This document shows positions 1-64,000 of a stretch of 64,000 bases of DNA, piece after piece (within the stretch, counting starts at the first letter, position 1; the number at the start of each line of letters is the position of its first letter). Source of the stretch: a bacterium (GTDB lineage: Bacteria; Planctomycetota; JAFGQW01); assembly GCA_030426805.1 (NCBI GenBank), contig JAUHXU010000003.1:729488-793487 (forward strand). Direction: 5' to 3'. A model generated the notes under the pieces. It did not search any database. It was not told the DNA's origin and was given only the letters and a program-made list of their open reading frames with translations. Both the position numbers and the translations under genes were made by a program.

Positions 1-1187
1 CCGCCGACGGTGACCGACAGTGCGTCTTCGTCGTTCTCGGCGAGGTCGCTCGGCAACCGGATGGTCACGGCGGCCCCGTCGCGCACGACGACGAGCGTCA
101 CGCCGTCGATCTCCGCGCGCGCCGGTGGAACCGCCCCGTCGGCCCGGCGCGCGCGCTCGAGCCGAATCGCTTCGCGGATCATCGCCCGCCGCGCGCTCGC
201 GCGACGCGTGCTCGTGCGGATCCCGTCGACGCCGACGACGACCGTGCCCGAGAGGAGCGCATACCACGGTGCCGGCCCGGGCGCGGGTGCACCCATCGGG
301 TCGTCGACGAGCGGCAACATCGCGTCGAGGTAGAACGACTTGTCGAGTTCGACGAGGAACGACGCGGCGTGGAACGACGCCGGCCAGCCACGGCGCTCGC
401 CGGAGGTCACGGTCTTGCCCTCGGTGAGCGCCTGCACCGAACCGCTGCTGACCGCATCCCAGCACCACAGTCCGAAGAAGACCTCGCCGCGGAATGCGCG
501 TGCCAGCTCGGCTTCCGGCGCGAACCCGGCGAACCACGCGTCGAGTTCGACGAGCGCGTCGTCGGACATCCGCGCGAGGCCGGAGGCGACGACGCGACAG
601 ACGTCGCGGTGGACCGCCGCACGCACCATCATGCTGATCAGCGTCGGCTCGACGATCAGGCCGTCGGTTACCGCGCGCACGTCGGCGAGTCGCTCGGCAG
701 CCGTCGCCGCGTCGCCCGCCGCGAGCGCGTCGCGCGCGGAGTCGCACGCGACCCGTCCGAATCGCATCGCCGAGAACAGTTGCGGGCGCTCCGCGAACGG
801 GTTGCCCCAATCGATCACCGGCACGGTCGCGTCGGCCGCCGCGGCTTGCAGGACCGCCGCGTGCGCCGCATCGAGATCCGCCTCGCGGGTGCGCACCGCA
901 TCCGCCGACGGTTCCGCGTCGGGGCCACGCCCGGCGAACGCGTCGACCGTCGGCTTCGTCAGGGAGGCCGTCGCGGCAAGCAGGTGATACCAGCCGTTGC
1001 CGGCGATGTCGGTCTCCGCCGCGGTCGGCCGCGCGAACTCGGCATAGCTCCGCACCGCGCCGGACGACTCGAAGAACGCTTCGATTCGCGCCTGGTTCGC
1101 CCGCGCGAGCCACCAGGTCGCGATCAAGTTCACGATGACGCCGACCACGAGAGCGATCGCGACCCACTTGAGAATCCGAACGATCAT
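1..1187 (-). CDS. Membrane-anchored protein of unknown function (partial, C-terminus off the left edge)
   Basis: The minus strand is open from ATG at 1187 to the window edge, giving about 395 codons with the strong G/C third-position bias of the other genes. Residues 1-27 form one transmembrane segment (starting MIVRILKWVAIALVVGVIVN), and the rest is alanine-rich, helical and probably extracytoplasmic. I do not recognise a family. The ATG overlaps the stop of the anti-sigma-like gene upstream (ATGA), so it is translationally coupled as the third gene of a sigma / anti-sigma / membrane-protein operon. It may be an effector or a further regulator of that sigma system. No metal-binding or catalytic motif is evident. 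Confidence 0.75.
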   Translation of the reverse strand, partial: MIVRILKWVAIALVVGVIVNLIATWWLARANQARIEAFFESSGAVRSYAEFARPTAAETDIAGNGWYHLLAATASLTKPTVDAFAGRGPDAEPSADAVRTREADLDAAHAAVLQAAAADATVPVIDWGNPFAERPQLFSAMRFGRVACDSARDALAAGDAATAAERLADVRAVTDGLIVEPTLISMMVRAAVHRDVCRVVASGLARMSDDALVELDAWFAGFAPEAELARAFRGEVFFGLWCWDAVSSGSVQALTEGKTVTSGERRGWPASFHAASFLVELDKSFYLDAMLPLVDDPMGAPAPGPAPWYALLSGTVVVGVDGIRTSTRRASARRAMIREAIRLERARRADGAVPPARAEIDGVTLVVVRDGAAVTIRLPSDLAENDEDALSVTVG

Positions 1188-1477
1188 CGTTGCACCGTTT
1201 CCACGTCGAGTCGCGCCGTCCATGCCGCCAACGCCGGGCGGTCCGCGGGTGCGCGCCACAGATGCCCGTCGATCTCGACCGACGGAAGCCGGGATCGAGA
1301 CGCCGGCATGCACACCGCGAGCACGAGTGCCGCAGCCGCCGCGCCCCACAGCCACGGCCGCACGATCGGGCGCACCGGTTCGTCGGCGAACAAGCGCTCG
1401 GCGACCCGCGCGCCCGGCCGGGCGGCCGACGCTGCGCGCAAGCGATCGACGAACGCGTCGTCCTGTCGTTCTCTCAT
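1184..1477 (-). CDS. Small single-pass membrane protein, probable anti-sigma factor
   Basis: This 97-residue protein has a cytoplasmic N-terminus of about 42 residues (MRERQDDAFVDRLRAASAAR), one hydrophobic segment at about residues 44-58 and a short outside tail. Its ATG overlaps the stop of the ECF sigma gene (ATGA at 1474-1477), and its own stop overlaps the next gene. Position, topology and size fit an anti-sigma factor that holds the sigma at the membrane. There is no zinc-binding HxxxCxxC motif, so the assignment rests on context rather than on a recognised domain. Confidence 0.65.
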   Translation of the reverse strand: MRERQDDAFVDRLRAASAARPGARVAERLFADEPVRPIVRPWLWGAAAAALVLAVCMPASRSRLPSVEIDGHLWRAPADRPALAAWTARLDVETVQR

Positions 1478-1926
1478 GTGTCCAGCGCCCCTTTCAGCAG
1501 CCGCCGCAACTTCTCGATCCCGTATCGCCATCGACTGCCGACCGTGTCCTCGGGCACGTCGAGCGCCTCGGCCACCTCGCGCGCGGTCATCCCGTGCCAC
1601 ACGCGCAGCACGACGACGTCGCGCTGGGTCGCGGGCAGCGCCGAGAGCGCCCGGTGGATCGCCTCGACGTCCACGTCGGGCGATCGATCGAGCACCGCGA
1701 GATCCTCGGGCGCCGGCGCGTCGTCCGCGACGAGCGCGACCGGCAGCGCCCGCCGCGCGGCGCGGAACAGGTATGCCCGCGGCCGCTCGACGAATCGCCC
1801 CGCCGCGATCGCCGCCGCGAACACGTCGTGCACGACGTCCTCGGCGCGACCGCGGTCGAGCCCACGCCCGACGAGGTAGCCGAACAGCGCCGCCGCGTCC
1901 CGGTCGTAGATCGCTCGCCAGTCCAT
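1474..1926 (-). CDS. ECF-family RNA polymerase sigma factor
   Basis: At 150 residues this has the two-domain layout of an ECF sigma factor. Region 2 (about residues 5-65) includes the helix GRAEDVVHDVFAAAI, which binds core polymerase and the -10 element. Region 4 (about 95-148) carries the turn MTAREVAEALDVPEDTV, typical of sigma4 -35 recognition. The start chosen is ATG at 1926; longer reading to the right runs into low-complexity sequence. The next two genes overlap it by ATGA junctions, giving a three-gene operon. The regulated genes cannot be read from the window; ECF operons commonly autoregulate. Confidence 0.88.
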   Translation of the reverse strand: MDWRAIYDRDAAALFGYLVGRGLDRGRAEDVVHDVFAAAIAAGRFVERPRAYLFRAARRALPVALVADDAPAPEDLAVLDRSPDVDVEAIHRALSALPATQRDVVVLRVWHGMTAREVAEALDVPEDTVGSRWRYGIEKLRRLLKGALDT

Positions 1927-2017
1927 GCAATCCGTTAGAGTCGCAACGCCCCCCGATCCGTCTACGATTCCGAGATTCCGCCGCAATCTCGGTCTCGGGA
2001 TCGAGAGCTTTCGGGGA

Positions 2018-2103
2018 CCTCCCCCTTCGCCCTGTCCCCATCGACATCGATCCAAGCCGCAAGGGTGCGATCGACGTCGACGGTGACAGGGCTGCGGGGG
2101 AGG
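2018..2103. repeat. Long imperfect inverted repeat
   Basis: Arms 2018-2052 and 2069-2103 are reverse complements over about 35 bases with about five mismatches, around a 16-base centre. The inner part pairs ATCGACATCGATC with GATCGACGTCGACG-type sequence. It could form a strong hairpin in RNA or be a palindromic repeat element. It is too G/C-rich at its base and lacks a T-run, so it is not a standard terminator. Confidence 0.7.
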
Positions 2104-2326
2104 GCTGCGGGGGAGGTGGCCGGCGCGGTTGGGTTTGGGTGCCCTTGGCGCGCGGATTGTGCACCACTCAGGCGGCATGTTTGCGTTTGGCGGCCTCGTC
2201 TTGCACCCATGCGGCCGCGAGGCACCGGCATGGACGTCGATCGGGTGCAGGATCATCGTGCCAAGCGCACGCATCACGAGAATTGGTGCAGAACCGGCCC
2301 GCCAAACGCAGCGAACGAACTCGCGC

Positions 2327-2428
2327 GGGGTCGCTGGCGCAGATCTGACGCGAAACGGGACAAGATCGGCGAAGCGAGGGGTCGCTGGAGCGATTCTGAC
2401 GCGGATTGGGACAGATCGGGCGCAGCGA
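2327..2428. repeat. 51-bp imperfect tandem repeat, two clear copies
   Basis: GGGGTCGCTGG at 2327-2337 recurs at 2378-2388, exactly 51 bases later, and each copy is followed by a related stretch containing TCTGACGCG and GGGACA. A weaker upstream unit may start near 2276. The period is a multiple of three, so one minus-strand frame reads a 17-residue repeat, but no start or ribosome site supports a protein. Confidence 0.65.
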
Positions 2429-2589
2429 GCTTCTGCCCATACAACGCGGGCGCCGCCACCTCCCCGGAGAGCCCCTCGCCGTCGGCGTCGGCCGCAACCG
2501 AGACGTGCCGGCGTCGGCGGTGAGGGGTTCGGAGGGGAGGCTCCCCGAGAGAGCTCCGAACCGGAGGTCGAGGCTGTAGTCCGCCGCGA

Positions 2590-3924
2590 TCAGTCTGTCG
2601 ACGGGCGGGGGAGTCGGATCGCGATCCAGAGGGGGATCACGAGAGCGGCGGCGCCGATCGCGTAGGCGCCGGTCGCGCCGCACCGCCAGTAGAGCACGCC
2701 GGCCGCGAACGGGCCGATCGCGCGGGCGAGGGAGCCCATCGACCGGAAGATCCCGAGGATTCGGCCCTGGTGGCCGGCCGGGGTGTAGAGCGAGACGAGG
2801 GCGGTCAAGCACGGCATCACGCACGCGCCGCCGACGGTCAACACGAACAGGCCGGCGTAGAGTGTCCACGCATTCGGCGCGAACCCGACGATCGCGAGCC
2901 CGGGAATCGTCAACGCGATGCCGGCGCGCGCGAGCCGCGCCTCGCCGATCGCGTGGGCACGCCTGCGGACGAACCCGCCCTGCACACCGGCGATCACGAC
3001 GCCGATGAACGCGAACATCAGCGCGTTCTTGCCGGGCCCGTAGCCGAAGCGCTCGGCGGCGAGGAAGACGAGCGTGAACTCCATCCCGCTGAACAGCAGC
3101 AGGTAGACGAAGTAGCTCGTGATCCCGCGTGCCGCACCGGGGAACGCGCGCGCCTCGCCGAGTCGGAACGGGTTGATCGTTCGGCGGGGTCGGTCCGACG
3201 CTTCATCGCCGGGCTTGCGCGTCTCGTCGAACACGAACAGGACGAACGCGAGGTTCGCGAGCGCGAGCACGAGCGAGCCGGCCGCCGCGAGCGAGAACGG
3301 GCTCAGCCCGAACCAGCGCCCGTCCGCCGATCCGGCCAGCTCCCACTGCGCGAGCGCACCGCCGATCGCCGGCCCGAGCAGAAACCCGAGCCCGAACGCG
3401 ATGCCGATGATCGCCATCCCGCGCGACCGGTTCTCGGCGCTCGTCACGTCCGCGACCGCCGCGGTCGCGACGCTGATGTTGCCGGCCATCGCACCGGCGA
3501 GCACCCGCGACACGAAGAACAGCGCGAAGCTCGCCGCGAAGAACCACAGCGCGTAGCTCGCGACGAGCCCGGTGACGCACAGCGCGAGCACCGGCTTTCG
3601 GCCGATCCGATCCGACAGGCCGCCCCACACCGGGGCGAAGACGTACTGCAACAGCCCGTAGATCGACCCGAGCAGCCCGCCGAAGAACGCGATGTGCACG
3701 TGCGACGCATCGCCGCCGCCGATCCAGCCCACCGCGTCGACGACGAATCGATCGAGCCAGGCGAAGACACCGCCGGCATCGTTGGCCGCGACGCGGTAGT
3801 GCTCCAACATCCGCGGAAACAGCGGAAAGACGACGCTGAAGCCGACCAAATCGAGAAACAGCGTCACGAAGACGACGCCGAGCGTGCGCTTCGTCGCGGG
3901 CGTGGTGGTGGCCTCGGTCGACAT
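2590..3924 (-). CDS. Major facilitator superfamily transporter, TetA-like group
   Basis: This 444-residue protein has about 12 hydrophobic segments. The first, with LFLDLVGFSVVFPLFPRML, matches the N-terminus of TetA/MdtG-like drug:proton antiporters. The loop between helices 2 and 3 carries LSDRIGRKPVLALC, which is the MFS signature GxLxDRxGRR. The loop after the first helix is unusually long (about residues 45-80), and the central loop is charged. It probably exports a small molecule using the proton gradient; the substrate cannot be inferred and tetracycline resistance should not be assumed. A GGGGA sequence sits about 10 bases before the ATG. It stands alone on its strand. Confidence 0.88.
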   Translation of the reverse strand: MSTEATTTPATKRTLGVVFVTLFLDLVGFSVVFPLFPRMLEHYRVAANDAGGVFAWLDRFVVDAVGWIGGGDASHVHIAFFGGLLGSIYGLLQYVFAPVWGGLSDRIGRKPVLALCVTGLVASYALWFFAASFALFFVSRVLAGAMAGNISVATAAVADVTSAENRSRGMAIIGIAFGLGFLLGPAIGGALAQWELAGSADGRWFGLSPFSLAAAGSLVLALANLAFVLFVFDETRKPGDEASDRPRRTINPFRLGEARAFPGAARGITSYFVYLLLFSGMEFTLVFLAAERFGYGPGKNALMFAFIGVVIAGVQGGFVRRRAHAIGEARLARAGIALTIPGLAIVGFAPNAWTLYAGLFVLTVGGACVMPCLTALVSLYTPAGHQGRILGIFRSMGSLARAIGPFAAGVLYWRCGATGAYAIGAAALVIPLWIAIRLPRPSTD

Positions 3925-3959
3925 TGTCGTGTTCGTCCCCGTCGAATCCGACCGCGGGC

Positions 3960-3988
3960 TTGAACCGCGAACGGAACGTCAATACGAG
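3960..3988 (+). promoter_or_regulatory. Possible promoter, TTGAAC-N17-TACGAG
   Basis: A -35-like TTGAAC (3960-3965) and a -10-like TACGAG (3983-3988) are 17 bases apart. The -10 ends six bases before ATG 3995, so a start seven bases downstream would make the mRNA leaderless. The -10 match is weak at its last base. Confidence 0.35.
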
Positions 3989-3994
3989 TTGTGA

Positions 3995-4450
3995 ATGATG
4001 AGTTGGAATCTGGTTTTCTGGTGCGGCGCGTTCGTCGTGATGTGCAGCATCGTCACGGGGCTCACCGTCGGGGTTCGCGCCGCGAAGCGCCGAGACATCG
4101 ATCGCCACCTTCGCGCGGTCCGATTCGTAGCCGGCATCGTCATCGGATTCGTGCTCGCCTATGCGGTCAAACTGATCGTGCTGGGCCGCGAAGACCGAAG
4201 CGCCTGGACGAGTCTCGACCTCGTCACACTCTACGTGCACGAGTTCTTCATCGCGACGATGCTCGCGTTCGGTGTCGTCGCGGCCGTGCGCGGGCGGGCG
4301 CTACTGGCCGGCCGCGCCGAACGGAGCGACGACTGGATGCGCGCGCGGCGCCGTCACGCGATCGCCGGTCGCATCTGCTACGGCGCTGCGTGGCTCGCGC
4401 TGCTGACCGGCGGCGCGGTCCTCGCGCGGATGTTCGTCCGCGCGCCGTGA
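3995..4450 (+). CDS. Small integral membrane protein, DUF420-like
   Basis: This 151-residue protein has four predicted membrane helices (about residues 5-25, 44-65, 78-100 and 125-145). Histidines lie in HLRAVRF near the second helix, in LYVHEFFIAT in the third and in RRRHAIAGR before the fourth. This pattern of helices and histidines resembles DUF420 proteins, which are often linked to cytochrome oxidase or heme biology, but the match is by eye only. Two adjacent ATG codons (3995, 3998) could start it, and there is no convincing ribosome site. It is divergent from the MFS gene. No respiratory genes are nearby. Confidence 0.6.
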   Translation: MMSWNLVFWCGAFVVMCSIVTGLTVGVRAAKRRDIDRHLRAVRFVAGIVIGFVLAYAVKLIVLGREDRSAWTSLDLVTLYVHEFFIATMLAFGVVAAVRGRALLAGRAERSDDWMRARRRHAIAGRICYGAAWLALLTGGAVLARMFVRAP

Positions 4451-4469
4451 CCGCGCCGCTGCCGGCCGC

Positions 4470-4784
4470 TCACTCGCCGTAGACGATCGTGCGGTAGACC
4501 GAGTAGACGCCGAGGACGCTCATCGACTCGTGATCGATGTGGTGGATCTTCGTGATCCCGCCGTTGCGCATCGCGGCCTCGATCGACGCATCGCCGATAC
4601 CGACGAGCACGATGCCCTGGGCCTCCGCGACGCCCTTCTTGTCCATCGATACGTCGTTGTCCACGCCGCTGACCGGCCCCTTCGTCTGCGTGAGCAGGCC
4701 GCCGAACACCGGCGTCATCGCCGCGGTGCACCCGGTCATCGCGAGACTCGACACGAGCACGAGCAGGGCTGCGAACTTCTTCAT
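4470..4784 (-). CDS. TRL-like family lipoprotein
   Basis: From ATG 4784 this gives 104 residues; GGAG sits about nine bases upstream. The signal peptide ends in the lipobox AMTGC, so Cys19 would be lipidated. The mature part has the layout of the TRL-like family (a gene family found in tRNA-linked repeats in Enterobacteria): a conserved start with TPVFGGLLTQTKGPVSGVD, then a variable middle and a VYSVYRTIVYGE end. The function of the family is unknown. It converges on the DUF420-like gene and has no operon partner. Confidence 0.72.
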   Translation of the reverse strand: MKKFAALLVLVSSLAMTGCTAAMTPVFGGLLTQTKGPVSGVDNDVSMDKKGVAEAQGIVLVGIGDASIEAAMRNGGITKIHHIDHESMSVLGVYSVYRTIVYGE

Positions 4785-4907
4785 CTTCAAACTCCGTTTC
4801 GTCATCCATGCGGGCCGTCCGCGCGCCTGTCGCACGGCTCGACACCGCCACCCAGCATCCCGATTCGCGCCGGGGCTTCAAGGCCGCGTGCCGAATCGCA
4901 CAGGCGC

Positions 4908-4936
4908 TTGGTCCGCCCTCGACAACGGGATAAGAT
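4908..4936 (+). promoter_or_regulatory. Sigma70-type promoter, TTGGTC-N17-TAAGAT
   Basis: The -35 is TTGGTC at 4908-4913 and the -10 is TAAGAT at 4931-4936, with the preferred 17-base spacer. It lies about 30 bases upstream of the start at 4965, leaving a short leader with the ribosome site AAAGGAGA. Confidence 0.6.
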
Positions 4937-4964
4937 CCGGCTGCAACGCAAAAGGAGAGCCCCG

Positions 4965-6428
4965 ATGATCCGCCTGTTCCTGGTGGCGCTGTTCGCCGCT
5001 TCCGTATCCGCGCAGGACTTCGTGCAACTCACCGACGGGCGCAAGCTCCGCGGCGAGGTCATCAAGCGCGACGATACCGAGACGTGGCTCGTCACCCCCG
5101 ACGCGGTGCTCGAGAAACTCGCGTCGAAGGACGTCGCGTCGATCCGTAACGCGCAGAAGCTCCCGGCCGGCGTGGTCGACCGACTGGGCGAGGACGGCCT
5201 GGATCCGAAACACGTCTACGCGGTGGCCGAGTGGGTCGCGAAGGACCCCAAGCGCAAGCGGATCGCGCAGCGATTGCTCCGCCGGTGCGTCGCGCTCAAA
5301 CCGGACTTCGAGCCGGCGCGCGAAGCGCTCGGCCACGTCCTGTTCGAGCGCACGTGGTACACCGAGCGCAAGGCCGCCTACAACGCGAGCAAGGCGAAAA
5401 TGAAAGCCGATGGCTTCGTCTACTACCGCGGCGGCTGGATCAAGAAGGAGATGCTCTCCTTCCTCAAGAGTTCGTTTCCCGAGTGGATGCGCTACCGTGG
5501 ACTCACGTGGCGGCTCATCACCGAAGTGCGGCAGGAGCGCGGCGACAAGCTGTGGCTGCGCGAGTGGTACGTCGGCCGCGAGACGAAGCTCGTCCGCTCG
5601 TTGAAGTCGGTGTGGGAAAGCGCACAGGAGGACATCCACGGCGCCGACGTCGGGCGCTGCCGCGTGTTCGGCGCGTTCGACCGCGACGAGGTGCGCGCGA
5701 TCGCGACGCGCCATCAGAAGGCGAGCGACTGGTTCGCGACGACGTTCCACCTCGCCGAACGCGACCGCCGACTGATCACCGCGCCGCGGCTCGACGACTA
5801 CATCTTCTCCGGCCCCGAGTCGTTCATTCGCTTCCTCGAGAAGAACCGCCGCCGTTTCGGACTCGACTCGCCCGAGGCGTGGGCCCTCGCGAAGCAGACC
5901 GAGAGCCAATCCAAGGGCAACCTCTTCGTGCAGCACGCCGGACGGCCGGCGTGGGAGTGGGGCGCGGTCTCGTGCGTCGGCACGCGTCTGATCCGGCGGC
6001 TGTGGGCCGGCGGCGATCCGCCCGCGTGGATCTGGGTGGCGACCGGCCACCACGCCGAGATCGCGGTGATGGGCGACGTGCGCGTGCAGTGGGTCAAGAC
6101 CGAGACCTACGGCCGCAAGACGAAGGTCCCGGAGCTCGAAGGCCGCAACATGGACGAGCTGAAGGCGGCCCTTCGCGAGGTGTTCGCCGGCTCGCCACTG
6201 CCCGGCTTGCGCGTCCTGATGAACAAGGAGCTCAACGACCTCGACGCCTCCCTCGACCTGCTCGGCACGTGCTACCTCGCGTTCCTCCTCGAGGAGCACC
6301 GCGAGACCTGGCTCGACTTCTGTACCCGCACGAAGGGCCACGGCAAGGACATCGCCAAGCGCTTCGAGGCCCACTTCAAGATGACCTACGAAGCGTGCGA
6401 CCAGCTGTTCAAGAAGTGGTTGGGGTGA
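4965..6428 (+). CDS. Exported protein of unknown function
   Basis: This 487-residue protein starts at ATG 4965 behind AAAGGAG. A signal peptide (MIRLFLVALFAASVSAQ) is cleaved after about residue 16. The next stretch, FVQLTDGRKLRGEVIKRDD, reads like the short beta motif found at the start of many exported planctomycete proteins. A helical part follows, with FVYYRGGWIKKEM, and then a long domain of about 300 residues containing VATGHHAEIA and FLLEEHRETWLDF. The last part has the feel of a DUF1570-like or gluzincin-derived fold, but no HExxH is present. I do not assign a function. It has its own promoter at 4908-4936. Confidence 0.8.
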   Translation: MIRLFLVALFAASVSAQDFVQLTDGRKLRGEVIKRDDTETWLVTPDAVLEKLASKDVASIRNAQKLPAGVVDRLGEDGLDPKHVYAVAEWVAKDPKRKRIAQRLLRRCVALKPDFEPAREALGHVLFERTWYTERKAAYNASKAKMKADGFVYYRGGWIKKEMLSFLKSSFPEWMRYRGLTWRLITEVRQERGDKLWLREWYVGRETKLVRSLKSVWESAQEDIHGADVGRCRVFGAFDRDEVRAIATRHQKASDWFATTFHLAERDRRLITAPRLDDYIFSGPESFIRFLEKNRRRFGLDSPEAWALAKQTESQSKGNLFVQHAGRPAWEWGAVSCVGTRLIRRLWAGGDPPAWIWVATGHHAEIAVMGDVRVQWVKTETYGRKTKVPELEGRNMDELKAALREVFAGSPLPGLRVLMNKELNDLDASLDLLGTCYLAFLLEEHRETWLDFCTRTKGHGKDIAKRFEAHFKMTYEACDQLFKKWLG

Positions 6429-6504
6429 AACGAGCGCGCCCAACACCCCGCCGCGCCGCACGTTGCGTCGGCACAACGGCGCCGACCCGCCGGCGGCCGA
6501 TGGG

Positions 6505-6840
6505 ATGGGCATGTCGTACACCCCCACCCGCACGACGAACGCCGTCCGGCGCGCGTTCATCTTCAACTGCCTGAACCCGGCGATGGTCCGGGTGTTCGTC
6601 GGCCCGCGGCGGCTGACGATCGCGGGTGCGATCGAGCGGCTGCCCGAGCACGAGGCGACGATCACGCACTCGACGATGTGCGCGCTCGAAGCGGACATCG
6701 TGAACTCGACCGGAATTCGCAACGTGCAGTGGCGGCTCGACAACTGGATCCACGAGCTGGGCGTGTGGCGCTCGACCCAGCCGGAGCGCATCCGCAAGCG
6801 CCGCCGCGACGACGACGTCCGCGAGGTCGACGCGTCGTAG
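6505..6840 (+). CDS. Conserved-looking small protein of unknown function
   Basis: The frame continues to 6840 with almost every third codon position G or C, as in confirmed genes, which supports a real product. The likely start is ATG 6505 (or 6511), giving about 111 residues; a TTG at 6463 is also in frame. The sequence has no signal peptide or membrane segment, contains NPAMVRVFVGPRRLTIAGAI, and ends in a very basic then acidic tail (RIRKRRRDDDVREVD). No family was recognised. It follows the exported protein by about 80 bases and precedes the carboxypeptidase-like gene by 28. Confidence 0.6.
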   Translation: MGMSYTPTRTTNAVRRAFIFNCLNPAMVRVFVGPRRLTIAGAIERLPEHEATITHSTMCALEADIVNSTGIRNVQWRLDNWIHELGVWRSTQPERIRKRRRDDDVREVDAS

Positions 6841-6868
6841 CTCGCGTCCCGGGCGACGATCGGGCATC

Positions 6869-7885
6869 ATGGCGCGTATGCACGAGCCGCTGCCGATCGA
6901 CGCGATCCTCCGCACCCCACCGATCGACGCCGAAGCCGGTGGTGCGATCGGCGCCTCCCGCGACGGGCGCACGTTGCGTGGCTTCCGGATCGGCGACGGC
7001 GCTCGACGCATCTCGCTGATCGGCGGGTGCCACGCCGACGAACCGGTCGGACCGTGGATGCTGCAACGCTTCGTCGCGTGGCTGCTCGCGCACGATCCCG
7101 CCGGTCCGTGGCGTCGCGACCGGACGTGGCTGATCGTCCCGCACGCAAACCCCGACGGCGACGCGGTCAACCGGGCGTGGGCCGAACCGGCACCGCCCGA
7201 CGATGCGGGCTTCGACCTGCGCCGCTACGTCGACCACCGCGTTCGCGAGGCGCCGGGCGACGACGTCGAGTTCGGGTTTCCGCGCGGCGACGACGACGCC
7301 GGCGCGCGACCGGAGAACCGAGCGATCGCCGCGTTCCTCGACGGCCCGCCGCTCAAGCTGCACGTGACGTTTCACGGCACCGCGTTCACCGGCGGGCCGT
7401 GGTTCCTGATCGAACCGGCGTGGATCGAACGGACCGACGCGCTTCGCCGAACGCTCGCGGACGCGGTCGCGCGCCTCGGGTATCGGCTGCACGACGTCGA
7501 GCGCGGGGGCGAGAAGGGTTTCGTCCGGATCGGTCGCGGGTTCTGCACGCGTCCGAACGCCGACGCGATGCGGGATCACTTCCTCGCACTCGACGACCCG
7601 GACACGGCGGCGCGCTTTCGGCCGAGTTCGATGGACTGGGTGCGCGCCCGCGGTGGAGATCCGCTGACGCTCGTCTCCGAGATGCCGCTGTTTCTCGTCG
7701 ACGGTATGGGCGAGACGATCGTGCCCGCCGATCCGATCGCGATCGACTTCCGCGACGCGCGCCTGCCCGCGTTCGCCGCGGACCGAAGCGCCGCGACGCT
7801 CGACGCCGTCGAAGCGATGCCGATCGGCGATCAGATGCGGCTGCAGCTCGCGATGCTCGACGCGGGGCTCGCGGCCGTCCGGTAG
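6869..7885 (+). CDS. M14-type zinc carboxypeptidase-like protein
   Basis: This 338-residue protein carries the M14 metallopeptidase layout. GGCHADEPVG supplies the zinc ligands His55 and Glu58. PHANPDGDAVNRAW is the substrate-site loop usual in M14 and succinylglutamate-desuccinylase relatives. TFHG gives the third ligand at His169, and Glu271 in LVSEMPLFL fits the catalytic glutamate. There is no signal peptide, so it should act in the cytoplasm, on small peptides or an N-acyl amino acid rather than on food protein. The start is ATG 6869, with ATG 6878 as an alternative. It converges on the serpin-like gene, five bases away. Confidence 0.8.
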   Translation: MARMHEPLPIDAILRTPPIDAEAGGAIGASRDGRTLRGFRIGDGARRISLIGGCHADEPVGPWMLQRFVAWLLAHDPAGPWRRDRTWLIVPHANPDGDAVNRAWAEPAPPDDAGFDLRRYVDHRVREAPGDDVEFGFPRGDDDAGARPENRAIAAFLDGPPLKLHVTFHGTAFTGGPWFLIEPAWIERTDALRRTLADAVARLGYRLHDVERGGEKGFVRIGRGFCTRPNADAMRDHFLALDDPDTAARFRPSSMDWVRARGGDPLTLVSEMPLFLVDGMGETIVPADPIAIDFRDARLPAFAADRSAATLDAVEAMPIGDQMRLQLAMLDAGLAAVR

Positions 7886-7889
7886 GCGA

Positions 7890-8978
7890 CTACCCGTCGC
7901 GCGGCCACAGCTCGCCGTTGCCGACCCACATCGCGAAGTAGGGGTTCGCCTTCCCGCGTTCGCGGAGCACGACGACGAACGGCCCGGCGAACACGAGCCG
8001 CTTCTGCGGGACCGCCGACATCACGCCCACGGCGTACGTCGACTCGAGCGTGACGCCCTCCTCGTTCATCTCGAACCGGATGCGCTGAAACGCGCGCCCG
8101 ATCGATGCGCCGGCGAACCCGTCGTTCGCGAGGCGCTTGCCGGCGATATCGCGGTAGTCGTGCGTCAGGTCGAAGTCGAATCGCGGAATCGAAAGCACGT
8201 CGCCGGCACCGAGCTGCTCCGCCGGCGCCGTCGCGACCCGCGCGAGCGCCGCATCGACCGTCGCGCGCAACGTCGCGGCCGGCGCGAGTCGCGCGAGCAC
8301 CACCTCGTCCCCTTCCTTCGTGTCGACGACGACTGCGAAGTCCTCCGGCGACGTGTAGCCGTGGATGCGGACCTGCTTGCGAAGCTCCCGATGGCGGGCG
8401 TCGCCGTTGTCGTAGTCGTCGACGCCGAACGAAGCCACGCGGGCCTCGCCGCCGGACCACACGAAGCGCAGCCGCTCGTCGAAGCGGTCGAACGGCGTCG
8501 GGAATCGCAGCGCTTTCTGCAGTCGCGCGTACGCGACGATCGCGTCCGGCGGTAGCGCCCGGAAGCTCGCGAGCAACGGCTCGCTCGCGTTGAACCGCGC
8601 ACGGACCGCGCGCTCGATACGATCGATCACGCCGTCGGACACGCGTCCCGCGTCGCACACGCGCGCGGCGGCCGCAACGTCGTCGGGCCCGACCGGCGAG
8701 CGGTTCAGCGCGTCGACCCACGCCGGACCGTCGGTGACCGCGACCGGGCCGCCGAGTTGCTCGGTGAGCGCGCGCCACGCGAGCGGCGCGGTCGCGCACC
8801 ACAGTGTGTTCTTCGTCGGATCCAGCGGGGACTCGAGGGGAGCGACGAACGTCGTCGACGCGAGGGCGTCGGTCGACGACACGATCCGGACGTCGGTCCG
8901 CGCGCAGCCGACGAGCGCGCAGAGGAGCGCGCAGCGGAGCGCGAAGACCAGCGCGCCGTAACGGTTGCGATGCATCAT
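7890..8978 (-). CDS. Serpin-like lipoprotein
   Basis: This 362-residue protein starts at ATG 8978 behind GGAGG. The signal peptide ends in LVGC, so Cys25 is probably lipidated. Several serpin landmarks appear in the right order. SIPRFDFDLTHDYRDI (263-278) matches the serpin PKFxFexsyDL strand. FQRIRFEMNEEG (297-308) matches the breach and hinge (F-EVNEEGTEA). FAGPFVVVLRE (330-340) matches the FxADRPFlFlIre C-terminal strand. From hinge Gly308 to the GPF motif there are 21 residues, close to the usual reactive-loop length. The hinge positions normally filled by alanines read VTLEST, so loop insertion and protease inhibition are doubtful. The fold assignment is inference. Confidence 0.6.
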   Translation of the reverse strand: MMHRNRYGALVFALRCALLCALVGCARTDVRIVSSTDALASTTFVAPLESPLDPTKNTLWCATAPLAWRALTEQLGGPVAVTDGPAWVDALNRSPVGPDDVAAAARVCDAGRVSDGVIDRIERAVRARFNASEPLLASFRALPPDAIVAYARLQKALRFPTPFDRFDERLRFVWSGGEARVASFGVDDYDNGDARHRELRKQVRIHGYTSPEDFAVVVDTKEGDEVVLARLAPAATLRATVDAALARVATAPAEQLGAGDVLSIPRFDFDLTHDYRDIAGKRLANDGFAGASIGRAFQRIRFEMNEEGVTLESTYAVGVMSAVPQKRLVFAGPFVVVLRERGKANPYFAMWVGNGELWPRDG

Positions 8979-9007
8979 CGGGGGGTCCTCCGTCGGGTGA
9001 GGGGCGC

Positions 9008-9727
9008 TCAGAGGCCGTCGTGCCGCGTCGGGTTCCCGCTTTCCGGGGGATTCTCGGCGAATGCGGCGGCGCGGTCGATCGCTACCGGCAGGCTCGTGAT
9101 CAGCGCTTGCATCGCGTCGGTCTGGCGTTCGATGTGGGTGATCGCGTCGCGGTAGCGTTCGCGCAGGTCGACGAGATAGCCGTGGAGCAGCGGCTCGCGA
9201 CGCTCGAACAGGAGCGGCCCGAAGTGCCACGTGTCGTCGTAGGGGCGCTCCTCGCCCGGTTCGACCGCGGATGCGAGCGTGTAGCGGCCGCCGTCGCGCG
9301 TGAGGCGTTCGTCGACGACCCGCCAACCCGCATCGGCGAGACGCGGCTTCAGATAGCCGAAGTTGCTGACCGGCCCGAACACGATCCGCCGCAGCCCGCG
9401 CACGACGTCCGGCGCCGCGTCGAGCAGTGTCCAGATCTTGCGTTCCGCGAGCCCGGACAGCACGACGCACTCGACCTCGGCCGGGGCCAGGGCGCGCAGC
9501 CCGTCACCATGGCGCAGCTCGATCCGCCCCCGCACGGCCGGGTCCCCGAACCGCACGTCCCGGTCGAACCGGGCGGCCGCGTCCGCCTGCCGGTCGACGC
9601 CGATCAGGCGGGCGTGCGGGCGCGCGTAGGCCAGGTCGCGCAGCAGGTGGCCGTGGTCGTAGCCCACGTCCGCGACCGCGCCGACGTCGTGTGGGACCAT
9701 CTCGAGCAGCGCGCCGAGTCGCGTCAC
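9008..9727 (-). CDS. trmK: TrmK-family SAM-dependent tRNA methyltransferase
   Basis: Starting from GTG at 9727 this gives 239 residues. It opens with RLGALLEMVPHDVGAVADVG, as in TrmK (tRNA adenine-22 N1 methyltransferase), whose SAM-binding motif is VADxGxDHaxL; here it reads VADVGYDHGHLL. The acidic end of the second strand is LIGVDRQ. The GTG overlaps the stop of the DUF2017 gene, so translation is coupled. Length agrees with the family (about 225-240). Substrate specificity is taken from the family and not shown here; the protein lacks the classical NPPF motif, as expected for TrmK. Confidence 0.75.
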   Translation of the reverse strand: MTRLGALLEMVPHDVGAVADVGYDHGHLLRDLAYARPHARLIGVDRQADAAARFDRDVRFGDPAVRGRIELRHGDGLRALAPAEVECVVLSGLAERKIWTLLDAAPDVVRGLRRIVFGPVSNFGYLKPRLADAGWRVVDERLTRDGGRYTLASAVEPGEERPYDDTWHFGPLLFERREPLLHGYLVDLRERYRDAITHIERQTDAMQALITSLPVAIDRAAAFAENPPESGNPTRHDGL

Positions 9728-10212
9728 GCGGGATCGTCCGACGCGGCCGCGCGAATCAGCATCTCCTGCAGCAGGCCGTAGTAGTGCAGGTGCAGCGCCG
9801 CCCGGGCGCGCGCCGGGGCGCCGATCGCGGCCGGGTCGGCCTCGACCTCCGCCGAGGTGAGGCCGTGGGTGATGAACAGGATGTGGCGCGCGGCGTTCAG
9901 CCCGGAAAGCCACGCCGCACGATGGGCCTCGGGGATCGACAGGCGAAGGGCGCGCGGCCTCCCGGCGAGCCCGGCGAGGTCGCCGGCAATCGTCCGCTGG
10001 CGCGACTCGAAGAGGTGGGCCAGCTCCGGCTCGGCCGACCGCTGCCAATCGGCTTCGTCCGCCTCGTCATCGTAGGTCCGCGGCACGCGCCAGTCCGCAA
10101 CGGCCGGGTCCTCGGACGCGAGCAGCCCCGGAATCGCGCGGAGCGCATCGGCGACGTCGCCCGGGATCCGGCTCAGCAGGAGCGTCTTGTCGGGCAATCG
10201 CCGAAGACGCAT
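9724..10212 (-). CDS. DUF2017-like protein encoded next to clpS
   Basis: From ATG 10212 this gives 162 residues, soluble and mostly helical, with MRLRRLPDKTLLLSRIPGDV at the start and LHYYGLLQEMLIRA near the end. The start overlaps the stop of clpS as TGATG. Actinobacteria carry a DUF2017 gene just after clpS, and size, helical character and position here agree with that, though the sequence match is by eye. The tight coupling suggests a role linked to the N-degron/Clp protease pathway. A longer reading upstream to 10302 overlaps clpS and is not favoured. Confidence 0.62.
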   Translation of the reverse strand: MRLRRLPDKTLLLSRIPGDVADALRAIPGLLASEDPAVADWRVPRTYDDEADEADWQRSAEPELAHLFESRQRTIAGDLAGLAGRPRALRLSIPEAHRAAWLSGLNAARHILFITHGLTSAEVEADPAAIGAPARARAALHLHYYGLLQEMLIRAAASDDPA

Positions 10213-10535
10213 CAGTCGTCCACGCGCTCGAGCGTCGTCCGCAGGTGGCGACCCTTGAGCTTCTGCGCGTAGACCTCGGCCCGCTCGCGCCCGCCGGTCC
10301 ACACGATCGCGCGGCCCTGCGTGTGGACCTCCATCATCAGACGATGCGCTTTCTCCCGCGCGTATCCGAAGATCTCCATGAGCGCGTGGGTCACGTAGCT
10401 CATCAGGGTGACCGGATCGTCGTGCACGATCACGTTCCAGGGGCGGGCGGTTCGCGTCTCGGTGACCGTCTCGACGACGGTGTCGACGCCGGAATCGGCT
10501 CCGCGCGCGCTGCGGGTCGACGAAGCCCTGTTCAT
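10212..10535 (-). CDS. clpS: ATP-dependent Clp protease adaptor ClpS
   Basis: This 107-residue protein starts at ATG 10535. The core begins with PWNVIVHDDPVTLMSYVTHA, the conserved ClpS opening in which the N-degron pocket residues Asn-Asp-Asp lie. It continues with AHRLMMEVHTQGRAIVWTG and ends AEVYAQKLKGRHLRTTLE. ClpS delivers proteins with bulky hydrophobic N-terminal residues to ClpA or ClpC. The N-terminal 32 residues are a variable extension, normal for the family. It heads a three-gene coupled cluster and is divergent from the GT-C gene, 17 bases away. Confidence 0.93.
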   Translation of the reverse strand: MNRASSTRSARGADSGVDTVVETVTETRTARPWNVIVHDDPVTLMSYVTHALMEIFGYAREKAHRLMMEVHTQGRAIVWTGGRERAEVYAQKLKGRHLRTTLERVDD

Positions 10536-10552
10536 GGCGCTACGATACTGCC

Positions 10553-12565
10553 ATGAACCGTCGCGAGCAACCCGCACGCGCGATCGCCTGGGCGCTCGCG
10601 ATCGTCGCTGCCGGCGCGTCCGCGACGGCACTGACCGCGGCGCTCGGCCACGCGTTGCTGTCCGACGACTGGGGACTCTTCCGGAACCTCGGCGCGGACG
10701 GGATCGCCGCGGATTTCACGCGCACGTGGCTCGGCCAGTCCGCGGTCTACTACCGCCCGCTCGCGACCGTCGCGCTGACGCTCGACTGGCTCGCATTCGG
10801 CACGATGCCGCTCGGCTACCACATCACCGCGCTCGTCTGGTGGTGTGCCGTCGCCGCCGCGGCCGCCGCCTACGCGCACCGCCTCGCGGACGGCGCGCCG
10901 CTCGCCGCGCCGATCGCCTTCGGCCTGTGCTGGCTGAACCCGATCATCGTCGAACCGGTCGGCTGGATCTGCTGCCGCACCGTGCTGATGGCGGCGCTGT
11001 TCGCGCTGTTGAGCGCCCTCGCGGCCGGGCGCTTCGCGCGGTCGGGCGGTGTCGGCATCGCCGCCGTCGCCGCGCTCGCCCACGTCGCGGCCCTGCTGTC
11101 GAAGGAGGACGGGCTGCTCGTGCCGGCGCTGTCGCTCGTGCTCGCGGCGCGCGCCGGCCTCGGCCGACGCTTCTGGACCCTCGTCGCGCTGCACGGCGTC
11201 GTGACGATCGCCTACGTGCTGTGGCGAAGCGCGATCGACGCGCCGCTGATCGCCGGCGAACACGCGGCGCGCCTCGCCCCCGGCGCTTGGGGCGGATCCG
11301 CTGCGACGCTGATCGAGCTCGCCGCGCTCGCGACGGCCCCCCGCGTCGACGCGACCTGGCCGGCCTTCGTCGTCGGCGCCGCAATGCTCGCGCTCCTCGC
11401 CGCGCGCCCCGGCTGGACGCGGACCGTCGCGGTCGTCGCGCTCGTCCTCGGCTGCCTGCCGGCCACGCTCCACGCGCAGATCGACGTCGTCCACGGGTCG
11501 CGCCTGCTGACGTTCGCGGCGGTCGCGGTTGCGATCGGGATCGCGACGTGGGCGGCGGTGTCACCGCGCGTCGGCCGGTTCGCGGTGGCCGCGATCGCGG
11601 TCGCGTGGGTCGCGGTCGGCCTACCGGTGCTCGACCGGTGGCGGGCCGCCGGCGACGAGGCGCGCGACGTCGCCGAAGCGCTGACCGCGCTCCACGATCG
11701 CGTGCCGCCGGACGAGCCGATTCTCTTCGTCGACTCGCCGCGCTTTCGCGACGGCGTGCCGGTGCTCGATCAGACGATCGACGCGATCCTGAGCCCGCCG
11801 TTCGTCGATCGACCGCGCGCACTCGCGGCGGTGTTCGACGCACTGGCGGGACGCATCGCGCGTGAGGAGGACCGTCGACCGATGCGGCACGTCGAGTGGC
11901 ACGACGGCACGCTCTACGACGCGCCGCTGCCGCGCACGTCGATGCCACTGCCGACGTGGCGCGGATCCCGATCGCCGCGGATCGGTGTCTCACGCCTCGC
12001 GATGTCGGGCCTGCTCGTCGAGACGACGCCGATCGTCACGACGCTCACGTTCACGGTCGACGTCACCGGCCCCGTCGCGACGACGCTGACGATCCGGTCG
12101 ACCGCCGATGCCACCGGACGCCACGACCTCCGCTTCGGCACGGCACTCCACACGGCCGGCGTCGTGCGCATCGATCGGCTGTCCGTCCGCGCGGCGGGCG
12201 TCACGGTCGACGCGGTCGTTCCGGTCCGCGCGCCGCCGACGATCGAGTTGCGCGGCGGCATCCGCCAGATCGAGGACGACGTCGAGCTGTCGCTCGAGAC
12301 CGATCTTCACTGGCCGGTCGAGACCGACCGCATCAGCGTCCGAATTCACGCGCTGCGCTCGCTCGTCACGCGCATCGATCGCCCGGCGGCGACGTTCGTG
12401 CGGGACGAGGCCGGTCGACACTACCGGATCCGGGTGCCGCTCTCGAAGCTGCGCGAGGGCGGGATCCGTCCCGGCACCCACCTCTACATCACCGTGACGG
12501 GTCACGCCGACGGCGACCGGACGACGCTGTGGGACACGAGCGCGATCGCGATCCGGCTACCATGA
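10553..12565 (+). CDS. GT-C-fold membrane glycosyltransferase-like protein
   Basis: This 670-residue protein has about nine or ten membrane helices in residues 10-355. The first outside loop holds LSDDWGLFRNLG, whose paired aspartates correspond to the catalytic loop of GT-C enzymes. It is followed by YYRPLATVALTLDWLAFG and GYHITALVWW, a pattern shared by ArnT/PMT/TMTC-like proteins. SKEDGLLVPALSLV is also typical. The last 300 residues are soluble, with beta-rich sequence. It probably transfers a sugar from a lipid carrier to a lipid or protein outside the membrane. TACGAT at 10541-10546 ends six bases before the ATG, so the message may be leaderless. Confidence 0.75.
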   Translation: MNRREQPARAIAWALAIVAAGASATALTAALGHALLSDDWGLFRNLGADGIAADFTRTWLGQSAVYYRPLATVALTLDWLAFGTMPLGYHITALVWWCAVAAAAAAYAHRLADGAPLAAPIAFGLCWLNPIIVEPVGWICCRTVLMAALFALLSALAAGRFARSGGVGIAAVAALAHVAALLSKEDGLLVPALSLVLAARAGLGRRFWTLVALHGVVTIAYVLWRSAIDAPLIAGEHAARLAPGAWGGSAATLIELAALATAPRVDATWPAFVVGAAMLALLAARPGWTRTVAVVALVLGCLPATLHAQIDVVHGSRLLTFAAVAVAIGIATWAAVSPRVGRFAVAAIAVAWVAVGLPVLDRWRAAGDEARDVAEALTALHDRVPPDEPILFVDSPRFRDGVPVLDQTIDAILSPPFVDRPRALAAVFDALAGRIAREEDRRPMRHVEWHDGTLYDAPLPRTSMPLPTWRGSRSPRIGVSRLAMSGLLVETTPIVTTLTFTVDVTGPVATTLTIRSTADATGRHDLRFGTALHTAGVVRIDRLSVRAAGVTVDAVVPVRAPPTIELRGGIRQIEDDVELSLETDLHWPVETDRISVRIHALRSLVTRIDRPAATFVRDEAGRHYRIRVPLSKLREGGIRPGTHLYITVTGHADGDRTTLWDTSAIAIRLP

Positions 12566-12599
12566 GGCACGCGTCCCCAACTACAAGGAGCCGTTGCGG

Positions 12600-14849
12600 T
12601 TGAGTGCTCCCACCGACAAGACCGAGCAGTCCTTGAGGGCGGGTGAGCGGTCGGCCGACAAACCAGGGGTGATGTTGCAACCCGCGCAACCGCCCGCCAA
12701 GGCCACCGGGACCCTCGGCACGTTTCTCGGCGTCTTCACGCCGTCGATGCTGACGATCCTCGGCGTGATCATGTACCTGCGCTTCGGCTGGGTCATCGGC
12801 AACGCCGGCCTCGGCCACGCGCTGTTGATCATCGGGCTCGCGAACGCGATCACGTTCCTGACCGCGCTCAGCGTGTCGGCCGTCGCGACGAACATGCGCG
12901 TCGGCGCGGGCGGCGCGTACTACATCATCTCACGCAGCCTGGGGATCGAGATCGGTGGCGCGATCGGCATCCCGCTGTATCTGTCGCAGGCGCTGTCGGT
13001 GACGCTCTACGCGTTCGGTCTCGCCGAAGCGATGACTTACGTCTGGCCGACGCTGCCGCAGACGCCGATCGCGATCGCGACCGTCATCGGCGCGACGCTG
13101 ATCTCGATCAAAGGCGCCGAGCTGACGCTCAAGTTGCAGGTCCCGCTGCTCGTCCTCGTCGGGTTGTCGATCGTCTCGCTCGCGCTCGGCACGACGTTCG
13201 ATCACACGCCGACGATGGTCGGTCACTACGAGACCGAACCCGGCGGCTTCTGGGCGGTGTTCGCGATGTTCTTCCCGGCGGTGACCGGGATCATGGCCGG
13301 CGTCAGCATGTCCGGCGATCTGCGCGATCCGCGGCAATCGCTGCCGCGCGGGACGATCGCCGCGGTGCTGTGCGGCGCGGCGATCTACCTGGCGCTGCCG
13401 TTCGTGCTCGCGACGAGTGCGTCGCCGTCGGCCCTGCGGCAAGACGCGCTGATCTGGACGAAGATCGCGATCGTGCCCCTCGTCGTGATGCCGGGGCTGT
13501 TCTGCGCGATCCTGTCGTCGGCGATCGGCAGCATCCTCGGAGCGCCGCGCACGCTGCAGGCGATGGCGAACGATCGCCTGCTGCCGCGTTTCCTCGGCCG
13601 CACGACCGAGAGCGGCGAACCGGTCACCGCGATCCTGCTGTCCGCGGCGATCGCGCTCGGCGCGGTGGCACTCGGCGACCTGAACGCGGTCGCGCCGGTC
13701 GTCTCGATGTTCTTCCTGACGACCTACGGGATGGTCAACCTCGTCGCCGGCCTCGAGAAGTTCGTCGGCGATCCGTCCTACCGGCCGACGATGCGCGTGC
13801 ACTGGGCGGTGTCGTTCATCGGCGCGATCGCGTGCTTCGCGGTGATGTTCGTGATCAGCCCGACCGCGTGTATCGCCGCGGTCGTGATCGAGCTCGTGCT
13901 CTACTTCGGGCTGCGGCGGCGTGCGCTGAACGCGACGTGGGGCGACGTCCGGCACGGGCTGCTGCTGACGATCATTCGGCGGTGCCTGATCGGTCTGAAG
14001 TCGCTGCCGGCGCAGGCGCGCAACTGGCGCCCGAACATCCTCGTCTTCTCGGGCCACGCGTGGAAGCGCGTCGGACTGATCCGGCTCGCGTCGTGGCTGA
14101 CGGTGGATCGCGGAATCGTGACGGTGTGCAATCTGTTCGAGGGCGACCTCGACGAGCCGGTGGACATCCCGCGGCAGCGTGAGGAGATCGAGCGCGTGCT
14201 GCGCCAAGAGGGCATCACCGCGTTCGCCGAGGTCAGCGTCGTGCGCGATTTCGTCGACGGCGTCGTCGACATGGCGCAGGGCAACGGGATCGCGGGACTC
14301 GAGTCCAACACCGTGATGATGGGCTGGTCGGAGCACCGCCCGCTGCAGGTCGCGTCGCTCAAGATGCTGCGCAAGCTCACGAACCTGCACAAGTCGATGC
14401 TCCTGTGCCGGGTCGAGCAGTTCCCGCAACCGTCGGAGCGGCCGGAGATCGTGATCTGGTGGGGCGGCAAGCAGCGCAACGGCGACATGATGCTCCTGCT
14501 CGCCCACCAGCTGACGCTCAATCCCGAGTGGATCGCCGGCCGCATCGTCATCAAGAGCATCGCGTCGAGCGACGAGGCGCGGGCGGACATCCTGAAGAGC
14601 CTCGACGAGATGATCCCCGAGACGCGGATCCAGGCCGAGCGAAAAGTGATCGTCAAGTCCGATGGGCGAGGCGTCTTCGATCTGATCCACGAGGAGAGCC
14701 GGACCGCGGATCTGGTCCTGATGGGGCTCGCGGTCGTGCCCTCGGGCGAGGAGGAGGGCTACGCCGAGCGCATCGATGCGCTGATCGAGGGCCTGCCGCG
14801 CGTCGTGCTGGTGAAGAACTCGAGTCCGTTCTCCGGCGAGTTGATCTGA
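12600..14849 (+). CDS. Cation-chloride-cotransporter-like (SLC12, APC superfamily) permease
   Basis: Read from TTG 12600, nine bases after AAGGAG, this gives 749 residues; TTG 12594 is an alternative. Residues about 38-455 hold the APC fold with 12 helices. Helix 1 contains GVFTPSMLTILGVIMYLRFG, and AGVSMSGDLRDPRQSLPRGT with GSILGAPRTLQAMANDRLLP are characteristic of SLC12 Na-K-Cl cotransporters. The C-terminal 290 residues are cytoplasmic and resemble the bacterial CCC regulatory domain with a UspA-like fold. It likely moves K, Na or Cl together. Which ions are carried cannot be read here. A 20-base gap separates it from the GT-C stop, so co-transcription is likely. Confidence 0.85.
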   Translation: MSAPTDKTEQSLRAGERSADKPGVMLQPAQPPAKATGTLGTFLGVFTPSMLTILGVIMYLRFGWVIGNAGLGHALLIIGLANAITFLTALSVSAVATNMRVGAGGAYYIISRSLGIEIGGAIGIPLYLSQALSVTLYAFGLAEAMTYVWPTLPQTPIAIATVIGATLISIKGAELTLKLQVPLLVLVGLSIVSLALGTTFDHTPTMVGHYETEPGGFWAVFAMFFPAVTGIMAGVSMSGDLRDPRQSLPRGTIAAVLCGAAIYLALPFVLATSASPSALRQDALIWTKIAIVPLVVMPGLFCAILSSAIGSILGAPRTLQAMANDRLLPRFLGRTTESGEPVTAILLSAAIALGAVALGDLNAVAPVVSMFFLTTYGMVNLVAGLEKFVGDPSYRPTMRVHWAVSFIGAIACFAVMFVISPTACIAAVVIELVLYFGLRRRALNATWGDVRHGLLLTIIRRCLIGLKSLPAQARNWRPNILVFSGHAWKRVGLIRLASWLTVDRGIVTVCNLFEGDLDEPVDIPRQREEIERVLRQEGITAFAEVSVVRDFVDGVVDMAQGNGIAGLESNTVMMGWSEHRPLQVASLKMLRKLTNLHKSMLLCRVEQFPQPSERPEIVIWWGGKQRNGDMMLLLAHQLTLNPEWIAGRIVIKSIASSDEARADILKSLDEMIPETRIQAERKVIVKSDGRGVFDLIHEESRTADLVLMGLAVVPSGEEEGYAERIDALIEGLPRVVLVKNSSPFSGELI

Positions 14850-14862
14850 GCCGACAATCGGA

Positions 14863-14891
14863 TTGACACCCTCGAGTCCGGTTGTTAGGTT
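14863..14891 (+). promoter_or_regulatory. Sigma70-type promoter, TTGACA-N17-TAGGTT
   Basis: A perfect -35 TTGACA (14863-14868) is followed after 17 bases by TAGGTT (14886-14891). The porin start lies about 130 bases further on, giving a long leader. The same -10, TAGGTT, appears in the gyrA promoter (52408-52436). Confidence 0.75.
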
Positions 14892-15024
14892 TCCGGCCGT
14901 CGCAATCCCTGGCCACGGGACGACATCGGGCAATGCGGGAGGAAGCTCGGGCAGTGGTCCCCTCCCCCCCGTCCGTCCGTATCCGCGCCCCACGGCCGCC
15001 ATCGCATGAGGAGTTGGGCATCCG

Positions 15025-16401
15025 ATGACGTTGAAGACCGGAATCGCCGCGGCACTGACGCTGGTACTCGCCAGCGCGTCCGTGGCGAGTCAGAACGACG
15101 TGGAGGCCCGGCTGCAGCGGGCGCTCGACGAGATCGAGATCCTGAAAGGCCGCATCTCGCAGATGCAGTCGACGGGCGGGACGGTCAGCGCCGCCCAGCA
15201 GAGCAGCCTCGACGCCGCGATCGAGCGCGCCCTCGAAGAGAAGATCGAGCGCAACTTCATCGACGGCAAGTTGACGAAGTCCGGCAGCCCGATCCGCTTC
15301 TACGGCTTCATGCGGCTCGACGCCTACTACAACACGGCCCGCGCCAACAGCGTGATCGTGCCGATGTGGGTGCTGCCGGAGAACGACATCGCCGCGGACG
15401 ACAACGACGACGAGTTCGCGTTCGATCCGAACCTGACGCGTGTCGGGCTCGACGTCGATGCCGGCGAGATCGTCGGTGCCGAGGTGACCGGCAAGCTCGA
15501 GGTCGACTTCGCGAACGCCAGCGCGTCGCGTTCGCGCCCGACGCCGCGCATCCGGCTGGCCTACATCAACATGGACTTCGGCAGCCACTGGTTCCGGTTC
15601 GGCCAGGACTGGGACATCATCTCGCCGCTGTATCCGAGCATCAACTCGGAAGGCGTGATGTGGAACGCCGGTAACCTCGGCGATCGTCGCGCGGGCGCGA
15701 AGTTCGGCCTGACGACCGGCGGTGGCGAGGATGTCGAGATCAGCATGGTCGGTGGACTCCTGTTCGCCGGTGCGGTGAACAACCTCGACGCCGACGTCGT
15801 TGCGGCCGGTCCGTTCACCAGCTCGATCATCGACGGCTCCGACAGCGGCCTGCCGATGTTCCAGGGCCGCGTCGGCGTGAAGACCGATGCGCTGAACTTC
15901 GGGTTCTGGGGTCACTACGCGGTCTACGAGACCGACCACTCGTTCCCGGTCGGCATCGGCGGCACGACGCACCACAAGGCCTACAGCCTCGGCATCGACC
16001 TGCTCGTCAACCTCGGCGACACGCTGTCGCTCGCGGGTGAAGCGTGGCTCGGCGAGAACCTCTCCGACGTGCGCGGCGGCATCGGGCAGTCGATCAACCC
16101 GGTGACCGGCCGCGGAGTCGAGTCGGCCGGTGGCTGGGCCGAGGTCCGGGTGCAGGCGAGCGACATCGTTCGCGTGTCGGTCGGCGCGACGCTCGACGAC
16201 CCGCGCAACGACACGATCGCACCGGGTGGCGCGCGCCGGAACTGGACCGCCTACGTCGCGACGAAGCACGACTGGGGCGGCGGCTTCATGACCGGCCTCG
16301 ACATGATCTACTGGGAGACGGACTGGCGTCCGGGCGGCGCCAGCGGCGGCGGCGTCGGCAACATGTTGCGCTTCAACGCCTACACCCAGCTCAACTTCTG
16401 A
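15025..16401 (+). CDS. Outer-membrane porin with N-terminal coiled coil
   Basis: This 458-residue protein has a signal peptide of about 22 residues (ending SASVASQ). A heptad-rich helix follows at about 27-75 (ARLQRALDEIEILKGRISQM), resembling the stalk domain of S-layer-linked porins. A beta-barrel then begins at IRFYGFMRLDAYYNTARAN. Strands alternate aromatic and small residues, and the chain ends in Phe (YTQLNF), the signature for outer-membrane insertion. FRFGQDWDIISPLYPSINSE matches porins of the DcaP or carbohydrate-porin type. The substrate is unknown. A strong promoter lies at 14863-14891 and a hairpin follows the stop. AGGAG at 15008-15012 is 12 bases from the ATG, so initiation spacing is long. 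Confidence 0.82.
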   Translation: MTLKTGIAAALTLVLASASVASQNDVEARLQRALDEIEILKGRISQMQSTGGTVSAAQQSSLDAAIERALEEKIERNFIDGKLTKSGSPIRFYGFMRLDAYYNTARANSVIVPMWVLPENDIAADDNDDEFAFDPNLTRVGLDVDAGEIVGAEVTGKLEVDFANASASRSRPTPRIRLAYINMDFGSHWFRFGQDWDIISPLYPSINSEGVMWNAGNLGDRRAGAKFGLTTGGGEDVEISMVGGLLFAGAVNNLDADVVAAGPFTSSIIDGSDSGLPMFQGRVGVKTDALNFGFWGHYAVYETDHSFPVGIGGTTHHKAYSLGIDLLVNLGDTLSLAGEAWLGENLSDVRGGIGQSINPVTGRGVESAGGWAEVRVQASDIVRVSVGATLDDPRNDTIAPGGARRNWTAYVATKHDWGGGFMTGLDMIYWETDWRPGGASGGGVGNMLRFNAYTQLNF

Positions 16402-16417
16402 TCCGACCGACACCCAC

Positions 16418-16448
16418 CCACGAGCCGGTGCCTGGCGCCGGCTCGTGG
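16418..16448 (+). terminator. Hairpin downstream of the porin gene
   Basis: Arms CCACGAGCCGG (16418-16428) and CCGGCTCGTGG (16438-16448) pair perfectly over 11 bases around a nine-base loop. No T-run follows, so it is at best an imperfect terminator or an mRNA-stabilising end. Confidence 0.5.
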
Positions 16449-16502
16449 CACGTACGGGTTCGGACTCGACGGTCCGGATGAACCGCCGGGGGGCGCCCCT
16501 CG

Positions 16503-16531
16503 TTGACCTGACCCGATGGGGTCCCTACAAT
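16503..16531 (+). promoter_or_regulatory. Sigma70-type promoter, TTGACC-N17-TACAAT
   Basis: The -35 is TTGACC at 16503-16508 and the -10 is TACAAT at 16526-16531, spaced by 17. It lies 120 bases upstream of the TPR-protein ATG at 16651, which suggests a leader of about 113 bases. Confidence 0.75.
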
Positions 16532-16650
16532 CCAGACGGTCTGACAGAAAAGAAGTTGTGACGCGCGATCCGTCGGCCACCGTCGCCGACCCCGCTCGAT
16601 CGCGATCCACCGTGGGCGCTCATGCGCCTGATCTCGGGAGAAAACGACCC

Positions 16651-17796
16651 ATGAGCCGTGGCATCTTTGCCTTCGTACCGACCGTGCTCGTCGGCGCGTT
16701 TGCGCTCACCGCCGCCGCGCAGACCGACGTGATCGTCAAGCGCGACGGCAGCACGCTGCCCCCGGACCCCAGCCGCGGCCGCCCGGTCGAGGTCAAGCGC
16801 GAGACGGTCAAGGAGGTGACCTACCAGCTCGAGGGCATCCCGGCGCCGTTGCGTCTCTCGTCGGCGCAGATCCGGACGATCCGCTACGCGAAACAGCCCC
16901 AGGCGTACCGGGATGCGGAAGCCGCGTTCGCTCAAGGTGACTTCGAGACCGCGATCCCGGCCTACCAGGCGGCGCTCGACAAGGCGTCGCGATACAAGTG
17001 GGTCGACCAGTATGCGCGCTATCGCCTCGGCCAGTCGCTGGCGAACCTCGGCGACAACGCCGGCGCCGCGAAGTGGTACCGCGAGTTGCTCGACAAGGTG
17101 CCGAACACGCGTTTCCTCGCGCCGGCATGGCTCGGCATCCTCCGCGCCGAGGCCGCCGGCGGCAAGAAGAACGACGCGGCGTTCAAGAAGTCCGCGAAGG
17201 CGTTCACCGCGGCGATCGAGGAGCACGGCCTCGGCAAGAGCTGGGGCTACGAGATCGACTATCTCGAGTTGCTGATGATGCAGGCCCGCGGCGACTCGGG
17301 CGTGACCGAGGCGGCTCGGACGCTGACCAACCGCGCCAAGGACGACAACCCGAGCGTCGCGAAGCGTGCGCAGATTCTCGTCGGCCTGAGTCTGCTCGAC
17401 GCGGGCAACCTCACGGAGGCGAGGAAGTTCTTCGAAGCCGTGCTCGAGACGGCCACGCAGGAGCAATACGGCGTGCGCGCATCCGCCTACGCCGGTCTCG
17501 GCGAGTGCATCTTCAAGGGCGGCGAGGACAAGCAGACGTCCCACCTGCCCGAGGCGCGCGACCTCTTTCTCCGCTCGATCGTGATCGCCGATCGCCACCC
17601 CGAAGAGGTCGACCGGGCCGTCGTGGGGCGTGCGCTCTTTCACGCCGGTCGCTGCTTCGCGCTTCTCAAGCGCGACGAGAAGGAGAAGGCGAACAACGCG
17701 ACGCGGCACGCGCGGCGCCTGTTCCAGGAGGTCGAGCGGCGTTTCCCGGGCACGAAGCTCGCGCAGCAGGCGCTCGAAGAGCGACGCAAGCTCTGA
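16651..17796 (+). CDS. Exported TPR-repeat protein
   Basis: This 381-residue protein begins at ATG 16651, ten bases after GGGAG. A signal peptide of about 23 residues ends in TAAAQ. The mature N-terminus carries TDVIVKRDGSTLPPDPSRGR and a stretch ending RTIRYAKQP, the short beta unit also seen in other exported proteins of this genome. From about residue 88 on, tandem TPR units are visible (AYRDAEAAFAQGDFETAIPA, YRLGQSLANLGDNAGAAKWY, QILVGLSLLDAGNLTEARKF). TPR proteins act as scaffolds; the partner is unknown. It is a single-gene unit bounded by a strong promoter and a strong terminator. Confidence 0.82.
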   Translation: MSRGIFAFVPTVLVGAFALTAAAQTDVIVKRDGSTLPPDPSRGRPVEVKRETVKEVTYQLEGIPAPLRLSSAQIRTIRYAKQPQAYRDAEAAFAQGDFETAIPAYQAALDKASRYKWVDQYARYRLGQSLANLGDNAGAAKWYRELLDKVPNTRFLAPAWLGILRAEAAGGKKNDAAFKKSAKAFTAAIEEHGLGKSWGYEIDYLELLMMQARGDSGVTEAARTLTNRAKDDNPSVAKRAQILVGLSLLDAGNLTEARKFFEAVLETATQEQYGVRASAYAGLGECIFKGGEDKQTSHLPEARDLFLRSIVIADRHPEEVDRAVVGRALFHAGRCFALLKRDEKEKANNATRHARRLFQEVERRFPGTKLAQQALEERRKL

Positions 17797-17816
17797 TCCG
17801 CGGATGACCGCGGCCG

Positions 17817-17855
17817 AACGGGGCGTGTCATGCTCGGCGTGACACGCCCCGTTTT
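17817..17855 (+). terminator. Strong intrinsic terminator
   Basis: Arms AACGGGGCGTGTCA (17817-17830) and TGACACGCCCCGTT (17840-17853) are perfect complements over 14 bases, with a nine-base loop and a short T-run. It ends the TPR gene. Confidence 0.88.
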
Positions 17856-17945
17856 CGTTCGAAATCGGAGAAGTCAGGGCTAACCAAACCGACTCGGCGA
17901 CGACATCAAGACCGCGCACCCCGGTCCCCGTCCCGTCGAAAGCCC

Positions 17946-18557
17946 ATGAACGTCCGCGTGCCCTCCCCCGCCGCCGGCGACGCAGCGCTGATCGCGCGCG
18001 CCCGGCGCGGTGACCCGACCGCATTCGAAGCGTTGCTGCGTCGATACCGCGGCGACGTCGTCGCCCAGCTGCTTCGCATCGTCGACCCGATTACCGCAGA
18101 GGAGCTGCGGCACGAGGTCGCGATCCGCGCATTCCTCGGCCTCGCGACGCTGCGACGCTCGGACCGTGTCCGGTCGTGGTTGATCCGGATCGCGCACTAC
18201 GTCGCGGTCGACTGGATCCGCGAACGAGTCGGGCGACGCGACGACCCAGACATCGACCCGATGACGCTCGCGGCGGCGACGCCGGCTCGGGCGACGCGCG
18301 CGCCCGGCGAACACGAGTTGCCGCGCATCGTCGAGCGCATCGCTCGCCTGCGCACCCGCCCGGCCACCGTGCTCTTGCTCCGAGGCCTCGAGGGCAAGTC
18401 CTACCGCGAGATCGCAGGCTTGCTGTCGATGAGCCTGCCCTCGGTGAAGACCGATCTCTACCGCGCTCGCCGTACGCTGCGCGACCAGCTGGCGCGTCGT
18501 TGCGACGGCGTCGAACCGCACGTGGGCGGGCGCACCACGCGAAAGGAACGATCATGA
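17946..18557 (+). CDS. ECF-family RNA polymerase sigma factor
   Basis: This 203-residue protein has region 2 at about 20-90 (DPTAFEALLRRYRGDVVAQL, then AEELRHEVAIRAFLGLATL) and region 4 at about 130-182. The latter holds LRGLEGKSYREIAGLLSMSL and PSVKTDLYRARRTLRDQLAR, the -35-reading helix-turn-helix. It is a standard ECF sigma with a short basic tail. Its stop overlaps the ATG of the next gene as ATGA, so the sigma and the exported TPR-like protein are made together. No anti-sigma is next to it, which is unusual for an ECF factor, unless the neighbour acts as one. Confidence 0.88.
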   Translation: MNVRVPSPAAGDAALIARARRGDPTAFEALLRRYRGDVVAQLLRIVDPITAEELRHEVAIRAFLGLATLRRSDRVRSWLIRIAHYVAVDWIRERVGRRDDPDIDPMTLAAATPARATRAPGEHELPRIVERIARLRTRPATVLLLRGLEGKSYREIAGLLSMSLPSVKTDLYRARRTLRDQLARRCDGVEPHVGGRTTRKERS

Positions 18558-19369
18558 ATCTCTCCACCGGACTGTGTGCGACCGCGCTCGCGACCGTCGT
18601 CGCGCTGTCGGCGTCGCTCGGCGCGCAAACGCCGGAGAAGGCGCCGGAGAAGACGCCCGCACGGGCCCCGACGGTCGGGCGCGCCGAGTACGCGGCGGCC
18701 AATGCGCAGCAGAAGACCCTGCGCGGAAAGAAGGGGGTCGCGCGGCGGACCGCGCAGCTCGCGGTCGCCGACGCGTTCGCGAAGATCGCGGACCTCGAGG
18801 GCGTCGGGCCGGACCTCGCCGGGCGGGCGTTGCTCAAGGCGGCGCGCCTGCTCGAACGGGCGAAGGACCGCGAGCGGTCGGTCGCGTGCATCGAACGCGC
18901 GTTGAAGCTCGACGTCACCGCCCGTACGCGGGCCAATGCGCTGAATCTCCGCGGCCACGCGTTTCGGCGCGCCGAGAAGTTCGCGGCGGCGATCGACGAC
19001 TACGGCCTCGTCGCGACGAAGCACACCGACGTCGCGTCGGCGCTCGTCGTCGCGCTGCGGTGGCTCGGGACGTGCAAGGAGCGGATCGGCGACCACGCCG
19101 GCGCCCGCGCGGCGTGGGACGAACGCGCCAAGCGATTCGCACAGCGGACGCGGGTCGTCGTCGAGAGCCGCGACCTGATCGCGTGCAGCTTCCTGCGCGA
19201 GGGCAAGGTCGCGGATGCCCGAGCGGTGCTGGACGCGTGCCGTGCGCAATTCGCCGAGGCCGCGAAGGCACCGGGCAAGCAAGGTCGGTCCGTTCGCCGG
19301 GCGCTCGCGTCGATGCGGATCGTCAAACGCCTCGCCCGCCACGACGCCGAACCCGCGCCGGCCCCGTAG
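18554..19369 (+). CDS. Exported helical-repeat (TPR-like) protein coupled to an ECF sigma
   Basis: This 271-residue protein starts at ATG 18554, which overlaps the sigma stop; AAAGGAACG precedes it. A signal peptide (ending ASLGAQ) removes about 24 residues. The mature protein is Ala, Lys and Arg rich and helical, with TPR-like units such as ARTRANALNLRGHAFRRAEK and ALVVALRWLGTCKERIGDHA. A proline-rich linker (TPEKAPEKTPARAP) follows the signal. No anti-sigma motif is seen. The translational coupling implies that it works with, or is under the control of, the sigma factor. Confidence 0.75.
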   Translation: MNLSTGLCATALATVVALSASLGAQTPEKAPEKTPARAPTVGRAEYAAANAQQKTLRGKKGVARRTAQLAVADAFAKIADLEGVGPDLAGRALLKAARLLERAKDRERSVACIERALKLDVTARTRANALNLRGHAFRRAEKFAAAIDDYGLVATKHTDVASALVVALRWLGTCKERIGDHAGARAAWDERAKRFAQRTRVVVESRDLIACSFLREGKVADARAVLDACRAQFAEAAKAPGKQGRSVRRALASMRIVKRLARHDAEPAPAP

Positions 19370-19506
19370 CCCGATTCGAGACGTGGCCGACGCGCACCCG
19401 GCCACAACCCCGCCCACCGCACGCCGGGCCGGCGAAAAAACGGCCTCGAACCGGGATTTCTTGTAGCCACTCTATAGGCGCGATCGAACGCCCCACCGGA
19501 TTCCTT

Positions 19507-19512
19507 TAGAAT
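19507..19512 (+). promoter_or_regulatory. Possible -10 element TAGAAT upstream of the third ECF sigma
   Basis: TAGAAT lies 63 bases upstream of the proposed GTG start at 19576. The sequence 17 bases upstream (TCGAAC at 19484) matches the -35 consensus poorly, so either an ECF or an activated promoter may be used. Confidence 0.35.
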
Positions 19513-19575
19513 GGCCGTTTAGCGGTGGTTGTCGCCCGAGAGCTGAGGGCGCAGTCATGCGAGGCGGTTCAGCTT

Positions 19576-20160
19576 GTGACCAAGTGGCTCTGGGCAGCCA
19601 AGTTGACACAAGACGAAGGCATCCTAATCCAGCAGGCTCTGGCAGGGGAAGAACTGGCGACCAGAGCGCTGGTGGATCGGTACAGCGGGCAACTCGCCTC
19701 GTACCTGAAGGGTCAGACGGCGGATGATTTCGTCGTCGAGGACCTGACGCAGGAGACGTTCCTGCGGGCCTTCGCCTCGCTCGAGAAGTTCGACGCGAGT
19801 CGTAGTTTCCGCGGGTGGTTGTTCGGCATCGCGAACCACGTGTATGTCGATTACCTGCGGAAACGGCGCGAGAAACCCGCTCAGAGCTTGAGCAACGACG
19901 AGTCGCTGTTGACCCGCATACGGGGCGGGTCGCCGGACGAAGCGGAGCTCGATGAAACGCAAGACAAGCTCTCGTGCCTTCGGGAGGCACTGAGCCAGAT
20001 GAACCCCGAGTATCAGGCGGTGATCTCCGCGCGGTATCTCCAGGAGATGCCGAGGCACGAGATCGCGGACCTCCTCGGGATCAGCGAATACAACGTCAAG
20101 ATGAGGCTCTACCGCGCAAAGAAGGAGCTCGTGGATCGCTACGAGCGCCTTCGGCGGTAG
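19576..20160 (+). CDS. RpoE-like ECF sigma factor
   Basis: From GTG 19576 this gives 194 residues. Region 2 carries VVEDLTQETFLRAFASLEKF and FRGWLFGIANHVYVDYLRKR, matching canonical ECF sigma2. Region 4 carries EYQAVISARYLQEMPRHEIA and LLGISEYNVKMRLYRAKKEL. An upstream GTG at 19525 is in frame but lies so close to the likely transcription start that the shorter product is favoured. Seventeen bases separate it from the FecR/HEAT gene, whose zinc finger makes it the natural anti-sigma partner. Confidence 0.88.
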   Translation: MTKWLWAAKLTQDEGILIQQALAGEELATRALVDRYSGQLASYLKGQTADDFVVEDLTQETFLRAFASLEKFDASRSFRGWLFGIANHVYVDYLRKRREKPAQSLSNDESLLTRIRGGSPDEAELDETQDKLSCLREALSQMNPEYQAVISARYLQEMPRHEIADLLGISEYNVKMRLYRAKKELVDRYERLRR

Positions 20161-20176
20161 GAGGAAACGGGTCACG

Positions 20177-23100
20177 ATGGCTTTCGAGCACGACTGCGAC
20201 ACGATCGAGCGATTGATCGCCGAGCGTTCCGAGCGCACCCTGCGTCCGGACGAGGCGGTCGGTGTCGCTCGTGCAGTGGCGTCGTGCGAGTCGTGCAAGC
20301 GCTTCTACGCGATGCACGACGAGGTCGTCGACCTGTTGCCCGAGACGCGCGTGGACGGCGCGAGCCTCCTGTCGGACGGGTTCACCGATCGGTTGATGGC
20401 GAAGCTCGCGGCACAGCGAGCGGAGACCGTCCCGAATCGGGACGCCGACGAACCGGCCGAATCACGGGACAACATGAGCGGGGCCCGGCGCATCGCGCGA
20501 GTGCCTGATGACGCACCCCCCACCCGCACCACAATCGAATTGCCTGTCACCCCCTCCGTCCGCAAGGACGGACCAGGCACAATTCGCCACATGCCGCGCT
20601 GGCGCGCCGTCGCTGCGGTAGCCGCTGTGCTACTCGCGACGCTGTTCGGGATCCGACTTCTCTCCGAGTCGGGCTCGATCGGTGCGACGACGCGTTGCGG
20701 CAATGTGATGGTGCGCCGGGCCAGCGCTTCTACACCGGCATGGGAGGTCCTTCCGGACAGCCCGACGCTGCGGACCGGCGACGCGGTATACGTCGCGGCC
20801 GACAGCGTCGCCGAATTGCGACTCGCGGACGACGTCACCGTGCAACTCGCGGACGACTGTCTCGCGACGCTGCGGGCCAACGCGATCGAGGTCGCGTGCG
20901 GCACCGCGATCGTGCGGGCAGCCGACGGGCGTGACGCATCGGTGGCGACGCCGTTCGGGCGCGTCACGGCACGCGGCGGTGAGACGGTCGTTCGCGTGGA
21001 TCGGCCGTTCGCGTCGACCGCCAACGGGGCGGCGGGCGGCGAGTTGGTCGCGTGGGTGCGGTCCGGCAGCGCCGCGTGGTCGCGCGAGGGCAGCGCTGCA
21101 GCCGCGACGCTCAATGCGGGCGACGCGCGCGTGGTCGGGAGCCGCGGAGCTGCGACGGCACTGTCGGCGTCGGAGGCCGCACTGCTGGCGGAAGACGTCG
21201 AGCGGATCGGCGCGAACCCGCCGGCGTGGTCGCCGAATCCGGTCGCGGCGCTCGAGGGTAGCCTCGCGCTCGCACTGACCGACCGAACGTATCCGGAAGC
21301 CGTGACCGCGGCGGTGTCGATCGCCGGGCGCCTCGGCTACGCGGACATCGTCGCCAGCGCACCGGACGCGCTCGCCGAACCGAACACGACGTATTCCGCA
21401 GCACTCGCGAGCGCGCTCGTGCGAACCGACACGGCGACGCGCGAGTCGCGCCTCACGCGCCTGCTCGTCGACGGCGACGAGTCGGTGCGCGTCGTCGCCG
21501 CACAAGCGCTCGGCGCGATCGGATCGCCGACGGCGATCGACACCCTCGCGCACACCGCGCGCGACGAACGCAACGATGCCGGCGCACGGCTCGCAGCGAC
21601 GCTCGCCGTCGCGGCACTCGACCGACCCGCGCCCGCCGACGCGGCCACCCTAGCACGCCAGGCGGAGCACGCCGCCGCCATGCGCGCGATCGGCAAGCCG
21701 CGCCCCGGCTTGACCGGCGACCGCGACGCTCTCGCAGCCCTCGCGACCGACGCATCGCGCTCGGCCCTCGATCGCCTCGAAGCCGTCGCCGCCCTCGAGG
21801 CCCTCTGCGACCCGACCACCGAACCGACCCTCATCCGCGCCACCACCGACCCCGACCCCCGCGTCCGCGACGCCGCCACCGCCGCCCTCGGCAACCGCCG
21901 CGTCTTCGAGAGCGAACTCCCGGGTGCCGCACGGGACGCGCTGGTCGCTCGGGTGCACGACCGCTCGGTCGACGAGCACTCGCGTCGGATCGCGATGAAC
22001 GCGCTGGCCAAGCGCGCCTTCAGCAACGCTGAGCTGCTGCCGATCATCCAAGACCGGTCGCTTCCGATCAGCGTCCGCGCAATCGCCGCGCGCGCTTTGG
22101 ACAAGGCGACGATCGACGGCAGCCAGGTCGACTATCTACTCGCTTCCATCGAAGCCGAACGCCCCGCGACGAACGTAACGCCGATCATCACCGGGCTCTT
22201 CAGCCCCGCCACGCCGCGCACCACACTCCTCGACCGCCTCGAAGACCGCGACCCCGCCGTCGTCGAAGCCGCAGCCAAGTTCCTCTCCCGCTCGCTCCGC
22301 AACAAGACACCCTGGACGACCACCGAAGTCGAGCGGCTGAGCGGCGTGCGCTTGCTCGCGTCGTCACGGTTGGCCCGGGATTACTTGCGCTCTACCATCA
22401 GTCGAGTAGCGCCGAAGCGCGCCCTTGACTTGCTCTTGGAAGAGTGGCCGGCACTTGAGGGCCTCGATGAGCGCGCAAGCGTACTGGTTCGACTGCGTCG
22501 ATACGAGGGCGATCGCACGAATCGGTTCTTCCGCACCGTCCTCTCTTCGGATGCCGATGATCTCCTTCGATCCAGCGCAGCTCTGAGTCTAGCAATGCGC
22601 GGCGCCCCGGGACGCGGCGTCGTCGGCGAGATCAGCGCGATATACTCCCGACTCGTGCAGCACGATCGAGTCATGGCATTGGCGGCAACGATGTTCGCCG
22701 CGCGGGCACTACTGCTTATCGAGCCGACACTGGTCGTCGAGGACCTGCGAAGTGTGGTCTTGAGCGGCGGCCCATCTGCCGCCAACGCAGGTCGCCATCT
22801 CGCTTCGGCCCTCCCGGCGCCTGAGCTCACTCGTCTGTTGGTGGACGCTCGGCATTCACGCGATCCCTCGGTTCGCTATCACGTAGCCCGCCTGTTCCAA
22901 GACTTCGGCTTCGATCCGGCAAGTGCCGCAACCATCCGCGACTGGTTCCACACCGAGCTTGACCCGTGGACGCGCGTCCTCTTGGCGAACTCTCTTTCGA
23001 TGATCGACGGCGAGCCCTTGGCCACGGTGCTGCGCGAGTTCGCGGCGAGTAATGCGAATCACGCTCAGCGAAAGCTGGCGGCCCGATGCCAGATCGAGCT

Positions 23101-23596
23101 TTTTGCCGAGCTCGTCGGTGCGGCCGAATCGCGGACGCTGACGCGCCAACAACGCGCCCGCTTGACGGCTGCCCTAAACACGATGGCGGTGCCTGGCCGA
23201 ACCAGCCTAAGGACGCACGGTGTGTCCGAGAACCAATCAGCGTGGCGACACTACTCGGACGTTCGGTCCACGCGGATCCGCCTGCTGCGAGCTGGACTCC
23301 GAAGCACTTGCGGCCGCGCGCGTGCGGCGGCGGCCAACGCAAGCAACGGGACACCGGATGCATCGCTCTTGCCGATTCTCATTCGGCTACTCGATGACGA
23401 GGCATCCCCCGTTCGCGCGGCCGCGCTCGGGGCAGTTGATCGTGTTGCTCCCGGGTTGACCGACGGCTACGACATTTCCGCGACCGGTCCGGCACGGCGC
23501 GCGATGGTTGATCGTGTCCGTGACCGCTTGTCCGGATCGCCCAGCTACGTTTCGCCCGAAACGAGAGCTGTCTCCTTGCTGGACGCACGCAAGTAG
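20177..23596 (+). CDS. Zinc-finger / transmembrane / FecR / HEAT-repeat fusion protein
   Basis: This 1,139-residue protein follows an ECF sigma gene by 17 bases. Residues 5-40 hold His5, Cys7 and CESC (Cys37, Cys40), an anti-sigma zinc-finger pattern (zf-HC2 type). One membrane helix lies at about 141-162. Residues 175-330 are a FecR-like beta domain (LRTGDAVYVAADSVAELRLA, ATLNAGDARVVG). From about 370 to 1110 there are HEAT-like helical repeats, for example DGDESVRVVAAQALGAIGSP, DPDPRVRDAATAALGN and DDEASPVRAAALGAVDRVAP. The likely role is to sense a signal outside through the HEAT region and to release the sigma inside. Codon use from about 22,330 onward (residue 718) is visibly less G/C-biased than before it. 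Confidence 0.8.
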   Translation: MAFEHDCDTIERLIAERSERTLRPDEAVGVARAVASCESCKRFYAMHDEVVDLLPETRVDGASLLSDGFTDRLMAKLAAQRAETVPNRDADEPAESRDNMSGARRIARVPDDAPPTRTTIELPVTPSVRKDGPGTIRHMPRWRAVAAVAAVLLATLFGIRLLSESGSIGATTRCGNVMVRRASASTPAWEVLPDSPTLRTGDAVYVAADSVAELRLADDVTVQLADDCLATLRANAIEVACGTAIVRAADGRDASVATPFGRVTARGGETVVRVDRPFASTANGAAGGELVAWVRSGSAAWSREGSAAAATLNAGDARVVGSRGAATALSASEAALLAEDVERIGANPPAWSPNPVAALEGSLALALTDRTYPEAVTAAVSIAGRLGYADIVASAPDALAEPNTTYSAALASALVRTDTATRESRLTRLLVDGDESVRVVAAQALGAIGSPTAIDTLAHTARDERNDAGARLAATLAVAALDRPAPADAATLARQAEHAAAMRAIGKPRPGLTGDRDALAALATDASRSALDRLEAVAALEALCDPTTEPTLIRATTDPDPRVRDAATAALGNRRVFESELPGAARDALVARVHDRSVDEHSRRIAMNALAKRAFSNAELLPIIQDRSLPISVRAIAARALDKATIDGSQVDYLLASIEAERPATNVTPIITGLFSPATPRTTLLDRLEDRDPAVVEAAAKFLSRSLRNKTPWTTTEVERLSGVRLLASSRLARDYLRSTISRVAPKRALDLLLEEWPALEGLDERASVLVRLRRYEGDRTNRFFRTVLSSDADDLLRSSAALSLAMRGAPGRGVVGEISAIYSRLVQHDRVMALAATMFAARALLLIEPTLVVEDLRSVVLSGGPSAANAGRHLASALPAPELTRLLVDARHSRDPSVRYHVARLFQDFGFDPASAATIRDWFHTELDPWTRVLLANSLSMIDGEPLATVLREFAASNANHAQRKLAARCQIELFAELVGAAESRTLTRQQRARLTAALNTMAVPGRTSLRTHGVSENQSAWRHYSDVRSTRIRLLRAGLRSTCGRARAAAANASNGTPDASLLPILIRLLDDEASPVRAAALGAVDRVAPGLTDGYDISATGPARRAMVDRVRDRLSGSPSYVSPETRAVSLLDARK

Positions 23597-23743
23597 AGAA
23601 GCACCGGCTGGTTGCGCGGCCGTAATCGCGCCACGCGAATTTTTTACCTCAGCCCCCACCCAGCTTCCTGCCGATACACCACCCAGCGATCGGTGCCTGG
23701 AAGCAAGTGGTCGTTCCGCGATCACAACTGGTGAGGGAATCCA

Positions 23744-24094
23744 ATGACTCAGCTTACGAGAGTGCTCGGGGCCGCCGTTGCGGTCGTAGCGCTCATCTGT
23801 ATCCCCGTCGCACCCGTGCTCGGGGCCTGTTCGTCGGGAGGTGTGACGATCTCCGCGCCGTCTTCTGCGTCCGGCAACGACTGCGTACCCGTCTCAGCCA
23901 AGTCCTCGTCCGGTGTCGAGTTGCGTGTCACGGACGCCCGCGGGAACGTCCTCTTCGACTCGACGGAGTCGAATGAGCAAAGCACTCTGGTCGAAGCCGA
24001 GATCTGCCTCGATTCGGACGTCGAGGGGCCGATTGAGGTCGAGGCGACGGACGCGGCGGGCAACGTTACGACGCACACGATCACGATCCAATGA
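23744..24094 (+). CDS. Small exported beta-rich protein
   Basis: This 116-residue protein has a signal peptide (MTQLTRVLGAAVAVVALICI) ending before residue 28. The mature part has three cysteines (ACSSGG, NDCVPV, EICLDS) and looks beta-sandwich-like, ending GPIEVEATDAAGNVTTHTIT as in Ig-like repeats. The ribosome site GTGAGGGAAT lies before ATG 23744. It overlaps the next gene by ATGA, so the two are coupled. The lower third-position GC matches the end of the preceding HEAT gene. Function unknown. Confidence 0.7.
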   Translation: MTQLTRVLGAAVAVVALICIPVAPVLGACSSGGVTISAPSSASGNDCVPVSAKSSSGVELRVTDARGNVLFDSTESNEQSTLVEAEICLDSDVEGPIEVEATDAAGNVTTHTITIQ

Positions 24095-25221
24095 CCCGGT
24101 CGGTGGTCATCGGCGCGGTGGCGGCGATGGTCGTGATGTTTGTCGCGTTGCCGATGCTCGATGAGGAGCCGTCGGCGCCAGCGGTTTTGGAGCCCCATGA
24201 CAACGGTGGGGCTTCTCCCACGTACCGGCCCGAGCCCCCGGATGCCGGGCAGGACGAAGCGACGACGCGCGGCACGGAACGTCGAACCGACCCAACGGGC
24301 GAGGCGGTCACACGAGCGCAACCCGCCCGCTCGCCGTCCACCTCCGGCGACCCGGCGTGGCTCGCCAAGGTACCGTCGATTCACCGGCCCGACGTGCGCG
24401 AGCTGACGATGCTCGCCTGGCGCTGTGCCGCCCGGAGCGAGGACTTCCCGGAGCACGCGATCCTCGCACTCGCCGCACGCATCGGAGCCGATCCGGAGCT
24501 AGGACGCACGCTCGCGCTCGTGCTGCGCGATCACCGAGACGAGCTCGGCCACGCCTACGGACCGCTCGCACAGGCCGGCCGTCGCAGCGGCCAGCCGACG
24601 TTCATCGGCCCGCATCGCGACGCCGTGTTCGCGCAACAGCGGGGTCCGAGTGACGCAACACAACTGCGCACCGCCCTCGCCTCCGACGATGCCGGGCAAC
24701 GCGTGGACGTCATGCGCCGCCTCGACGCAAACGCGCTCACGGACGACCCGGCGCTCCGAGCCCGGCTCGAGTCGATCGTTCGCGACGCGACGAGTGATCC
24801 GCGCCTCCGAAGCGCGACGATGCTGGCACTGTCCCGCATCGCCGACGCACGCACCGAGGGGTTGCTGCTCGACCGCTACGCGGTCGCCGACGCCCCCGAA
24901 CGCGCAGACATCCTCCGCCGCCTCACGCGCTTCCCACCGACGTTGCGCCTGACCCAGACGCTCCTGGACGCCGCGGCCACGCCGGAGTCGCTCGCGATCC
25001 AGCGCTTCGCAGTCTCCGCACTGGCGCGGCACTCGTCGATCGCGGCACGCGATGCCCTCGTTCGGGCACTCGACTCGGCAGACGACGCGACGCGACGCGC
25101 CGCGGTCATCGCACTCCGCACCCGCGTCGACGATCCGGTCGTGCGCGGCGCACTCGAAGTGCGGCGCATCCGAGAGACGACGCCGAACATCCGCTCACGA
25201 ATCGAGCGGATGCTCCGCTGA
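24091..25221 (+). CDS. Membrane-anchored HEAT-repeat protein
   Basis: This 376-residue protein has an N-terminal hydrophobic segment (MTRSVVIGAVAAMVVMFVAL), a low-complexity Pro/Thr/Arg linker to about residue 90, and a helical domain with HEAT-like units (SDPRLRSATMLALSRIADAR, DSADDATRRAAVIALRTRVD). It starts inside the stop of the preceding small exported protein. Like its larger neighbour it probably binds proteins outside the membrane. It ends the sigma / FecR-HEAT / small protein / HEAT gene run and converges on ugd. Confidence 0.75.
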   Translation: MTRSVVIGAVAAMVVMFVALPMLDEEPSAPAVLEPHDNGGASPTYRPEPPDAGQDEATTRGTERRTDPTGEAVTRAQPARSPSTSGDPAWLAKVPSIHRPDVRELTMLAWRCAARSEDFPEHAILALAARIGADPELGRTLALVLRDHRDELGHAYGPLAQAGRRSGQPTFIGPHRDAVFAQQRGPSDATQLRTALASDDAGQRVDVMRRLDANALTDDPALRARLESIVRDATSDPRLRSATMLALSRIADARTEGLLLDRYAVADAPERADILRRLTRFPPTLRLTQTLLDAAATPESLAIQRFAVSALARHSSIAARDALVRALDSADDATRRAAVIALRTRVDDPVVRGALEVRRIRETTPNIRSRIERMLR

Positions 25222-25233
25222 CGGCCGCAGCCG

Positions 25234-26541
25234 TCAACCCTGCTTGACGCCGATCCCGTAGTAGGTGAAGCCCTTCGCGCGGGCGCTGTCACCTTCGTAG
25301 ATGTTGCGGCCGTCGAAGATCACCGAGCCGCCCATGCGCTCGCGCATCTCGTCGAAGTCGGCGCTGCGGAACTCGTTCCACTCCGTCGCGACGATCAGCG
25401 CGTCCGCACCGTCGAGGGCGTCGTACGGCTTCTGCACCATCGACACCGAGTCCGGCACGTGCGGTGCTGCGGCCTCCATCGCCTTCGGGTCGAACGCACG
25501 GAACTTCGCACCCTTGTCGCTCAGAACCCGGATGATCTCGAGCGACGGCGCCTCACGCATGTCGTCGGTGTTCGGCTTGAAGCTCAGCCCCCACAGCGCA
25601 AACGTCTTGCCGGCGACGTCGTCGCCGTAGTGCTTGAGCACCTTGGTCGCGAGCACGGTCTTCTGCAGCGCGTTGACCTCCTCGACCGCGTCGAGGACCT
25701 GGAGCGAGTAGCCGAGCTCCTTCGCGCTGCGCACGATCGCCTTCACGTCCTTCGGGAAGCACGAACCGCCGTAGCCGATGCCGGGGAACAGGAACGGGAA
25801 GCCGATTCGGCTGTCCGAGCCCATGCCGCGGCGCACCTGGTTCACGTCGGCGCCGATGCGCTCGCACAGGTTCGCGATCTCGTTCATGAAACTGATGCGC
25901 GTCGCGAGCATCGCGTTGGACGCGTACTTCGTCAGCTCGGCACTCGGGATGTCCATCGACAGGATCGGGTGCTCGGTCCGGCAGAACGGCTTGTAGAGGC
26001 GCATCATCACGTCGGCGACTTCCGGCTTGTCGCAGCCGATCACGACGCGGTCGGGCTTCATGAAGTCCTCGAGCGCCGAGCCCTCCTTGAGGAACTCGGG
26101 GTTCGACGCCATGTCGAAGTCGACGTCCGTGACCTCCTTGATGGCCGTGCGGATCTTCTCGGCGGTGCCGACCGGCACGGTGCTCTTCGTGACGATGATC
26201 TTGTGGCCGTCCATCGCGCGGCCGATGTCGCGCGCGGCGGCGAGCACGTACTTCAGGTCGGCCGAGCCGTCCTTGTCCTCGGGCGTGCCGACGGCGAGGA
26301 AGATCACCTCGGCGTGCTTGACCGCGCCTTCCTTGTCGGTCGTGAACCGCAGCCGCTCCTCGCCGACGTTGCGCTTGACGAGCTCCTCGAGCCCCGGCTC
26401 GTAGATCGGAATCACGCCGTTGTTCAGCGCCTCGATCTTCTTCTCGTCCACGTCGACGCAGATCACGTCGTTGCCGCTGTCGGCGAAGCACGTGCCGACG
26501 ACGAGGCCGACGTAGCCGGTGCCAAAGACTGCGATTCTCAT
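25234..26541 (-). CDS. ugd: UDP-glucose 6-dehydrogenase
   Basis: This 435-residue protein oxidises UDP-glucose to UDP-glucuronate with two NAD+, supplying sugar for capsule or other polysaccharides. The NAD-binding start is MRIAVFGTGYVGLVVGTCFA. The invariant catalytic site GYGGSCFPKD puts the nucleophile at Cys261, and Lys205 lies in SAELTKYASNA. The C-terminal UDP-binding domain includes FKPNTDDMREAPS. Length is normal. ATG 26541 is preceded by GGAGAACGAGGG; the frame continues upstream to 26799 only through a region without a start signal. It is a single gene on this strand and converges on the HEAT gene. Confidence 0.95.
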   Translation of the reverse strand: MRIAVFGTGYVGLVVGTCFADSGNDVICVDVDEKKIEALNNGVIPIYEPGLEELVKRNVGEERLRFTTDKEGAVKHAEVIFLAVGTPEDKDGSADLKYVLAAARDIGRAMDGHKIIVTKSTVPVGTAEKIRTAIKEVTDVDFDMASNPEFLKEGSALEDFMKPDRVVIGCDKPEVADVMMRLYKPFCRTEHPILSMDIPSAELTKYASNAMLATRISFMNEIANLCERIGADVNQVRRGMGSDSRIGFPFLFPGIGYGGSCFPKDVKAIVRSAKELGYSLQVLDAVEEVNALQKTVLATKVLKHYGDDVAGKTFALWGLSFKPNTDDMREAPSLEIIRVLSDKGAKFRAFDPKAMEAAAPHVPDSVSMVQKPYDALDGADALIVATEWNEFRSADFDEMRERMGGSVIFDGRNIYEGDSARAKGFTYYGIGVKQG

Positions 26542-26738
26542 CCCTCGTTCTCCGGAGGTGGGCGAAGCACGCAAGTGCGCACAGAAAAGCGGATTATGGT
26601 GTGCCCGCGCGTCTCGAAACGCGCGCGGAACGATAGCACGGTCCCCCACTCCAGAAAAGCCGATCCGGCAGGCCGATTTCAACCCCCGGCACCCAGGGTG
26701 CGAAAGCGTTTCGCGTATCGATTCGGGCCGTCCCCGGG

Positions 26739-26767
26739 TTGGACCGACGCCGCGGCTGTGGTATCCG
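26739..26767 (+). promoter_or_regulatory. Likely tRNA promoter, TTGGAC-N17-TATCCG
   Basis: TTGGAC at 26739-26744 and TATCCG at 26762-26767 are spaced by 17 and lie 40 bases before the mature tRNA 5' end. The -10 is imperfect. Confidence 0.5.
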
Positions 26768-26806
26768 TTGCCCCGCGGCGCGCGATCTCTTCGTTGCACC
26801 GCCCTC

Positions 26807-26883
26807 GGGCGATTAGCTCAGTTGGCTAGAGCACCTGCCTTACAAGCAGGGGGTCACTGGTTCGAGTCCAGTATCGCCCACCA
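26807..26883 (+). tRNA. tRNA-Val, anticodon TAC, with encoded CCA
   Basis: The cloverleaf can be drawn by hand. The acceptor GGGCGAT pairs with ATCGCCC. The D arm is GCTC/GAGC. The anticodon stem CCTGC/GCAGG encloses CTTACAA, so the anticodon is TAC (26841-26843), reading GUA valine codons. The T stem ACTGG/CCAGT encloses TTCGAGT. The discriminator A is at 26880 and CCA at 26881-26883. Confidence 0.97.
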
Positions 26884-26901
26884 CCCCTCCCCTGCCGCAG
26901 A

Positions 26902-26969
26902 GTTCGCAATCCGTGAACTTGAGCCGGCCAGCACTCGTGCTGGGGCCCGAGAGTTCACCGATCGCGAAC
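26902..26969 (+). repeat. Long imperfect palindrome after tRNA-Val
   Basis: Arms 26902-26920 and 26951-26969 pair over 19 bases with three mismatches (one being a possible wobble). The centre holds CCAGCAC and GTGCTGG, which pair in turn. The whole makes a 68-base hairpin starting 19 bases after the tRNA CCA. It could be the tRNA terminator or processing end, a small RNA, or a palindromic repeat element. No T-run follows it. Confidence 0.6.
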
Positions 26970-27022
26970 CTCGCCGCGAAACGGGGCGCGTGCGGGGATG
27001 ACTCTCCGAGAGGAACAGCACC

Positions 27023-28000
27023 ATGAGAGTCACCCGCGTAGTCGTAGCCGCACTTTCGCTTTCCGCGTTGGCCATCACTGCGAGCGCGCAACCGCGACCG
27101 TCGGTCGTGACGCCGCCGGCGGGGCCGCAGGTCGCGTGGTTCGGGACGTGGGCCGGCGGGTTGGCGGAAGCGAAGCGGACGAAGCGTCCGATCCTGCTGG
27201 TGTCGGCCGCGCCGCATTGCCGGATGGTGCCGGGGGTTTGGTGACCGGGCAAGCAGAGCATGGACAGGAGTTTCCTGTCGCAGAAGGACGTGATCGAAGC
27301 CTCCCGCGACTTCGTGTGCATCCGGCTCGCCACGTACGAGAGCGCTGCCGAGGCGAAGGTGCTCAAATCGATCTGGGTGTCGCGCGACGGCGACATCAAG
27401 AACACGACGTTCGCAATCCTCTCGCCGGACGGGCGCCGCCTGCTGACCGATGCCGGCCGCGGACCCGACTGGGCGCTCGGCCGCGGTAGCGCCGCCGAGC
27501 ATGCCCAGCAGATGACGCGAATCGCGCGCGAACACCGCACCTCGCAGTCGCCCGCGGCGCTCCCGACGTGCGCCGACCTGCGACGCGCGCTGAACATCGC
27601 CGCGTGCGACATGCAGCCGCTCGTCGTCGCGATCGGCAAGCCCGGCGAACCGTGGATCGCGAAGTCGCTCGCGAAGCTCGCGTGGAACGACGACTTCATC
27701 GGCCGCTTCGTCTGGGCGACGGCGTCGCGTGATGAACTCGACGCGATCGACGGAGTCGGCGCGAAGGACAAGCTCATCGTCGTCCAGCCGGACGACTACG
27801 GGCTGACCGGGACGGTGATCGCACGCAGCGCATCGCGGCCGACCGCGATCGCGAAAACACTCCGCGCCGGGCTCGACGCATTCCGCGTCGGCGAGAAGGA
27901 CTCGCGCCGCCACATCCGCCGCGGGCAGCGCACCGACAAACAGTGGAAGCCCGCGATCGAGGTGACGGACGGCCCGACCGCCCGCCGCCGCGACCGCTGA
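27023..28000 (+). CDS. Exported thioredoxin-like protein, putative selenoprotein with in-frame TGA at codon 74
   Basis: ATG 27023 follows GAGGAACAGCACC. The frame runs 73 codons, meets TGA at 27242-27244 and continues in the same frame, with the same codon bias, to 28000, for 325 residues if TGA is read as selenocysteine. A signal peptide ends at about residue 22 (ASAQ). Then comes KRTKRPILLVSAAPHCRMVP, the strand-and-loop of a thioredoxin fold with Cys66 in the active-site position, then GVW-TGA-PGK (Sec74). FVCIRLATYES, NTTFAILSPDGRRLL and a basic C-tail follow. A SECIS-like hairpin lies 19 bases after the TGA. TGA is a normal stop elsewhere here. The alternative is a nonsense-mutated gene (Cys or Trp codon) or two separate products. 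Confidence 0.62.
27242..27282 (+). promoter_or_regulatory. Candidate bacterial SECIS element
   Basis: The TGA at 27242-27244 is followed by a perfect seven-base stem, GACAGGA (27263-27269) with TCCTGTC (27273-27279), and a three-base loop GTT. With G27280 bulged, two further pairs (T27261-A27282 and G27262-C27281) extend the base. The loop begins with G and is 26 bases from the TGA, which agrees with known bacterial SECIS elements, where SelB binds the loop. It lies inside the reading frame, as bacterial SECIS elements must. Confidence 0.55.
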
Positions 28001-28108
28001 CCACCGGCCCCGATTTCTCGACACCGCTGTAACCCCGAGCGGCCGACCGACCCCGCACCTCCACGCAAGTTCCGAATCGAACGCTCTTTCGTGGAGGTCT
28101 CAAATCCG

Positions 28109-29281
28109 ATGTCTACGCTCCGACTCCGTTGGCTGCCGATCTGCTTCGCGGCCACACTCGCGACGACGGCGCACGCACAACCCGCACCGGGCGATGTCGT
28201 GCTCAGCACAGCGAGCCACATCCTCTCGGTCGACTGGGGAATGGCCCAGGTCACGACGCTGAAGCAGGTGCCGTGGACGGCCACGGTCGTACAAGACCGC
28301 AACGTCGGCCTGATCGGCACCGCGAACGACGAGATCCATCGCCTGACGATCGCCGGCACGTTGAGCACGGTTGCCCGACTGCCCGACGGCGCCGTCGCCC
28401 GCGCGATCGCAACCGACCAGACGGTGAACGCCTACGTGTTCGGGACCCACAAGGGCATCTACCGCGTGGCCGGCACGACCGTGACGACGCTCACGACGCT
28501 GATCAAGCCCAACGCGATCTGCCGCGACCGGAACACCGGTCACTACGTGGCCGCGAGTCTCTTCGGCGCCATCTGGACGGTCGACGCGGCGACCGGCGCG
28601 ATCACGACCGTGCGCACCGACGTGCCCGACGTGACCGGCCTCGCCTACTTGCCGTCGATCCGCGGCTTCGTCGTCGGACGATCGAGTGCCTCCGACGGTG
28701 TCCTGCTACTCGACTCGAACTTCAACACCGTGAAGACCTTCAACGTCGCCGACGTCAATGCAGTCACGGTGGATGAGCGTATCAACCGGATCTGGACCGT
28801 TTCCGGTGCGCCTACCCGCGCTGTAACGCGCATCGCACCGCAGGGCGCGATCGAGGGGTCGATTCCGATGCCGACCTACGCCTACACCGGGATCGCCGTG
28901 TGGCAATCGCGCACGGTGTCGGTGGCGACGACCGGACTCCCGGGCAGCACGGCCAACTTCCACATCCGCTTCCCGAATGCGTCGACCGAGCCCTACTGCG
29001 TCGCGTTGTCGCTCGCGGCCGGCCCGGGACTCGACCTGCCCGGTTCACAGTACCTCGGCCTCGCTCCCGACGGCCTGTTCTTGATGACGGCGTGTCAGAG
29101 CATCCCGGGACTGACGGCCCGCTTTGCCGGAAACCTCGCGTTCGGCGGCGCACTCGCGGCGCTGACCATCCCGGCTGCGGCCCCGCCCGGCTTCGTCGTG
29201 CACGTCTCGGCGGTGATGATCGACCCCGGTGCACCGGGCGGCATCGTCGCGGGCAACGCCGACAGCCTGCAGATTCGCTGA
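28109..29281 (+). CDS. Exported beta-propeller-like protein
   Basis: This 390-residue protein starts at ATG 28109, 11 bases after GGAGG; an in-frame GTG at 28091 is less likely. The signal peptide ends in TTAHAQ. The mature part repeats units of about 40-45 residues, such as NVGLIGTANDEIHRLTIAG and NTGHYVAASLFGAIWTVD, like NHL or SMP-30 propeller blades. From about residue 285 a different domain begins (PYCVALSLAAGPGLDLPGSQ) and ends in a beta-rich tail, GGIVAGNADSLQIR. It may be a surface or secretion module. It is related in layout to the protein at 32110-33378. Function unknown. Confidence 0.72.
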   Translation: MSTLRLRWLPICFAATLATTAHAQPAPGDVVLSTASHILSVDWGMAQVTTLKQVPWTATVVQDRNVGLIGTANDEIHRLTIAGTLSTVARLPDGAVARAIATDQTVNAYVFGTHKGIYRVAGTTVTTLTTLIKPNAICRDRNTGHYVAASLFGAIWTVDAATGAITTVRTDVPDVTGLAYLPSIRGFVVGRSSASDGVLLLDSNFNTVKTFNVADVNAVTVDERINRIWTVSGAPTRAVTRIAPQGAIEGSIPMPTYAYTGIAVWQSRTVSVATTGLPGSTANFHIRFPNASTEPYCVALSLAAGPGLDLPGSQYLGLAPDGLFLMTACQSIPGLTARFAGNLAFGGALAALTIPAAAPPGFVVHVSAVMIDPGAPGGIVAGNADSLQIR

Positions 29282-29284
29282 TCG

Positions 29285-29323
29285 TCGGCGCGCCCCGAGA
29301 CTACCGCTCTCGGGGCGCGCCGA
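29285..29323. terminator. Bidirectional hairpin between convergent genes
   Basis: Arms at 29285-29299 and 29309-29323 are perfect complements over 15 bases with a nine-base loop. It sits between the stop at 29281 and the convergent gene ending at 29353. There is no T-run, so factor-independent termination would be weak, but position and stability support an end-of-transcript hairpin. Confidence 0.62.
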
Positions 29324-29352
29324 TGACGCCGACTCTCGGTGGTCACCGCGGC

Positions 29353-30609
29353 TCAGTCGATCGGCGGGCTGCTCGACTTGGCGAACACGCGCACGAACTC
29401 GCGGCCCGGTGCGATGACTCCACTGAAGGACGCGAGCGTCTCGTCGTAGTGATGCCGCATGCCCTCCACGTCCGCGGTCTTGCACGCGATCGCGCCGAAG
29501 AACTCGCCGACGGCACCATGGCGCTCGACGTGGTACTCGGGCCCGTAGATCGTCATCGACCCCGGGGTGACGCTCGACAGCTTGATCGTCGTGTCTACAC
29601 CGGCCGGTATCCCACGGACGTCGAAGGGGTGCGCATACACCTGTAGATTGCGCGGGACGTTGGACGTGTTCATCACGAGGCCGAGCGATGCATCGAACGA
29701 CCCGGTCACGAAGATCCTCGTCTCGCCCGTCGCCCAGAGCACGGAGCCGAGGCCGAGTTCGAGCGACGAGAAGAAGTACGTCCCCGGCTGCAGGAACAGC
29801 TCCGTCCCCGCCGACAGCCGGAGCGACTTGTCCGTCGCGCCATAGGTATAGCCACCGATCGCGGTCCACGAGCCGTTGGCATTGGTATCGTGTGCGCGCT
29901 CGAACGCCTCGATGGGCGGCGCCGGCATCTCGACCGGCTCGGCGAGTTCATACTCCTCACCGGCCACATGGGTCGCCGCTTGCGACTCGAACGACTCGCC
30001 GGCCCCGAACGCGACGTCGCCGCGAAACACGCTCGTCCCGTCAGCCGTGATCGTCCCGTTCGACGAGACGCGCGCATTCTCGTTGCCGTGCAATCCCCAG
30101 AAGTCGAGGTTCAGCGCCTGCAGCGTGTAGAGGCCCTTGTCCGAGTCGTAGCTGTCGTAGTGCACGCGAGCGATCTCGGCACCCTCGCGGGTCCGCAGCG
30201 CATCGGTGAACGCGAAGCCGGGCCCCTTGCGCACGACGAGTTCGATTCGACGCGGAATCCCGTTCACGGCGCCTTCCGACAAGACTCGGTAGTGGCTCCG
30301 CGCGAGTTCGGTCGTCTCCGCCTCGTACACGCCGCCGCCGAAGTCGCCGGCGACGCGGCCAATGCCCTTGCGCGCATCGAGGTCCCGGTTCTCGCGAACC
30401 TCGTCGAGCGCCCGCAGCGCACCGGCCTCCGCGATCGCAAGCGCCTGGACCGCGCAGCGACTCACCTCGACCCGCTTCATGTTCGACCGACCGGCGAGCA
30501 ACGCCGACGAGCCGATCGCGATCAACAGCACGACCGCCGCGAGAACGGGGACCATGATTACACCCCGCTCGGACGCCCTCCATACTGGCTCAGTTGCGTG
30601 GCTGTACAT
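29353..30609 (-). CDS. PilX-like prepilin-associated protein
   Basis: This 418-residue protein starts at ATG 30609 with a short leader ending in SERG, then VIMVPVLAAVVLLIAIGSSA, the hydrophobic N-helix of a pilin-like protein. The residue at +5 is Pro instead of Glu, as in PilX/GspK-type minor components. CAVQALAIAEAGALRALDEV is the usual PilX helix. The rest is a beta-helix-like domain (SVFRGDVAFGAGESFES, LFLQPGTYFFSSLELGLG). It is the last gene of a three-gene prepilin operon and overlaps the preceding gene by 20 bases. It likely forms part of a type II secretion or type IV pilus tip. Confidence 0.78.
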   Translation of the reverse strand: MYSHATEPVWRASERGVIMVPVLAAVVLLIAIGSSALLAGRSNMKRVEVSRCAVQALAIAEAGALRALDEVRENRDLDARKGIGRVAGDFGGGVYEAETTELARSHYRVLSEGAVNGIPRRIELVVRKGPGFAFTDALRTREGAEIARVHYDSYDSDKGLYTLQALNLDFWGLHGNENARVSSNGTITADGTSVFRGDVAFGAGESFESQAATHVAGEEYELAEPVEMPAPPIEAFERAHDTNANGSWTAIGGYTYGATDKSLRLSAGTELFLQPGTYFFSSLELGLGSVLWATGETRIFVTGSFDASLGLVMNTSNVPRNLQVYAHPFDVRGIPAGVDTTIKLSSVTPGSMTIYGPEYHVERHGAVGEFFGAIACKTADVEGMRHHYDETLASFSGVIAPGREFVRVFAKSSSPPID

Positions 30610-31114
30610 GAAGCCTCCTCTTCACCGCGACTCTGCGGCCGTCCGGTGTCGTCGTCTCGATCACGAGGCACGCGACAAGGCGCGAGCCATCGCGGGCGAA
30701 CGCCACAGCCTCGATTCCGCTCGCGAGTCGCACCCTGGACGGCCCGCTCTCCAACCACAGTTCGCCATCGACGAACGCGAGCGTCTCCGCGCGTCGAACG
30801 ACCGGGTCCTGCCCGCGCGTCGCGTTCGTGTCGAACGACTCTGCTCGTTCGTACTCGAGCCGGTCAGCCGTCTCGGGCCACGTGGGCAGCGCATCGAGCG
30901 CATCGGCCGGCACCGTGCGCAGGTGGTGCCGGATGCGTTGCCCCACCCGTCGGGTCCGCTCCGCCGCTTGCTCTCGGGTCATCATCGCGCGGTCCGAGGC
31001 GACACTTCCGTGCATCGCGCTCAGCACCGGAATCGCCGCCGTCGCCGCGAACGCCGCGGCGACCACGACTTCCAGCACACTCAGCCCGCTCTGGCCGCAC
31101 ATTCGCATCCTCAT
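30590..31114 (-). CDS. Type IV prepilin-like (pseudopilin) protein
   Basis: From ATG 31114 this gives 174 residues; GGGAG lies seven bases upstream. The leader is MRMRMCGQSG, and the cut after the second Gly yields LSVLEVVVAAAFAATAAIPV, with Glu at +5, as prepilin peptidase and assembly require. The remaining domain is small and mixed, with FVDGELWLESGPSRVRLASG. It starts two bases after the stop of the preceding gene. It resembles PilW/GspJ minor pilins. A longer frame to 31279 overlaps the upstream gene and is not used. Confidence 0.8.
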   Translation of the reverse strand: MRMRMCGQSGLSVLEVVVAAAFAATAAIPVLSAMHGSVASDRAMMTREQAAERTRRVGQRIRHHLRTVPADALDALPTWPETADRLEYERAESFDTNATRGQDPVVRRAETLAFVDGELWLESGPSRVRLASGIEAVAFARDGSRLVACLVIETTTPDGRRVAVKRRLHVQPRN

Positions 31115-31116
31115 GA

Positions 31117-31638
31117 TCAGTCTCCCGCCGTGAGTACCGCGGCGAGCTGCAACCGCTGATCGCCCCCGCTGCTCCGCCAGCGCACTTCGACCAGCACCGG
31201 GAGACACGCGTAGCTCGTGTTCTTCGTCGACGCGTCGATCACGCCGTCGTGATCGAGGTCGCGGGGCATGCCGAGGCACCTGTCATGCACGTCCTCGCGC
31301 AACGCACCCCCGATGGTCGGAAACCGAATCGCGCCGACGCGGCCGTCTTTGTCGCCTGTCGCCGGCTCGAGCCCCTCGACGTCGAACGACGCGCTCGCCC
31401 CACTGCCGTAGTGGGAGAAGACGCTCCCGAAGGCATGCCCTCGGATTTCCTCGAGCTTGTCCTCGGCCGCGGCGAGCGCGTGCCGCCGCGTGTCGTTGAA
31501 CGAGGTCTGCGAGAGATTGGTGACCGTCAGCGACGCGTGCGAGAGGATCCCGAGTGCGAGGATCGCACCCCCGAGCATGATCTCGATGAAGCTGAATCCG
31601 CGCTCGCGTCGGCGCTTCGCCTTCCTGTCTCGTCGCAT
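31117..31638 (-). CDS. Type IV prepilin-like (PilV/GspI-type) protein
   Basis: From ATG 31638, behind GGAGGG, this gives 173 residues. The basic leader ends in RRRERG, and the mature part starts FSFIEIMLGGAILALGILSH, with the +5 Glu of pilins. ALAAAEDKLEEIRG after the helix is characteristic of PilV/GspI minor pilins. It heads the prepilin operon read leftward. A Ca-binding-like DLDHDGVID lies near the end. The pilus or secretion machine itself is not in the window. Confidence 0.82.
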   Translation of the reverse strand: MRRDRKAKRRRERGFSFIEIMLGGAILALGILSHASLTVTNLSQTSFNDTRRHALAAAEDKLEEIRGHAFGSVFSHYGSGASASFDVEGLEPATGDKDGRVGAIRFPTIGGALREDVHDRCLGMPRDLDHDGVIDASTKNTSYACLPVLVEVRWRSSGGDQRLQLAAVLTAGD

Positions 31639-32109
31639 GGTCGTGCCCTCCACATCGATCCCGCTCACCTGTCCTTATCGTCGGCGTCACTCGGGTGAAC
31701 TGCATTTGCTTTACCGGTGCAAGGAATTTCGTCTCCGTGCAAATGGCGCTCTATGGCGCGCTCCGGTGGCGAGTGCGACGCGATTGGCCGCCGAAGAAAC
31801 TCTGCATTGTCTCGCGTTGCAGGCTCTGATTGTCATCAGAAGAAAAGCGCCTTCGCGCGGGAGGCAAATCGTTGACGGGACGCGCGCCACCGGCATTGTC
31901 CAGAACGATAATCACGCGTGATTCTGCAGTTTTCATGAGCGTGTAAACGCGCTCGAAACCGTCGTTTCGCCCGCGACATCCGCACGCTCTCGTAGCGGAA
32001 CGAAAAACGTGATGCAACGAGTGCGATCGAGGAGTCGTTCCGCCGCGTGAATCGAACGAACCCGAGAAGAACTCGGCGGTTGGGACGACTCTTGGAAGGG
32101 AAAAACCCC
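31639..32109. other. AT-richer intergenic region between divergent genes
   Basis: This 471-base stretch separates the prepilin operon from the propeller-like gene and must contain both promoters. Base composition is visibly lower in GC than the surroundings (31,690-32,060). GTGCAA occurs at 31,717-31,722 and again at 31,737-31,742, spaced by 20. A 61-codon frame on the minus strand (31,751-31,936) starts MKTAESRVIIVLDNAGGARP, but its codon use is unlike neighbouring genes and it has no ribosome site, so I do not call it. I see no clear -35/-10 pair. Confidence 0.5.
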
Positions 32110-33378
32110 ATGCGAAAGTACCTGCTACTCACGGCACTGGTTGCGACGATCGGAAGCGTCGGCAACGCACAACGGAACACGGCCGGATGGCTCTACACGA
32201 ATACCGCACTCGGCGGTGCAGAAGTCGCGCACGTCACCGCGGAAGGGGTGGTGAAGGCGGTCGTGTCGAAGGGCCTCCTCTCGTCGGTCCTGCCGTCGTG
32301 CATCGCAATGGACCGCGACAACACACATTGTCTGCTCGGTCGCGCCAGCGGGGGATTACTGCGAATCGACCTGGCGGGCACCATCAAGGAGACGATCTGT
32401 ACGACCGCACACGCAGTGACCGACGTGTGCATCGACGGTGACGGCAGCTACATCGTCACGGCCGCTGCCGGGCTGACCAAGCCGGCCGCGCTGCTGAAGA
32501 TCACTGCTGCGGGCCAGATCACGACGCTGTGCGAGGGTGCCCCGCTGAGTGTCCCGGTGTCGGTGTGCGTCGACGTCCGGACGGGCGACTACGTCGTCCT
32601 CGACGGCGCGGTCTCCGGACGTCTGATCCGCGTATCACGGGATGGCGTGTCGACCGACGTGTTCGCGCGGCTCGCATTGCCGATCGCCAACAAGTGCCGG
32701 CAGGACCTGCGGACCGGTGAGTTCCTCGTCTGCTCGAGGGTGAACGTCTCGCAGACGATCGCACTGGCGCGCGTGAGTGCGTCGGGTGTCGTCAATAGCG
32801 TGATCGGCCTGGAACTCGACGGCAAAGGCATCGCGAGCGCCGCGTGTGACCGCGTCAGCGACGCCGTCGAAACCGTGTGTGTCGCCGCGCAAGACGCGCT
32901 TGGCTGCGCGATTTACACGGTCGAGCGCGCGACGAAGAAAGTGAAGAAGGTCGCGGACCTCGGCATACAGGCCGTGTCGTGCGTCGAAGCGATGCTCTGC
33001 CGCGAACTCCAGTCGGTGTGTGTCGCGCCCGGGACGTGGGACATCCGGCTCAACATCACCGGCGACGCCAGCCTTCCCTGCGTCATCGCCGGCTCGCTTC
33101 GCGGGTCGATCGGTTTCCGCCTTCCCGATCAGCGCTGCGTGGCGCTGACGCCGGACATCCTGACACAGCTCTGCGTTCAGGGCGGCCTGCAGCCGATCCT
33201 GAGCAACACGACGGCGCGCCTCGATCTCACCGGGCGCGCGAAGGCGCGGCTCGACGTCACGTCGATGCCGTTTCTGATCGGATCGGGCGTACGCGTCTGG
33301 TTCACTGCAGTCACCCTGGACGCCAATGCCGCGTTCGGCATCAAGACCATCTGCGATCCGATCGTGATCTGCCTCTGA
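32110..33378 (+). CDS. Exported cysteine-rich beta-propeller-like protein
   Basis: This 422-residue protein starts at ATG 32110 after GGAAGGG. The signal peptide (MRKYLLLTALVATIGSVGNA) is cut before QRN. Repeats of about 45 residues follow, for example CVDVRTGDYVVLDGAVSGRL and CRQDLRTGEFLVCSRV. Many carry one or two cysteines, over 15 in all, suggesting disulfide-linked blades. Its layout matches the protein at 28109-29281, and the C-terminal domain begins at about residue 310 and ends in a short hydrophobic tail. The two are probably paralogs. Function unknown. Confidence 0.72.
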   Translation: MRKYLLLTALVATIGSVGNAQRNTAGWLYTNTALGGAEVAHVTAEGVVKAVVSKGLLSSVLPSCIAMDRDNTHCLLGRASGGLLRIDLAGTIKETICTTAHAVTDVCIDGDGSYIVTAAAGLTKPAALLKITAAGQITTLCEGAPLSVPVSVCVDVRTGDYVVLDGAVSGRLIRVSRDGVSTDVFARLALPIANKCRQDLRTGEFLVCSRVNVSQTIALARVSASGVVNSVIGLELDGKGIASAACDRVSDAVETVCVAAQDALGCAIYTVERATKKVKKVADLGIQAVSCVEAMLCRELQSVCVAPGTWDIRLNITGDASLPCVIAGSLRGSIGFRLPDQRCVALTPDILTQLCVQGGLQPILSNTTARLDLTGRAKARLDVTSMPFLIGSGVRVWFTAVTLDANAAFGIKTICDPIVICL

Positions 33379-33410
33379 TCGAACAGTAGGGCAAGGTCGC
33401 CCGGCGATCC

Positions 33411-33440
33411 GGACCGGAACTCGCGAACGGGTTCCGGTCC
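33411..33440 (+). terminator. Hairpin downstream of the Cys-rich protein gene
   Basis: GGACCGGAAC (33411-33420) pairs with GTTCCGGTCC (33431-33440) over ten bases around a ten-base loop, followed by GCTTTCG. It is a plausible but T-poor terminator. Confidence 0.55.
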
Positions 33441-33517
33441 GCTTTCGATTCCACGGCCCCGTCAGCCCGGCGCGTTACACGTCTGATCTCGGACGAGCAA
33501 TCGCCACCGCCAACGCG

Positions 33518-33523
33518 TAGAAT
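33518..33523 (+). promoter_or_regulatory. Possible -10 element TAGAAT, six bases before the crcB start
   Basis: TAGAAT ends at 33523 and the ATG begins at 33530, so transcription would start on the start codon itself. There is no good -35. The same distance is seen before the genes at 3995 and 10553. Confidence 0.35.
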
Positions 33524-33529
33524 GCGCCG

Positions 33530-33916
33530 ATGCTCGACCTGAAGCACCTCGTTTTCGTGATGCTCGGCGGTGGCCTCGGATCCGGGGCACGCTACGCGAT
33601 CGGCATCGCGCTGGGACGCGTCGGCAGCGACTTCCCATGGGCGACGTTCGGGGTCAACGTCGTCGGCTGCCTCGCGTTCGGCGGCGCGTTCGGGTTCGTG
33701 CAAGCGCGCGGGGGGGCCGGCAGCGCGTGGGCGGTGTTCCTGCTCGCCGGCGTGCTGGGCGGGTTCACGACGTTCTCGAGCTTCGGATTCGAGACGATCA
33801 CGCTACTCGCGCGAGACCGAATCGGCACGGCGACGCTCTACGCGCTCGCGAGTCTCGTCGTCGGGCTCGCGGCGGTGTGGGCAGGGCTCAGAATCGGCGG
33901 AGCGGGGCCGCTCTAG
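33530..33916 (+). CDS. crcB: Fluoride-specific channel CrcB/Fluc
   Basis: This 128-residue protein has four membrane helices and exports fluoride down its gradient as a dual-topology dimer. GGGLGSGARYAIG at the start, FGVNVVGCLAFG and AGVLGGFTTFSSFGFET match the Fluc signature (GGxxGAxxRY, N-G and the GGxTTFSTF break in helix 3 that coordinates sodium). Length is normal. No fluoride riboswitch is evident in the 150 bases upstream. Its stop overlaps the convergent gene by four bases. Confidence 0.93.
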   Translation: MLDLKHLVFVMLGGGLGSGARYAIGIALGRVGSDFPWATFGVNVVGCLAFGGAFGFVQARGGAGSAWAVFLLAGVLGGFTTFSSFGFETITLLARDRIGTATLYALASLVVGLAAVWAGLRIGGAGPL

Positions 33917-34116
33917 ACGCCGACCGTCTCCTCTTCCTCGTCCTCGGCGTAGACCTCCATGCCGAGGTAGGGGATCGCGCGAACGATGTCTTCGACGCAG
34001 AGACGATCCTCGGTCCTGTGGTGGGCCGAGTCGCCGACGGGCAGCAGGTCGAGCAAGTGGCGCTCGTGCTGTCCGGGCGTGAGGTCGCCGCGGTGGCGGC
34101 GGTGAACACGTGTCAT
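33913..34116 (-). CDS. Small acidic-tail protein of unknown function
   Basis: From ATG 34116, with GAGAGGAG upstream, this gives 67 residues: a basic start (MTRVHRRHRG), a His-rich middle (GQHERHLLDLLPVGDSAHHR) and a very acidic end (YAEDEEEETVGV). No membrane segment or signal is present. It is real on the evidence of the ribosome site and sequence balance, but no family was recognised. It converges on crcB. Confidence 0.6.
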   Translation of the reverse strand: MTRVHRRHRGDLTPGQHERHLLDLLPVGDSAHHRTEDRLCVEDIVRAIPYLGMEVYAEDEEEETVGV

Positions 34117-34189
34117 CGGGACACTCCTCTCCGGTGAAATAGGGTCAGGCGTTGCTTGTCGATAACGCAGCGCCATCAAGAGAGAAGTG

Positions 34190-34210
34190 CCCCGATCGTG
34201 AAGATTGGGG
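34190..34210 (-). terminator. Hairpin just after the lipoprotein stop
   Basis: CCCCGAT (34190-34196) pairs with ATTGGGG (34204-34210) over seven positions with one G-T, around a seven-base loop. It lies immediately downstream of the stop at 34213 on the minus strand. The following sequence has only scattered T residues. Confidence 0.45.
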
Positions 34211-34212
34211 TC

Positions 34213-34584
34213 TTACAGGCCCCACGCCTTGCGGTAGCGATCGAGCACCTCGCGCTCGGCGCCGCGCAGCGTCAGGCCGTTCGGGCCGGCGCCGACGAGC
34301 GTGACGCTCTTGGCCGGCTCGCCGACGCGCTGGAACTCGGCCAACGCCTCCGAGCCCTCCTCGAACACCCACAGGCGCCCGTCCTCCATGAACACTTTGA
34401 AGCCCGGCTTCACGTAGTCCGCCGCCGCGTTCGCCGCGTCCATGCCCGCCTTCTTCGCGGTGTCCATCATGTCGGTCGACTCGACCTTCGCGTTCTCGGC
34501 GGTGCCTTCGGTCGACGACTTCGACGACTCACACCCGGTGACGAACGCGATCAGCGCGATCAGCGCGACGATGTTCCACTTCAT
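34213..34584 (-). CDS. Small lipoprotein downstream of pstB
   Basis: This 123-residue protein has a signal peptide with lipobox FVTGC (Cys18), a short Ser/Glu/Lys linker (ESSKSSTEGTAENAKVESTD), an Ala-rich helix and a small C-terminal fold (FKVFMEDGRLWVFEEGSEAL). The gene begins 34 bases after the stop of pstB on the same strand, so it may be the last gene of the pst operon. It belongs to an unrecognised family; a role in phosphate uptake is only suggested by position. Confidence 0.7.
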   Translation of the reverse strand: MKWNIVALIALIAFVTGCESSKSSTEGTAENAKVESTDMMDTAKKAGMDAANAAADYVKPGFKVFMEDGRLWVFEEGSEALAEFQRVGEPAKSVTLVGAGPNGLTLRGAEREVLDRYRKAWGL

Positions 34585-34618
34585 TCAGATCATTCCCTTC
34601 CAAAGCCGGCCGCTCGGG

Positions 34619-35500
34619 TTACCCGAATCGGCCCGTGATGTAGTCGCTGGTCTCGCCCAGCCGTGGTTTCGTAAACAGCTCGGCAGTCGGCCCGTACTCG
34701 ATCAGCCGGCCGAGATACATGAACGCGGTGTAGTCGCTGGTGCGCGACGCTTGCTGCATGTTGTGCGTGACGATCAGCACCGTGTACTCGCCGCGCAACG
34801 CGTCGATCAGGTCTTCGATCTTGTCGGTCGCGAGCGGGTCGAGCGCGGAGCACGGCTCGTCCATCAACAGCACTTCCGGCTCGGCGGCGATCGCACGCGC
34901 GATGCACAGGCGCTGCTGCTGCCCACCCGACAGGCCGAGCGCGCTCTCCTTGAGGCGGTCCTTCACCTCGTCCCACAGCGCCGCGCCGCGAAGGCTCTTC
35001 TCGCACACGTCGTCGAGCAGGGCGCGGTTGCGAACGCCGTCGATCCGCAGCGGATAGATCACGTTCTCGTAGATGCTCATCGGGAACGGGTTCGGCTTCT
35101 GGAAGACCATGCCCATCCGCTTGCGCAACTCGATCACGTCCACCGACCGGCCGTAGATCGAATCGCCCTGCAGCACCATCTCCCCGTCGATGCGGACCGA
35201 CGGAATCAGGTCGTTCATTCGGTTCACCGAGCGGAGCAGCGTGGACTTGCCGCATCCCGACGGGCCGATCAGCGCCGTGACCTTGCCCTTCGGCACGCGC
35301 ATCGACACGTCGAACAGCGCTTGCTTCTCGCCGTAGAAGAGGCGGAAATCGCGCACCTCGAGCACCGCCTCTTCGGTCGCGACCTCCGGGTGCGTCTCGG
35401 TGGGCGGCGTCTCGCCACGATCGATCATCTGCAGGCGCTCGGAGCGCGCCGCGGTTTCTTGTTGGCCCACCGTCACTTGCTCGCCTTCCATGAAACGCAT
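34619..35500 (-). CDS. pstB: Phosphate ABC transporter ATP-binding protein PstB
   Basis: From ATG 35500 this gives 293 residues. Walker A is GPSGCGKST, the signature is [14 protein letters not shown], Walker B is [13 protein letters not shown] and the switch is IVTHNM. The Q-loop is [17 protein letters not shown], a PstB hallmark. An N-terminal extension of about 45 residues precedes the ATPase core, which begins at [20 protein letters not shown]; the alternative ATG 35491 shortens it by three codons. It follows pstA by 18 bases. It powers phosphate import by PstCA. Confidence 0.95.
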
Positions 35501-35518
35501 CACGTCACCGCCTGTCGA

Positions 35519-37267
35519 TCAGAACTGCCCCGAGACGAAGCGCCGGCTCAGTCGGGCGCGCAGCCAGATCGCCGCGAGATTGAGGGACGCGACGATCCCG
35601 ATCAGCAGCAACGTGGTCGTGTAGACCATCGGCTTGGCTGCCTCACTGTTCTGGCTCTGGAATCCGAGGTCGTAGATGTGGAACCCGAGATGCATGAAGC
35701 TGCGCTCGGGGTGGAGATACGGGAAGAACCCGTCCATCGGAAGCTCGGGCGCGAGTTTCACCGCACCGACGAGCATCAGCGGCGCGACCTCGCCGGCGCC
35801 GCGCGCCATCGCGAGGATCATCCCGGTCATGATGCCGGGCATCGCCCGCGGCAGGACGATGCGCTTGATCGTCTGCCACTTGCTCGCCCCGCACGCATAC
35901 GAGCCCTCGCGCATCGAGTTCGGCACCGCCGACAGCGCTTCCTCGGTCGCGACGATCACGACCGGGAGCGTCAGCAGCGCCAGCGTCAGCGACGCCCAGA
36001 GGACGCCGCCCTTGCCGTACGTCGGGTTCGGCAGCTTGGCCGCGAAGAACAGCTCGTCGATGCCGACGCCCATGATGTAGCAGAAGAACCCGAGGCCGAA
36101 CACGCCGAACACGATGCTCGGCACGCCTGCGAGGTTGTTGATCGCGATTCGCACCGCACTGACGATCGGACCGCCCTTGGCGTATTCGCGGAGGTAGAGC
36201 GCCGCGAGAACGCCGAACGGCACGACGAAGAGGCACATGATCAGCGTCATCACGACGGTGCCGAAGATCGCCGGCCACACGCCGCCTTCGCTGTTCGCCT
36301 CGCGCGGCTCGTCGACGAGGAACTCCCACCAGCGACCCGTGTAGATCCCGAGCTTCTCGGCGAAGCCGATCTGGTTCGCCGGATACGCGCGCACGACGTC
36401 GCTCACCTTGACGCGAACCTCGCGATCTCCGGTGGGACCGACGGTGTCGAACACGAGGTGATAGCGGTCGTTTTCCTGCTCAAGGGCGACGATCTCCTTG
36501 CGGATCGCCGCGAAGCCGGTCTGCGTCGCGGCGCGCTGCGTCTCGAACGCCTTCTTCGCCGCGCGGTAGTCGTCCGACTCCTCGCCCGACTCGAGGCGCG
36601 CCGCACGCATGTCGAGGCGCGCCGCCTCCACCGCGTGGTTCAACACGCCGATCTCGTCCTTCTCGAGGCGCTTGCGCTCGTGGTAGCGCGCGCGCGCGTC
36701 GCCGTGGTGCTTCTCGTATTCGGCCCACGCCTCGGCGGGCGTCGACGCCGTCGACTTGCCGTCGACCTCGAAGCCCTTCAGCTCGCCGTAGAACCGGCCG
36801 TTCTCGAGGCGCTCGACCAGGATCGCCCACTCCGGGCGCGACTCCTCGGTCACCGTGAAGTCGTCGATCCAGTTGAAGTGCTCGTTCGTGATCTCGTAGT
36901 TGCCGATCCGCAGCAGCCGCCGGACCACGACGTGGTCGGGCGCGATGGCCTCGACCTTCGCGCGCTGCTCGGCCGTCAGTGCTTTCAGCTTCGCCGGATC
37001 GAGCGCGTAGTCATCGGTACGGGTCACCTCGCCGAGCCGCACGTCGTCGCCGGCGGTGATCTTGACGATCGGATCCGGCCAGAACGTCGTGAAGCCCTGG
37101 ACGAAGACGAGCAGCAGTAGTCCGAGGATCATGAACAGCGCGACCGCGAGCGCGCCGCCGGTGAGCCACACCATCGGCTCGCCGTGCGCCATCAACGACG
37201 CCCCGCCACCGCTGCGACGGCGGCGGACTTGCTTCGGCTCGGTCGTCCGGGTCGTCTCAGAGCTCAT
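35519..37267 (-). CDS. pstA: Phosphate permease PstA with large periplasmic insertion
   Basis: This 582-residue protein is about twice the usual PstA length. Residues 1-32 are basic and cytoplasmic, and helix 1 lies at about 33-57. A periplasmic insertion follows to about 335, and its middle (about 190-275, with YHERKRLEKDEIGVLNHAVE) is coiled-coil-like. The permease part then begins (AIFGTVVMTLIMCLFVVPFG), with the EAA loop SYACGASKWQTIKRIVLPRA. The start overlaps the end of pstC by 11 bases. Long PstA forms are known in some Gram-negatives (Pseudomonas-type). Confidence 0.92.
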   Translation of the reverse strand: MSSETTRTTEPKQVRRRRSGGGASLMAHGEPMVWLTGGALAVALFMILGLLLLVFVQGFTTFWPDPIVKITAGDDVRLGEVTRTDDYALDPAKLKALTAEQRAKVEAIAPDHVVVRRLLRIGNYEITNEHFNWIDDFTVTEESRPEWAILVERLENGRFYGELKGFEVDGKSTASTPAEAWAEYEKHHGDARARYHERKRLEKDEIGVLNHAVEAARLDMRAARLESGEESDDYRAAKKAFETQRAATQTGFAAIRKEIVALEQENDRYHLVFDTVGPTGDREVRVKVSDVVRAYPANQIGFAEKLGIYTGRWWEFLVDEPREANSEGGVWPAIFGTVVMTLIMCLFVVPFGVLAALYLREYAKGGPIVSAVRIAINNLAGVPSIVFGVFGLGFFCYIMGVGIDELFFAAKLPNPTYGKGGVLWASLTLALLTLPVVIVATEEALSAVPNSMREGSYACGASKWQTIKRIVLPRAMPGIMTGMILAMARGAGEVAPLMLVGAVKLAPELPMDGFFPYLHPERSFMHLGFHIYDLGFQSQNSEAAKPMVYTTTLLLIGIVASLNLAAIWLRARLSRRFVSGQF

Positions 37268-39842
37268 GCGACCGCTTCCGGAAGCGCAGGCGGACCACCT
37301 CGGCGATCGTGTTCAACACGAACGTGATCGCGAAGAGGACGAGTGCCGCGAGGAAGAGTGTGCGGTAGTGCGTGCTGTTCTGAACCGCTTCGGGAAGCTC
37401 GACGGCGATGTTCGCCGACAGCGTGCGGAAGCCGTTGAACAGGTTCATCTCGAGCACCGGCGTGTTGCCGGCGGCCATCAGCACGATCATCGTCTCGCCG
37501 ACGGCGCGGCCGAGCCCGATCATCACCGCCGAGAAGAGGCCGCTCATCGCGGTCGGGATCACGACGCGCACGGCGGTCTGCCACGGCGTAGCGCCCGCGC
37601 CGAGCGACGCCGAACGCAAGTGCTCGGGGATCGTCGACAGGGCGTCTTCGGCGATCGTGTAGATGATCGGGATGATCGCGAACCCCATCACGAAGCCGAC
37701 GACCATCGCGTTGCGCTGGACGTAGGTGTCGAACACACCGCCACGCGGGTCGACGCCGACGACCGACAGGAGCCCCGCGCCGACCACCGCGAGTCCGACC
37801 GCGACCGCCGTCGCGATGCCGAACTTGATGAACGACAGCGTCGCCGCCTGACGATGGGTGCGGCCGGCCATCGCCTCGCGCAGACGCGGGTTGATCCGCG
37901 AGCCGAGCAGGAACGCGACGCCGAACGCCGAGATCGGCAGCAACAGCATCACGAGGCCACCCATCCCCGAACCGATCTGACCGCTCAGCCACCGTTTGAT
38001 GTCGCCCGCGAAGAAGACGGTCTCCATCAACGGGCCGACGACGAGTGCGCCGACGATGCCGATCGGCAACGCGACGCACATCATCGGAAAGCGCAGGTGC
38101 GTCCACCGCAGGCTCTTCTCCCGCGGGAGCAGCTGCCACAGGTAGGCGCCGACCAGAAACGCCAGGGGAACCGTGACGAACAGCCCGAGCGCCGCCGGCA
38201 CGTAGTCCTCGATGAACGGCGCGAAGACGAGCCCGGCGAGGAAGCCGAGGACGACCGACGGGAGGCTCGCCATCAACTCGATCGTCGGCTTGATCGCCGC
38301 GCGCGCACGCGGGTTCATGAACTCGCTCGTGAAGATCGCCGCGAGCAGCGCCAGCGGCACGCCGAACAAGAGCGAGTAGATCGTCGCCTTCAACGTGCCG
38401 AAGACGAGCGGCCACAACCCGAACTTCTCCTCGAAGTCGTCGGTGCCGCTCGACGATTGCCAGACGTGTTCGGGTGCGTCGTACCCCTCGTACCACACCG
38501 GCGTGAACAGCGAATCGATGGTGACCGCGGGGTGGCCGATGTCGATCGCGCACGTGTAGAGACGGCCGTCGGCGATCGCCGCGAGCAGATCCTCGCGCGG
38601 CGCCACCGCGAGCGCGTCCACCGACGCGCCCTCGACCGCGGCGACGTCGAGCAGCTCTGCGCGGTTGGTCACGAACGCGAGCTGGACGCGGCCGTTCGCG
38701 TGGCCCGCCGCGAGCAGGCGCGCGCGCGGACAGGTCGCGATCGCCGTGACCGGCGACGACTCGCGGGCGAACGTGTGCGCGGCGACGAGCACCGACCCGT
38801 CGTTGGTCGTCGCCCCTTCCGGCTTGGTCAGGAACCACGCGCGAATCCGGCCGCTCGAGTCGCCGACGAGGAGCGTGCGCCGCCCGAGCAGCCACTTCAC
38901 GCACGTCAGCTCGATCGCGTCTTCGGTCAGGTCCGCCCGCTCGGCGACCTTCGCGTCCTCGAGGTTCCGCGAGTCGTAGCGGACCAGCGTGCCGTCGCGC
39001 CAGATCGCGTAGAACGCGCCGCCCTGTCCGACGAGGCGGACGAAATCCGGGATGCGACCGTCGAGCCGTTCCACCGGATACGTGCGGCCCGACGACTCGT
39101 ACTCGATCTCGCCGGTCATCATGTTCTCGGTCTGCTCGACCGAGCTGAGCTGCAGCGTGCCGCGTTCGGTCAGCGCTGCGAAGACCGGGCCGCGCGCGCC
39201 CTGTGCGAGGTCGATCTGGACGATCGGCGCGCCGTCGATCGGATCGAGCGCCGGCTGGATCGACGCGACGACGCGCTGCGCGCGGAAGCGCCCCTCGGCG
39301 GTTCGGAACACGAGCCCATCTGCGAAGCGATCGTACGTGGACTTCTCCATCGCACGCATCGCATCGGTGATCTCGTCGTCCCCGAGAAAGCGGCTCTCGA
39401 AGCCGATCGAGCCGAGCCGCACCGAGCCGTCCTCGAAACCGAACGCGACCTTGTTGCCCAGCACCGGGAACGACCAGGCAGTCGGCTTGGCACCGCCCTC
39501 GAACAAGGGATCGTCGCGGAGCGGCTCGCCGGTATCGAGTCGGCGGACGACGAGTCGTCCGTCGCGCTCGACCGACCATGCCATCGCGCGCGACTCGCCG
39601 ATCGAGAGGTGCAGCGGCGGCGTCGGGTCGGCGAGGGGGTTCGTCTTCTCCTCGACGACGGCCGTCCCGACGAACAGCGGGACCACGACCCATACGAGAA
39701 AGACGCAGACGAGCAGGACCGACAGGATCGTGCCGATCCCGCCGACCGTGATCATGAAGCGCGAGACCCGATCGGCAAGGCGCACGGACCCTCGGTTGCT
39801 CAGGTCGCGGCGGTAGCCGGAGAAGCTCTTCTGGTCGTTCAT
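37257..39842 (-). CDS. pstC: Phosphate permease PstC with large beta-propeller-like periplasmic insertion
   Basis: This 861-residue protein is far longer than the usual 300. Helix 1 lies at about 31-58. Residues 59-470 are periplasmic and repeat WD40-like units (VAFGFEDGSVRLGSIGFESR, LLVGDSSGRIRAWFLTK, LLAAGHANGRVQLAFVTNRA). The permease core, 476-861, has LKATIYSLLFGVPLALLAAI, IELMASLPSVVLGFLAGLVF and the EAA loop with SLGAGATPWQTAVRVVIPTA. It forms the channel with PstA. Start is ATG 39842 behind GAGGGG. The insertion may measure or bind something outside, such as PstS or an envelope partner. Confidence 0.92.
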   Translation of the reverse strand: MNDQKSFSGYRRDLSNRGSVRLADRVSRFMITVGGIGTILSVLLVCVFLVWVVVPLFVGTAVVEEKTNPLADPTPPLHLSIGESRAMAWSVERDGRLVVRRLDTGEPLRDDPLFEGGAKPTAWSFPVLGNKVAFGFEDGSVRLGSIGFESRFLGDDEITDAMRAMEKSTYDRFADGLVFRTAEGRFRAQRVVASIQPALDPIDGAPIVQIDLAQGARGPVFAALTERGTLQLSSVEQTENMMTGEIEYESSGRTYPVERLDGRIPDFVRLVGQGGAFYAIWRDGTLVRYDSRNLEDAKVAERADLTEDAIELTCVKWLLGRRTLLVGDSSGRIRAWFLTKPEGATTNDGSVLVAAHTFARESSPVTAIATCPRARLLAAGHANGRVQLAFVTNRAELLDVAAVEGASVDALAVAPREDLLAAIADGRLYTCAIDIGHPAVTIDSLFTPVWYEGYDAPEHVWQSSSGTDDFEEKFGLWPLVFGTLKATIYSLLFGVPLALLAAIFTSEFMNPRARAAIKPTIELMASLPSVVLGFLAGLVFAPFIEDYVPAALGLFVTVPLAFLVGAYLWQLLPREKSLRWTHLRFPMMCVALPIGIVGALVVGPLMETVFFAGDIKRWLSGQIGSGMGGLVMLLLPISAFGVAFLLGSRINPRLREAMAGRTHRQAATLSFIKFGIATAVAVGLAVVGAGLLSVVGVDPRGGVFDTYVQRNAMVVGFVMGFAIIPIIYTIAEDALSTIPEHLRSASLGAGATPWQTAVRVVIPTAMSGLFSAVMIGLGRAVGETMIVLMAAGNTPVLEMNLFNGFRTLSANIAVELPEAVQNSTHYRTLFLAALVLFAITFVLNTIAEVVRLRFRKRSHEL

Positions 39843-39926
39843 GACCCCTCGTGATTCGTCGGGGCGAGACGAAGCCGGGACGGCCGAACGGCCATCCCGG
39901 TTCTCGTTGGCGTGCGGCGGTTTCGC

Positions 39927-40919
39927 TTACGGCTGGCCGGCGCCCGGCACCGCGATGCCGACCGCGTGGAGCTGCTTCTTCGCGACGTTCATCGGCACGG
40001 GCAGGTAGCCGTCCTTGATCACGGCCTCCTGACCCTGCTTGCTGAAGATGAACTTCACGAACTCGCGGCGAAGCGGATCGAGCGGCTCGTCCGGCGCCTT
40101 GTTCACGTAGAGGTAGAGGAAGCGCGACAGCGGATACTTGCCGCTGTAGGCGTTGTCCGGACGCGCCTCGATCAGCTTGCCGCCGTGCTTCTTCGCGAGC
40201 GGGATCGCGCGGACGTCGGCGGTCTTGTAACCGATGCCGCTGTAGCCGATGCCGCTCATGTCGCTCGCGACACCCTGGACGACCGACGAGCTGCCGGGCT
40301 GCTCCTTCACCGAGTCCTTGTAGTCACCCTTGAACAGCGCGTGCTTGCGGAAGTAGCCGTAGGTGCCGGACGCAGCGTTGCGGCCGTAGAGGCTGATCGG
40401 CTTCTCCGCCCAATCGCCGGTGAGACCGACGTTGCCCCACATCGTGCAATCGTCCGGGAAGCCGCCGGTGCGGTTCTTCGAGAAGATCGCGTCGACCTGC
40501 GGCAGGGTCAGACCCTTGATCGGGTTGTCCTTGTTCACGTAGACCGCGAGCATGTCGATGCTCGTCGAGAGCGGAATCGCTGCGTAGCCGAAGCGCTTCT
40601 TGAACTCGTCGATTTCCTTCGACTTCATCTTGCGGCTCATCGGGCCGAAGTTTGCGGTGCCCTTGACGAGCGCCGGCGGCGCGGTCGACGAGCCCTTGCC
40701 CTCGATCTCGACGGTGACGTTCGGGTAGTACTTGCGGAAGCCCTCGGCCCAAAGCGTCATCAGGTTGTTCATCGTGTCCGACCCGACGCTCTTGATCGAG
40801 CCCGACACGCCCTGCACCGGCCGATAGGTCGGCAGCTTCGGGTCGACTTTCAGTTGTGCGGCGCCGGTACCGGCGACGAGGGCGGCGACCACGGTCGCGG
40901 CCAGAGTCCTTTGCATCAT
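39927..40919 (-). CDS. pstS: Phosphate-binding protein PstS
   Basis: This 330-residue protein has a signal peptide (MMQRTLAATVVAALVAGTGA) and the PstS fold. SIKSVGSDTMNNLMTLWAEG, IEGKGSSTAPPALVKGTANF and RNAASGTYGYFRKH are phosphate-loop motifs of the type with several Ser, Thr and Gly backbone donors. It has no lipobox, so it is either a free periplasmic protein or bound through PstC. It heads the pst operon, with GAGGAG before the ATG pair (40919 and 40916), and is preceded by a Pho-box array at 40991-41023. Confidence 0.95.
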   Translation of the reverse strand: MMQRTLAATVVAALVAGTGAAQLKVDPKLPTYRPVQGVSGSIKSVGSDTMNNLMTLWAEGFRKYYPNVTVEIEGKGSSTAPPALVKGTANFGPMSRKMKSKEIDEFKKRFGYAAIPLSTSIDMLAVYVNKDNPIKGLTLPQVDAIFSKNRTGGFPDDCTMWGNVGLTGDWAEKPISLYGRNAASGTYGYFRKHALFKGDYKDSVKEQPGSSSVVQGVASDMSGIGYSGIGYKTADVRAIPLAKKHGGKLIEARPDNAYSGKYPLSRFLYLYVNKAPDEPLDPLRREFVKFIFSKQGQEAVIKDGYLPVPMNVAKKQLHAVGIAVPGAGQP

Positions 40920-40990
40920 CGATCTTCTCCTCTCAAAGAAGATGGGAGGAGGGCGCTTGTCGCCCCTACCTGCGACCGACCTCTAGCTCG

Positions 40991-41023
40991 GCAATGTGAA
41001 GAACGTGTAAAGAACCGATGAAT
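40991..41023 (-). promoter_or_regulatory. Pho-box array upstream of pstS (three 11-bp repeats)
   Basis: Read on the minus strand, three successive 11-base units share the core YTTYAYM. The second and third are CTTTACACGTT and CTTCACATTGC, and the first is ATTCATCGGTT. This is the direct-repeat layout of PhoB boxes (about 7 bases conserved, 4 variable). A -10-like TAGAGG sits five bases downstream. It precedes pstS by 72 bases. Confidence 0.68.
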
Positions 41024-41045
41024 GTCGGGACATGCCGGAGGACGC

Positions 41046-41438
41046 TCACGCAGCGGGCTCTTTGCCCGCTCGCCTCGCGTGGGCCCGGACCCGGCAGATC
41101 AGCTCGCGGACGCTGAACGGCTTCACGACGTAGTCGTCCGCGCCGGCCTCGAACCCCGCCACCCGATCGTTCTCCTCCGTGCGCGCGGTGAGCATCACGA
41201 TCGGCACGTCGCGCCAGGCCGAATCGGCCCGCAGCCTACGGCAAACCTCGATTCCGGACAGGTCGGGCAGCATGACGTCGAGCAGGACGACGTCCGGCGC
41301 CACCCCGCCCTCGAGCATCGTGAGGGCGTCGGCGCCCGAGGTCGCGAAGCACGTGTCGAACCCGGCGCGCCGCAGCCCGTACTCCACGGCCGCGACGATG
41401 TCGAGTTCGTCCTCGACGTGCAAGACCAGCGCTCCCAT
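41046..41438 (-). CDS. Stand-alone response-regulator receiver
   Basis: This 130-residue protein is only a receiver domain. It has the acidic pair at 10-11 (HVEDELDI), phospho-acceptor Asp54 in LLDVMLPDLSG, Thr in VMLTART and Lys in DYVVKPFSVREL. It resembles the PhoB receiver but ends before a DNA-binding domain could begin. It may compete with PhoB for PhoR phosphate, act on another protein or be a phosphate relay. It is read leftward towards pstS. A second Pho-box array lies upstream at 41573-41616. Confidence 0.9.
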   Translation of the reverse strand: MGALVLHVEDELDIVAAVEYGLRRAGFDTCFATSGADALTMLEGGVAPDVVLLDVMLPDLSGIEVCRRLRADSAWRDVPIVMLTARTEENDRVAGFEAGADDYVVKPFSVRELICRVRAHARRAGKEPAA

Positions 41439-41559
41439 AAGCTCCTTACCTACCCTGAAAAAGCAGCCGGAACAGCGAGGCGGGTAGACGGTTTGGTCGA
41501 AAATGTGCAGGGAAGGGTAACTGCCTGATCCACGCCCGCTGTTCCGGTAGCGTCGTGTT

Positions 41560-41616
41560 GAAATACGCCGTCGCCGTGAAGGGCGCGGTCAGCCGGCTGT
41601 GAAGTTCGTGTGAAAG
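41560..41616 (-). promoter_or_regulatory. Pho-box array and -10 between the solo receiver and phoU
   Basis: On the minus strand, TTTCACACGAA and CTTCACAGCCG (41595-41615) form two 11-base units, and a further CTTCACGGC lies at 41574-41582. A -10-like TATTTC follows at 41565-41560. The orientation points to the solo-receiver gene, whose ATG is about 120 bases further on. The phoU gene on the other strand may share the site. Confidence 0.55.
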
Positions 41617-41690
41617 CGGACGACTTCCGCTTGCCGGCGAGCGCGCTATACGTTGAGCGTTCCACTCGACGGACCGAAGGGAGCGACCCG

Positions 41691-42371
41691 ATGACGATCC
41701 ACCTCCACCGCGACCTCGACGACATCAAGAAGCAGTTGATGGATGTCGGCGCACTCGTTGAACAGGCGATCCGCGACGCGACGACCGCGCTGCTCGATCG
41801 TCGCATCGAACTCGTCGAACGCGTGCAAGCCGCAGACGACGCGATCGACGCGAAGGAAGTCCAGGTCGAAGAGACCTGCCTGAAAGCGCTCGCGCTGCAT
41901 CAGCCGGTCGCGGTCGACCTCCGCTACATCGTCGTCGTGATGAAGGTCAACAACGACCTCGAACGCATGGGCGACCTCGCCGGCAACATCGCGGCCCGTG
42001 CGGCCTACCTCGCCGCGCACGAGCCGCTCGAGTTGCCGGTCGACCTGCGCGAGATGGTCGGCGTCGTGCAGCGGATGGTGCGCGACTGCCTCGACGCGCT
42101 CGTGCGCAGCGACATCGCCCTCGCGCGCGCGGTTCTCGCCGCCGACGACACCGTGGACGACTTCAACCGCGAGATGTTCACGCGGATGCAGGACGACATG
42201 ATGGCCGACCCGCAGAAGGTGAAGCGGGCCGTGCACTACCTGTCGGCGTCGCGTCACCTCGAACGCATCGCGGACCTCGCGACCAACGTCGCCGAAGACG
42301 TGATCTACATGACCGAGGGCGAGGTCATCCGCCACGGCCGGGCGCTGTCGGTCGGGTCGGACAAGGAGTGA
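41691..42371 (+). CDS. phoU: Phosphate transport regulator PhoU
   Basis: From ATG 41691, behind GAAGGGAG, this gives 226 residues, all helical, in two PhoU repeats. The first metal motif is KVNNDLERMGDLAGNIAARA, and the second is YLSASRHLERIADLATNVAE. They correspond to the E/DxxxD clusters that bind Fe or Mn. PhoU helps hold PhoR in its off state when phosphate is plentiful. It is on the opposite strand from the pst genes, unlike the usual pstSCAB-phoU operon, and converges on phoR. A -10-like TATACG lies at 41645-41650. Confidence 0.95.
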   Translation: MTIHLHRDLDDIKKQLMDVGALVEQAIRDATTALLDRRIELVERVQAADDAIDAKEVQVEETCLKALALHQPVAVDLRYIVVVMKVNNDLERMGDLAGNIAARAAYLAAHEPLELPVDLREMVGVVQRMVRDCLDALVRSDIALARAVLAADDTVDDFNREMFTRMQDDMMADPQKVKRAVHYLSASRHLERIADLATNVAEDVIYMTEGEVIRHGRALSVGSDKE

Positions 42372-42380
42372 CGGGCCGCG

Positions 42381-44153
42381 TCAGGTCCGCGGGAAGCGTG
42401 CGATGAACCGCGAACCGACGCCAACCGTGCTCTCGACGCGCACGTCACCGCTGTGCGCGATCATGATGTGCTTGACGATCGAGAGCCCGAGCCCGGTGCC
42501 GCCGAGTTCACGGGAGCGCGCCTTGTCGACGCGGTAGAACCGCTCGAACAGGCGGGGCAAGTGCCCCGCGTCGATCCCCGGGCCGTTGTCGCGGACTTCG
42601 AGCGACACGTGCCGCTCCCCCACCGCGATCGTCACCCATACCTCGCCGCCGCCGGGTGTGTACTTGATCGCGTTGCCGAGCAGGTTGTCCGCGACCTGTC
42701 GCACGGCTTCGGCATCGGCGACGACCGGCACCGGCTGCTCGGGCAACGGCGCGTGCACGGCGATCGACTTCGCCTCCGCGCTCGACGCGTGGTTCTGGAG
42801 CGACGAGCGCACCGGATCGCGCAGGTCCATCGACCGGCGGTCGAGCGAGACGCTCTCGGACTCGAGGCGCGACAGCGTCAGCAGATCGGTCACGAGCGCC
42901 GAGAGGCGATCGGTCTGGCGGCTCGCCATCTCGAGGAATCGGCCGCGCGTCGTCGGCGGCATCGCCTCGTCGTCGCGAATCGTCTCCAACAGTCCGCGAA
43001 TCGCCGTCAGCGGCGTCTTCAGCTCGTGCGAGACGTTCGCGACGAAGTCACGCCGGATCGTCTCGAGCTTGCGCCGCTCCGTCACGTCGTGCAGCAGGAC
43101 GAGCGCCCCGACGGTCTGCGACTCCGCGTCGCGCACCGGCGATGCCTCGAGTTCGACGACCCGATCTCCCGCGCCGACCGGCGTCACGATCTCGCCGCGC
43201 TGCTCCTCCCCACTCTCGAGCACGCGAGCGAGCAGTTCGCACACGGTGCGCTCGCGCGTCGCCTCCCAGATGCGCGAGCCGACGGGGTCGACGGTCGTCA
43301 CGCCGAGCAGGCGCATCGCGACCGTGTTGATCTGCACGACTGTCTCGTCGCGATCGATCGCGACGACGCCCTCGACCATGCTCCGGAGAATCCCGATCAG
43401 CTTGTTGCGCTCTTCGGTGATCGCCTCGACGCGACTCTCGATCAGCGACGCCATCCGGTTGAACGAACGCGACAGCTGACCGATCTCGTCTTCCGAATCG
43501 ACCGGCACGCGCTCGTTGAACGCGCCCGCGGCGAGCTGTTCGGATGCCTCGGTCAGTCGGCCGACACGTCCCGCGAACAGGCGCGCGAGCACGTATGCGA
43601 CGACGAGGCCGAGCAGGCTCGCGATCGCCGTGCCGAGCGCGATGCCGGCGCGGATGTCGGCGAGCTTGCGCTCGATCGTCGCCTCGTCGACCGCGACACG
43701 CGCGACGCCGACCGGCTTGCCATCGACGTCGATCCGCTCGGCGTAGTAGATCAACCGCCGACGCACGGTCGCCGAGAACCGCGTCGCCGTGCCGACCCCG
43801 TCGCGCATCGCCGCGACGACCTCCGGACGTCCGCTGTGATCGTCGAGCCGCGACGGGTCCTCGCGCGTATCGACGAGCACGCGCCCGTCCGGCGCGATCA
43901 CCGAGATCCGCTCGCGCATCAGCGAGCGCCGCTCCCAGAGCGACGATTGCAGCGCCTCGACGCTGTCGGAGGCGATCGCGTTCGACGCCATCTCCCGCGT
44001 GAGCGCGGCGGTCGACGCGAGCGTGTCGCGCAGTTGGTCGTGCTCGGAACGCGCGATCTGACTCGCGACGAAGTAGGCGACCGCGGCCGCAGTCACGACG
44101 ATGACGACGGCAAACCCCGCGCACAGCTTCCACAGCAGGCGGGAGCGCGGCAC
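42381..44153 (-). CDS. phoR: Phosphate-sensing histidine kinase PhoR
   Basis: This 590-residue kinase has membrane helices at about 10-30 and 170-190 around a periplasmic domain, HAMP at about 190-245 and PAS at about 250-355 (EGVVAIDRDETVVQINTVAM). HisKA follows, with phospho-acceptor His376 in FVANVSHELKTPL, and an ATPase domain with DNLLGNAIKYTP, DNGPGID and GTGLGLSIVK. E. coli PhoR has no large periplasmic part, so this is the long form found in other phyla. Start is GTG 44153, two bases after phoB. It phosphorylates PhoB at low phosphate. Confidence 0.93.
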   Translation of the reverse strand: MPRSRLLWKLCAGFAVVIVVTAAAVAYFVASQIARSEHDQLRDTLASTAALTREMASNAIASDSVEALQSSLWERRSLMRERISVIAPDGRVLVDTREDPSRLDDHSGRPEVVAAMRDGVGTATRFSATVRRRLIYYAERIDVDGKPVGVARVAVDEATIERKLADIRAGIALGTAIASLLGLVVAYVLARLFAGRVGRLTEASEQLAAGAFNERVPVDSEDEIGQLSRSFNRMASLIESRVEAITEERNKLIGILRSMVEGVVAIDRDETVVQINTVAMRLLGVTTVDPVGSRIWEATRERTVCELLARVLESGEEQRGEIVTPVGAGDRVVELEASPVRDAESQTVGALVLLHDVTERRKLETIRRDFVANVSHELKTPLTAIRGLLETIRDDEAMPPTTRGRFLEMASRQTDRLSALVTDLLTLSRLESESVSLDRRSMDLRDPVRSSLQNHASSAEAKSIAVHAPLPEQPVPVVADAEAVRQVADNLLGNAIKYTPGGGEVWVTIAVGERHVSLEVRDNGPGIDAGHLPRLFERFYRVDKARSRELGGTGLGLSIVKHIMIAHSGDVRVESTVGVGSRFIARFPRT

Positions 44154-44155
44154 GA

Positions 44156-44854
44156 TCAGCTTCGGACGTCCTGGAAGCGGTAGCCGACGCCGCGCACCGT
44201 CTCGATCAGGTCGCGGTGGTCACCGAGCTTCTTCCGCAGCGACCGGATGTGCACGTCGATGTTGCGCGACAACACGATCACGTCCTCGCCGATCACGCGC
44301 GAGATCAGATGGTCGCGCGGGAAGACGCGGCCGGGATACGAGGCGAGGAAGTGGAGCAGCTTGAACTCGGTCGGCGTCAACGCGAGCGGCTCCCCGCCGA
44401 TCTGCGCCTCGTGACGCGTGAGGTCGATCACGAGCACGCCGCGCTTGATGATGTCGCCGGGCTGCGCCTCGTCGCTCACCGTGCCGCGACGCATCACCGC
44501 TTTCACGCGAGCGACGAGCACCTTCGGGCTGAACGGCTTCGTGATGTAGTCGTCGGCGCCGATGCCGAGTCCGAGCACGACGTCGCTCTCCTCGCCCTTC
44601 GCGGTGAGCATGATCACGGCGATCGAACTCGTCACCGGATCCGAGCGCATCCGGCGACAGACCTCGATCCCGTCCATCCCGGGCAGCATCAGGTCGAGCA
44701 GGACGAGCCGGGGTCCCTCGCGCTTGGCGCGGAGGAGCCCCTCCTCGCCGTTGGCCGTCGACGTGACGGCAAAGCCCTCACGCTCGAGGTTGTAGGTGAT
44801 CATCTCGAGGATGTCGGGTTCGTCCTCGATGATCAGGATCTTCTCGCGCTTCAT
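44156..44854 (-). CDS. phoB: Phosphate regulon response regulator PhoB
   Basis: This 232-residue protein has a receiver (phospho-acceptor Asp54 in LLDLMLPGMDG, Thr in IMLTAKG, Lys in DYITKPFSPK) and an OmpR/PhoB winged helix with LTPTEFKLLHFLASYPGRVF, IDVHIRSLRKKLG and the end RGVGYRFQD. It is transcribed with phoR. The Pho-box array 63 bases upstream implies that PhoB activates its own operon. Confidence 0.95.
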   Translation of the reverse strand: MKREKILIIEDEPDILEMITYNLEREGFAVTSTANGEEGLLRAKREGPRLVLLDLMLPGMDGIEVCRRMRSDPVTSSIAVIMLTAKGEESDVVLGLGIGADDYITKPFSPKVLVARVKAVMRRGTVSDEAQPGDIIKRGVLVIDLTRHEAQIGGEPLALTPTEFKLLHFLASYPGRVFPRDHLISRVIGEDVIVLSRNIDVHIRSLRKKLGDHRDLIETVRGVGYRFQDVRS

Positions 44855-44916
44855 CGGCGTGGGCTCATGGGGGGCCTTCTGGTAAACAACCTGACGTTTG
44901 TCGGCTGTGAATCAAG

Positions 44917-44949
44917 GCCCTGTGCAGCACGGATGAAGAAGCGATGAAT
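44917..44949 (-). promoter_or_regulatory. Pho-box array upstream of phoB
   Basis: Three 11-base units on the minus strand read ATTCATCGCTT, CTTCATCCGTG and CTGCACAGGGC. The first is almost identical to the first unit before pstS (ATTCATCGGTT). Another ATTCACA lies nine bases downstream of the array. It sits 63 bases before the phoB ATG. Confidence 0.65.
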
Positions 44950-45250
44950 GTGCAGCGGCGGCGTCGGGGGTGAGGAGGGGCCCTAAAGAGGGCCCGGGGA
45001 CGGATGCACTAATGCGGACCAAGCGGGTGGATTCCGCATCTCCTCGCGGGTCGACGCACCACATTCCCCGGACCCTGGACGCCTGAACCGGATACAGGCG
45101 TCGCGCTCGCCCCTCGAGCTCCCCTCGGGGCAGCGGGCACGACGAACCACCTGGGGCCGTCCGCGCGCGGCGGACGAGCCGGGCAAGCGACCGCCGAGTC
45201 GACGACGCATGCCCATCCAGGGTCGTCATTCGGAGGACCTCCGGATCCGG
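44950..45250. other. Structured intergenic stretch without a supported gene
   Basis: Between the phoB Pho box and the HEAT gene lie about 300 G/C-rich bases with several hairpins. GACGCCTG (45078-45085) pairs with CAGGCGTC (45095-45102) over a nine-base loop; GGGCCC is repeated and can pair at about 44,978-44,994; and GCCCC/GGGGC can pair at about 45,111-45,133. Frames on either strand have no ribosome site. A small RNA is possible, but I do not recognise a known family. Confidence 0.45.
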
Positions 45251-45294
45251 CTACAGAAATATCCGGATTTCCGGACGGGCCCTCGCGCCGGTCT

Positions 45295-46164
45295 TCAGTG
45301 GGCCGCGGCCGCCGCCTTCTGGCGACTCTTCTGCCATCGCCGCCACGCCGCCGGATCCGTGCCGATTCGGGCACCGCTGATCGACCGGAGGGCACGCGCG
45401 ACGGCGAAGTGGTATTCGCGGACGATCCGCCGCGTCTGGAGCACGCGCGCATCGAGCACGGCCCCCGACTGGACGGTCCCGATCACCGGCTTCGCGATCG
45501 CCGCGCCGGTCGCGACCTCGGCGTCGTAGTCGCGAACGTAGGCCTGCTGACGGCCGGCGAAGACGTTCACGCGCGGCCCACGGCCGCCGATGTACTCGAA
45601 CTCGCGGATCAGCACCGGAATCGCGGCCTCGTGGCGAAGGACGCCGAGCGCGTCGACCGCCCGGGACCGCTTCGCGATCGACCGGGTCTCCAGCGCCTGG
45701 ACGAACGGGCCGGCGACCGCCTCCGGCCAGCGTCGGTGCATGCGCGCGAGGCTCTGCATGCAGCTCCGGCGAACGGTCCGCTCGCGATCGATCAACGCCC
45801 GCCGCGCGAGCGGCCGGATCGCGTTCGGCACCATCAGCTCCCCGAGCGCTCGGGCGGCGAACTCGCGCGAACGCGGTCGCCCCACCGACAGCCCGGTGAT
45901 CAGCGGCACGCACGCCTCGCCGCGGTAGCCGGCGCGATACCAGCGTCGGGCCGCGTCGGCCCGCACGTCGTGGCGCGTGTGGCCGGCGTCGCGCACGATC
46001 CGCAGAATCGCGATCCGCGTCTGCGGATCCGCCTTCGGCAACTCGGCGCGCACGACCCCTCGTGACGCCTTCGCCCTGCGACCGTCGGCCTGGCCTTCCG
46101 CGGCCGGCCCGAGCGTCGCACATGCCCCGATGACCCCAACCCCGATCCACAGTCTCCGTCGCAC
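45295..46164 (-). CDS. Exported HEAT-repeat protein
   Basis: From GTG 46164, with AAGGAGG upstream, this gives 289 residues. A signal peptide (MRRRLWIGVGVIGACATLGP) ends at about residue 24. Helical units of about 35 residues follow, for example DGRRAKASRGVVRAELPKAD, RSREFAARALGELMVPNAIR and KRSRAVDALGVLRHEAAIPV, and the chain ends in a basic and then Ala-rich tail. The repeats are HEAT-like. A short QAYVRDYDAEVATGAAIA block interrupts them. It is divergent from the M50 gene. Binding partner unknown. Confidence 0.76.
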   Translation of the reverse strand: MRRRLWIGVGVIGACATLGPAAEGQADGRRAKASRGVVRAELPKADPQTRIAILRIVRDAGHTRHDVRADAARRWYRAGYRGEACVPLITGLSVGRPRSREFAARALGELMVPNAIRPLARRALIDRERTVRRSCMQSLARMHRRWPEAVAGPFVQALETRSIAKRSRAVDALGVLRHEAAIPVLIREFEYIGGRGPRVNVFAGRQQAYVRDYDAEVATGAAIAKPVIGTVQSGAVLDARVLQTRRIVREYHFAVARALRSISGARIGTDPAAWRRWQKSRQKAAAAAH

Positions 46165-46411
46165 CGGTCTGCCTCCTTGTCGGATTCCGGACTACGCGTG
46201 GCTCGTCGGTCGCCGATCGGCTCCGACGACGGGTTGGCAGCCCGGAGTATACCACGGTCGGCAGGGCGCGGCCGTCGGACCGAGCCGGACCGGATCGGGA
46301 TCGAGGAGATTGGCATCCGGTTTGCCGATACGAGCCGGTTCGAACGTCGATACGCGCTGGCCCGCCCGCGCGTGATCGGCACGGAATCGGCCTCTCGCGC
46401 GAGGATTCGGG

Positions 46412-47095
46412 ATGTTTCGCTCGTTCGCGATCGGCGCACCGTTCGGCGTGTGCGTGCGGATCCAAGGACTGTTTGTCGCGTTTTTTGCACTCCTGTTCGG
46501 CTACACGCTCGTGGCCGACGGGTGGCGCGACGGCCTGTGGTTCGGGTTCGTCTTCGGCGCGGCGTTCACGTTCGTCTGGATCCACGAGATGGCGCACGCG
46601 CTGGTGGCCCGTCGCCTGGGCGCCACGGTCGTGGACGTGACGATCTGGCCGCTCGGCGGGATGGCGCGGCTCGAGGACGTGCCGGACTCGGCCCGCGTGG
46701 AGGCCTGGATCGCGGCCGCCGGACCGGCCGCCAACGCGATCGCCGCCGGTGTCGCATTCGGCCTCGCGGCGCTGATCGACGCCCCGACGGCACTCGGCGG
46801 CGCCCTCTACCTCGCCGGCTGGATCAACGCACTGCTCGCAACGTTCAACGCCGTTCCGGCGTTTCCCCTCGACGGTGGCCGACTGGTGCGGGCCGCGCTG
46901 ACCCCACGATTGGGGCTCCATCGGGCGACGATCGTCTCGATTTGGATCTCCCGGGTGGTCTGTCTGGCCCTCGCGATCGCCGCCGTCGCGGCCGGCTTGC
47001 CGTTCCTGGCGCTGATCGCGGTGGCGATCGTCGTGATCGGCGCGCGGCCGGACGGCCTCGACGACGATCCGATTTCGGACGACGAAGGCGCGTAA
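46412..47095 (+). CDS. Intramembrane metalloprotease, M50 (site-2 protease) family
   Basis: This 227-residue protein has about five helices and the minimal S2P core. HEMAH (58-62) gives the two zinc histidines and the catalytic Glu, and NAVPAFPLDGGR places Asp155 as the third ligand. WPLGGMARLED and AAAGPAANAIAAG are the usual inserts. There is no PDZ or CBS domain, so it belongs to the small group often involved in clipping anti-sigma factors or signal-peptide remnants. Start is ATG 46412 with GAGG nearby. With several membrane anti-sigma-like proteins nearby, such a role is possible but unproved. Confidence 0.88.
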   Translation: MFRSFAIGAPFGVCVRIQGLFVAFFALLFGYTLVADGWRDGLWFGFVFGAAFTFVWIHEMAHALVARRLGATVVDVTIWPLGGMARLEDVPDSARVEAWIAAAGPAANAIAAGVAFGLAALIDAPTALGGALYLAGWINALLATFNAVPAFPLDGGRLVRAALTPRLGLHRATIVSIWISRVVCLALAIAAVAAGLPFLALIAVAIVVIGARPDGLDDDPISDDEGA

Positions 47096-47131
47096 GCGGC
47101 CGCGAGGCCGACCGGTTAGCGCGCCGATCCG

Positions 47132-47160
47132 TTGCCGAATCCGGAGCGGTCGGTTACCCT
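47132..47160 (+). promoter_or_regulatory. Probable promoter, TTGCCG-N17-TACCCT
   Basis: TTGCCG (47132-47137) and TACCCT (47155-47160) are spaced by 17. They precede the ATG at 47267 by about 100 bases; the leader can form a hairpin (GGGTCC with GGACCC at about 47,192-47,209). Confidence 0.48.
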
Positions 47161-47266
47161 GAAGAGCAGGCATGAGTGCCGATGCGCGCCCGGGGTCCCT
47201 GTGCGGACCCGGACATGGGTTGCCGAAGACGCGCGCGATGAGCGCGAGAGGAAAGAGTCGATCGAA

Positions 47267-48142
47267 ATGGTGAAGCGCTGGGAAGCGTGCTGGGCTGGTC
47301 TACTGACCGCCGCGACCGTGCTGGTCGCGTGGGGTTTGTGGAACACCGCACAGCCACGCGTCGCGCTCGCCGACCCCACGCCGACGCTGATCGACACCGA
47401 CGGTGACGGTCTGCCGGACGTGCTGGAGACGCTCTACAACCGGCTGTCCGCGACGAGTGCCGACACCGATGGCGACGGCCATTCGGACGGCTTCGAGGTT
47501 TGTGGCGGCACGAACCCCAACGACCCCGGATCGCGCCCGAGAGCATCGAGCGGCACGCAAGTCCTCTGCGCCACCGAGGGCAACAAGGTCCACATCGGCT
47601 TCGTGTTCGCGTCGAAGCGCAAGTTCACCGACTTCCTGCGTTCGCGGATCGTCGTCGCCAAGAATCTGACGAAGACGCCGATGGTGATGAAGTTCGACGT
47701 CACCCCGCAGCTCCTGCGCCGCATGAGCGTCGTCGTGAGCCGCGACGGCACGGTGCTGACGCTCGTGCTCACGGTCAGCCGCTCGCAGGTCGATCTCTGG
47801 TCGATCGGCTCGAGCATGCGCGACTCGGTGCATCAGGCCGGCGACGCGATCGTGATCAACCAGCGCATCGACGACACGATCTATGCGTTCGAGTTGCCCG
47901 ACGAGGACGAGCCGGTCCCGTCGCGCCTCGAGCCGATCGAATCGCCCGGCGACGCCGGCGGCAACCCCGCGTCGTCCGCGTTCCTCGAGTGCCAGCAACA
48001 GGTGCTCGGCCCACCGGGGACCGGTTACCGCTTCATCTCGAGCGAGCAGTGCGTGTCCAACGATCTGTTCGAGTGCGTCGCCGACTGCGGTGCGCTGACC
48101 GGAACGATCGTCGTCGATCCGCAGGCCTTCGAGATCCCGTAG
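47267..48142 (+). CDS. Exported protein with thrombospondin type 3-like calcium repeats
   Basis: This 291-residue protein starts at ATG 47267 behind GAGAGGAAAG. A signal peptide (to about residue 36, ending RVALAD) is followed by two Ca-binding units, DTDGDGLPD and DTDGDGHSDGFE, in the TSP3 style, with a linker PNDPGSRPRASSG. A domain of about 200 residues follows (VHIGFVFASKRKFTDFLRSR, VVVSRDGTVLTLVLTVSRSQ). The C-terminal region has cysteines in ECQQQ, EQCVS and ECVADCG. No enzyme signature is seen. It may be an outer-surface or secreted protein held by calcium. Confidence 0.74.
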   Translation: MVKRWEACWAGLLTAATVLVAWGLWNTAQPRVALADPTPTLIDTDGDGLPDVLETLYNRLSATSADTDGDGHSDGFEVCGGTNPNDPGSRPRASSGTQVLCATEGNKVHIGFVFASKRKFTDFLRSRIVVAKNLTKTPMVMKFDVTPQLLRRMSVVVSRDGTVLTLVLTVSRSQVDLWSIGSSMRDSVHQAGDAIVINQRIDDTIYAFELPDEDEPVPSRLEPIESPGDAGGNPASSAFLECQQQVLGPPGTGYRFISSEQCVSNDLFECVADCGALTGTIVVDPQAFEIP

Positions 48143-48147
48143 CGCGA

Positions 48148-49362
48148 CTACCGCGCGAGCACGGATTCCAGAAATGCGCGCAACCGCTCTGCGCGCGCGT
48201 CCCACGACCATGAAGCGACCGCCTCGCCCGCTGCACGGCCGAGCGCCGCGGCGCGGTCCGGCGCGTCGAGCAATCCGCGAATCGCGCGCGCGAGGGACTT
48301 CGGGTCGTCCGCCTCGAAGAGGGATGCATGCACGCCGTCCTGCACGAGCTCCCGGATCGCCGGCAGGTCGGTCGCGACGATCGCACGGCGCGACGCCATC
48401 GCTTCGAGCAGCTTCATCGGACACGTGAACTCGCGGCCCTCGCGACTGCGCCCGCTCGTCAAGACGCACACGACTCGAGCGCGCGCGAGTAGCCCCGGCA
48501 CGTCGCGGTGCGGCACGTAGCCGAGCCAGTCGATCCGAGAGCCCACGCCCGCGTCCGCGATGTGTCGCCGATGTTCATCGACGAGCGCATCGGCACCGAA
48601 CCCGGCGATCGCGACCCGCGCGCCGTCGAGGTCGTGCGCCGCGTCGATCAGCGTCTCGACGCCCTTCCACCCGTCGATGCTTCCGGTGTAGAGCACGTCG
48701 ATCGGTTCGCCGGTGGGCGCCGCGTCCCGAAACCGGTCGACGTCGACGCCGTTCGGCAACGCGAGCGCGTGCTGCGGTGCGCCGCAGCGCTCGGCGATCG
48801 CAGCGAGGGTGCCGCGACTGTTCGTGACGAGCCCGTCGAGGTGCGGGTAGGAGGCTCGCTCGGTCCGATCGGACCACGCCGCACGACGTCGGAGGTGCGC
48901 GGCGCGTTCCGCGTCGGCCGCCTGGCGCTCGGCTTCTTCTTCGAGGACGACCGACGTGAGGTTGTGCGCCTCGAAGACGACCCGGTGGCCGTAGCGCCGG
49001 CGGCTCCGAAGGAACGTCGGGGTCATGCGGAGACCCGGAAAGTCCATCGTGTAGACGACGAGCGGCCGGCGCCGCCGCATCACGCGTGCGATCGCGACCC
49101 GTTCGGCCGCGCCGGTGCCGAGCCAGCGGCGGACCCGCGAACGCCGCACGCCGACGATCTCGAGGCGATCGTCCGGCGCGATGTCGTAGGGCGCGAGCGC
49201 ATCGGCCGCGGTCGGCGCGTCGCGCAACAGCATTGTCACCGGCACGCCGGCCCGTGCGAGCGACGCGCAGGTGTGGATCGCGTGCACGCCGCGCGCCTTC
49301 TCGTCCGGCAGCTTGAAGCCGCCGTAGTAGAGCACGTCGAAGTCGGCGACGGTGCGCGACAC
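48148..49362 (-). CDS. Glycosyltransferase, GT4-like (GT-B fold)
   Basis: From GTG 49362 this gives 404 residues. The N-domain opens DVLYYGGFKLPDEKARGVHA, and the acceptor-side motif VFEAHNLTSVVLEEEAERQ follows. The C-domain has LPNGVDVDRF, VLYTGSIDGWKGVETLIDAA and EFTCPMKLLEAMASRRAIVA, the usual nucleotide-sugar site, where the Glu in the last motif binds ribose. It probably adds a sugar during envelope polysaccharide or glycolipid synthesis. It follows yqeY by eight bases, so it is likely co-transcribed with gyrA and yqeY. Confidence 0.88.
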   Translation of the reverse strand: MSRTVADFDVLYYGGFKLPDEKARGVHAIHTCASLARAGVPVTMLLRDAPTAADALAPYDIAPDDRLEIVGVRRSRVRRWLGTGAAERVAIARVMRRRRPLVVYTMDFPGLRMTPTFLRSRRRYGHRVVFEAHNLTSVVLEEEAERQAADAERAAHLRRRAAWSDRTERASYPHLDGLVTNSRGTLAAIAERCGAPQHALALPNGVDVDRFRDAAPTGEPIDVLYTGSIDGWKGVETLIDAAHDLDGARVAIAGFGADALVDEHRRHIADAGVGSRIDWLGYVPHRDVPGLLARARVVCVLTSGRSREGREFTCPMKLLEAMASRRAIVATDLPAIRELVQDGVHASLFEADDPKSLARAIRGLLDAPDRAAALGRAAGEAVASWSWDARAERLRAFLESVLAR

Positions 49363-49370
49363 GCGCTCGC

Positions 49371-49814
49371 TCAGTCCAGCGCTTCCTCGACGATTCGGCG
49401 GAGCAGATTGCCGTCGACCTCGTCGCGGTGCGCGGCCATGATCGCCCCCATGACCTTGCCCATGCCCTTCTTGTCGGTCACGCGCAACTCTTCGAGGTGA
49501 CGCTTCACGAGCGCGCGGGTCCCCGCCTCGTCGAGCGTCGCCGGCAGGTAGGCCTCGAGCACGCGGTACTCCGCCTCTTCCTTGTCGGCCATCTCCGGTC
49601 GGCCTCCCTGGCGGAACTGGATCGCGGCTTCGGTGCGCGCCTTCATCGCGCGGCGGATCTCGCCGACGACCATCGACTCGTCGGCGGTCGTGCCGGTGTC
49701 GATCTCCTTCTTCTGGATCGAGCTGAGCAACATCCGCAGCGTGTCGCGCGTCATCGCGTCACCGGCACGCATCGCCGCCTTCACGTCATCGCCGATCCGC
49801 GCGCGGATGCTCAC
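49371..49814 (-). CDS. yqeY: GatB/YqeY domain protein
   Basis: This 147-residue protein has the YqeY pattern: [20 protein letters not shown], then RDTLRMLLSSIQKKEID, EAEYRVLEAYLPATLDE and KKGMGKVMGAIMAAHRDEVD. It resembles the tail domain of GatB and may bind tRNA or affect its charging. Its ATG overlaps the stop of gyrA (ATGA), so the two are coupled. Length is normal. Confidence 0.94.
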   Translation of the reverse strand: MSIRARIGDDVKAAMRAGDAMTRDTLRMLLSSIQKKEIDTGTTADESMVVGEIRRAMKARTEAAIQFRQGGRPEMADKEEAEYRVLEAYLPATLDEAGTRALVKRHLEELRVTDKKGMGKVMGAIMAAHRDEVDGNLLRRIVEEALD

Positions 49815-52330
49815 GCTTCGTCCTCCGTCGCCGGTGCGTCATCGGCCGCAGCCCCCTCGACGGGCATCGCGTCGTCGGGCGCGTCTCCCTCGGGCGCTTG
49901 GTCGTCTTCGGTGATCTTCGCGACCGCGACGACGCGATCGTCGCCCTTGAGCCCGATCACGCGCACGCCTTGCGTGTCGCGACCCATCGTGCGGATCTCG
50001 TGCACCGGCGTGCGAATCGTGATGCCACCCGCGGTGATCACGATCAACTCGTCCTCCTCGCGGACGTCCTTGATCGACACGACGTCACCGTTGTTCGCGG
50101 TGCGGATGTTGCGCACGCCCTTGCCGCCGCGCTTCGTGCGCCGGTAGTCGTCGAAGATGCTGCGCTTGCCGCGGCCGCCTTCGCAGATCGTGAAGATCTG
50201 CGACGCGCCATCGCCGGGGATCGGCACCATACCGACGACGCGGTCGTCGGCGCCGAGCCGGATCCCGGTCACGCCGCGCGCGACGCGACCCATGCCGCGG
50301 ACGTCGCCCTCGTGGAAGCGAATCGCCTGGCCGTGCGCCGTGCCGATGACGACCTCGGTCTCGCCGTCGGTGCGAATCACGCTCATCAAGCGGTCGCCTT
50401 CGTCGATCTTGATCGCGATCAGGCCGTTGGCGCGCGGCCGTCCGTAGGCGCTGAGCTCGGTCTTCTTGACGACGCCGCGCTCGGTCGCCATCAGCAGGTA
50501 GCCCTCCTCGAAGCTGCGCACCGGGATCATGTTCGTGATCGTCTCGCCCTTGGGGGTTTCGAGCAGGTTCACGATCGCGCGGCCCTGCGCGGTCCGCGAG
50601 AGTTGCGGGACGCGGTAGACCTTCAGCCAGTAGACCTTGCCGGCGGACGAGAAGCACAGGATGTAGTCGTGCGTCGACGCGGTGAAGATCCGCTCGACGA
50701 AGTCGCCCTCTTTCGTCGTCGAGCCCTTCAGGCCGACGCCGCCGCGGCGCTGCACGCGATACTCGTCGAGCGCCATCCGCTTGATGTAGCCCGCGTGGCT
50801 CACGGTGACCGCCATCGTCTCGTCGGGGATCAAGTCCTCGATGTCGATCTCGTCCAGGACCTCTTCGATGCCGGTGCGCCGCGCGTCGCCGTACTTCTCC
50901 TTCAGTTCGACGAGTTCCTCGCGGATCAGCTCGAGCACCAGCTCCTCGCTCGCGAGGATCGACTTCAGGTAGGCGATCTCCTCCTGGACCTTCTGATACT
51001 CGGCCTGGAGCTTCTCGATCTCGAGGCCGGTCAGGCGCTGCAGGCGCATGTCGAGGATCGCGTTCGCCTGGATCTCGCTCAGCTCGAAGCGCGCCATCAA
51101 CCGCTCGCGCGCCTCGGCCGGATCCTTCGACGTCTTGATGATCTCGACGACCTCGTCGATGTTCTGGACCGCGATCAGCAGCCCCTCGAGCACGTGCGCG
51201 CGCGCCTCGGCCTTCTTCAGCAAGAAGCGCGTGCGGCGGACGATCACGTCCTTGCGGTGCTCGATGTGCGCGACGAGCATCTCCTTCAGCGTCAGTTGCT
51301 TCGGCCGACCGTTGTCGATCGCGAGCATGATGATGCTGAACGTGTCCTGCAGGCTCGTGTGCTTGTAGAGCTGATTGACGATGATGTTGGCGTCCTCGCC
51401 CTTCTTCACGTCGAGGACGATCCGCATCCCGTCCTTGTCGCTCTCGTCGCGGACGTCGGAGAGGCCGACGACGCGACCCTCCTTGACCTCGTCGGCGATC
51501 TTCTGCAGCAGGACCGACTTGTTGACCTGATACGGGATCTCGGTGATCACGATCGCCTCGAGATCATCGTTCTTGCCGCGCGACTCGATCGCGTAGCGGC
51601 ACCGGACGGTGATCTGGCTGCGCCCGGTCGAGTAGGCGCGCTGGATCCCCATGCGCCCGCAGATGATGCCGCCGGTCGGGAAGTCCGGACCGGGGATGAT
51701 CTCCATCAGGTCGGGCAGCGACAGGTCCGGCTCGGACGTCAGGCGGATCAGCGCGTCGCACACCTCGGTGAGGTTGTGCGGCGGAATCGACGTCGCCATG
51801 CCGACCGCGATCCCGGTCGCGCCGTTGACGACGAGGTTCGGCAGGCGGCTCGGCAGCACGACCGGCTCGTCCATCGAGTCGTCGAAGTTGCGCTGGTAGT
51901 CGACCGTGTCGAGGTTGATGTCGGCCATCATCTCGACCGCCGGCGACGCCATCTTCGCCTCGGTGTAGCGCATCGCCGCCGCGGGGTCGCCGTCGACGGA
52001 GCCGAAGTTGCCCTGGCCGTCGACCATCGCGTAGCGGATGTTGAACGGTTGCGCCATCCGCACGAGCGTCGGGTAGATCGCCGAGTCACCGTGCGGGTGG
52101 TACTTCTTCATCGTCTCACCGACGATGCTCGCGCACTTCGTGTAGCGACCGCCCGGGCGCAGGTTGAGGTCGTTCATCGCGACGAGGATGCGCCGTTGGG
52201 AGGGCTTCAGGCCGTCGCGCACGTCGGGCAGCGCGCGCGACATGATGACGCTCATCGCGTAGGTCAGGTAGGAGGACTTCATCTCCTCTTCGATGAGGAG
52301 ATCTTTGACCTGCGGTTCGTGATCGGCCAT
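49811..52330 (-). CDS. gyrA: DNA gyrase subunit A
   Basis: This 839-residue protein is the cleaving subunit of gyrase. The breakage tyrosine is Tyr122 (AAMRYTEAK), and the quinolone pocket reads [17 protein letters not shown]. Ser83 is kept but position 87, Asp in E. coli, is Pro. The GyrA box [11 protein letters not shown] is present in the C-terminal pinwheel, which supports true gyrase activity over topoisomerase IV. Start is ATG 52330. A good promoter lies at 52408-52436. It ends in an acidic tail (PATEDEA). Quinolone sensitivity should not be assumed from position 87 alone. Confidence 0.96.
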
Positions 52331-52407
52331 GTGCCACCTTGCTCGCGGGCCGGGGGTGCGGAACGGGGCCGTACGCGCCCTCGAAACCCGACCCCGGCGA
52401 AGGGGGA

Positions 52408-52436
52408 AACCTACTCCACACGGACGTCGAAGTCAA
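52408..52436 (-). promoter_or_regulatory. Promoter for gyrA, TTGACT-N17-TAGGTT
   Basis: On the minus strand, TTGACT (52436-52431) and TAGGTT (52413-52408) are spaced by exactly 17. It leads into gyrA with a leader of about 70 bases and shares its -10 with the porin promoter. Confidence 0.75.
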
Positions 52437-52474
52437 GCGACGAGCAACGGCGCAACTTCTTACATTCCGGTGAT

Positions 52475-54259
52475 TTACGGTGTCGCGAGCGCGGCGCGAA
52501 CGGCGCCGCGGAACACCTCGATCCACGCCCCGATCCGGTCCTGCGCGAACGGCAAACCGGACTGCCAGATCGGCGTGTATTCGAGCACGGTGCGGAGCCG
52601 CTCGCGGGCACCGTCGACGTCACCGTCGCGGAGGTCCGCGAGGCCCTCTTCGACGACGCGGCGGAGGTGCATCGCGGCTGCCGCTTCGAAGCGCAGCGCG
52701 GTCTCGACGTCCTCGAATCCGAGGGGGCCGGCGGCCCGCAGCAAGATGTCCGCGGCGACGACCGCTTCGAGGCCACCGACCGGTTGCGACGCGGCGGCGA
52801 CCGCCGCGTGGCCGCGCACCGCCGGATCCGCCATCAGTCGATCGACCTCGCGGCGGGCGGCCACGATGCCGGCGTCCCGGACCGTGTCGATCGCGTGCAG
52901 CACCCCGCGCCCGGCGCGGATCTGGATCCCGACGTCGCGCGCCGCGTAGGCCGCCGATGCGACGAACGTCGCGACGACCAACGCCTTGACCACCCGCACG
53001 CGAGCGCGGAACCGCTCACGCACGGCCTCGTCGGCGAACGCTCGCGCGAGGAAATCGGCGCGTTCGGCGATGCTGTAGTGGCGCCACGACGGCTGCGTGC
53101 GCGCCGTTCCGCTGCGGCGGGCGACGGACTCGAGCGCGCCGATGAACGTCTGCGGGTCGCCGACCGACGACGCGCCGAGAAAGTCGGCTTCGCGCTCGAA
53201 GGTGCGGCTGACGACGCCGAACACCGCGCGCCAGTAGATCACGACGATGACCGCGAACAGCGCGTACTGCTCGATGCCGGTCAGGCCGTCGCCGAACCAC
53301 GCGAACGCGGCCTGCCACAGGAAGACGAGGCTCCCCGCGAACAGGAAGTAGAGGTGGATGTGCGCCCCGCGTGCGTGCCCGAGTTCGTGCGCGAACACCG
53401 CGACGATCTCGTCGTCGTCGAACTGCTCGAGCATGCCCTCGGTGAACAGCACGTACCGCAGGGGCGGACACGCGCCGACGATCGCCGCGTTGATCAACCC
53501 CATGCCGGTCGGCCACACGAGCAGATCGCGGTAACCGACGCCGGTCTCGGCCGCGAATGCGGTCAGGCGGTCGCGCAACGGACCGTCGGGCAGCCGCTGC
53601 GCACCAAACGTCAGGCGGAGCAGCGGTCCGCTCGCGAGGTAGACGCAGCCGAGGATCACGAACACGATGACGAGCGACAGGAACGGAAACGCACCGATCA
53701 CTCCGATCGCGGTCGGCGATGCCATCAGCAGGTCGAAGACGAGGACCGCGAACACGACCGGGGCGACGGGCAGCAGGATCTGGCGGGCGTGGAATCCGAC
53801 GAATCGCGCCGCGGACACGCCGTCGCGGAGGCGGCGTCGTTCGAGGCGGTACTGCAACAGCCAGCTCAGCACCAGCAGCGCACCGAACGGCGCGAGCGCG
53901 GCGGCGTCGTCGAGCAGGATCGTGCCGCGCAGCGGTCCGCGGCCGATCCATCCCGGCCAGCCCACGACGAGCACGATCGTCGCGAACAGTCCGAACGGCA
54001 TCATGCGGAACAGCGCGATGATGCGCATGTGGCTCCGTGCCGCGCGGTCGCGCGTCGGGCGGTCGGCTTCGTACGTGCCGCGATAGGCACGGCGCAGCGC
54101 GTTCTCACACCACCACGCGATCGGGATCAGCGCGGCGACGAGGAGCGCCGTCGCGGTCACGACGCCGACCCCGCCGAGTTCGAGCATCGCGGGCAGCTCG
54201 CCGTGCAGCGCCATCACGGCGAGCGACATCGCGAGCAGGATCTGAATGATCGGGGCCAA
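52475..54259 (-). CDS. M48-family membrane metalloprotease
   Basis: This 594-residue protein has about eight helices. HELGH (291-295) gives two zinc ligands and the base, and the third zinc residue is Glu355 in SRTFEREAD. This is the SRxxExxAD motif of the HtpX/Ste24 family. The C-terminal 190 residues are soluble and helical (TPR-like), with LRTVLEYTPIWQSG near the end. It probably degrades damaged or misfolded membrane proteins. The start is TTG 54259; an in-frame ATG at codon 11 would shorten it. Confidence 0.87.
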   Translation of the reverse strand: MAPIIQILLAMSLAVMALHGELPAMLELGGVGVVTATALLVAALIPIAWWCENALRRAYRGTYEADRPTRDRAARSHMRIIALFRMMPFGLFATIVLVVGWPGWIGRGPLRGTILLDDAAALAPFGALLVLSWLLQYRLERRRLRDGVSAARFVGFHARQILLPVAPVVFAVLVFDLLMASPTAIGVIGAFPFLSLVIVFVILGCVYLASGPLLRLTFGAQRLPDGPLRDRLTAFAAETGVGYRDLLVWPTGMGLINAAIVGACPPLRYVLFTEGMLEQFDDDEIVAVFAHELGHARGAHIHLYFLFAGSLVFLWQAAFAWFGDGLTGIEQYALFAVIVVIYWRAVFGVVSRTFEREADFLGASSVGDPQTFIGALESVARRSGTARTQPSWRHYSIAERADFLARAFADEAVRERFRARVRVVKALVVATFVASAAYAARDVGIQIRAGRGVLHAIDTVRDAGIVAARREVDRLMADPAVRGHAAVAAASQPVGGLEAVVAADILLRAAGPLGFEDVETALRFEAAAAMHLRRVVEEGLADLRDGDVDGARERLRTVLEYTPIWQSGLPFAQDRIGAWIEVFRGAVRAALATP

Positions 54260-54285
54260 CGGTCAGCGTCCGTTCGGCCGCGGCG

Positions 54286-54471
54286 TCATGCGCGCGGCTG
54301 TTCGCGCCCCCACACCTCGACGTGGCACGCACGGCAGGTGCGATACGAGAGCGGGTGCCGCCGCCGGTCGGTGCTCGCGCGCTCGCCGGTCGGGAAGATC
54401 AGCCCGCACTCGCGGCAGCGGAACTCGGCCCGATTCGGGATTCCGGTTCGGGGATAGCGGCGCGTGTTCAT
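54286..54471 (-). CDS. Small zinc-ribbon protein
   Basis: This 61-residue protein carries two CxxC knuckles (FRCRECGLIFP at 18-28 and YRTCRACHVEVW at 43-54), fitting one zinc ribbon. The basic N-terminus (MNTRRYPRTG) and charged middle could bind nucleic acid. It sits upstream of the M48 gene on the same strand, 26 bases away. The family is not recognised. Confidence 0.68.
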   Translation of the reverse strand: MNTRRYPRTGIPNRAEFRCRECGLIFPTGERASTDRRRHPLSYRTCRACHVEVWGREQPRA

Positions 54472-54570
54472 CGGTCGGTCGGGTCCCCATCGTCGCAGCG
54501 AATCGGCGGCGCGAATCGTAGTGCTCCGCCCGGGCGAATACCAGCACGAAACGCGGGGGTCGCAGGCCGG

Positions 54571-55617
54571 TCACGCGTCGCACGCGTCGGCCGAGACGCG
54601 CAGCCCGTCGGGCCCCTGGACGATCCGGAGCCGGTCGGGGAAGAACAGGTCGAGCACGTCGAGCGCCGCCCGAATGTGGGCGCTCCACCGCGGTGCGACG
54701 TAGGCGCCGCCGTGCGTCGATGCAGCGAGCGGAAACAGCAGCTGGTCGCTCGTTCGCAACTCGGTCGTACCGGTGCCGTCGAGGAAGCCGATCAGCTCGC
54801 GCACGGCGCGGCCCGCGACCTCCTCGGCGCGTTCGCCCTTCATTCCCAGCGCAGCGAACACCGCGGTCGTCGGCTCCGTGAACTCCGCGCGCAATTGCAC
54901 GACGGTCCCCGGCGCTTCGGTCAGGTGGGTCTCGGTGCCGCCGACCACCGCGACCCCGCGCGCGCTCAACTCGCTGACGACGCGATCGAGCTGGCGCTCG
55001 ACGACGTGAAACGGCAGCGCACCGGTGATCGACCGTGCGAACACGCCGGTCAACTCGCCCCGGTCCATCTGCTCGAAGCGTCGCGTCGCACCGCCGCCGC
55101 CGAGCGCGATCTCGATCCGCCCCTTCTCGCGCGGGTAGAAGCCCGGCCGGATCGACCGGATCGCGATGTCGATGCCGAATCGATGCAGCGCGGGGACCCA
55201 CGCGTCCTCGATGAACGACGCGACCGGCGCGAACGGAACGTGCGTGGCCCCGTCGATGACGATCGTCGAAGGGCCGTCGGCGAACACGAGCGGCAACGCG
55301 ACCGACTGCATCAGCAGCACCGCCGACGAGATCGTCCCCGCGTCGAACGAGTAGTCACCGGGTGCGAGCGCCGTCGGCTCGAACCGGACCTCCGACGCGT
55401 GCAGGTCGTTGCCCTCGACGCGTGCGCCGCAGATCTCGGCGACCGCTTGCACGACGATCTGGTGCTGCGACTGCACCCCGGGGCGATCGCGGGCCGCGCG
55501 CACGTCGCGCATCACGAACCCGCGGCCCGTCACCGCGGCGGCACCGAGCGCGACGCGCAGTGCGTGGCCGCCGCCGCGCGAACCGTCGAGCCGGAGCAGT
55601 CGGCCATTTCCGGTCAC
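54571..55617 (-). CDS. rtcA: RNA 3'-terminal phosphate cyclase RtcA
   Basis: From GTG 55617 this gives 348 residues. The start LLRLDGSRGGGHALRVALGA matches the RtcA opening (DGSxGEGGGQILRTAL), and RDRPGVQSQHQIVVQAVAEI and PGDYSFDAGTISSAVLLMQS are further marks. The His used for AMP transfer fits SAHIRAALDVL near residue 325. The enzyme makes 2',3'-cyclic phosphate RNA ends using ATP. Its start overlaps the stop of dapF (GTGA), so the two are coupled, which is not their usual setting. rtcB, its frequent partner, is not here. Confidence 0.87.
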   Translation of the reverse strand: MTGNGRLLRLDGSRGGGHALRVALGAAAVTGRGFVMRDVRAARDRPGVQSQHQIVVQAVAEICGARVEGNDLHASEVRFEPTALAPGDYSFDAGTISSAVLLMQSVALPLVFADGPSTIVIDGATHVPFAPVASFIEDAWVPALHRFGIDIAIRSIRPGFYPREKGRIEIALGGGGATRRFEQMDRGELTGVFARSITGALPFHVVERQLDRVVSELSARGVAVVGGTETHLTEAPGTVVQLRAEFTEPTTAVFAALGMKGERAEEVAGRAVRELIGFLDGTGTTELRTSDQLLFPLAASTHGGAYVAPRWSAHIRAALDVLDLFFPDRLRIVQGPDGLRVSADACDA

Positions 55618-56426
55618 GCGTTCGCCTCCGCCCACTCGCCGCTGAACACCTCGACCGCCGGACCGGCGACACGAATCGGTGCCGTCGCGCCGGGCCACGT
55701 GACGCGCAGCCGGCCGCCTCGCAAGTGCACGTCCACCGGCGACGTCAGTCGCTGCGACGCGATGCCGGCCGCGACGACCGCACACGCGCCGGTGCCGCAC
55801 GCGAGCGTCTCGCCGGCACCGCGCTCGAACGTGCGTTGCGCAACGCTGTGTGCGTCTCGCACGGTGGCGAACTCGACGTTCGTGCCGTGCGGGTAGCGCG
55901 CGTCGCCGGCGATCGCCGCGCCGACCGTCGCGACCGGATGCGCATCGAGGTCGTCGCCGGCATCGAGGAAGACGACGGCGTGCGGATTGCCGACGTCGAC
56001 CTCGTGCACGACCGTCGCCCGACCATCCACATCGAGTGTCACGGTCGCGCCAATCGTCGGTGGCAGGAGATCGGTCGTGACGCACCCGGTCTCGCGGTCG
56101 CGATCCACCGCGATTCGTCCCGCGCGCGTGTGCGCGATCGACGGCCCCTCGGGGATCCGTTCGCGGTCGACCAGGTATCGATAGGCGCAGCGCAGCCCGT
56201 TGCCGCACATCTCCGCCTCGCTGCCGTCGGCGTTGAACACGCGCATCGCGAAGTCCGCGGACGCGGACGGTTCGACGGTGATCACACCGTCGGCGCCGAC
56301 ACCGAAGTGGCGATCGCTCATCCGCACCGCGATCGAACCGAGGTCGGCGGGGAGTGGCGCGGCGAACCCGTCCAGAAACAGGTAGTCGTTGCCGGCGCCT
56401 TGCATCTTCGTGAAACGCACGCTCAT
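55614..56426 (-). CDS. dapF: Diaminopimelate epimerase DapF
   Basis: This 270-residue enzyme converts LL-diaminopimelate to the meso form for lysine and peptidoglycan. The two catalytic cysteines are Cys74 in EMCGNGLRC and Cys210 in LACGTGAC. FTKMQGAGNDYLFLDG starts the chain. The ATG is preceded by GAGGGGATCGG. Its presence indicates that the cell makes meso-DAP, and so probably peptidoglycan. Confidence 0.95.
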   Translation of the reverse strand: MSVRFTKMQGAGNDYLFLDGFAAPLPADLGSIAVRMSDRHFGVGADGVITVEPSASADFAMRVFNADGSEAEMCGNGLRCAYRYLVDRERIPEGPSIAHTRAGRIAVDRDRETGCVTTDLLPPTIGATVTLDVDGRATVVHEVDVGNPHAVVFLDAGDDLDAHPVATVGAAIAGDARYPHGTNVEFATVRDAHSVAQRTFERGAGETLACGTGACAVVAAGIASQRLTSPVDVHLRGGRLRVTWPGATAPIRVAGPAVEVFSGEWAEANA

Positions 56427-56499
56427 CCGATCCCCTCCCCCGCTCGGCACCCGCACCACTGTCGCACGAACGACGGGGCCCGTCGAGGCGCTTCGCCCG

Positions 56500-57414
56500 T
56501 CAGTCGGGATCGGGCGACGCGTCCTGCGCCTCCATCGCCGATTGCAGCATCCGATCTCGCCGGCGCCGACGGCGAAACGCGAACAGCACCAGCACCGCCG
56601 CGACCCCGAGGGGCGAGACGATCTCCGCGATCGCGAGCCAGCCCCGGCGGCGCCGGCGCTCGCGCTCGATCCAGTCGCGCTCGAGGTCGACCATCGCGCG
56701 GCCGGTGCTGGCGACGAACGCCTCCGAGATCGAACGCCCCTCCGCGGTTGCGTCGATCAGCGACCGCAACAGTGCCGCGCCACCGGTGCGCTCGAGGTGC
56801 GACACGAACGCGAACGACTGCTCGTACGCGAGCGCGGCGCGGCGCGCATCGCGTGGAAAGTCGTCGGCGATACTCCGCCACGGGATCAGCGAATCGAGGT
56901 CGAGCGGCGGCGCGTTCGCGAGCGTCCCGGCGAGGTAGGCCCGGCCACCGACCGCCTGGCAGATCCCCTCTTCGAGCCAGCGCGGAATCGACCGGCCTCG
57001 GGTGCGGACGCCGATCGCGAGGTGACACAATTCGTGGCGCAGGACGGACGCCGGTGTCGAACCGCGCTTTGCAAAGCTCGCGGCGTTGAGACCGACCGTC
57101 GCTCGGCCCTTCAGCGCGACGCCGGCGATCCACGACGGCAGCGGGACCGCGAGTCGTGTGGCGACGTCGGACGCGTCGCGCCCGATGACCACGCGTGTCG
57201 GTGTCGGCGGGGCGAACGCGATCACGTCGGTCACCCGCTCGTGCGCACGCCGCCACTGGGTCGCGAGCTGTTCGGCGAAGCCGCGTTGAAACGCGCGCAC
57301 TTCGATCGTGCCGAGCGGGCCGTCGACCGACACCCACGCGTCGTCGCGCTGCGCCGGCGCCAACGCACAGCCGATGACGAGCGCGAACAGCGCGGCCGCC
57401 GGCCCGCCGCGCAT
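56500..57414 (-). CDS. Exported gluzincin-like metallopeptidase with C-terminal membrane anchor
   Basis: This 304-residue protein has a signal peptide (MRGGPAAALFALVIGCALAP). The active site HELCH (127-131) gives two zinc ligands and the catalytic Glu128, and RWLEEGIC places Glu149 as the third ligand; this is the peptidase MA-like arrangement. A membrane helix at about 268-285 and a basic/acidic tail place the catalytic domain outside the cell membrane. It starts in the stop of the PIG-L-like gene (TGATG), so the two are coupled. Substrate unknown. Confidence 0.82.
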   Translation of the reverse strand: MRGGPAAALFALVIGCALAPAQRDDAWVSVDGPLGTIEVRAFQRGFAEQLATQWRRAHERVTDVIAFAPPTPTRVVIGRDASDVATRLAVPLPSWIAGVALKGRATVGLNAASFAKRGSTPASVLRHELCHLAIGVRTRGRSIPRWLEEGICQAVGGRAYLAGTLANAPPLDLDSLIPWRSIADDFPRDARRAALAYEQSFAFVSHLERTGGAALLRSLIDATAEGRSISEAFVASTGRAMVDLERDWIERERRRRRGWLAIAEIVSPLGVAAVLVLFAFRRRRRRDRMLQSAMEAQDASPDPD

Positions 57415-59141
57415 CAGCGTGAGGCGACGATCGGCACCGTCGTCGAGACGACGCGGCCCACCGGCGCGCCCTCGGCGTCGAGGCACTGTGTGCGGAGCGT
57501 GACCGCCGACGCACCGGTGGCCGCGCCACCGAGCGCGAAGCGCGCGGTCACGGTCTCGCCCGCACGACGCACGTCGACGATGCGACTCTCGGGCGCCACG
57601 GTCGCGGCCTCCGGCGCGTCGATCCACACCTTGAACCGCATCGGACGGTCCTTCGGGCGACCGCCGAACGCGAACATCGGGCCATCCGTGCGCAACGAGG
57701 CCGTCAACTCGCCTCCGATGCGCGCCGGCGTCGCGGTCAGCGTGACCGGCGCACGAACACCGGGCATCTCGATCGGGACAGTGAAACCGAAGTGGTGCCT
57801 GCGAAACCGGCCCGAGATCGTGCATTCCATCGCCAGTGGCGCGCCGGCTCGCGTGAGCGTGCGCGCGGCCGCAGGTGCGGTCGGCGTCGCGTCACCCTTC
57901 ACGGCGACCTTCATCTCGGCGACGACCGGTCCGGTCGCGCTCAGTGTGCGCCGCCCTTGCGCGTGGTAGACGACGCGGAACGACTCGGTCTCCGACAACA
58001 TCACGACGAGGTTGTCGAGGGTCTCCTCACCGTTGATCGAGACGCGGATGTCCACCGCGAAACGTTCGCCCGGTGAGAACGTGCCCGACTCCACTTCCGG
58101 CTTGACCGAGATGCCGAGCACGTGGCGCATCACTGCGCTGATCTGCGGAAATCGCTGCCGCAGGTAGGCCTGAAAGCCGATCTCGTCGATGTAGTCGCCG
58201 ACCGCGAGCGCACGAGACGCATACGGCCGATCGTTCAATTCCCGCATCGCGAGAAACGCCGCGAGGCCTTCGTCGATCGACGCCCCGTCGTCGAGCAGAC
58301 TCCGCCCCGCCTTGACGACGCGAGCCTCGATTTCGCGGACACGCGCGTAGTCCTCGTCCTTTTGCAGGCCGAGCTCCTCGCGGTCGAACGCTTCGATCCC
58401 GCCGAGCATCACGTCGACCGCGGCGCCGCCACGCGCGACCTCGCCCTCGGGCCACGCGATCCGATACGCACGCGACGGCGGCGGCCCTTCGACGCCGAGC
58501 GCCTCGGCGGCGAGCATCGCGAACGACGCCCCGCCGGGAGAAACGCCCGTCGCCGGCACGCGAAACGACGCCGCGACGTCGTCTTCGGCGCCCACGGACG
58601 CGCGCACGAACGCGCGTCGCACGCGCCACGGATACAACAGGTCTTGCAGGTGATCGTCGAAGCGATCGCGGTCGGCCGCGGCGGCGACCGCACGCATGAC
58701 GAGCGTGGACACGGCGCCTCCGCCGCCATCGCCGGCGATCAGGACGACGTGCGGACGGACCGCGCGGATCGCGCGCACGGTCGCCTCGAGTGCACCGTCG
58801 TCGTCGAGGCGCCCGAGGTGGCCGAAGTGCGGGGTCGCACCGAGTGCTCGCGCGACGCGACACGCCTCGTCGATCCGCGCGATGCGGGCGACGTGATCGG
58901 CGGTGGCGGCGCCGTCGGTCGCGTGAAACACGGCCGTCGACAGCCCGAGGCCGCGACGGCACCACGCGAGCGCGACCGGATCGACGTGATCGGGATCGCC
59001 GGCGACGAACAACACGCGGTGCGCGGCGGTGAGGTCGAGGTAGGCCTGCTGGGCGGCCGACGTTGCATCGCCGGCCTGGCTCGCCGCGGTCGTCGCGCAG
59101 CAAAGACCCACGAGCGCGAGACGCGCGATCGTGTAGCTCAT
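57414..59141 (-). CDS. Exported PIG-L/LmbE-like protein lacking the metal site
   Basis: This 575-residue protein has a signal peptide of about 21 residues. Residues 40-180 look like the LmbE/PIG-L fold: RVLFVAGDPDHVDPVALAWC, AVFHATDG, RIDEACRVARALG and RPHVVLIAGDGG. In active deacetylases the first motif is AHPDDE; here it is AGDPDHVD, and the later histidine-bearing loop is also changed, so zinc binding and catalysis are unlikely. A helical part (to about 310) and beta domains follow (TFSPGERFAVDIRVSINGE). It is coupled to the downstream peptidase gene. It may now bind a sugar or serve structurally. Confidence 0.66.
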   Translation of the reverse strand: MSYTIARLALVGLCCATTAASQAGDATSAAQQAYLDLTAAHRVLFVAGDPDHVDPVALAWCRRGLGLSTAVFHATDGAATADHVARIARIDEACRVARALGATPHFGHLGRLDDDGALEATVRAIRAVRPHVVLIAGDGGGGAVSTLVMRAVAAAADRDRFDDHLQDLLYPWRVRRAFVRASVGAEDDVAASFRVPATGVSPGGASFAMLAAEALGVEGPPPSRAYRIAWPEGEVARGGAAVDVMLGGIEAFDREELGLQKDEDYARVREIEARVVKAGRSLLDDGASIDEGLAAFLAMRELNDRPYASRALAVGDYIDEIGFQAYLRQRFPQISAVMRHVLGISVKPEVESGTFSPGERFAVDIRVSINGEETLDNLVVMLSETESFRVVYHAQGRRTLSATGPVVAEMKVAVKGDATPTAPAAARTLTRAGAPLAMECTISGRFRRHHFGFTVPIEMPGVRAPVTLTATPARIGGELTASLRTDGPMFAFGGRPKDRPMRFKVWIDAPEAATVAPESRIVDVRRAGETVTARFALGGAATGASAVTLRTQCLDAEGAPVGRVVSTTVPIVASR

Positions 59142-59202
59142 CGTGAAGAGGTCGCCTCTCGAATCCCCGACTTCCGCTGGACCCGGCGCGGTCGGTCGGG
59201 GA

Positions 59203-59232
59203 ACTATACCCCCGGATTCGACCCGAATCCAA
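59203..59232 (-). promoter_or_regulatory. Promoter for the PIG-L-like operon, TTGGAT-N18-TATAGT
   Basis: TATAGT (59208-59203, minus strand) lies 18 bases after TTGGAT (59232-59227). The leader to the ATG at 59141 is about 55 bases. Confidence 0.6.
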
Positions 59233-59241
59233 TCGGGCAGC

Positions 59242-59835
59242 TCACGACTCGTCGGCTTCGTATCCGACGAGCATCGCGTCGCGCATCGGCCCCGTACCGT
59301 CGCGCGATGAGATGCGGACCCAGCCGATATCGGGCGCGAACCAGTAGGTGCGCATCACCGTCGTGTCGACGCCGCGGACGTGAAACTGCACCTCGGCGAC
59401 GGTGGTCCACTGCCCCAGCACGCGCTCGTATCGAACGCCGGTCAGCTGCGCGAGGCCCTCGGGGCGTTGTGGGTGATACGGCCACGTGTCGCCGACGCGC
59501 GCGCCGAAACGAAGCAGGACGATCTCGTCGTCACCGATCACGAGGCGGACCGTCCGGTCGTCCTTGACGAGGCGCATCTTCGGGCGCGGCGCTCCCGGCT
59601 CGGGCGACGTCGTCTCGACCGGCCGCGAACCGTCTTCGAGCGCGCGTTGGCTCCGGAACGTGAATCGACTCGCCGCCCGCGATGCGTGCTTCGCATCGCG
59701 AATCTCGAAGTCCCAGCGCGCACGCGTGTCGATCGGAAAGAACGCGGCGCCGACGCGCGACGGCAACGACGACGTCGCCGGTGGACCGGCGCACCCGGCG
59801 AGGAGCCACGCGAGCGCGAGCACGACCGGGCGCAT
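59242..59835 (-). CDS. Lipoprotein of unknown function
   Basis: From ATG 59835 this gives 197 residues. The signal peptide MRPVVLALAWLLAGC ends in a lipobox (LAGC, Cys15). The mature protein is beta-rich: FFPIDTRARWDFEIRDAKHA, GDTWPYHPQRPEGLAQLTGV and TYWFAPDIGWVRISSRDGTG are the kind of strands seen in LolA/DUF3108-like or VirB9-like folds. I cannot assign a family. The start overlaps the stop of the HNH gene (TGATG). Confidence 0.74.
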   Translation of the reverse strand: MRPVVLALAWLLAGCAGPPATSSLPSRVGAAFFPIDTRARWDFEIRDAKHASRAASRFTFRSQRALEDGSRPVETTSPEPGAPRPKMRLVKDDRTVRLVIGDDEIVLLRFGARVGDTWPYHPQRPEGLAQLTGVRYERVLGQWTTVAEVQFHVRGVDTTVMRTYWFAPDIGWVRISSRDGTGPMRDAMLVGYEADES

Positions 59836-60437
59836 CACTCCTCGCACAGCTCTGCGTCCCAGTAGCGATCCGAGATGAACTTCTCCCAGCTCTTGCGACG
59901 GTAGCCGAGCGTCAGCTCGAGGTAGGGTTTCCAGTCGGGCTTCTTCGGCGTCGATATCAGTCGCATACCGGCCTCTTCGAGCGTGCGATTGCCCTTGCGT
60001 ACGTTGCACGCGAGGCACGCGATCACGCAATTCGTCCACGAGAGTCGACCGCCGCGCGAACGCGGCACGACGTGGTCGATGCTCAGGTCTTCGGTGCCGT
60101 ATCGCTTCCCGCAATACTGGCACGTGTAGTTGTCACGCTTGTAGATGTTGCGTCGGGAGAAACTCACACGCCGCACCGGCACGCCGTCGTAGCCGTTGAG
60201 GACGATCACCTCCGGGATGCGCAAACGGAGCCGAACACCGGTGACCGCGGGGCCGCTGCGACGGCGATGCGTGCTGAGTTCGGCCCACGAGTCGAAGTCG
60301 TGCATCTCGAACGTCTCGGGCGTCACGACCCGCGCGGCATCGCGGTAGAGCATCGCGAGCGCGCGGCGCACGGTCGTCACGTGGATCGCGTGCCACGAGC
60401 GATTGAGGACGAGTGTCTTCTGGTCCAACAGGCTCAT
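59835..60437 (-). CDS. HNH nuclease-fold protein
   Basis: This 200-residue protein has the HNH zinc-finger domain of the stand-alone type common in cyanobacteria and planctomycetes. It contains YTCQYCGKRYGTEDLSIDHV, then VPRSRGGRLSWTNCVIACLA and CNVRKGNR, so four cysteines (CxxC pairs) bind zinc, and the His in IDHV and the Asn in TNCV form the nuclease site. The N-terminal half (LLDQKTLVLNRSWHAIHVTT) is typical of this family. The cell role is not established and no phage or restriction gene is nearby. It overlaps genes on both sides. Confidence 0.9.
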   Translation of the reverse strand: MSLLDQKTLVLNRSWHAIHVTTVRRALAMLYRDAARVVTPETFEMHDFDSWAELSTHRRRSGPAVTGVRLRLRIPEVIVLNGYDGVPVRRVSFSRRNIYKRDNYTCQYCGKRYGTEDLSIDHVVPRSRGGRLSWTNCVIACLACNVRKGNRTLEEAGMRLISTPKKPDWKPYLELTLGYRRKSWEKFISDRYWDAELCEE

Positions 60438-61033
60438 CGTTCGCGCTCCGCCAACAGTCTATCCCGCGCGCGCTGCAGCTGGATGAATTTCTCGTGAGCG
60501 AGCCGTTGGAAGTCGGGGTCCAGATGCGCGAATCGATCCGGGTGCAATTGCTTGGAGCGTTCGCGAAACGCGGCACGGATCGCCGCGCTGTCGGATGACG
60601 CATCGACGCCGAGCAGGGTCCGGCACGCGGTGATGTCGAGCTGCTCGTCCGGCGGCTCGGGCACGCGCGGCGGCGGTTCGCGGCGCGCGTTCGCGCGGCG
60701 ATGCGCACGGGCCGCCTCTTCGGCGCGGCGGTGCGCTTCTCGCGCGGCTTCGCTCGGATCGTAGTCGTCGGCTGCGTCGGAGTCGGCGACGGCCGGCTCG
60801 CGCTCGAGTCGAGTGGCCCAGCGGTCGAACCACGATGCATCCCGGACGGTCGCGACCCACCGACCGCCACGATGCGTCAACGCGAGCGGCGTCTCGCACG
60901 CGGTGCAAAGCGACTCGTAGAACGGCCCGCCCGCCGCGCTCGAGCGGGGACGGAGAATCGCGTCGTCGCGGAACGACTCGCTGGAGAAGGCAGCCGCGCA
61001 CCGCGGACACGTCAGCGGTTGATCTCGTCGCAT
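60434..61033 (-). CDS. J-domain protein with N-terminal zinc ribbon
   Basis: This 199-residue protein starts with a zinc ribbon (TCPRCAAAF and LCTACETPL), runs through an Arg/Ala-rich linker (about 95-125) and ends in a J domain. The J domain holds ACRTLLGVDASSDSAAIRAA and the essential HPD of SKQLHPDRFAHLD, which stimulates DnaK ATPase. The chaperone partner is not in the window. Start is ATG 61033 with AGGGG. It is divergent from the lipoprotein at 61233. Confidence 0.86.
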   Translation of the reverse strand: MRRDQPLTCPRCAAAFSSESFRDDAILRPRSSAAGGPFYESLCTACETPLALTHRGGRWVATVRDASWFDRWATRLEREPAVADSDAADDYDPSEAAREAHRRAEEAARAHRRANARREPPPRVPEPPDEQLDITACRTLLGVDASSDSAAIRAAFRERSKQLHPDRFAHLDPDFQRLAHEKFIQLQRARDRLLAERER

Positions 61034-61092
61034 CCCCTGCCGCTCAGTCGTCGCGACCGCTCTTTTTGATTTCCGGAGTTTTTCGGCACGGC

Positions 61093-61098
61093 TATAAT
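61093..61098 (+). promoter_or_regulatory. -10 element TATAAT
   Basis: A perfect TATAAT lies 135 bases upstream of the lipoprotein start. The -35 region 17 bases upstream (TTTCCG, 61070-61075) is weak. Confidence 0.5.
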
Positions 61099-61232
61099 CT
61101 CCCAGTCCGGTCCGCTCGGCGTTCAGGGTGCCGAGTCGCGTCCGATTCCGCTACCCCGTCGCGCCGTGCGCGCTGCGGTCGCGGCGGGCAACGGCCGGTC
61201 GAATGGACATCGAGATGAAGGGCGGTTTCGAG

Positions 61233-61691
61233 ATGTCGAAGATTGTTGTAAGCTGTTTCCTGTCAACACTTTGTGTCGTTGTTGCCGCTGGATGCGGCAC
61301 GGTCGTCGAGCGCGAGCTCGGCTGGGACGCTTCGCCGGAGTACACCGTCCTCACGCAACAACAGCTCGAGGACATCCCGGCGCCGGACGGATTCGAGGTC
61401 GATCGCGCCTCCAAGCAGACGTTCTCGTACGCGCCGGCAGGCTCCAGCTTCCGCGCGGCGCGCTTCGTCTACTACGGACGGGACTCGGTCAACTCCGTCG
61501 TTCGGTTCTATAAGAGGACGATGCTGCTACCGACGTACGGCTGGCAACTCGAGAACACGCAGAAGGTCAAGGACGCCGTCGAGATGCGTTTCGCGAAGGG
61601 GCGCGAGATCTGCACGGTCGTCGTTCGGCAAAACAAGGGTTCGTCGATCAAGCGCACGAGGGTCGACGTCGACCTGAAGGGCACGCCGTAG
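61233..61691 (+). CDS. Lipoprotein of unknown function
   Basis: From ATG 61233 this gives 152 residues, with AAGGGCGG upstream; in-frame ATGs at 61204 and 61215 would lengthen it. The signal peptide ends in VVAAGC (Cys19). The mature part has LTQQQLEDIPAPDGFEVDRA, then FYKRTMLLPTYGWQLENTQK and MRFAKGREICTVVVRQNKG. It looks like a small alpha/beta domain of the kind found in several planctomycete lipoproteins (DUF4824-like in feel, not confirmed). It precedes the cyclophilin by 64 bases. Confidence 0.75.
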   Translation: MSKIVVSCFLSTLCVVVAAGCGTVVERELGWDASPEYTVLTQQQLEDIPAPDGFEVDRASKQTFSYAPAGSSFRAARFVYYGRDSVNSVVRFYKRTMLLPTYGWQLENTQKVKDAVEMRFAKGREICTVVVRQNKGSSIKRTRVDVDLKGTP

Positions 61692-61755
61692 CGCCGAGCT
61701 TCGCCTCCCGCGCGGTCGGTTCCCGCAAGCCCCCCACGGACGTTCGGAAATCACC

Positions 61756-62898
61756 ATGGTTGTGAAGAACACACCGCGCAACCCGCAACAGGCGGGGACC
61801 GCGGACACGCATCCGCTCGACAAGCTGCTCGAGTACAAGGTCCCGATCATCGCAATGATCGCGCTCATCGCAGTCGGCGCAATCGTCATCGCGATGCTCC
61901 GCTCCTCGGCCAGGCAGGCCGAGCTCGACGCGTGGCACGATGCGAACAGTGCCGCGAGTCGATCGTTCGAGGCGCTCCTCGAGGGCAAGGGCAAGGACGA
62001 CCTGCAGGGTGCGCTCAACGAGATCGAGGCCAAGCTGGCCAAGTACTCGGACGCCACCGTCGCGCCGACGCTGCTGCTCTACAAGGCTCGCCTTCAGGCG
62101 GGGCTCGATCAGGGCGCGGCCGCGAAGGAGACGATCGCGGCGATGCGCGCGAAGTATCCGGCGCACCCGTTCGTCGCCGCTGTCGGCGATGCGCCGTCGC
62201 CGGCCGATGCGCTCGTGGCGGGGATCGAGGCGAAGGAGAAGTTCCTCGCCGCCAACGGCAAGCCATTCGCCGATCGCCCGAAGCCGCAGGCCGGCCTGTC
62301 GGCGACGATCACGTTCAAGGACTTCGGGGACGTGAAGCTCGGCTTCTTTCCCCAGTATGCGCCGGAGCACGTCGCCAACTTCTTGCGTCTCGCGCGGGAG
62401 GGCTTCTACGACGGCACGACGATTCACCGCATCACGGCGTTCTGCATCCAGGGCGGCGATCCGAACTCGAAGAACGACGATCCGAAGGACGACGGCCAGG
62501 GCGGACCGGGCTACACGGTCGAGAACGAGGCGCGCCTGAACCCGCTCCAGCACACGCGCGGAACGCTGTCGGCGGCACGCGCCGGCCGGGACGCGCCGGA
62601 CAGCGGAAGCCAGTTCTTCATCTGCACCCGCGATGCGAAAGAGGACGACTTCCTCGAGAACGACCGCTACACCGCCTACGGTGAGGTGCTCGAGGGCATG
62701 GACATCGTCGACAAGATCTTCCAGCAGCCGACCAAGGGTCAAAACACCGACGGGGTCGCTCCCGACCGGCCGGTCAACCCGATCGTGATCGAGAAGATCG
62801 TGATCGAGGGCGACTTCTCGCTGCCGGAGACCGAGATGCCCGGGTATCTCGAGCGGAAGAAGAAGGCCGAAGAGGACGCCGAGAAGAAGGACGAGTAG
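61756..62898 (+). CDS. Membrane-anchored cyclophilin-type peptidyl-prolyl isomerase
   Basis: This 380-residue protein has an N-terminal membrane helix at about 30-47, a helical TPR-like linker (YSDATVAPTLLLYKARLQAG) and a cyclophilin domain at about 175-350. KLGFFPQYAPEHVANFLRLA, GFYDGTTIHRITAFCIQGGD and DSGSQFFICTRDAKEDDFLE hold the usual active-site residues (Arg in HRI, Phe-Ile-Gly-Gly, Gln-Phe-Phe). The tail is Lys/Glu-rich. It faces the outside and probably helps fold exported proteins. A clear terminator follows. Confidence 0.9.
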   Translation: MVVKNTPRNPQQAGTADTHPLDKLLEYKVPIIAMIALIAVGAIVIAMLRSSARQAELDAWHDANSAASRSFEALLEGKGKDDLQGALNEIEAKLAKYSDATVAPTLLLYKARLQAGLDQGAAAKETIAAMRAKYPAHPFVAAVGDAPSPADALVAGIEAKEKFLAANGKPFADRPKPQAGLSATITFKDFGDVKLGFFPQYAPEHVANFLRLAREGFYDGTTIHRITAFCIQGGDPNSKNDDPKDDGQGGPGYTVENEARLNPLQHTRGTLSAARAGRDAPDSGSQFFICTRDAKEDDFLENDRYTAYGEVLEGMDIVDKIFQQPTKGQNTDGVAPDRPVNPIVIEKIVIEGDFSLPETEMPGYLERKKKAEEDAEKKDE

Positions 62899-62925
62899 CT
62901 GGCCTGATCAGCCGCGCTACAAAAG

Positions 62926-62952
62926 AAGCCCGCCAACCGGCGGGCTTTTTTC
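62926..62952 (+). terminator. Intrinsic terminator after the cyclophilin gene
   Basis: AAGCCCGCC (62926-62934) pairs with GGCGGGCTT (62939-62947) around a four-base loop, followed by a T-run (TTTTTTC). This is a textbook terminator. Confidence 0.93.
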
Positions 62953-62997
62953 GTGTCGAGAGATGTGGGCGACGGGTCGAGGGGTCAACCGCCGCCG

Positions 62998-63013
62998 TGT
63001 TCCACGTGGAACG
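62998..63013. other. parS-like centromere site
   Basis: TGTTCCACGTGGAACG matches the parS consensus TGTTNCACGTGAAACA with changes at two of its last six positions and keeps the palindromic centre CCACGTGG. It lies 10 bases downstream of the parB stop. ParB binds such sites and spreads along DNA. Confidence 0.85.
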
Positions 63014-63022
63014 TTCGGGGGG

Positions 63023-63979
63023 TCAGACGATCGGCTTCATCAGACGGGCGAAGATGCGATCGAACTCCTTGTTGTCCTGGAACCGGATCACGACCTTGCC
63101 CTTGCCCTGATTCTCGGTGATGTCGACCGGCATGCCGATCGCTTCGGCGAGCTTCTGCTCGAGGTCGGTGACGTAGGGCTCCTTGGCCTTGCCCGGAACG
63201 ATCACCCGGGTCGCCGCCGCGCGCTTCTCGACCGCACGGACGGACAAGCCGCCATCGACGATCTCCTTCGCCAGCGCGCGGCGCGCGTTGTCACCGGGGA
63301 CGCTGAGGAGGGCCCGCGCATGGCCCATCGTGAGTGTTCCACGTGAAACAAAGTCCTGTAGATCGCGCGGAAGCTCGAGCAGGCGGAGCAGGTTGGCGAC
63401 GGTCGAGCGCTTCTTACCGACCTTTCGAGCCGCCTCCTCCTGCGTCAGCTCGAGGGAGTCCATCATCTCGCGGATGGCCTCTGCGCACTCGATCGGGTTC
63501 AGGTCTTCGCGCTGAATGTTCTCGATCAGCGCCAACTCGAGCCGACGGTCGTCGTCGACCTCTTTGACGATGACCGGGAGCGTCTTCCACCCGAGGTGCT
63601 TGCACGCGCGGAAGCGCCTTTCGCCGGCGATCAGCTCGTAGCGCTGGTCCGCGAGGCGACGCACCATCGGCGGTTGCATCAGTCCGGCGCGCGCGATCGA
63701 GTCGGCCAGCTCGTCGATCGCCGCTTCATCGACCTTGCGACGGGGCTGATTCGCGTTCGGAATGATCGCGGCGATCGGGATTTCCCGAAGGCCGGTGGCC
63801 GAGGCCGGCGGCGAGGCTGCGGGGGCCGGCGATGCGGCCGCTGGCTCGGGGGCCTTCGTCGGGGCCGCCGGATCGCTCTCGGCGAACGCCGGCTGCGGGG
63901 GGGTCGCCGCCGCGGACGGGGCCTCAACGCTCTGCTTGATCAAGTAGTCCAATCCACGTCCGAGCTTCTTCCCGGCCAT
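63023..63979 (-). CDS. parB: Chromosome partitioning protein ParB
   Basis: This 318-residue CTPase has a ParA-interacting start (KKLGRGLDYLI), an Ala/Pro-rich linker (about 20-62) and the ParB fold. That fold has IIPNANQPRRKVDEAAIDEL, the CTP motif LIAGERRFRACKHLGW and the ENIQREDLNPIECAEA helix. A helix-turn-helix follows (EEAARKVGKKRSTVANLLRL), then a dimerisation end. It has one parS inside its gene and one after it. parA should lie just right of the window. Confidence 0.95.
   Translation of the reverse strand: MAGKKLGRGLDYLIKQSVEAPSAAATPPQPAFAESDPAAPTKAPEPAAASPAPAASPPASATGLREIPIAAIIPNANQPRRKVDEAAIDELADSIARAGLMQPPMVRRLADQRYELIAGERRFRACKHLGWKTLPVIVKEVDDDRRLELALIENIQREDLNPIECAEAIREMMDSLELTQEEAARKVGKKRSTVANLLRLLELPRDLQDFVSRGTLTMGHARALLSVPGDNARRALAKEIVDGGLSVRAVEKRAAATRVIVPGKAKEPYVTDLEQKLAEAIGMPVDITENQGKGKVVIRFQDNKEFDRIFARLMKPIV
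63335..63350. other. parS centromere site inside parB
   Basis: TGTTCCACGTGAAACA is a perfect match to the parS consensus with N = C. It lies within parB, as one does in Bacillus subtilis spo0J. Confidence 0.95.
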
Positions 63980-64000
63980 CGTGATCCCTCCCGGTTGCGC

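Follow-up and report, generated by a model that had tools for sequence, protein, structure and literature searches.

A putative exported selenoprotein with predicted tandem thioredoxin folds and a covarying SECIS hairpin in a planctomycete genome

The window analysed here, a 64,000-nucleotide stretch of a planctomycete genome (C6:729488-793487 of an assembly of 5.58 Mb in 6 contigs), contains a forward-strand frame that starts with ATG at 27023 and ends at 28000 with a TGA read as stop (27998-28000); its sole interruption is another TGA at 27242-27244, codon 74. An earlier note, made from the letters alone, had described such a single frame with one TGA, and this was confirmed in the sequence. 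Its statement that codon bias is equal on either side of the TGA is borne out by a GC3 of 0.82 before and 0.91 after the codon, with lower values in the other two frames (0.66 and 0.53). The mechanical list of open reading frames gives an ORF from ATG 27260. The features of the locus are as follows.

27023..28000, + strand: putative selenoprotein gene, 325 residues plus stop; full-length homologs have TGA at the equivalent place
27023..27088, + strand: probable export signal, residues 1-22 (MRVTRVVVAALSLSALAITASA), from the N-terminus by eye
27131..27478, + strand: predicted thioredoxin domain 1, residues 37-152, with Cys66, Sec74 and Cys99 (Thioredoxin_7 at 39-105, below cut-off; AlphaFold; Foldseek)
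27218..27220, + strand: Cys66 codon; the residue, in the loop preceding Sec, is a candidate for resolution; 66/66 aligned members
27242..27244, + strand: TGA codon assigned to Sec74, where helix 75-83 has its N-terminal end; TGA in all checked family members
27263-27269 / 27273-27279, + strand: stem of the SECIS hairpin, with loop GUU at 27270-27272 (alignment, covariation, synonymous-codon control, and the divergent stems of L131, L176 and L179)
27317..27319, + strand: Cys99 codon, in the following strand; 66/66 aligned members, and also in generic Thioredoxin_7/DUF255 relatives
27563..27886, + strand: predicted thioredoxin-like domain 2, residues 181-288, degenerate and lacking a redox motif (AlphaFold; Foldseek)

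A tRNA-Val gene (anticodon TAC; 26807-26883, + strand) lies directly upstream of the selenoprotein gene, and three consecutive genes on the - strand (29353-31668) encode proteins with prepilin-like N-termini in the style of type IV pilins or pseudopilins. Clustering of neighbours across the family returned only lineage-bound neighbour families, none of which is present at the window; elsewhere they include EF-hand-like proteins in some lineages and a conserved unrelated block in one planctomycete family. Since there is no recurrent neighbour at the window, no partner is claimed. In one group of Verrucomicrobiota (L064, L072, L077, L078, L086, L089 and L098), the genes directly downstream on the same strand, at 0-79 bases, encode a sulfatase and then a DUF3500 protein, an arrangement that is perhaps an operon.

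Full-length homologs were found at about 34-50% protein identity (with Sec written as Cys in the query), and their protein conservation runs on across the TGA. About 100 relatives were checked in other bacteria, all with TGA. The earlier note had proposed position 74 as the place where homologs would decide the matter: every complete homolog carries TGA there, and none only stops or has an unrelated residue. The family is present as a whole gene or a clear piece in 52 of 392 planctomycete genomes, in which all matches covering position 74 contain TGA; of the two apparent exceptions, G051 is a frame-changed copy whose other half has the TGA, and G331 is cut by a contig end. An alignment-based search of genome_contigs yielded 124 stretches encoding relatives, with TGA at codon 74 in 80/80 of those kept, while a single-protein search of the same collection, whose patterns were too specific, found no relatives. 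These relatives belong to Planctomycetota and Verrucomicrobiota, with a few records labelled Eremiobacterota, Armatimonadetes and Proteobacteria. Another phylum sample, made up of 289 genomes around that of L064 (labelled Verrucomicrobiia), contributed 3 matches, each of which has TGA. No Cys form was found among the 80 genome_contigs homologs, the 392 planctomycete genomes and the 289 further genomes; the searches used Cys at position 74 and were therefore biased toward Cys forms, and still none appeared. The next-best matches score at most 34 bits and belong to different thioredoxin families. A sequencing error at the TGA is ruled out, because independent genomes show the identical codon. 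A Verrucomicrobiota MAG (L071) carries two tandem family copies with TGA at 669 and 1791, both followed by the hairpin. A frame change just past the TGA/SECIS region is seen in L042 and in G051:C33:18884-19914, through either an assembly error or a real frameshift.

Beyond the TGA, the earlier note had pointed to a 7-bp stem (GACAGGA/TCCTGTC) with a GTT loop starting 19 bases after the codon, and the hairpin lies exactly as described. The bacterial SECIS model has a loop of 3-9 nt with G in the first two positions and a stem of 4-16 bp (PMC13188914), together with a UGA-loop spacing of 16-37 nt and an MFE <= -7.5 (PMC13188914, section 5). The window hairpin agrees with this published model in its GUU loop, its 7 bp, its distance of 25 nt from TGA to loop and its energy of -10.5 kcal/mol (24-nt hairpin). 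As a single-sequence observation, it proves little; related sequences carry it beyond chance. When a perfect stem of at least 7 bp, a loop of 3-9 nt having G early on, and a spacing of 16-37 nt were taken as criteria, a comparable hairpin was found at 35 of the 1289 TGAs of the window (2.7%), and the 59-nt stretch folds no better than its shuffles (z = 0.04).

The relatives were compared in a gap-free RNA alignment of 85 distinct 48-base stretches, each from the TGA on. Across this alignment, 94% of the cells of an 8-pair stem are paired, compensatory double changes occupy 33 cells against 6.7 after shuffling, and the covariation is 0.274 against 0.157; sliding the partner by 1-3 columns reduces the pairing to 28-58%. 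Because the stem lies inside coding sequence, synonymous codons were also shuffled according to each gene's own usage, and this control gave 4.6 of 8 pairs expected against 7.5 observed, with 7 pairs against 3.6 expected for the window's own stem (p = 0.004). The Ser codon that spans the loop start is AGT in 77/77 sequences having Ser there, compared with 9.7% of Ser codons elsewhere in the family genes; similarly, the codon of Arg82 is AGG in 54/57, compared with 5.1% elsewhere. Gln82 is seen only with Trp85, and Trp85 is paired with Gln82 in 10/11 cases; the replacement of Arg82/Leu85 by Gln82/Trp85 corresponds to AGG..CTG becoming CAG..TGG, by which the stem is preserved. In L179, the stem differs entirely in sequence (GAACA-GTT-TGTTC), with the loop and the position unchanged. 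On the other hand, in L063 and L036 the hairpin is poorly formed at the family's position, which counts against the SECIS reading. Judged by these alignments, the hairpin is maintained by compensatory change and imposes rare codons on the gene. These sequences make up a clean collection of bacterial SECIS elements with covariation, where base pairing can be seen to drive which amino acids occur together.

A check for selA, selB, selC and selD, which the earlier note had suggested, returned tRNA-Sec, selA, selB and selD in the genome of the window. The tRNA-Sec (RF01852, 77.4 bits; ARAGORN anticodon TCA) adjoins selA (482 bits), and selB (394 bits) is adjacent to selD (368 bits). The selD gene has an in-frame TGA of its own (context CAGUAGK), and its product is a selenoprotein too; in two further genes, at C3:560705 and C5:508933, a TGA lies within the frame where a redox residue is plausible. 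From the machinery, the TGA of selD and these two genes together, Sec decoding is well established by sequence in this organism. The first of the two (L163, C3:558500-563000; 1162-2610, + strand) encodes a putative selenoprotein of 483 residues with a C-terminal thioredoxin domain and the motif NPGUKGC, which is related to the VPGUxxT models (NF041383) but lies far under their cut-offs. The second (L162, C5:507000-511500; 1835-3079, + strand) encodes a putative selenoprotein of 415 residues with the TGA after LGCT (GCTUNNG), and has no match in NCBIfam or Pfam. Among the planctomycete genomes, selA is present in 49/52 that have the family and in 196/340 that do not (Fisher p = 5e-8, relatedness among genomes ignored). 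The three family-positive exceptions are MAGs whose assemblies lack selA, with tRNA-Sec present in one of them; behind the genome_contigs loci, 15/16 genomes have selA.

The AlphaFold model, built on a 66-sequence alignment (pLDDT 91.6, pTM 0.88), predicts one thioredoxin fold at about residues 37-152 and a second at about 181-288. The earlier description as a thioredoxin-like exported protein therefore holds for the thioredoxin part, through AlphaFold, Foldseek and a sub-cut-off Pfam match. The protein is also probably exported, as judged by eye from its N-terminus alone, in which residues 4-19 are modelled as a low-confidence helix and which is similar in homologs. The model places Sec74 at the N-terminal end of helix 75-83, and in comparison with generic relatives it falls on the WC of their CxxC; at position 77, where a resolving Cys would be expected, nearly all members have Lys or Tyr (UPGK/UPGY) and one has Phe. 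Cys66, Gly71, Trp73, Sec74, Pro75, Gly76 and Cys99, among others, are invariant in the 66 aligned members. Cys66, almost invariant in the wider family, lies in an extended loop. Variants are a small subgroup (L043, L123) with UKGK, whose loop Cys is displaced by at least one residue, and a GVFU motif in the divergent members L176, L179 and L180. The redox pair of Cys66 and Sec74 proposed in the earlier note is plausible, as both residues are strictly conserved (66/66 each); Cys99 is equally invariant. The existence of an entire family lacking Cys forms, and of the second thioredoxin domain, lay beyond what the earlier note could see. In L031 (21-1448, + strand), a family member is fused in one frame behind a PSCyt1 planctomycete cytochrome c domain, a fusion compatible with a part in envelope electron transfer.

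Based on these results, it is highly probable that 27023-28000 encodes an exported selenoprotein with SECIS-guided Sec at TGA 74 and tandem thioredoxin folds, which may act in envelope redox chemistry. The machinery, the conserved TGA and the covarying stem support Sec insertion at codon 74, as strongly as sequence data allow, and with it the selenoprotein with a SECIS-like hairpin that the earlier note had claimed. With the hairpin 25 nt downstream as guide, SelB and Sec-tRNA-Sec would decode TGA 74 as Sec. A redox function is suggested by the predicted fold and by conservation, and export, the resolving Cys, the reaction and the substrate are all inferred. In the cell envelope, the selenolate of Sec74 would attack a disulfide, a sulfenic acid or a peroxide; the mixed intermediate would be resolved by the loop Cys66 (or Cys99), giving a selenenylsulfide, which a thiol donor would reduce again.

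A selenoprotein that is a selenol peroxidase or a metal/metalloid binder on a thioredoxin scaffold, rather than a disulfide oxidoreductase, is possible but rather unlikely. The motif UPGK/Y without the second Cys of CxxC would suit such a protein, and many thioredoxin-fold bacterial selenoproteins are peroxiredoxin- or metal-related (PMC13188914, Table 1); however, Cys66 and Cys99 are conserved alongside Sec74, disulfide-exchange proteins share its tandem arrangement of thioredoxin domains, and no metal-resistance gene is found among the recurrent neighbour families. If the TGA were a real stop, the locus would encode a 73-residue exported peptide and a separate 246-residue protein from ATG 27260, or would be a pseudogene or a sequencing error. 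The ORF from 27260 in the mechanical list and the unexceptional hairpin of the single sequence are what such a reading can draw on, but independent assemblies show TGA at the equivalent codon in every family member, protein conservation and the predicted thioredoxin fold span it, and the covarying hairpin constrains the gene to rare codons; the stop codon or pseudogene reading is refuted comparatively and is very improbable. Reading of the TGA as Trp or another suppressor amino acid, or unspecific readthrough, is dismissed as scarcely credible, with nothing found in its favour, since TGA is a normal stop here, also for this very gene, as the earlier note had held in taking the code to be standard from other genes ending in TGA, the full Sec machinery is present and the family co-occurs with selA, the hairpin fits the published bacterial SECIS model (PMC13188914), and position 74 aligns with the catalytic Cys of relatives.

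The exported selenoprotein favoured here belongs to a family for which NCBIfam 20.0 (June 2026) has no model, with nothing better than E 3.5e-4 over 23 members. The family motif is likewise absent from the May 2026 inventory of 119 selenoprotein families (PMC13188914, Table 1), which includes those of Haft and Tolstoy 2025 and in which NF041199 and NF041383 are nearest. It is thus a new selenoprotein family relative to NCBIfam and to this inventory, and an earlier mention under another name is possible. SECIS-independent selenoprotein discovery relies on Cys/Sec homolog pairs (PMC13188914), and the family was possibly overlooked because of this dependence on Cys homologs. A Cys-less family is invisible both to such discovery and to gene callers, which truncate its members at the TGA or begin them at Met80. 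To our knowledge, Cys forms exist for nearly all selenoprotein families. The present family is apparently Sec-obligate, as far as the sampled sequences indicate. For the fuller account of this we see about an even chance: the active site, with a nucleophilic Sec, Lys/Tyr at the resolving position and a distant loop Cys, would be unworkable with Cys, and therefore no lineage would have reverted; the SECIS would have dictated protein sequence (Arg82/Leu85 to Gln82/Trp85); and the gene would be lost together with Sec decoding rather than converted to Cys. With this family, Planctomycetota and some Verrucomicrobiota gain a selenoprotein that is widespread and probably secreted, and there is a natural setting in which to study what Sec can do and Cys cannot.

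Among known systems, Foldseek matched yeast PDI, ERp44 and QSOX1 (a fragment) across both domains of the window protein, and DsbH, AGR2 and DsbD-gamma to its first domain, whereas a PDB sequence search gave only insignificant matches to AGR2. The tandem thioredoxin folds of the predicted structure are shared with PDI-type oxidoreductases. The full-length matches have low global TM-scores to PDI (0.19-0.29, by query or target), so the likeness is one of domain type and order, not of full superposition. Compared with PDI-type proteins, DsbH and DsbD-gamma, the window protein is bacterial, has Sec for the attacking Cys and shows ~14% identity; the CxxC active site of the PDI type is absent, with UPGK/Y instead. 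In DUF255/Thioredox_DsbH (PF03190) and Thioredoxin_7 (PF13899), WC...M..S and FVC align with WU...M..S and FVC of the window protein, but these proteins use CxxC and the window protein does not. Pfam Thioredoxin_7 scores 20.2-20.3 bits on it, below the gathering score of 27, and is matched by 20/23 family members at E<=0.1.

Two selenoprotein groups have Sec within a Thioredoxin_7-like domain. The NF041199 Trx7/PDZ (seleno)proteins show weak profile similarity to the window family (11 bits on the window protein against a cut-off of 300; best member E 3.5e-4), but their motif is CxxU, compared with C-x7-U-PGK/Y here, and the PDZ domain was not found in the window protein. The VPGUxxT (seleno)proteins NF041382/NF041383 (OS_HP5) have, as in the window, Sec where relatives have Cys. 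The window protein does not match these models at E<=10 (the cut-off of NF041383 is 275 bits), and the best E of 23 family members against them is 0.021; it differs in the motif PGxWUPGK/Y (VPGVWU in the window), the extended Cys loop and the second thioredoxin domain. Other Thioredoxin_7-like genes with an in-frame TGA, all weak matches, were encountered in L047 (PGUQTCKDF), L048 (ADWUGVCKQM) and L049 (GGTUPACDKM), which suggests that Planctomycetota have many selenoproteins of this sort. The distance from Sec to the conserved LS..V helix start that follows it is 10 residues both in L047 (VPGUQTC) and in the window protein.
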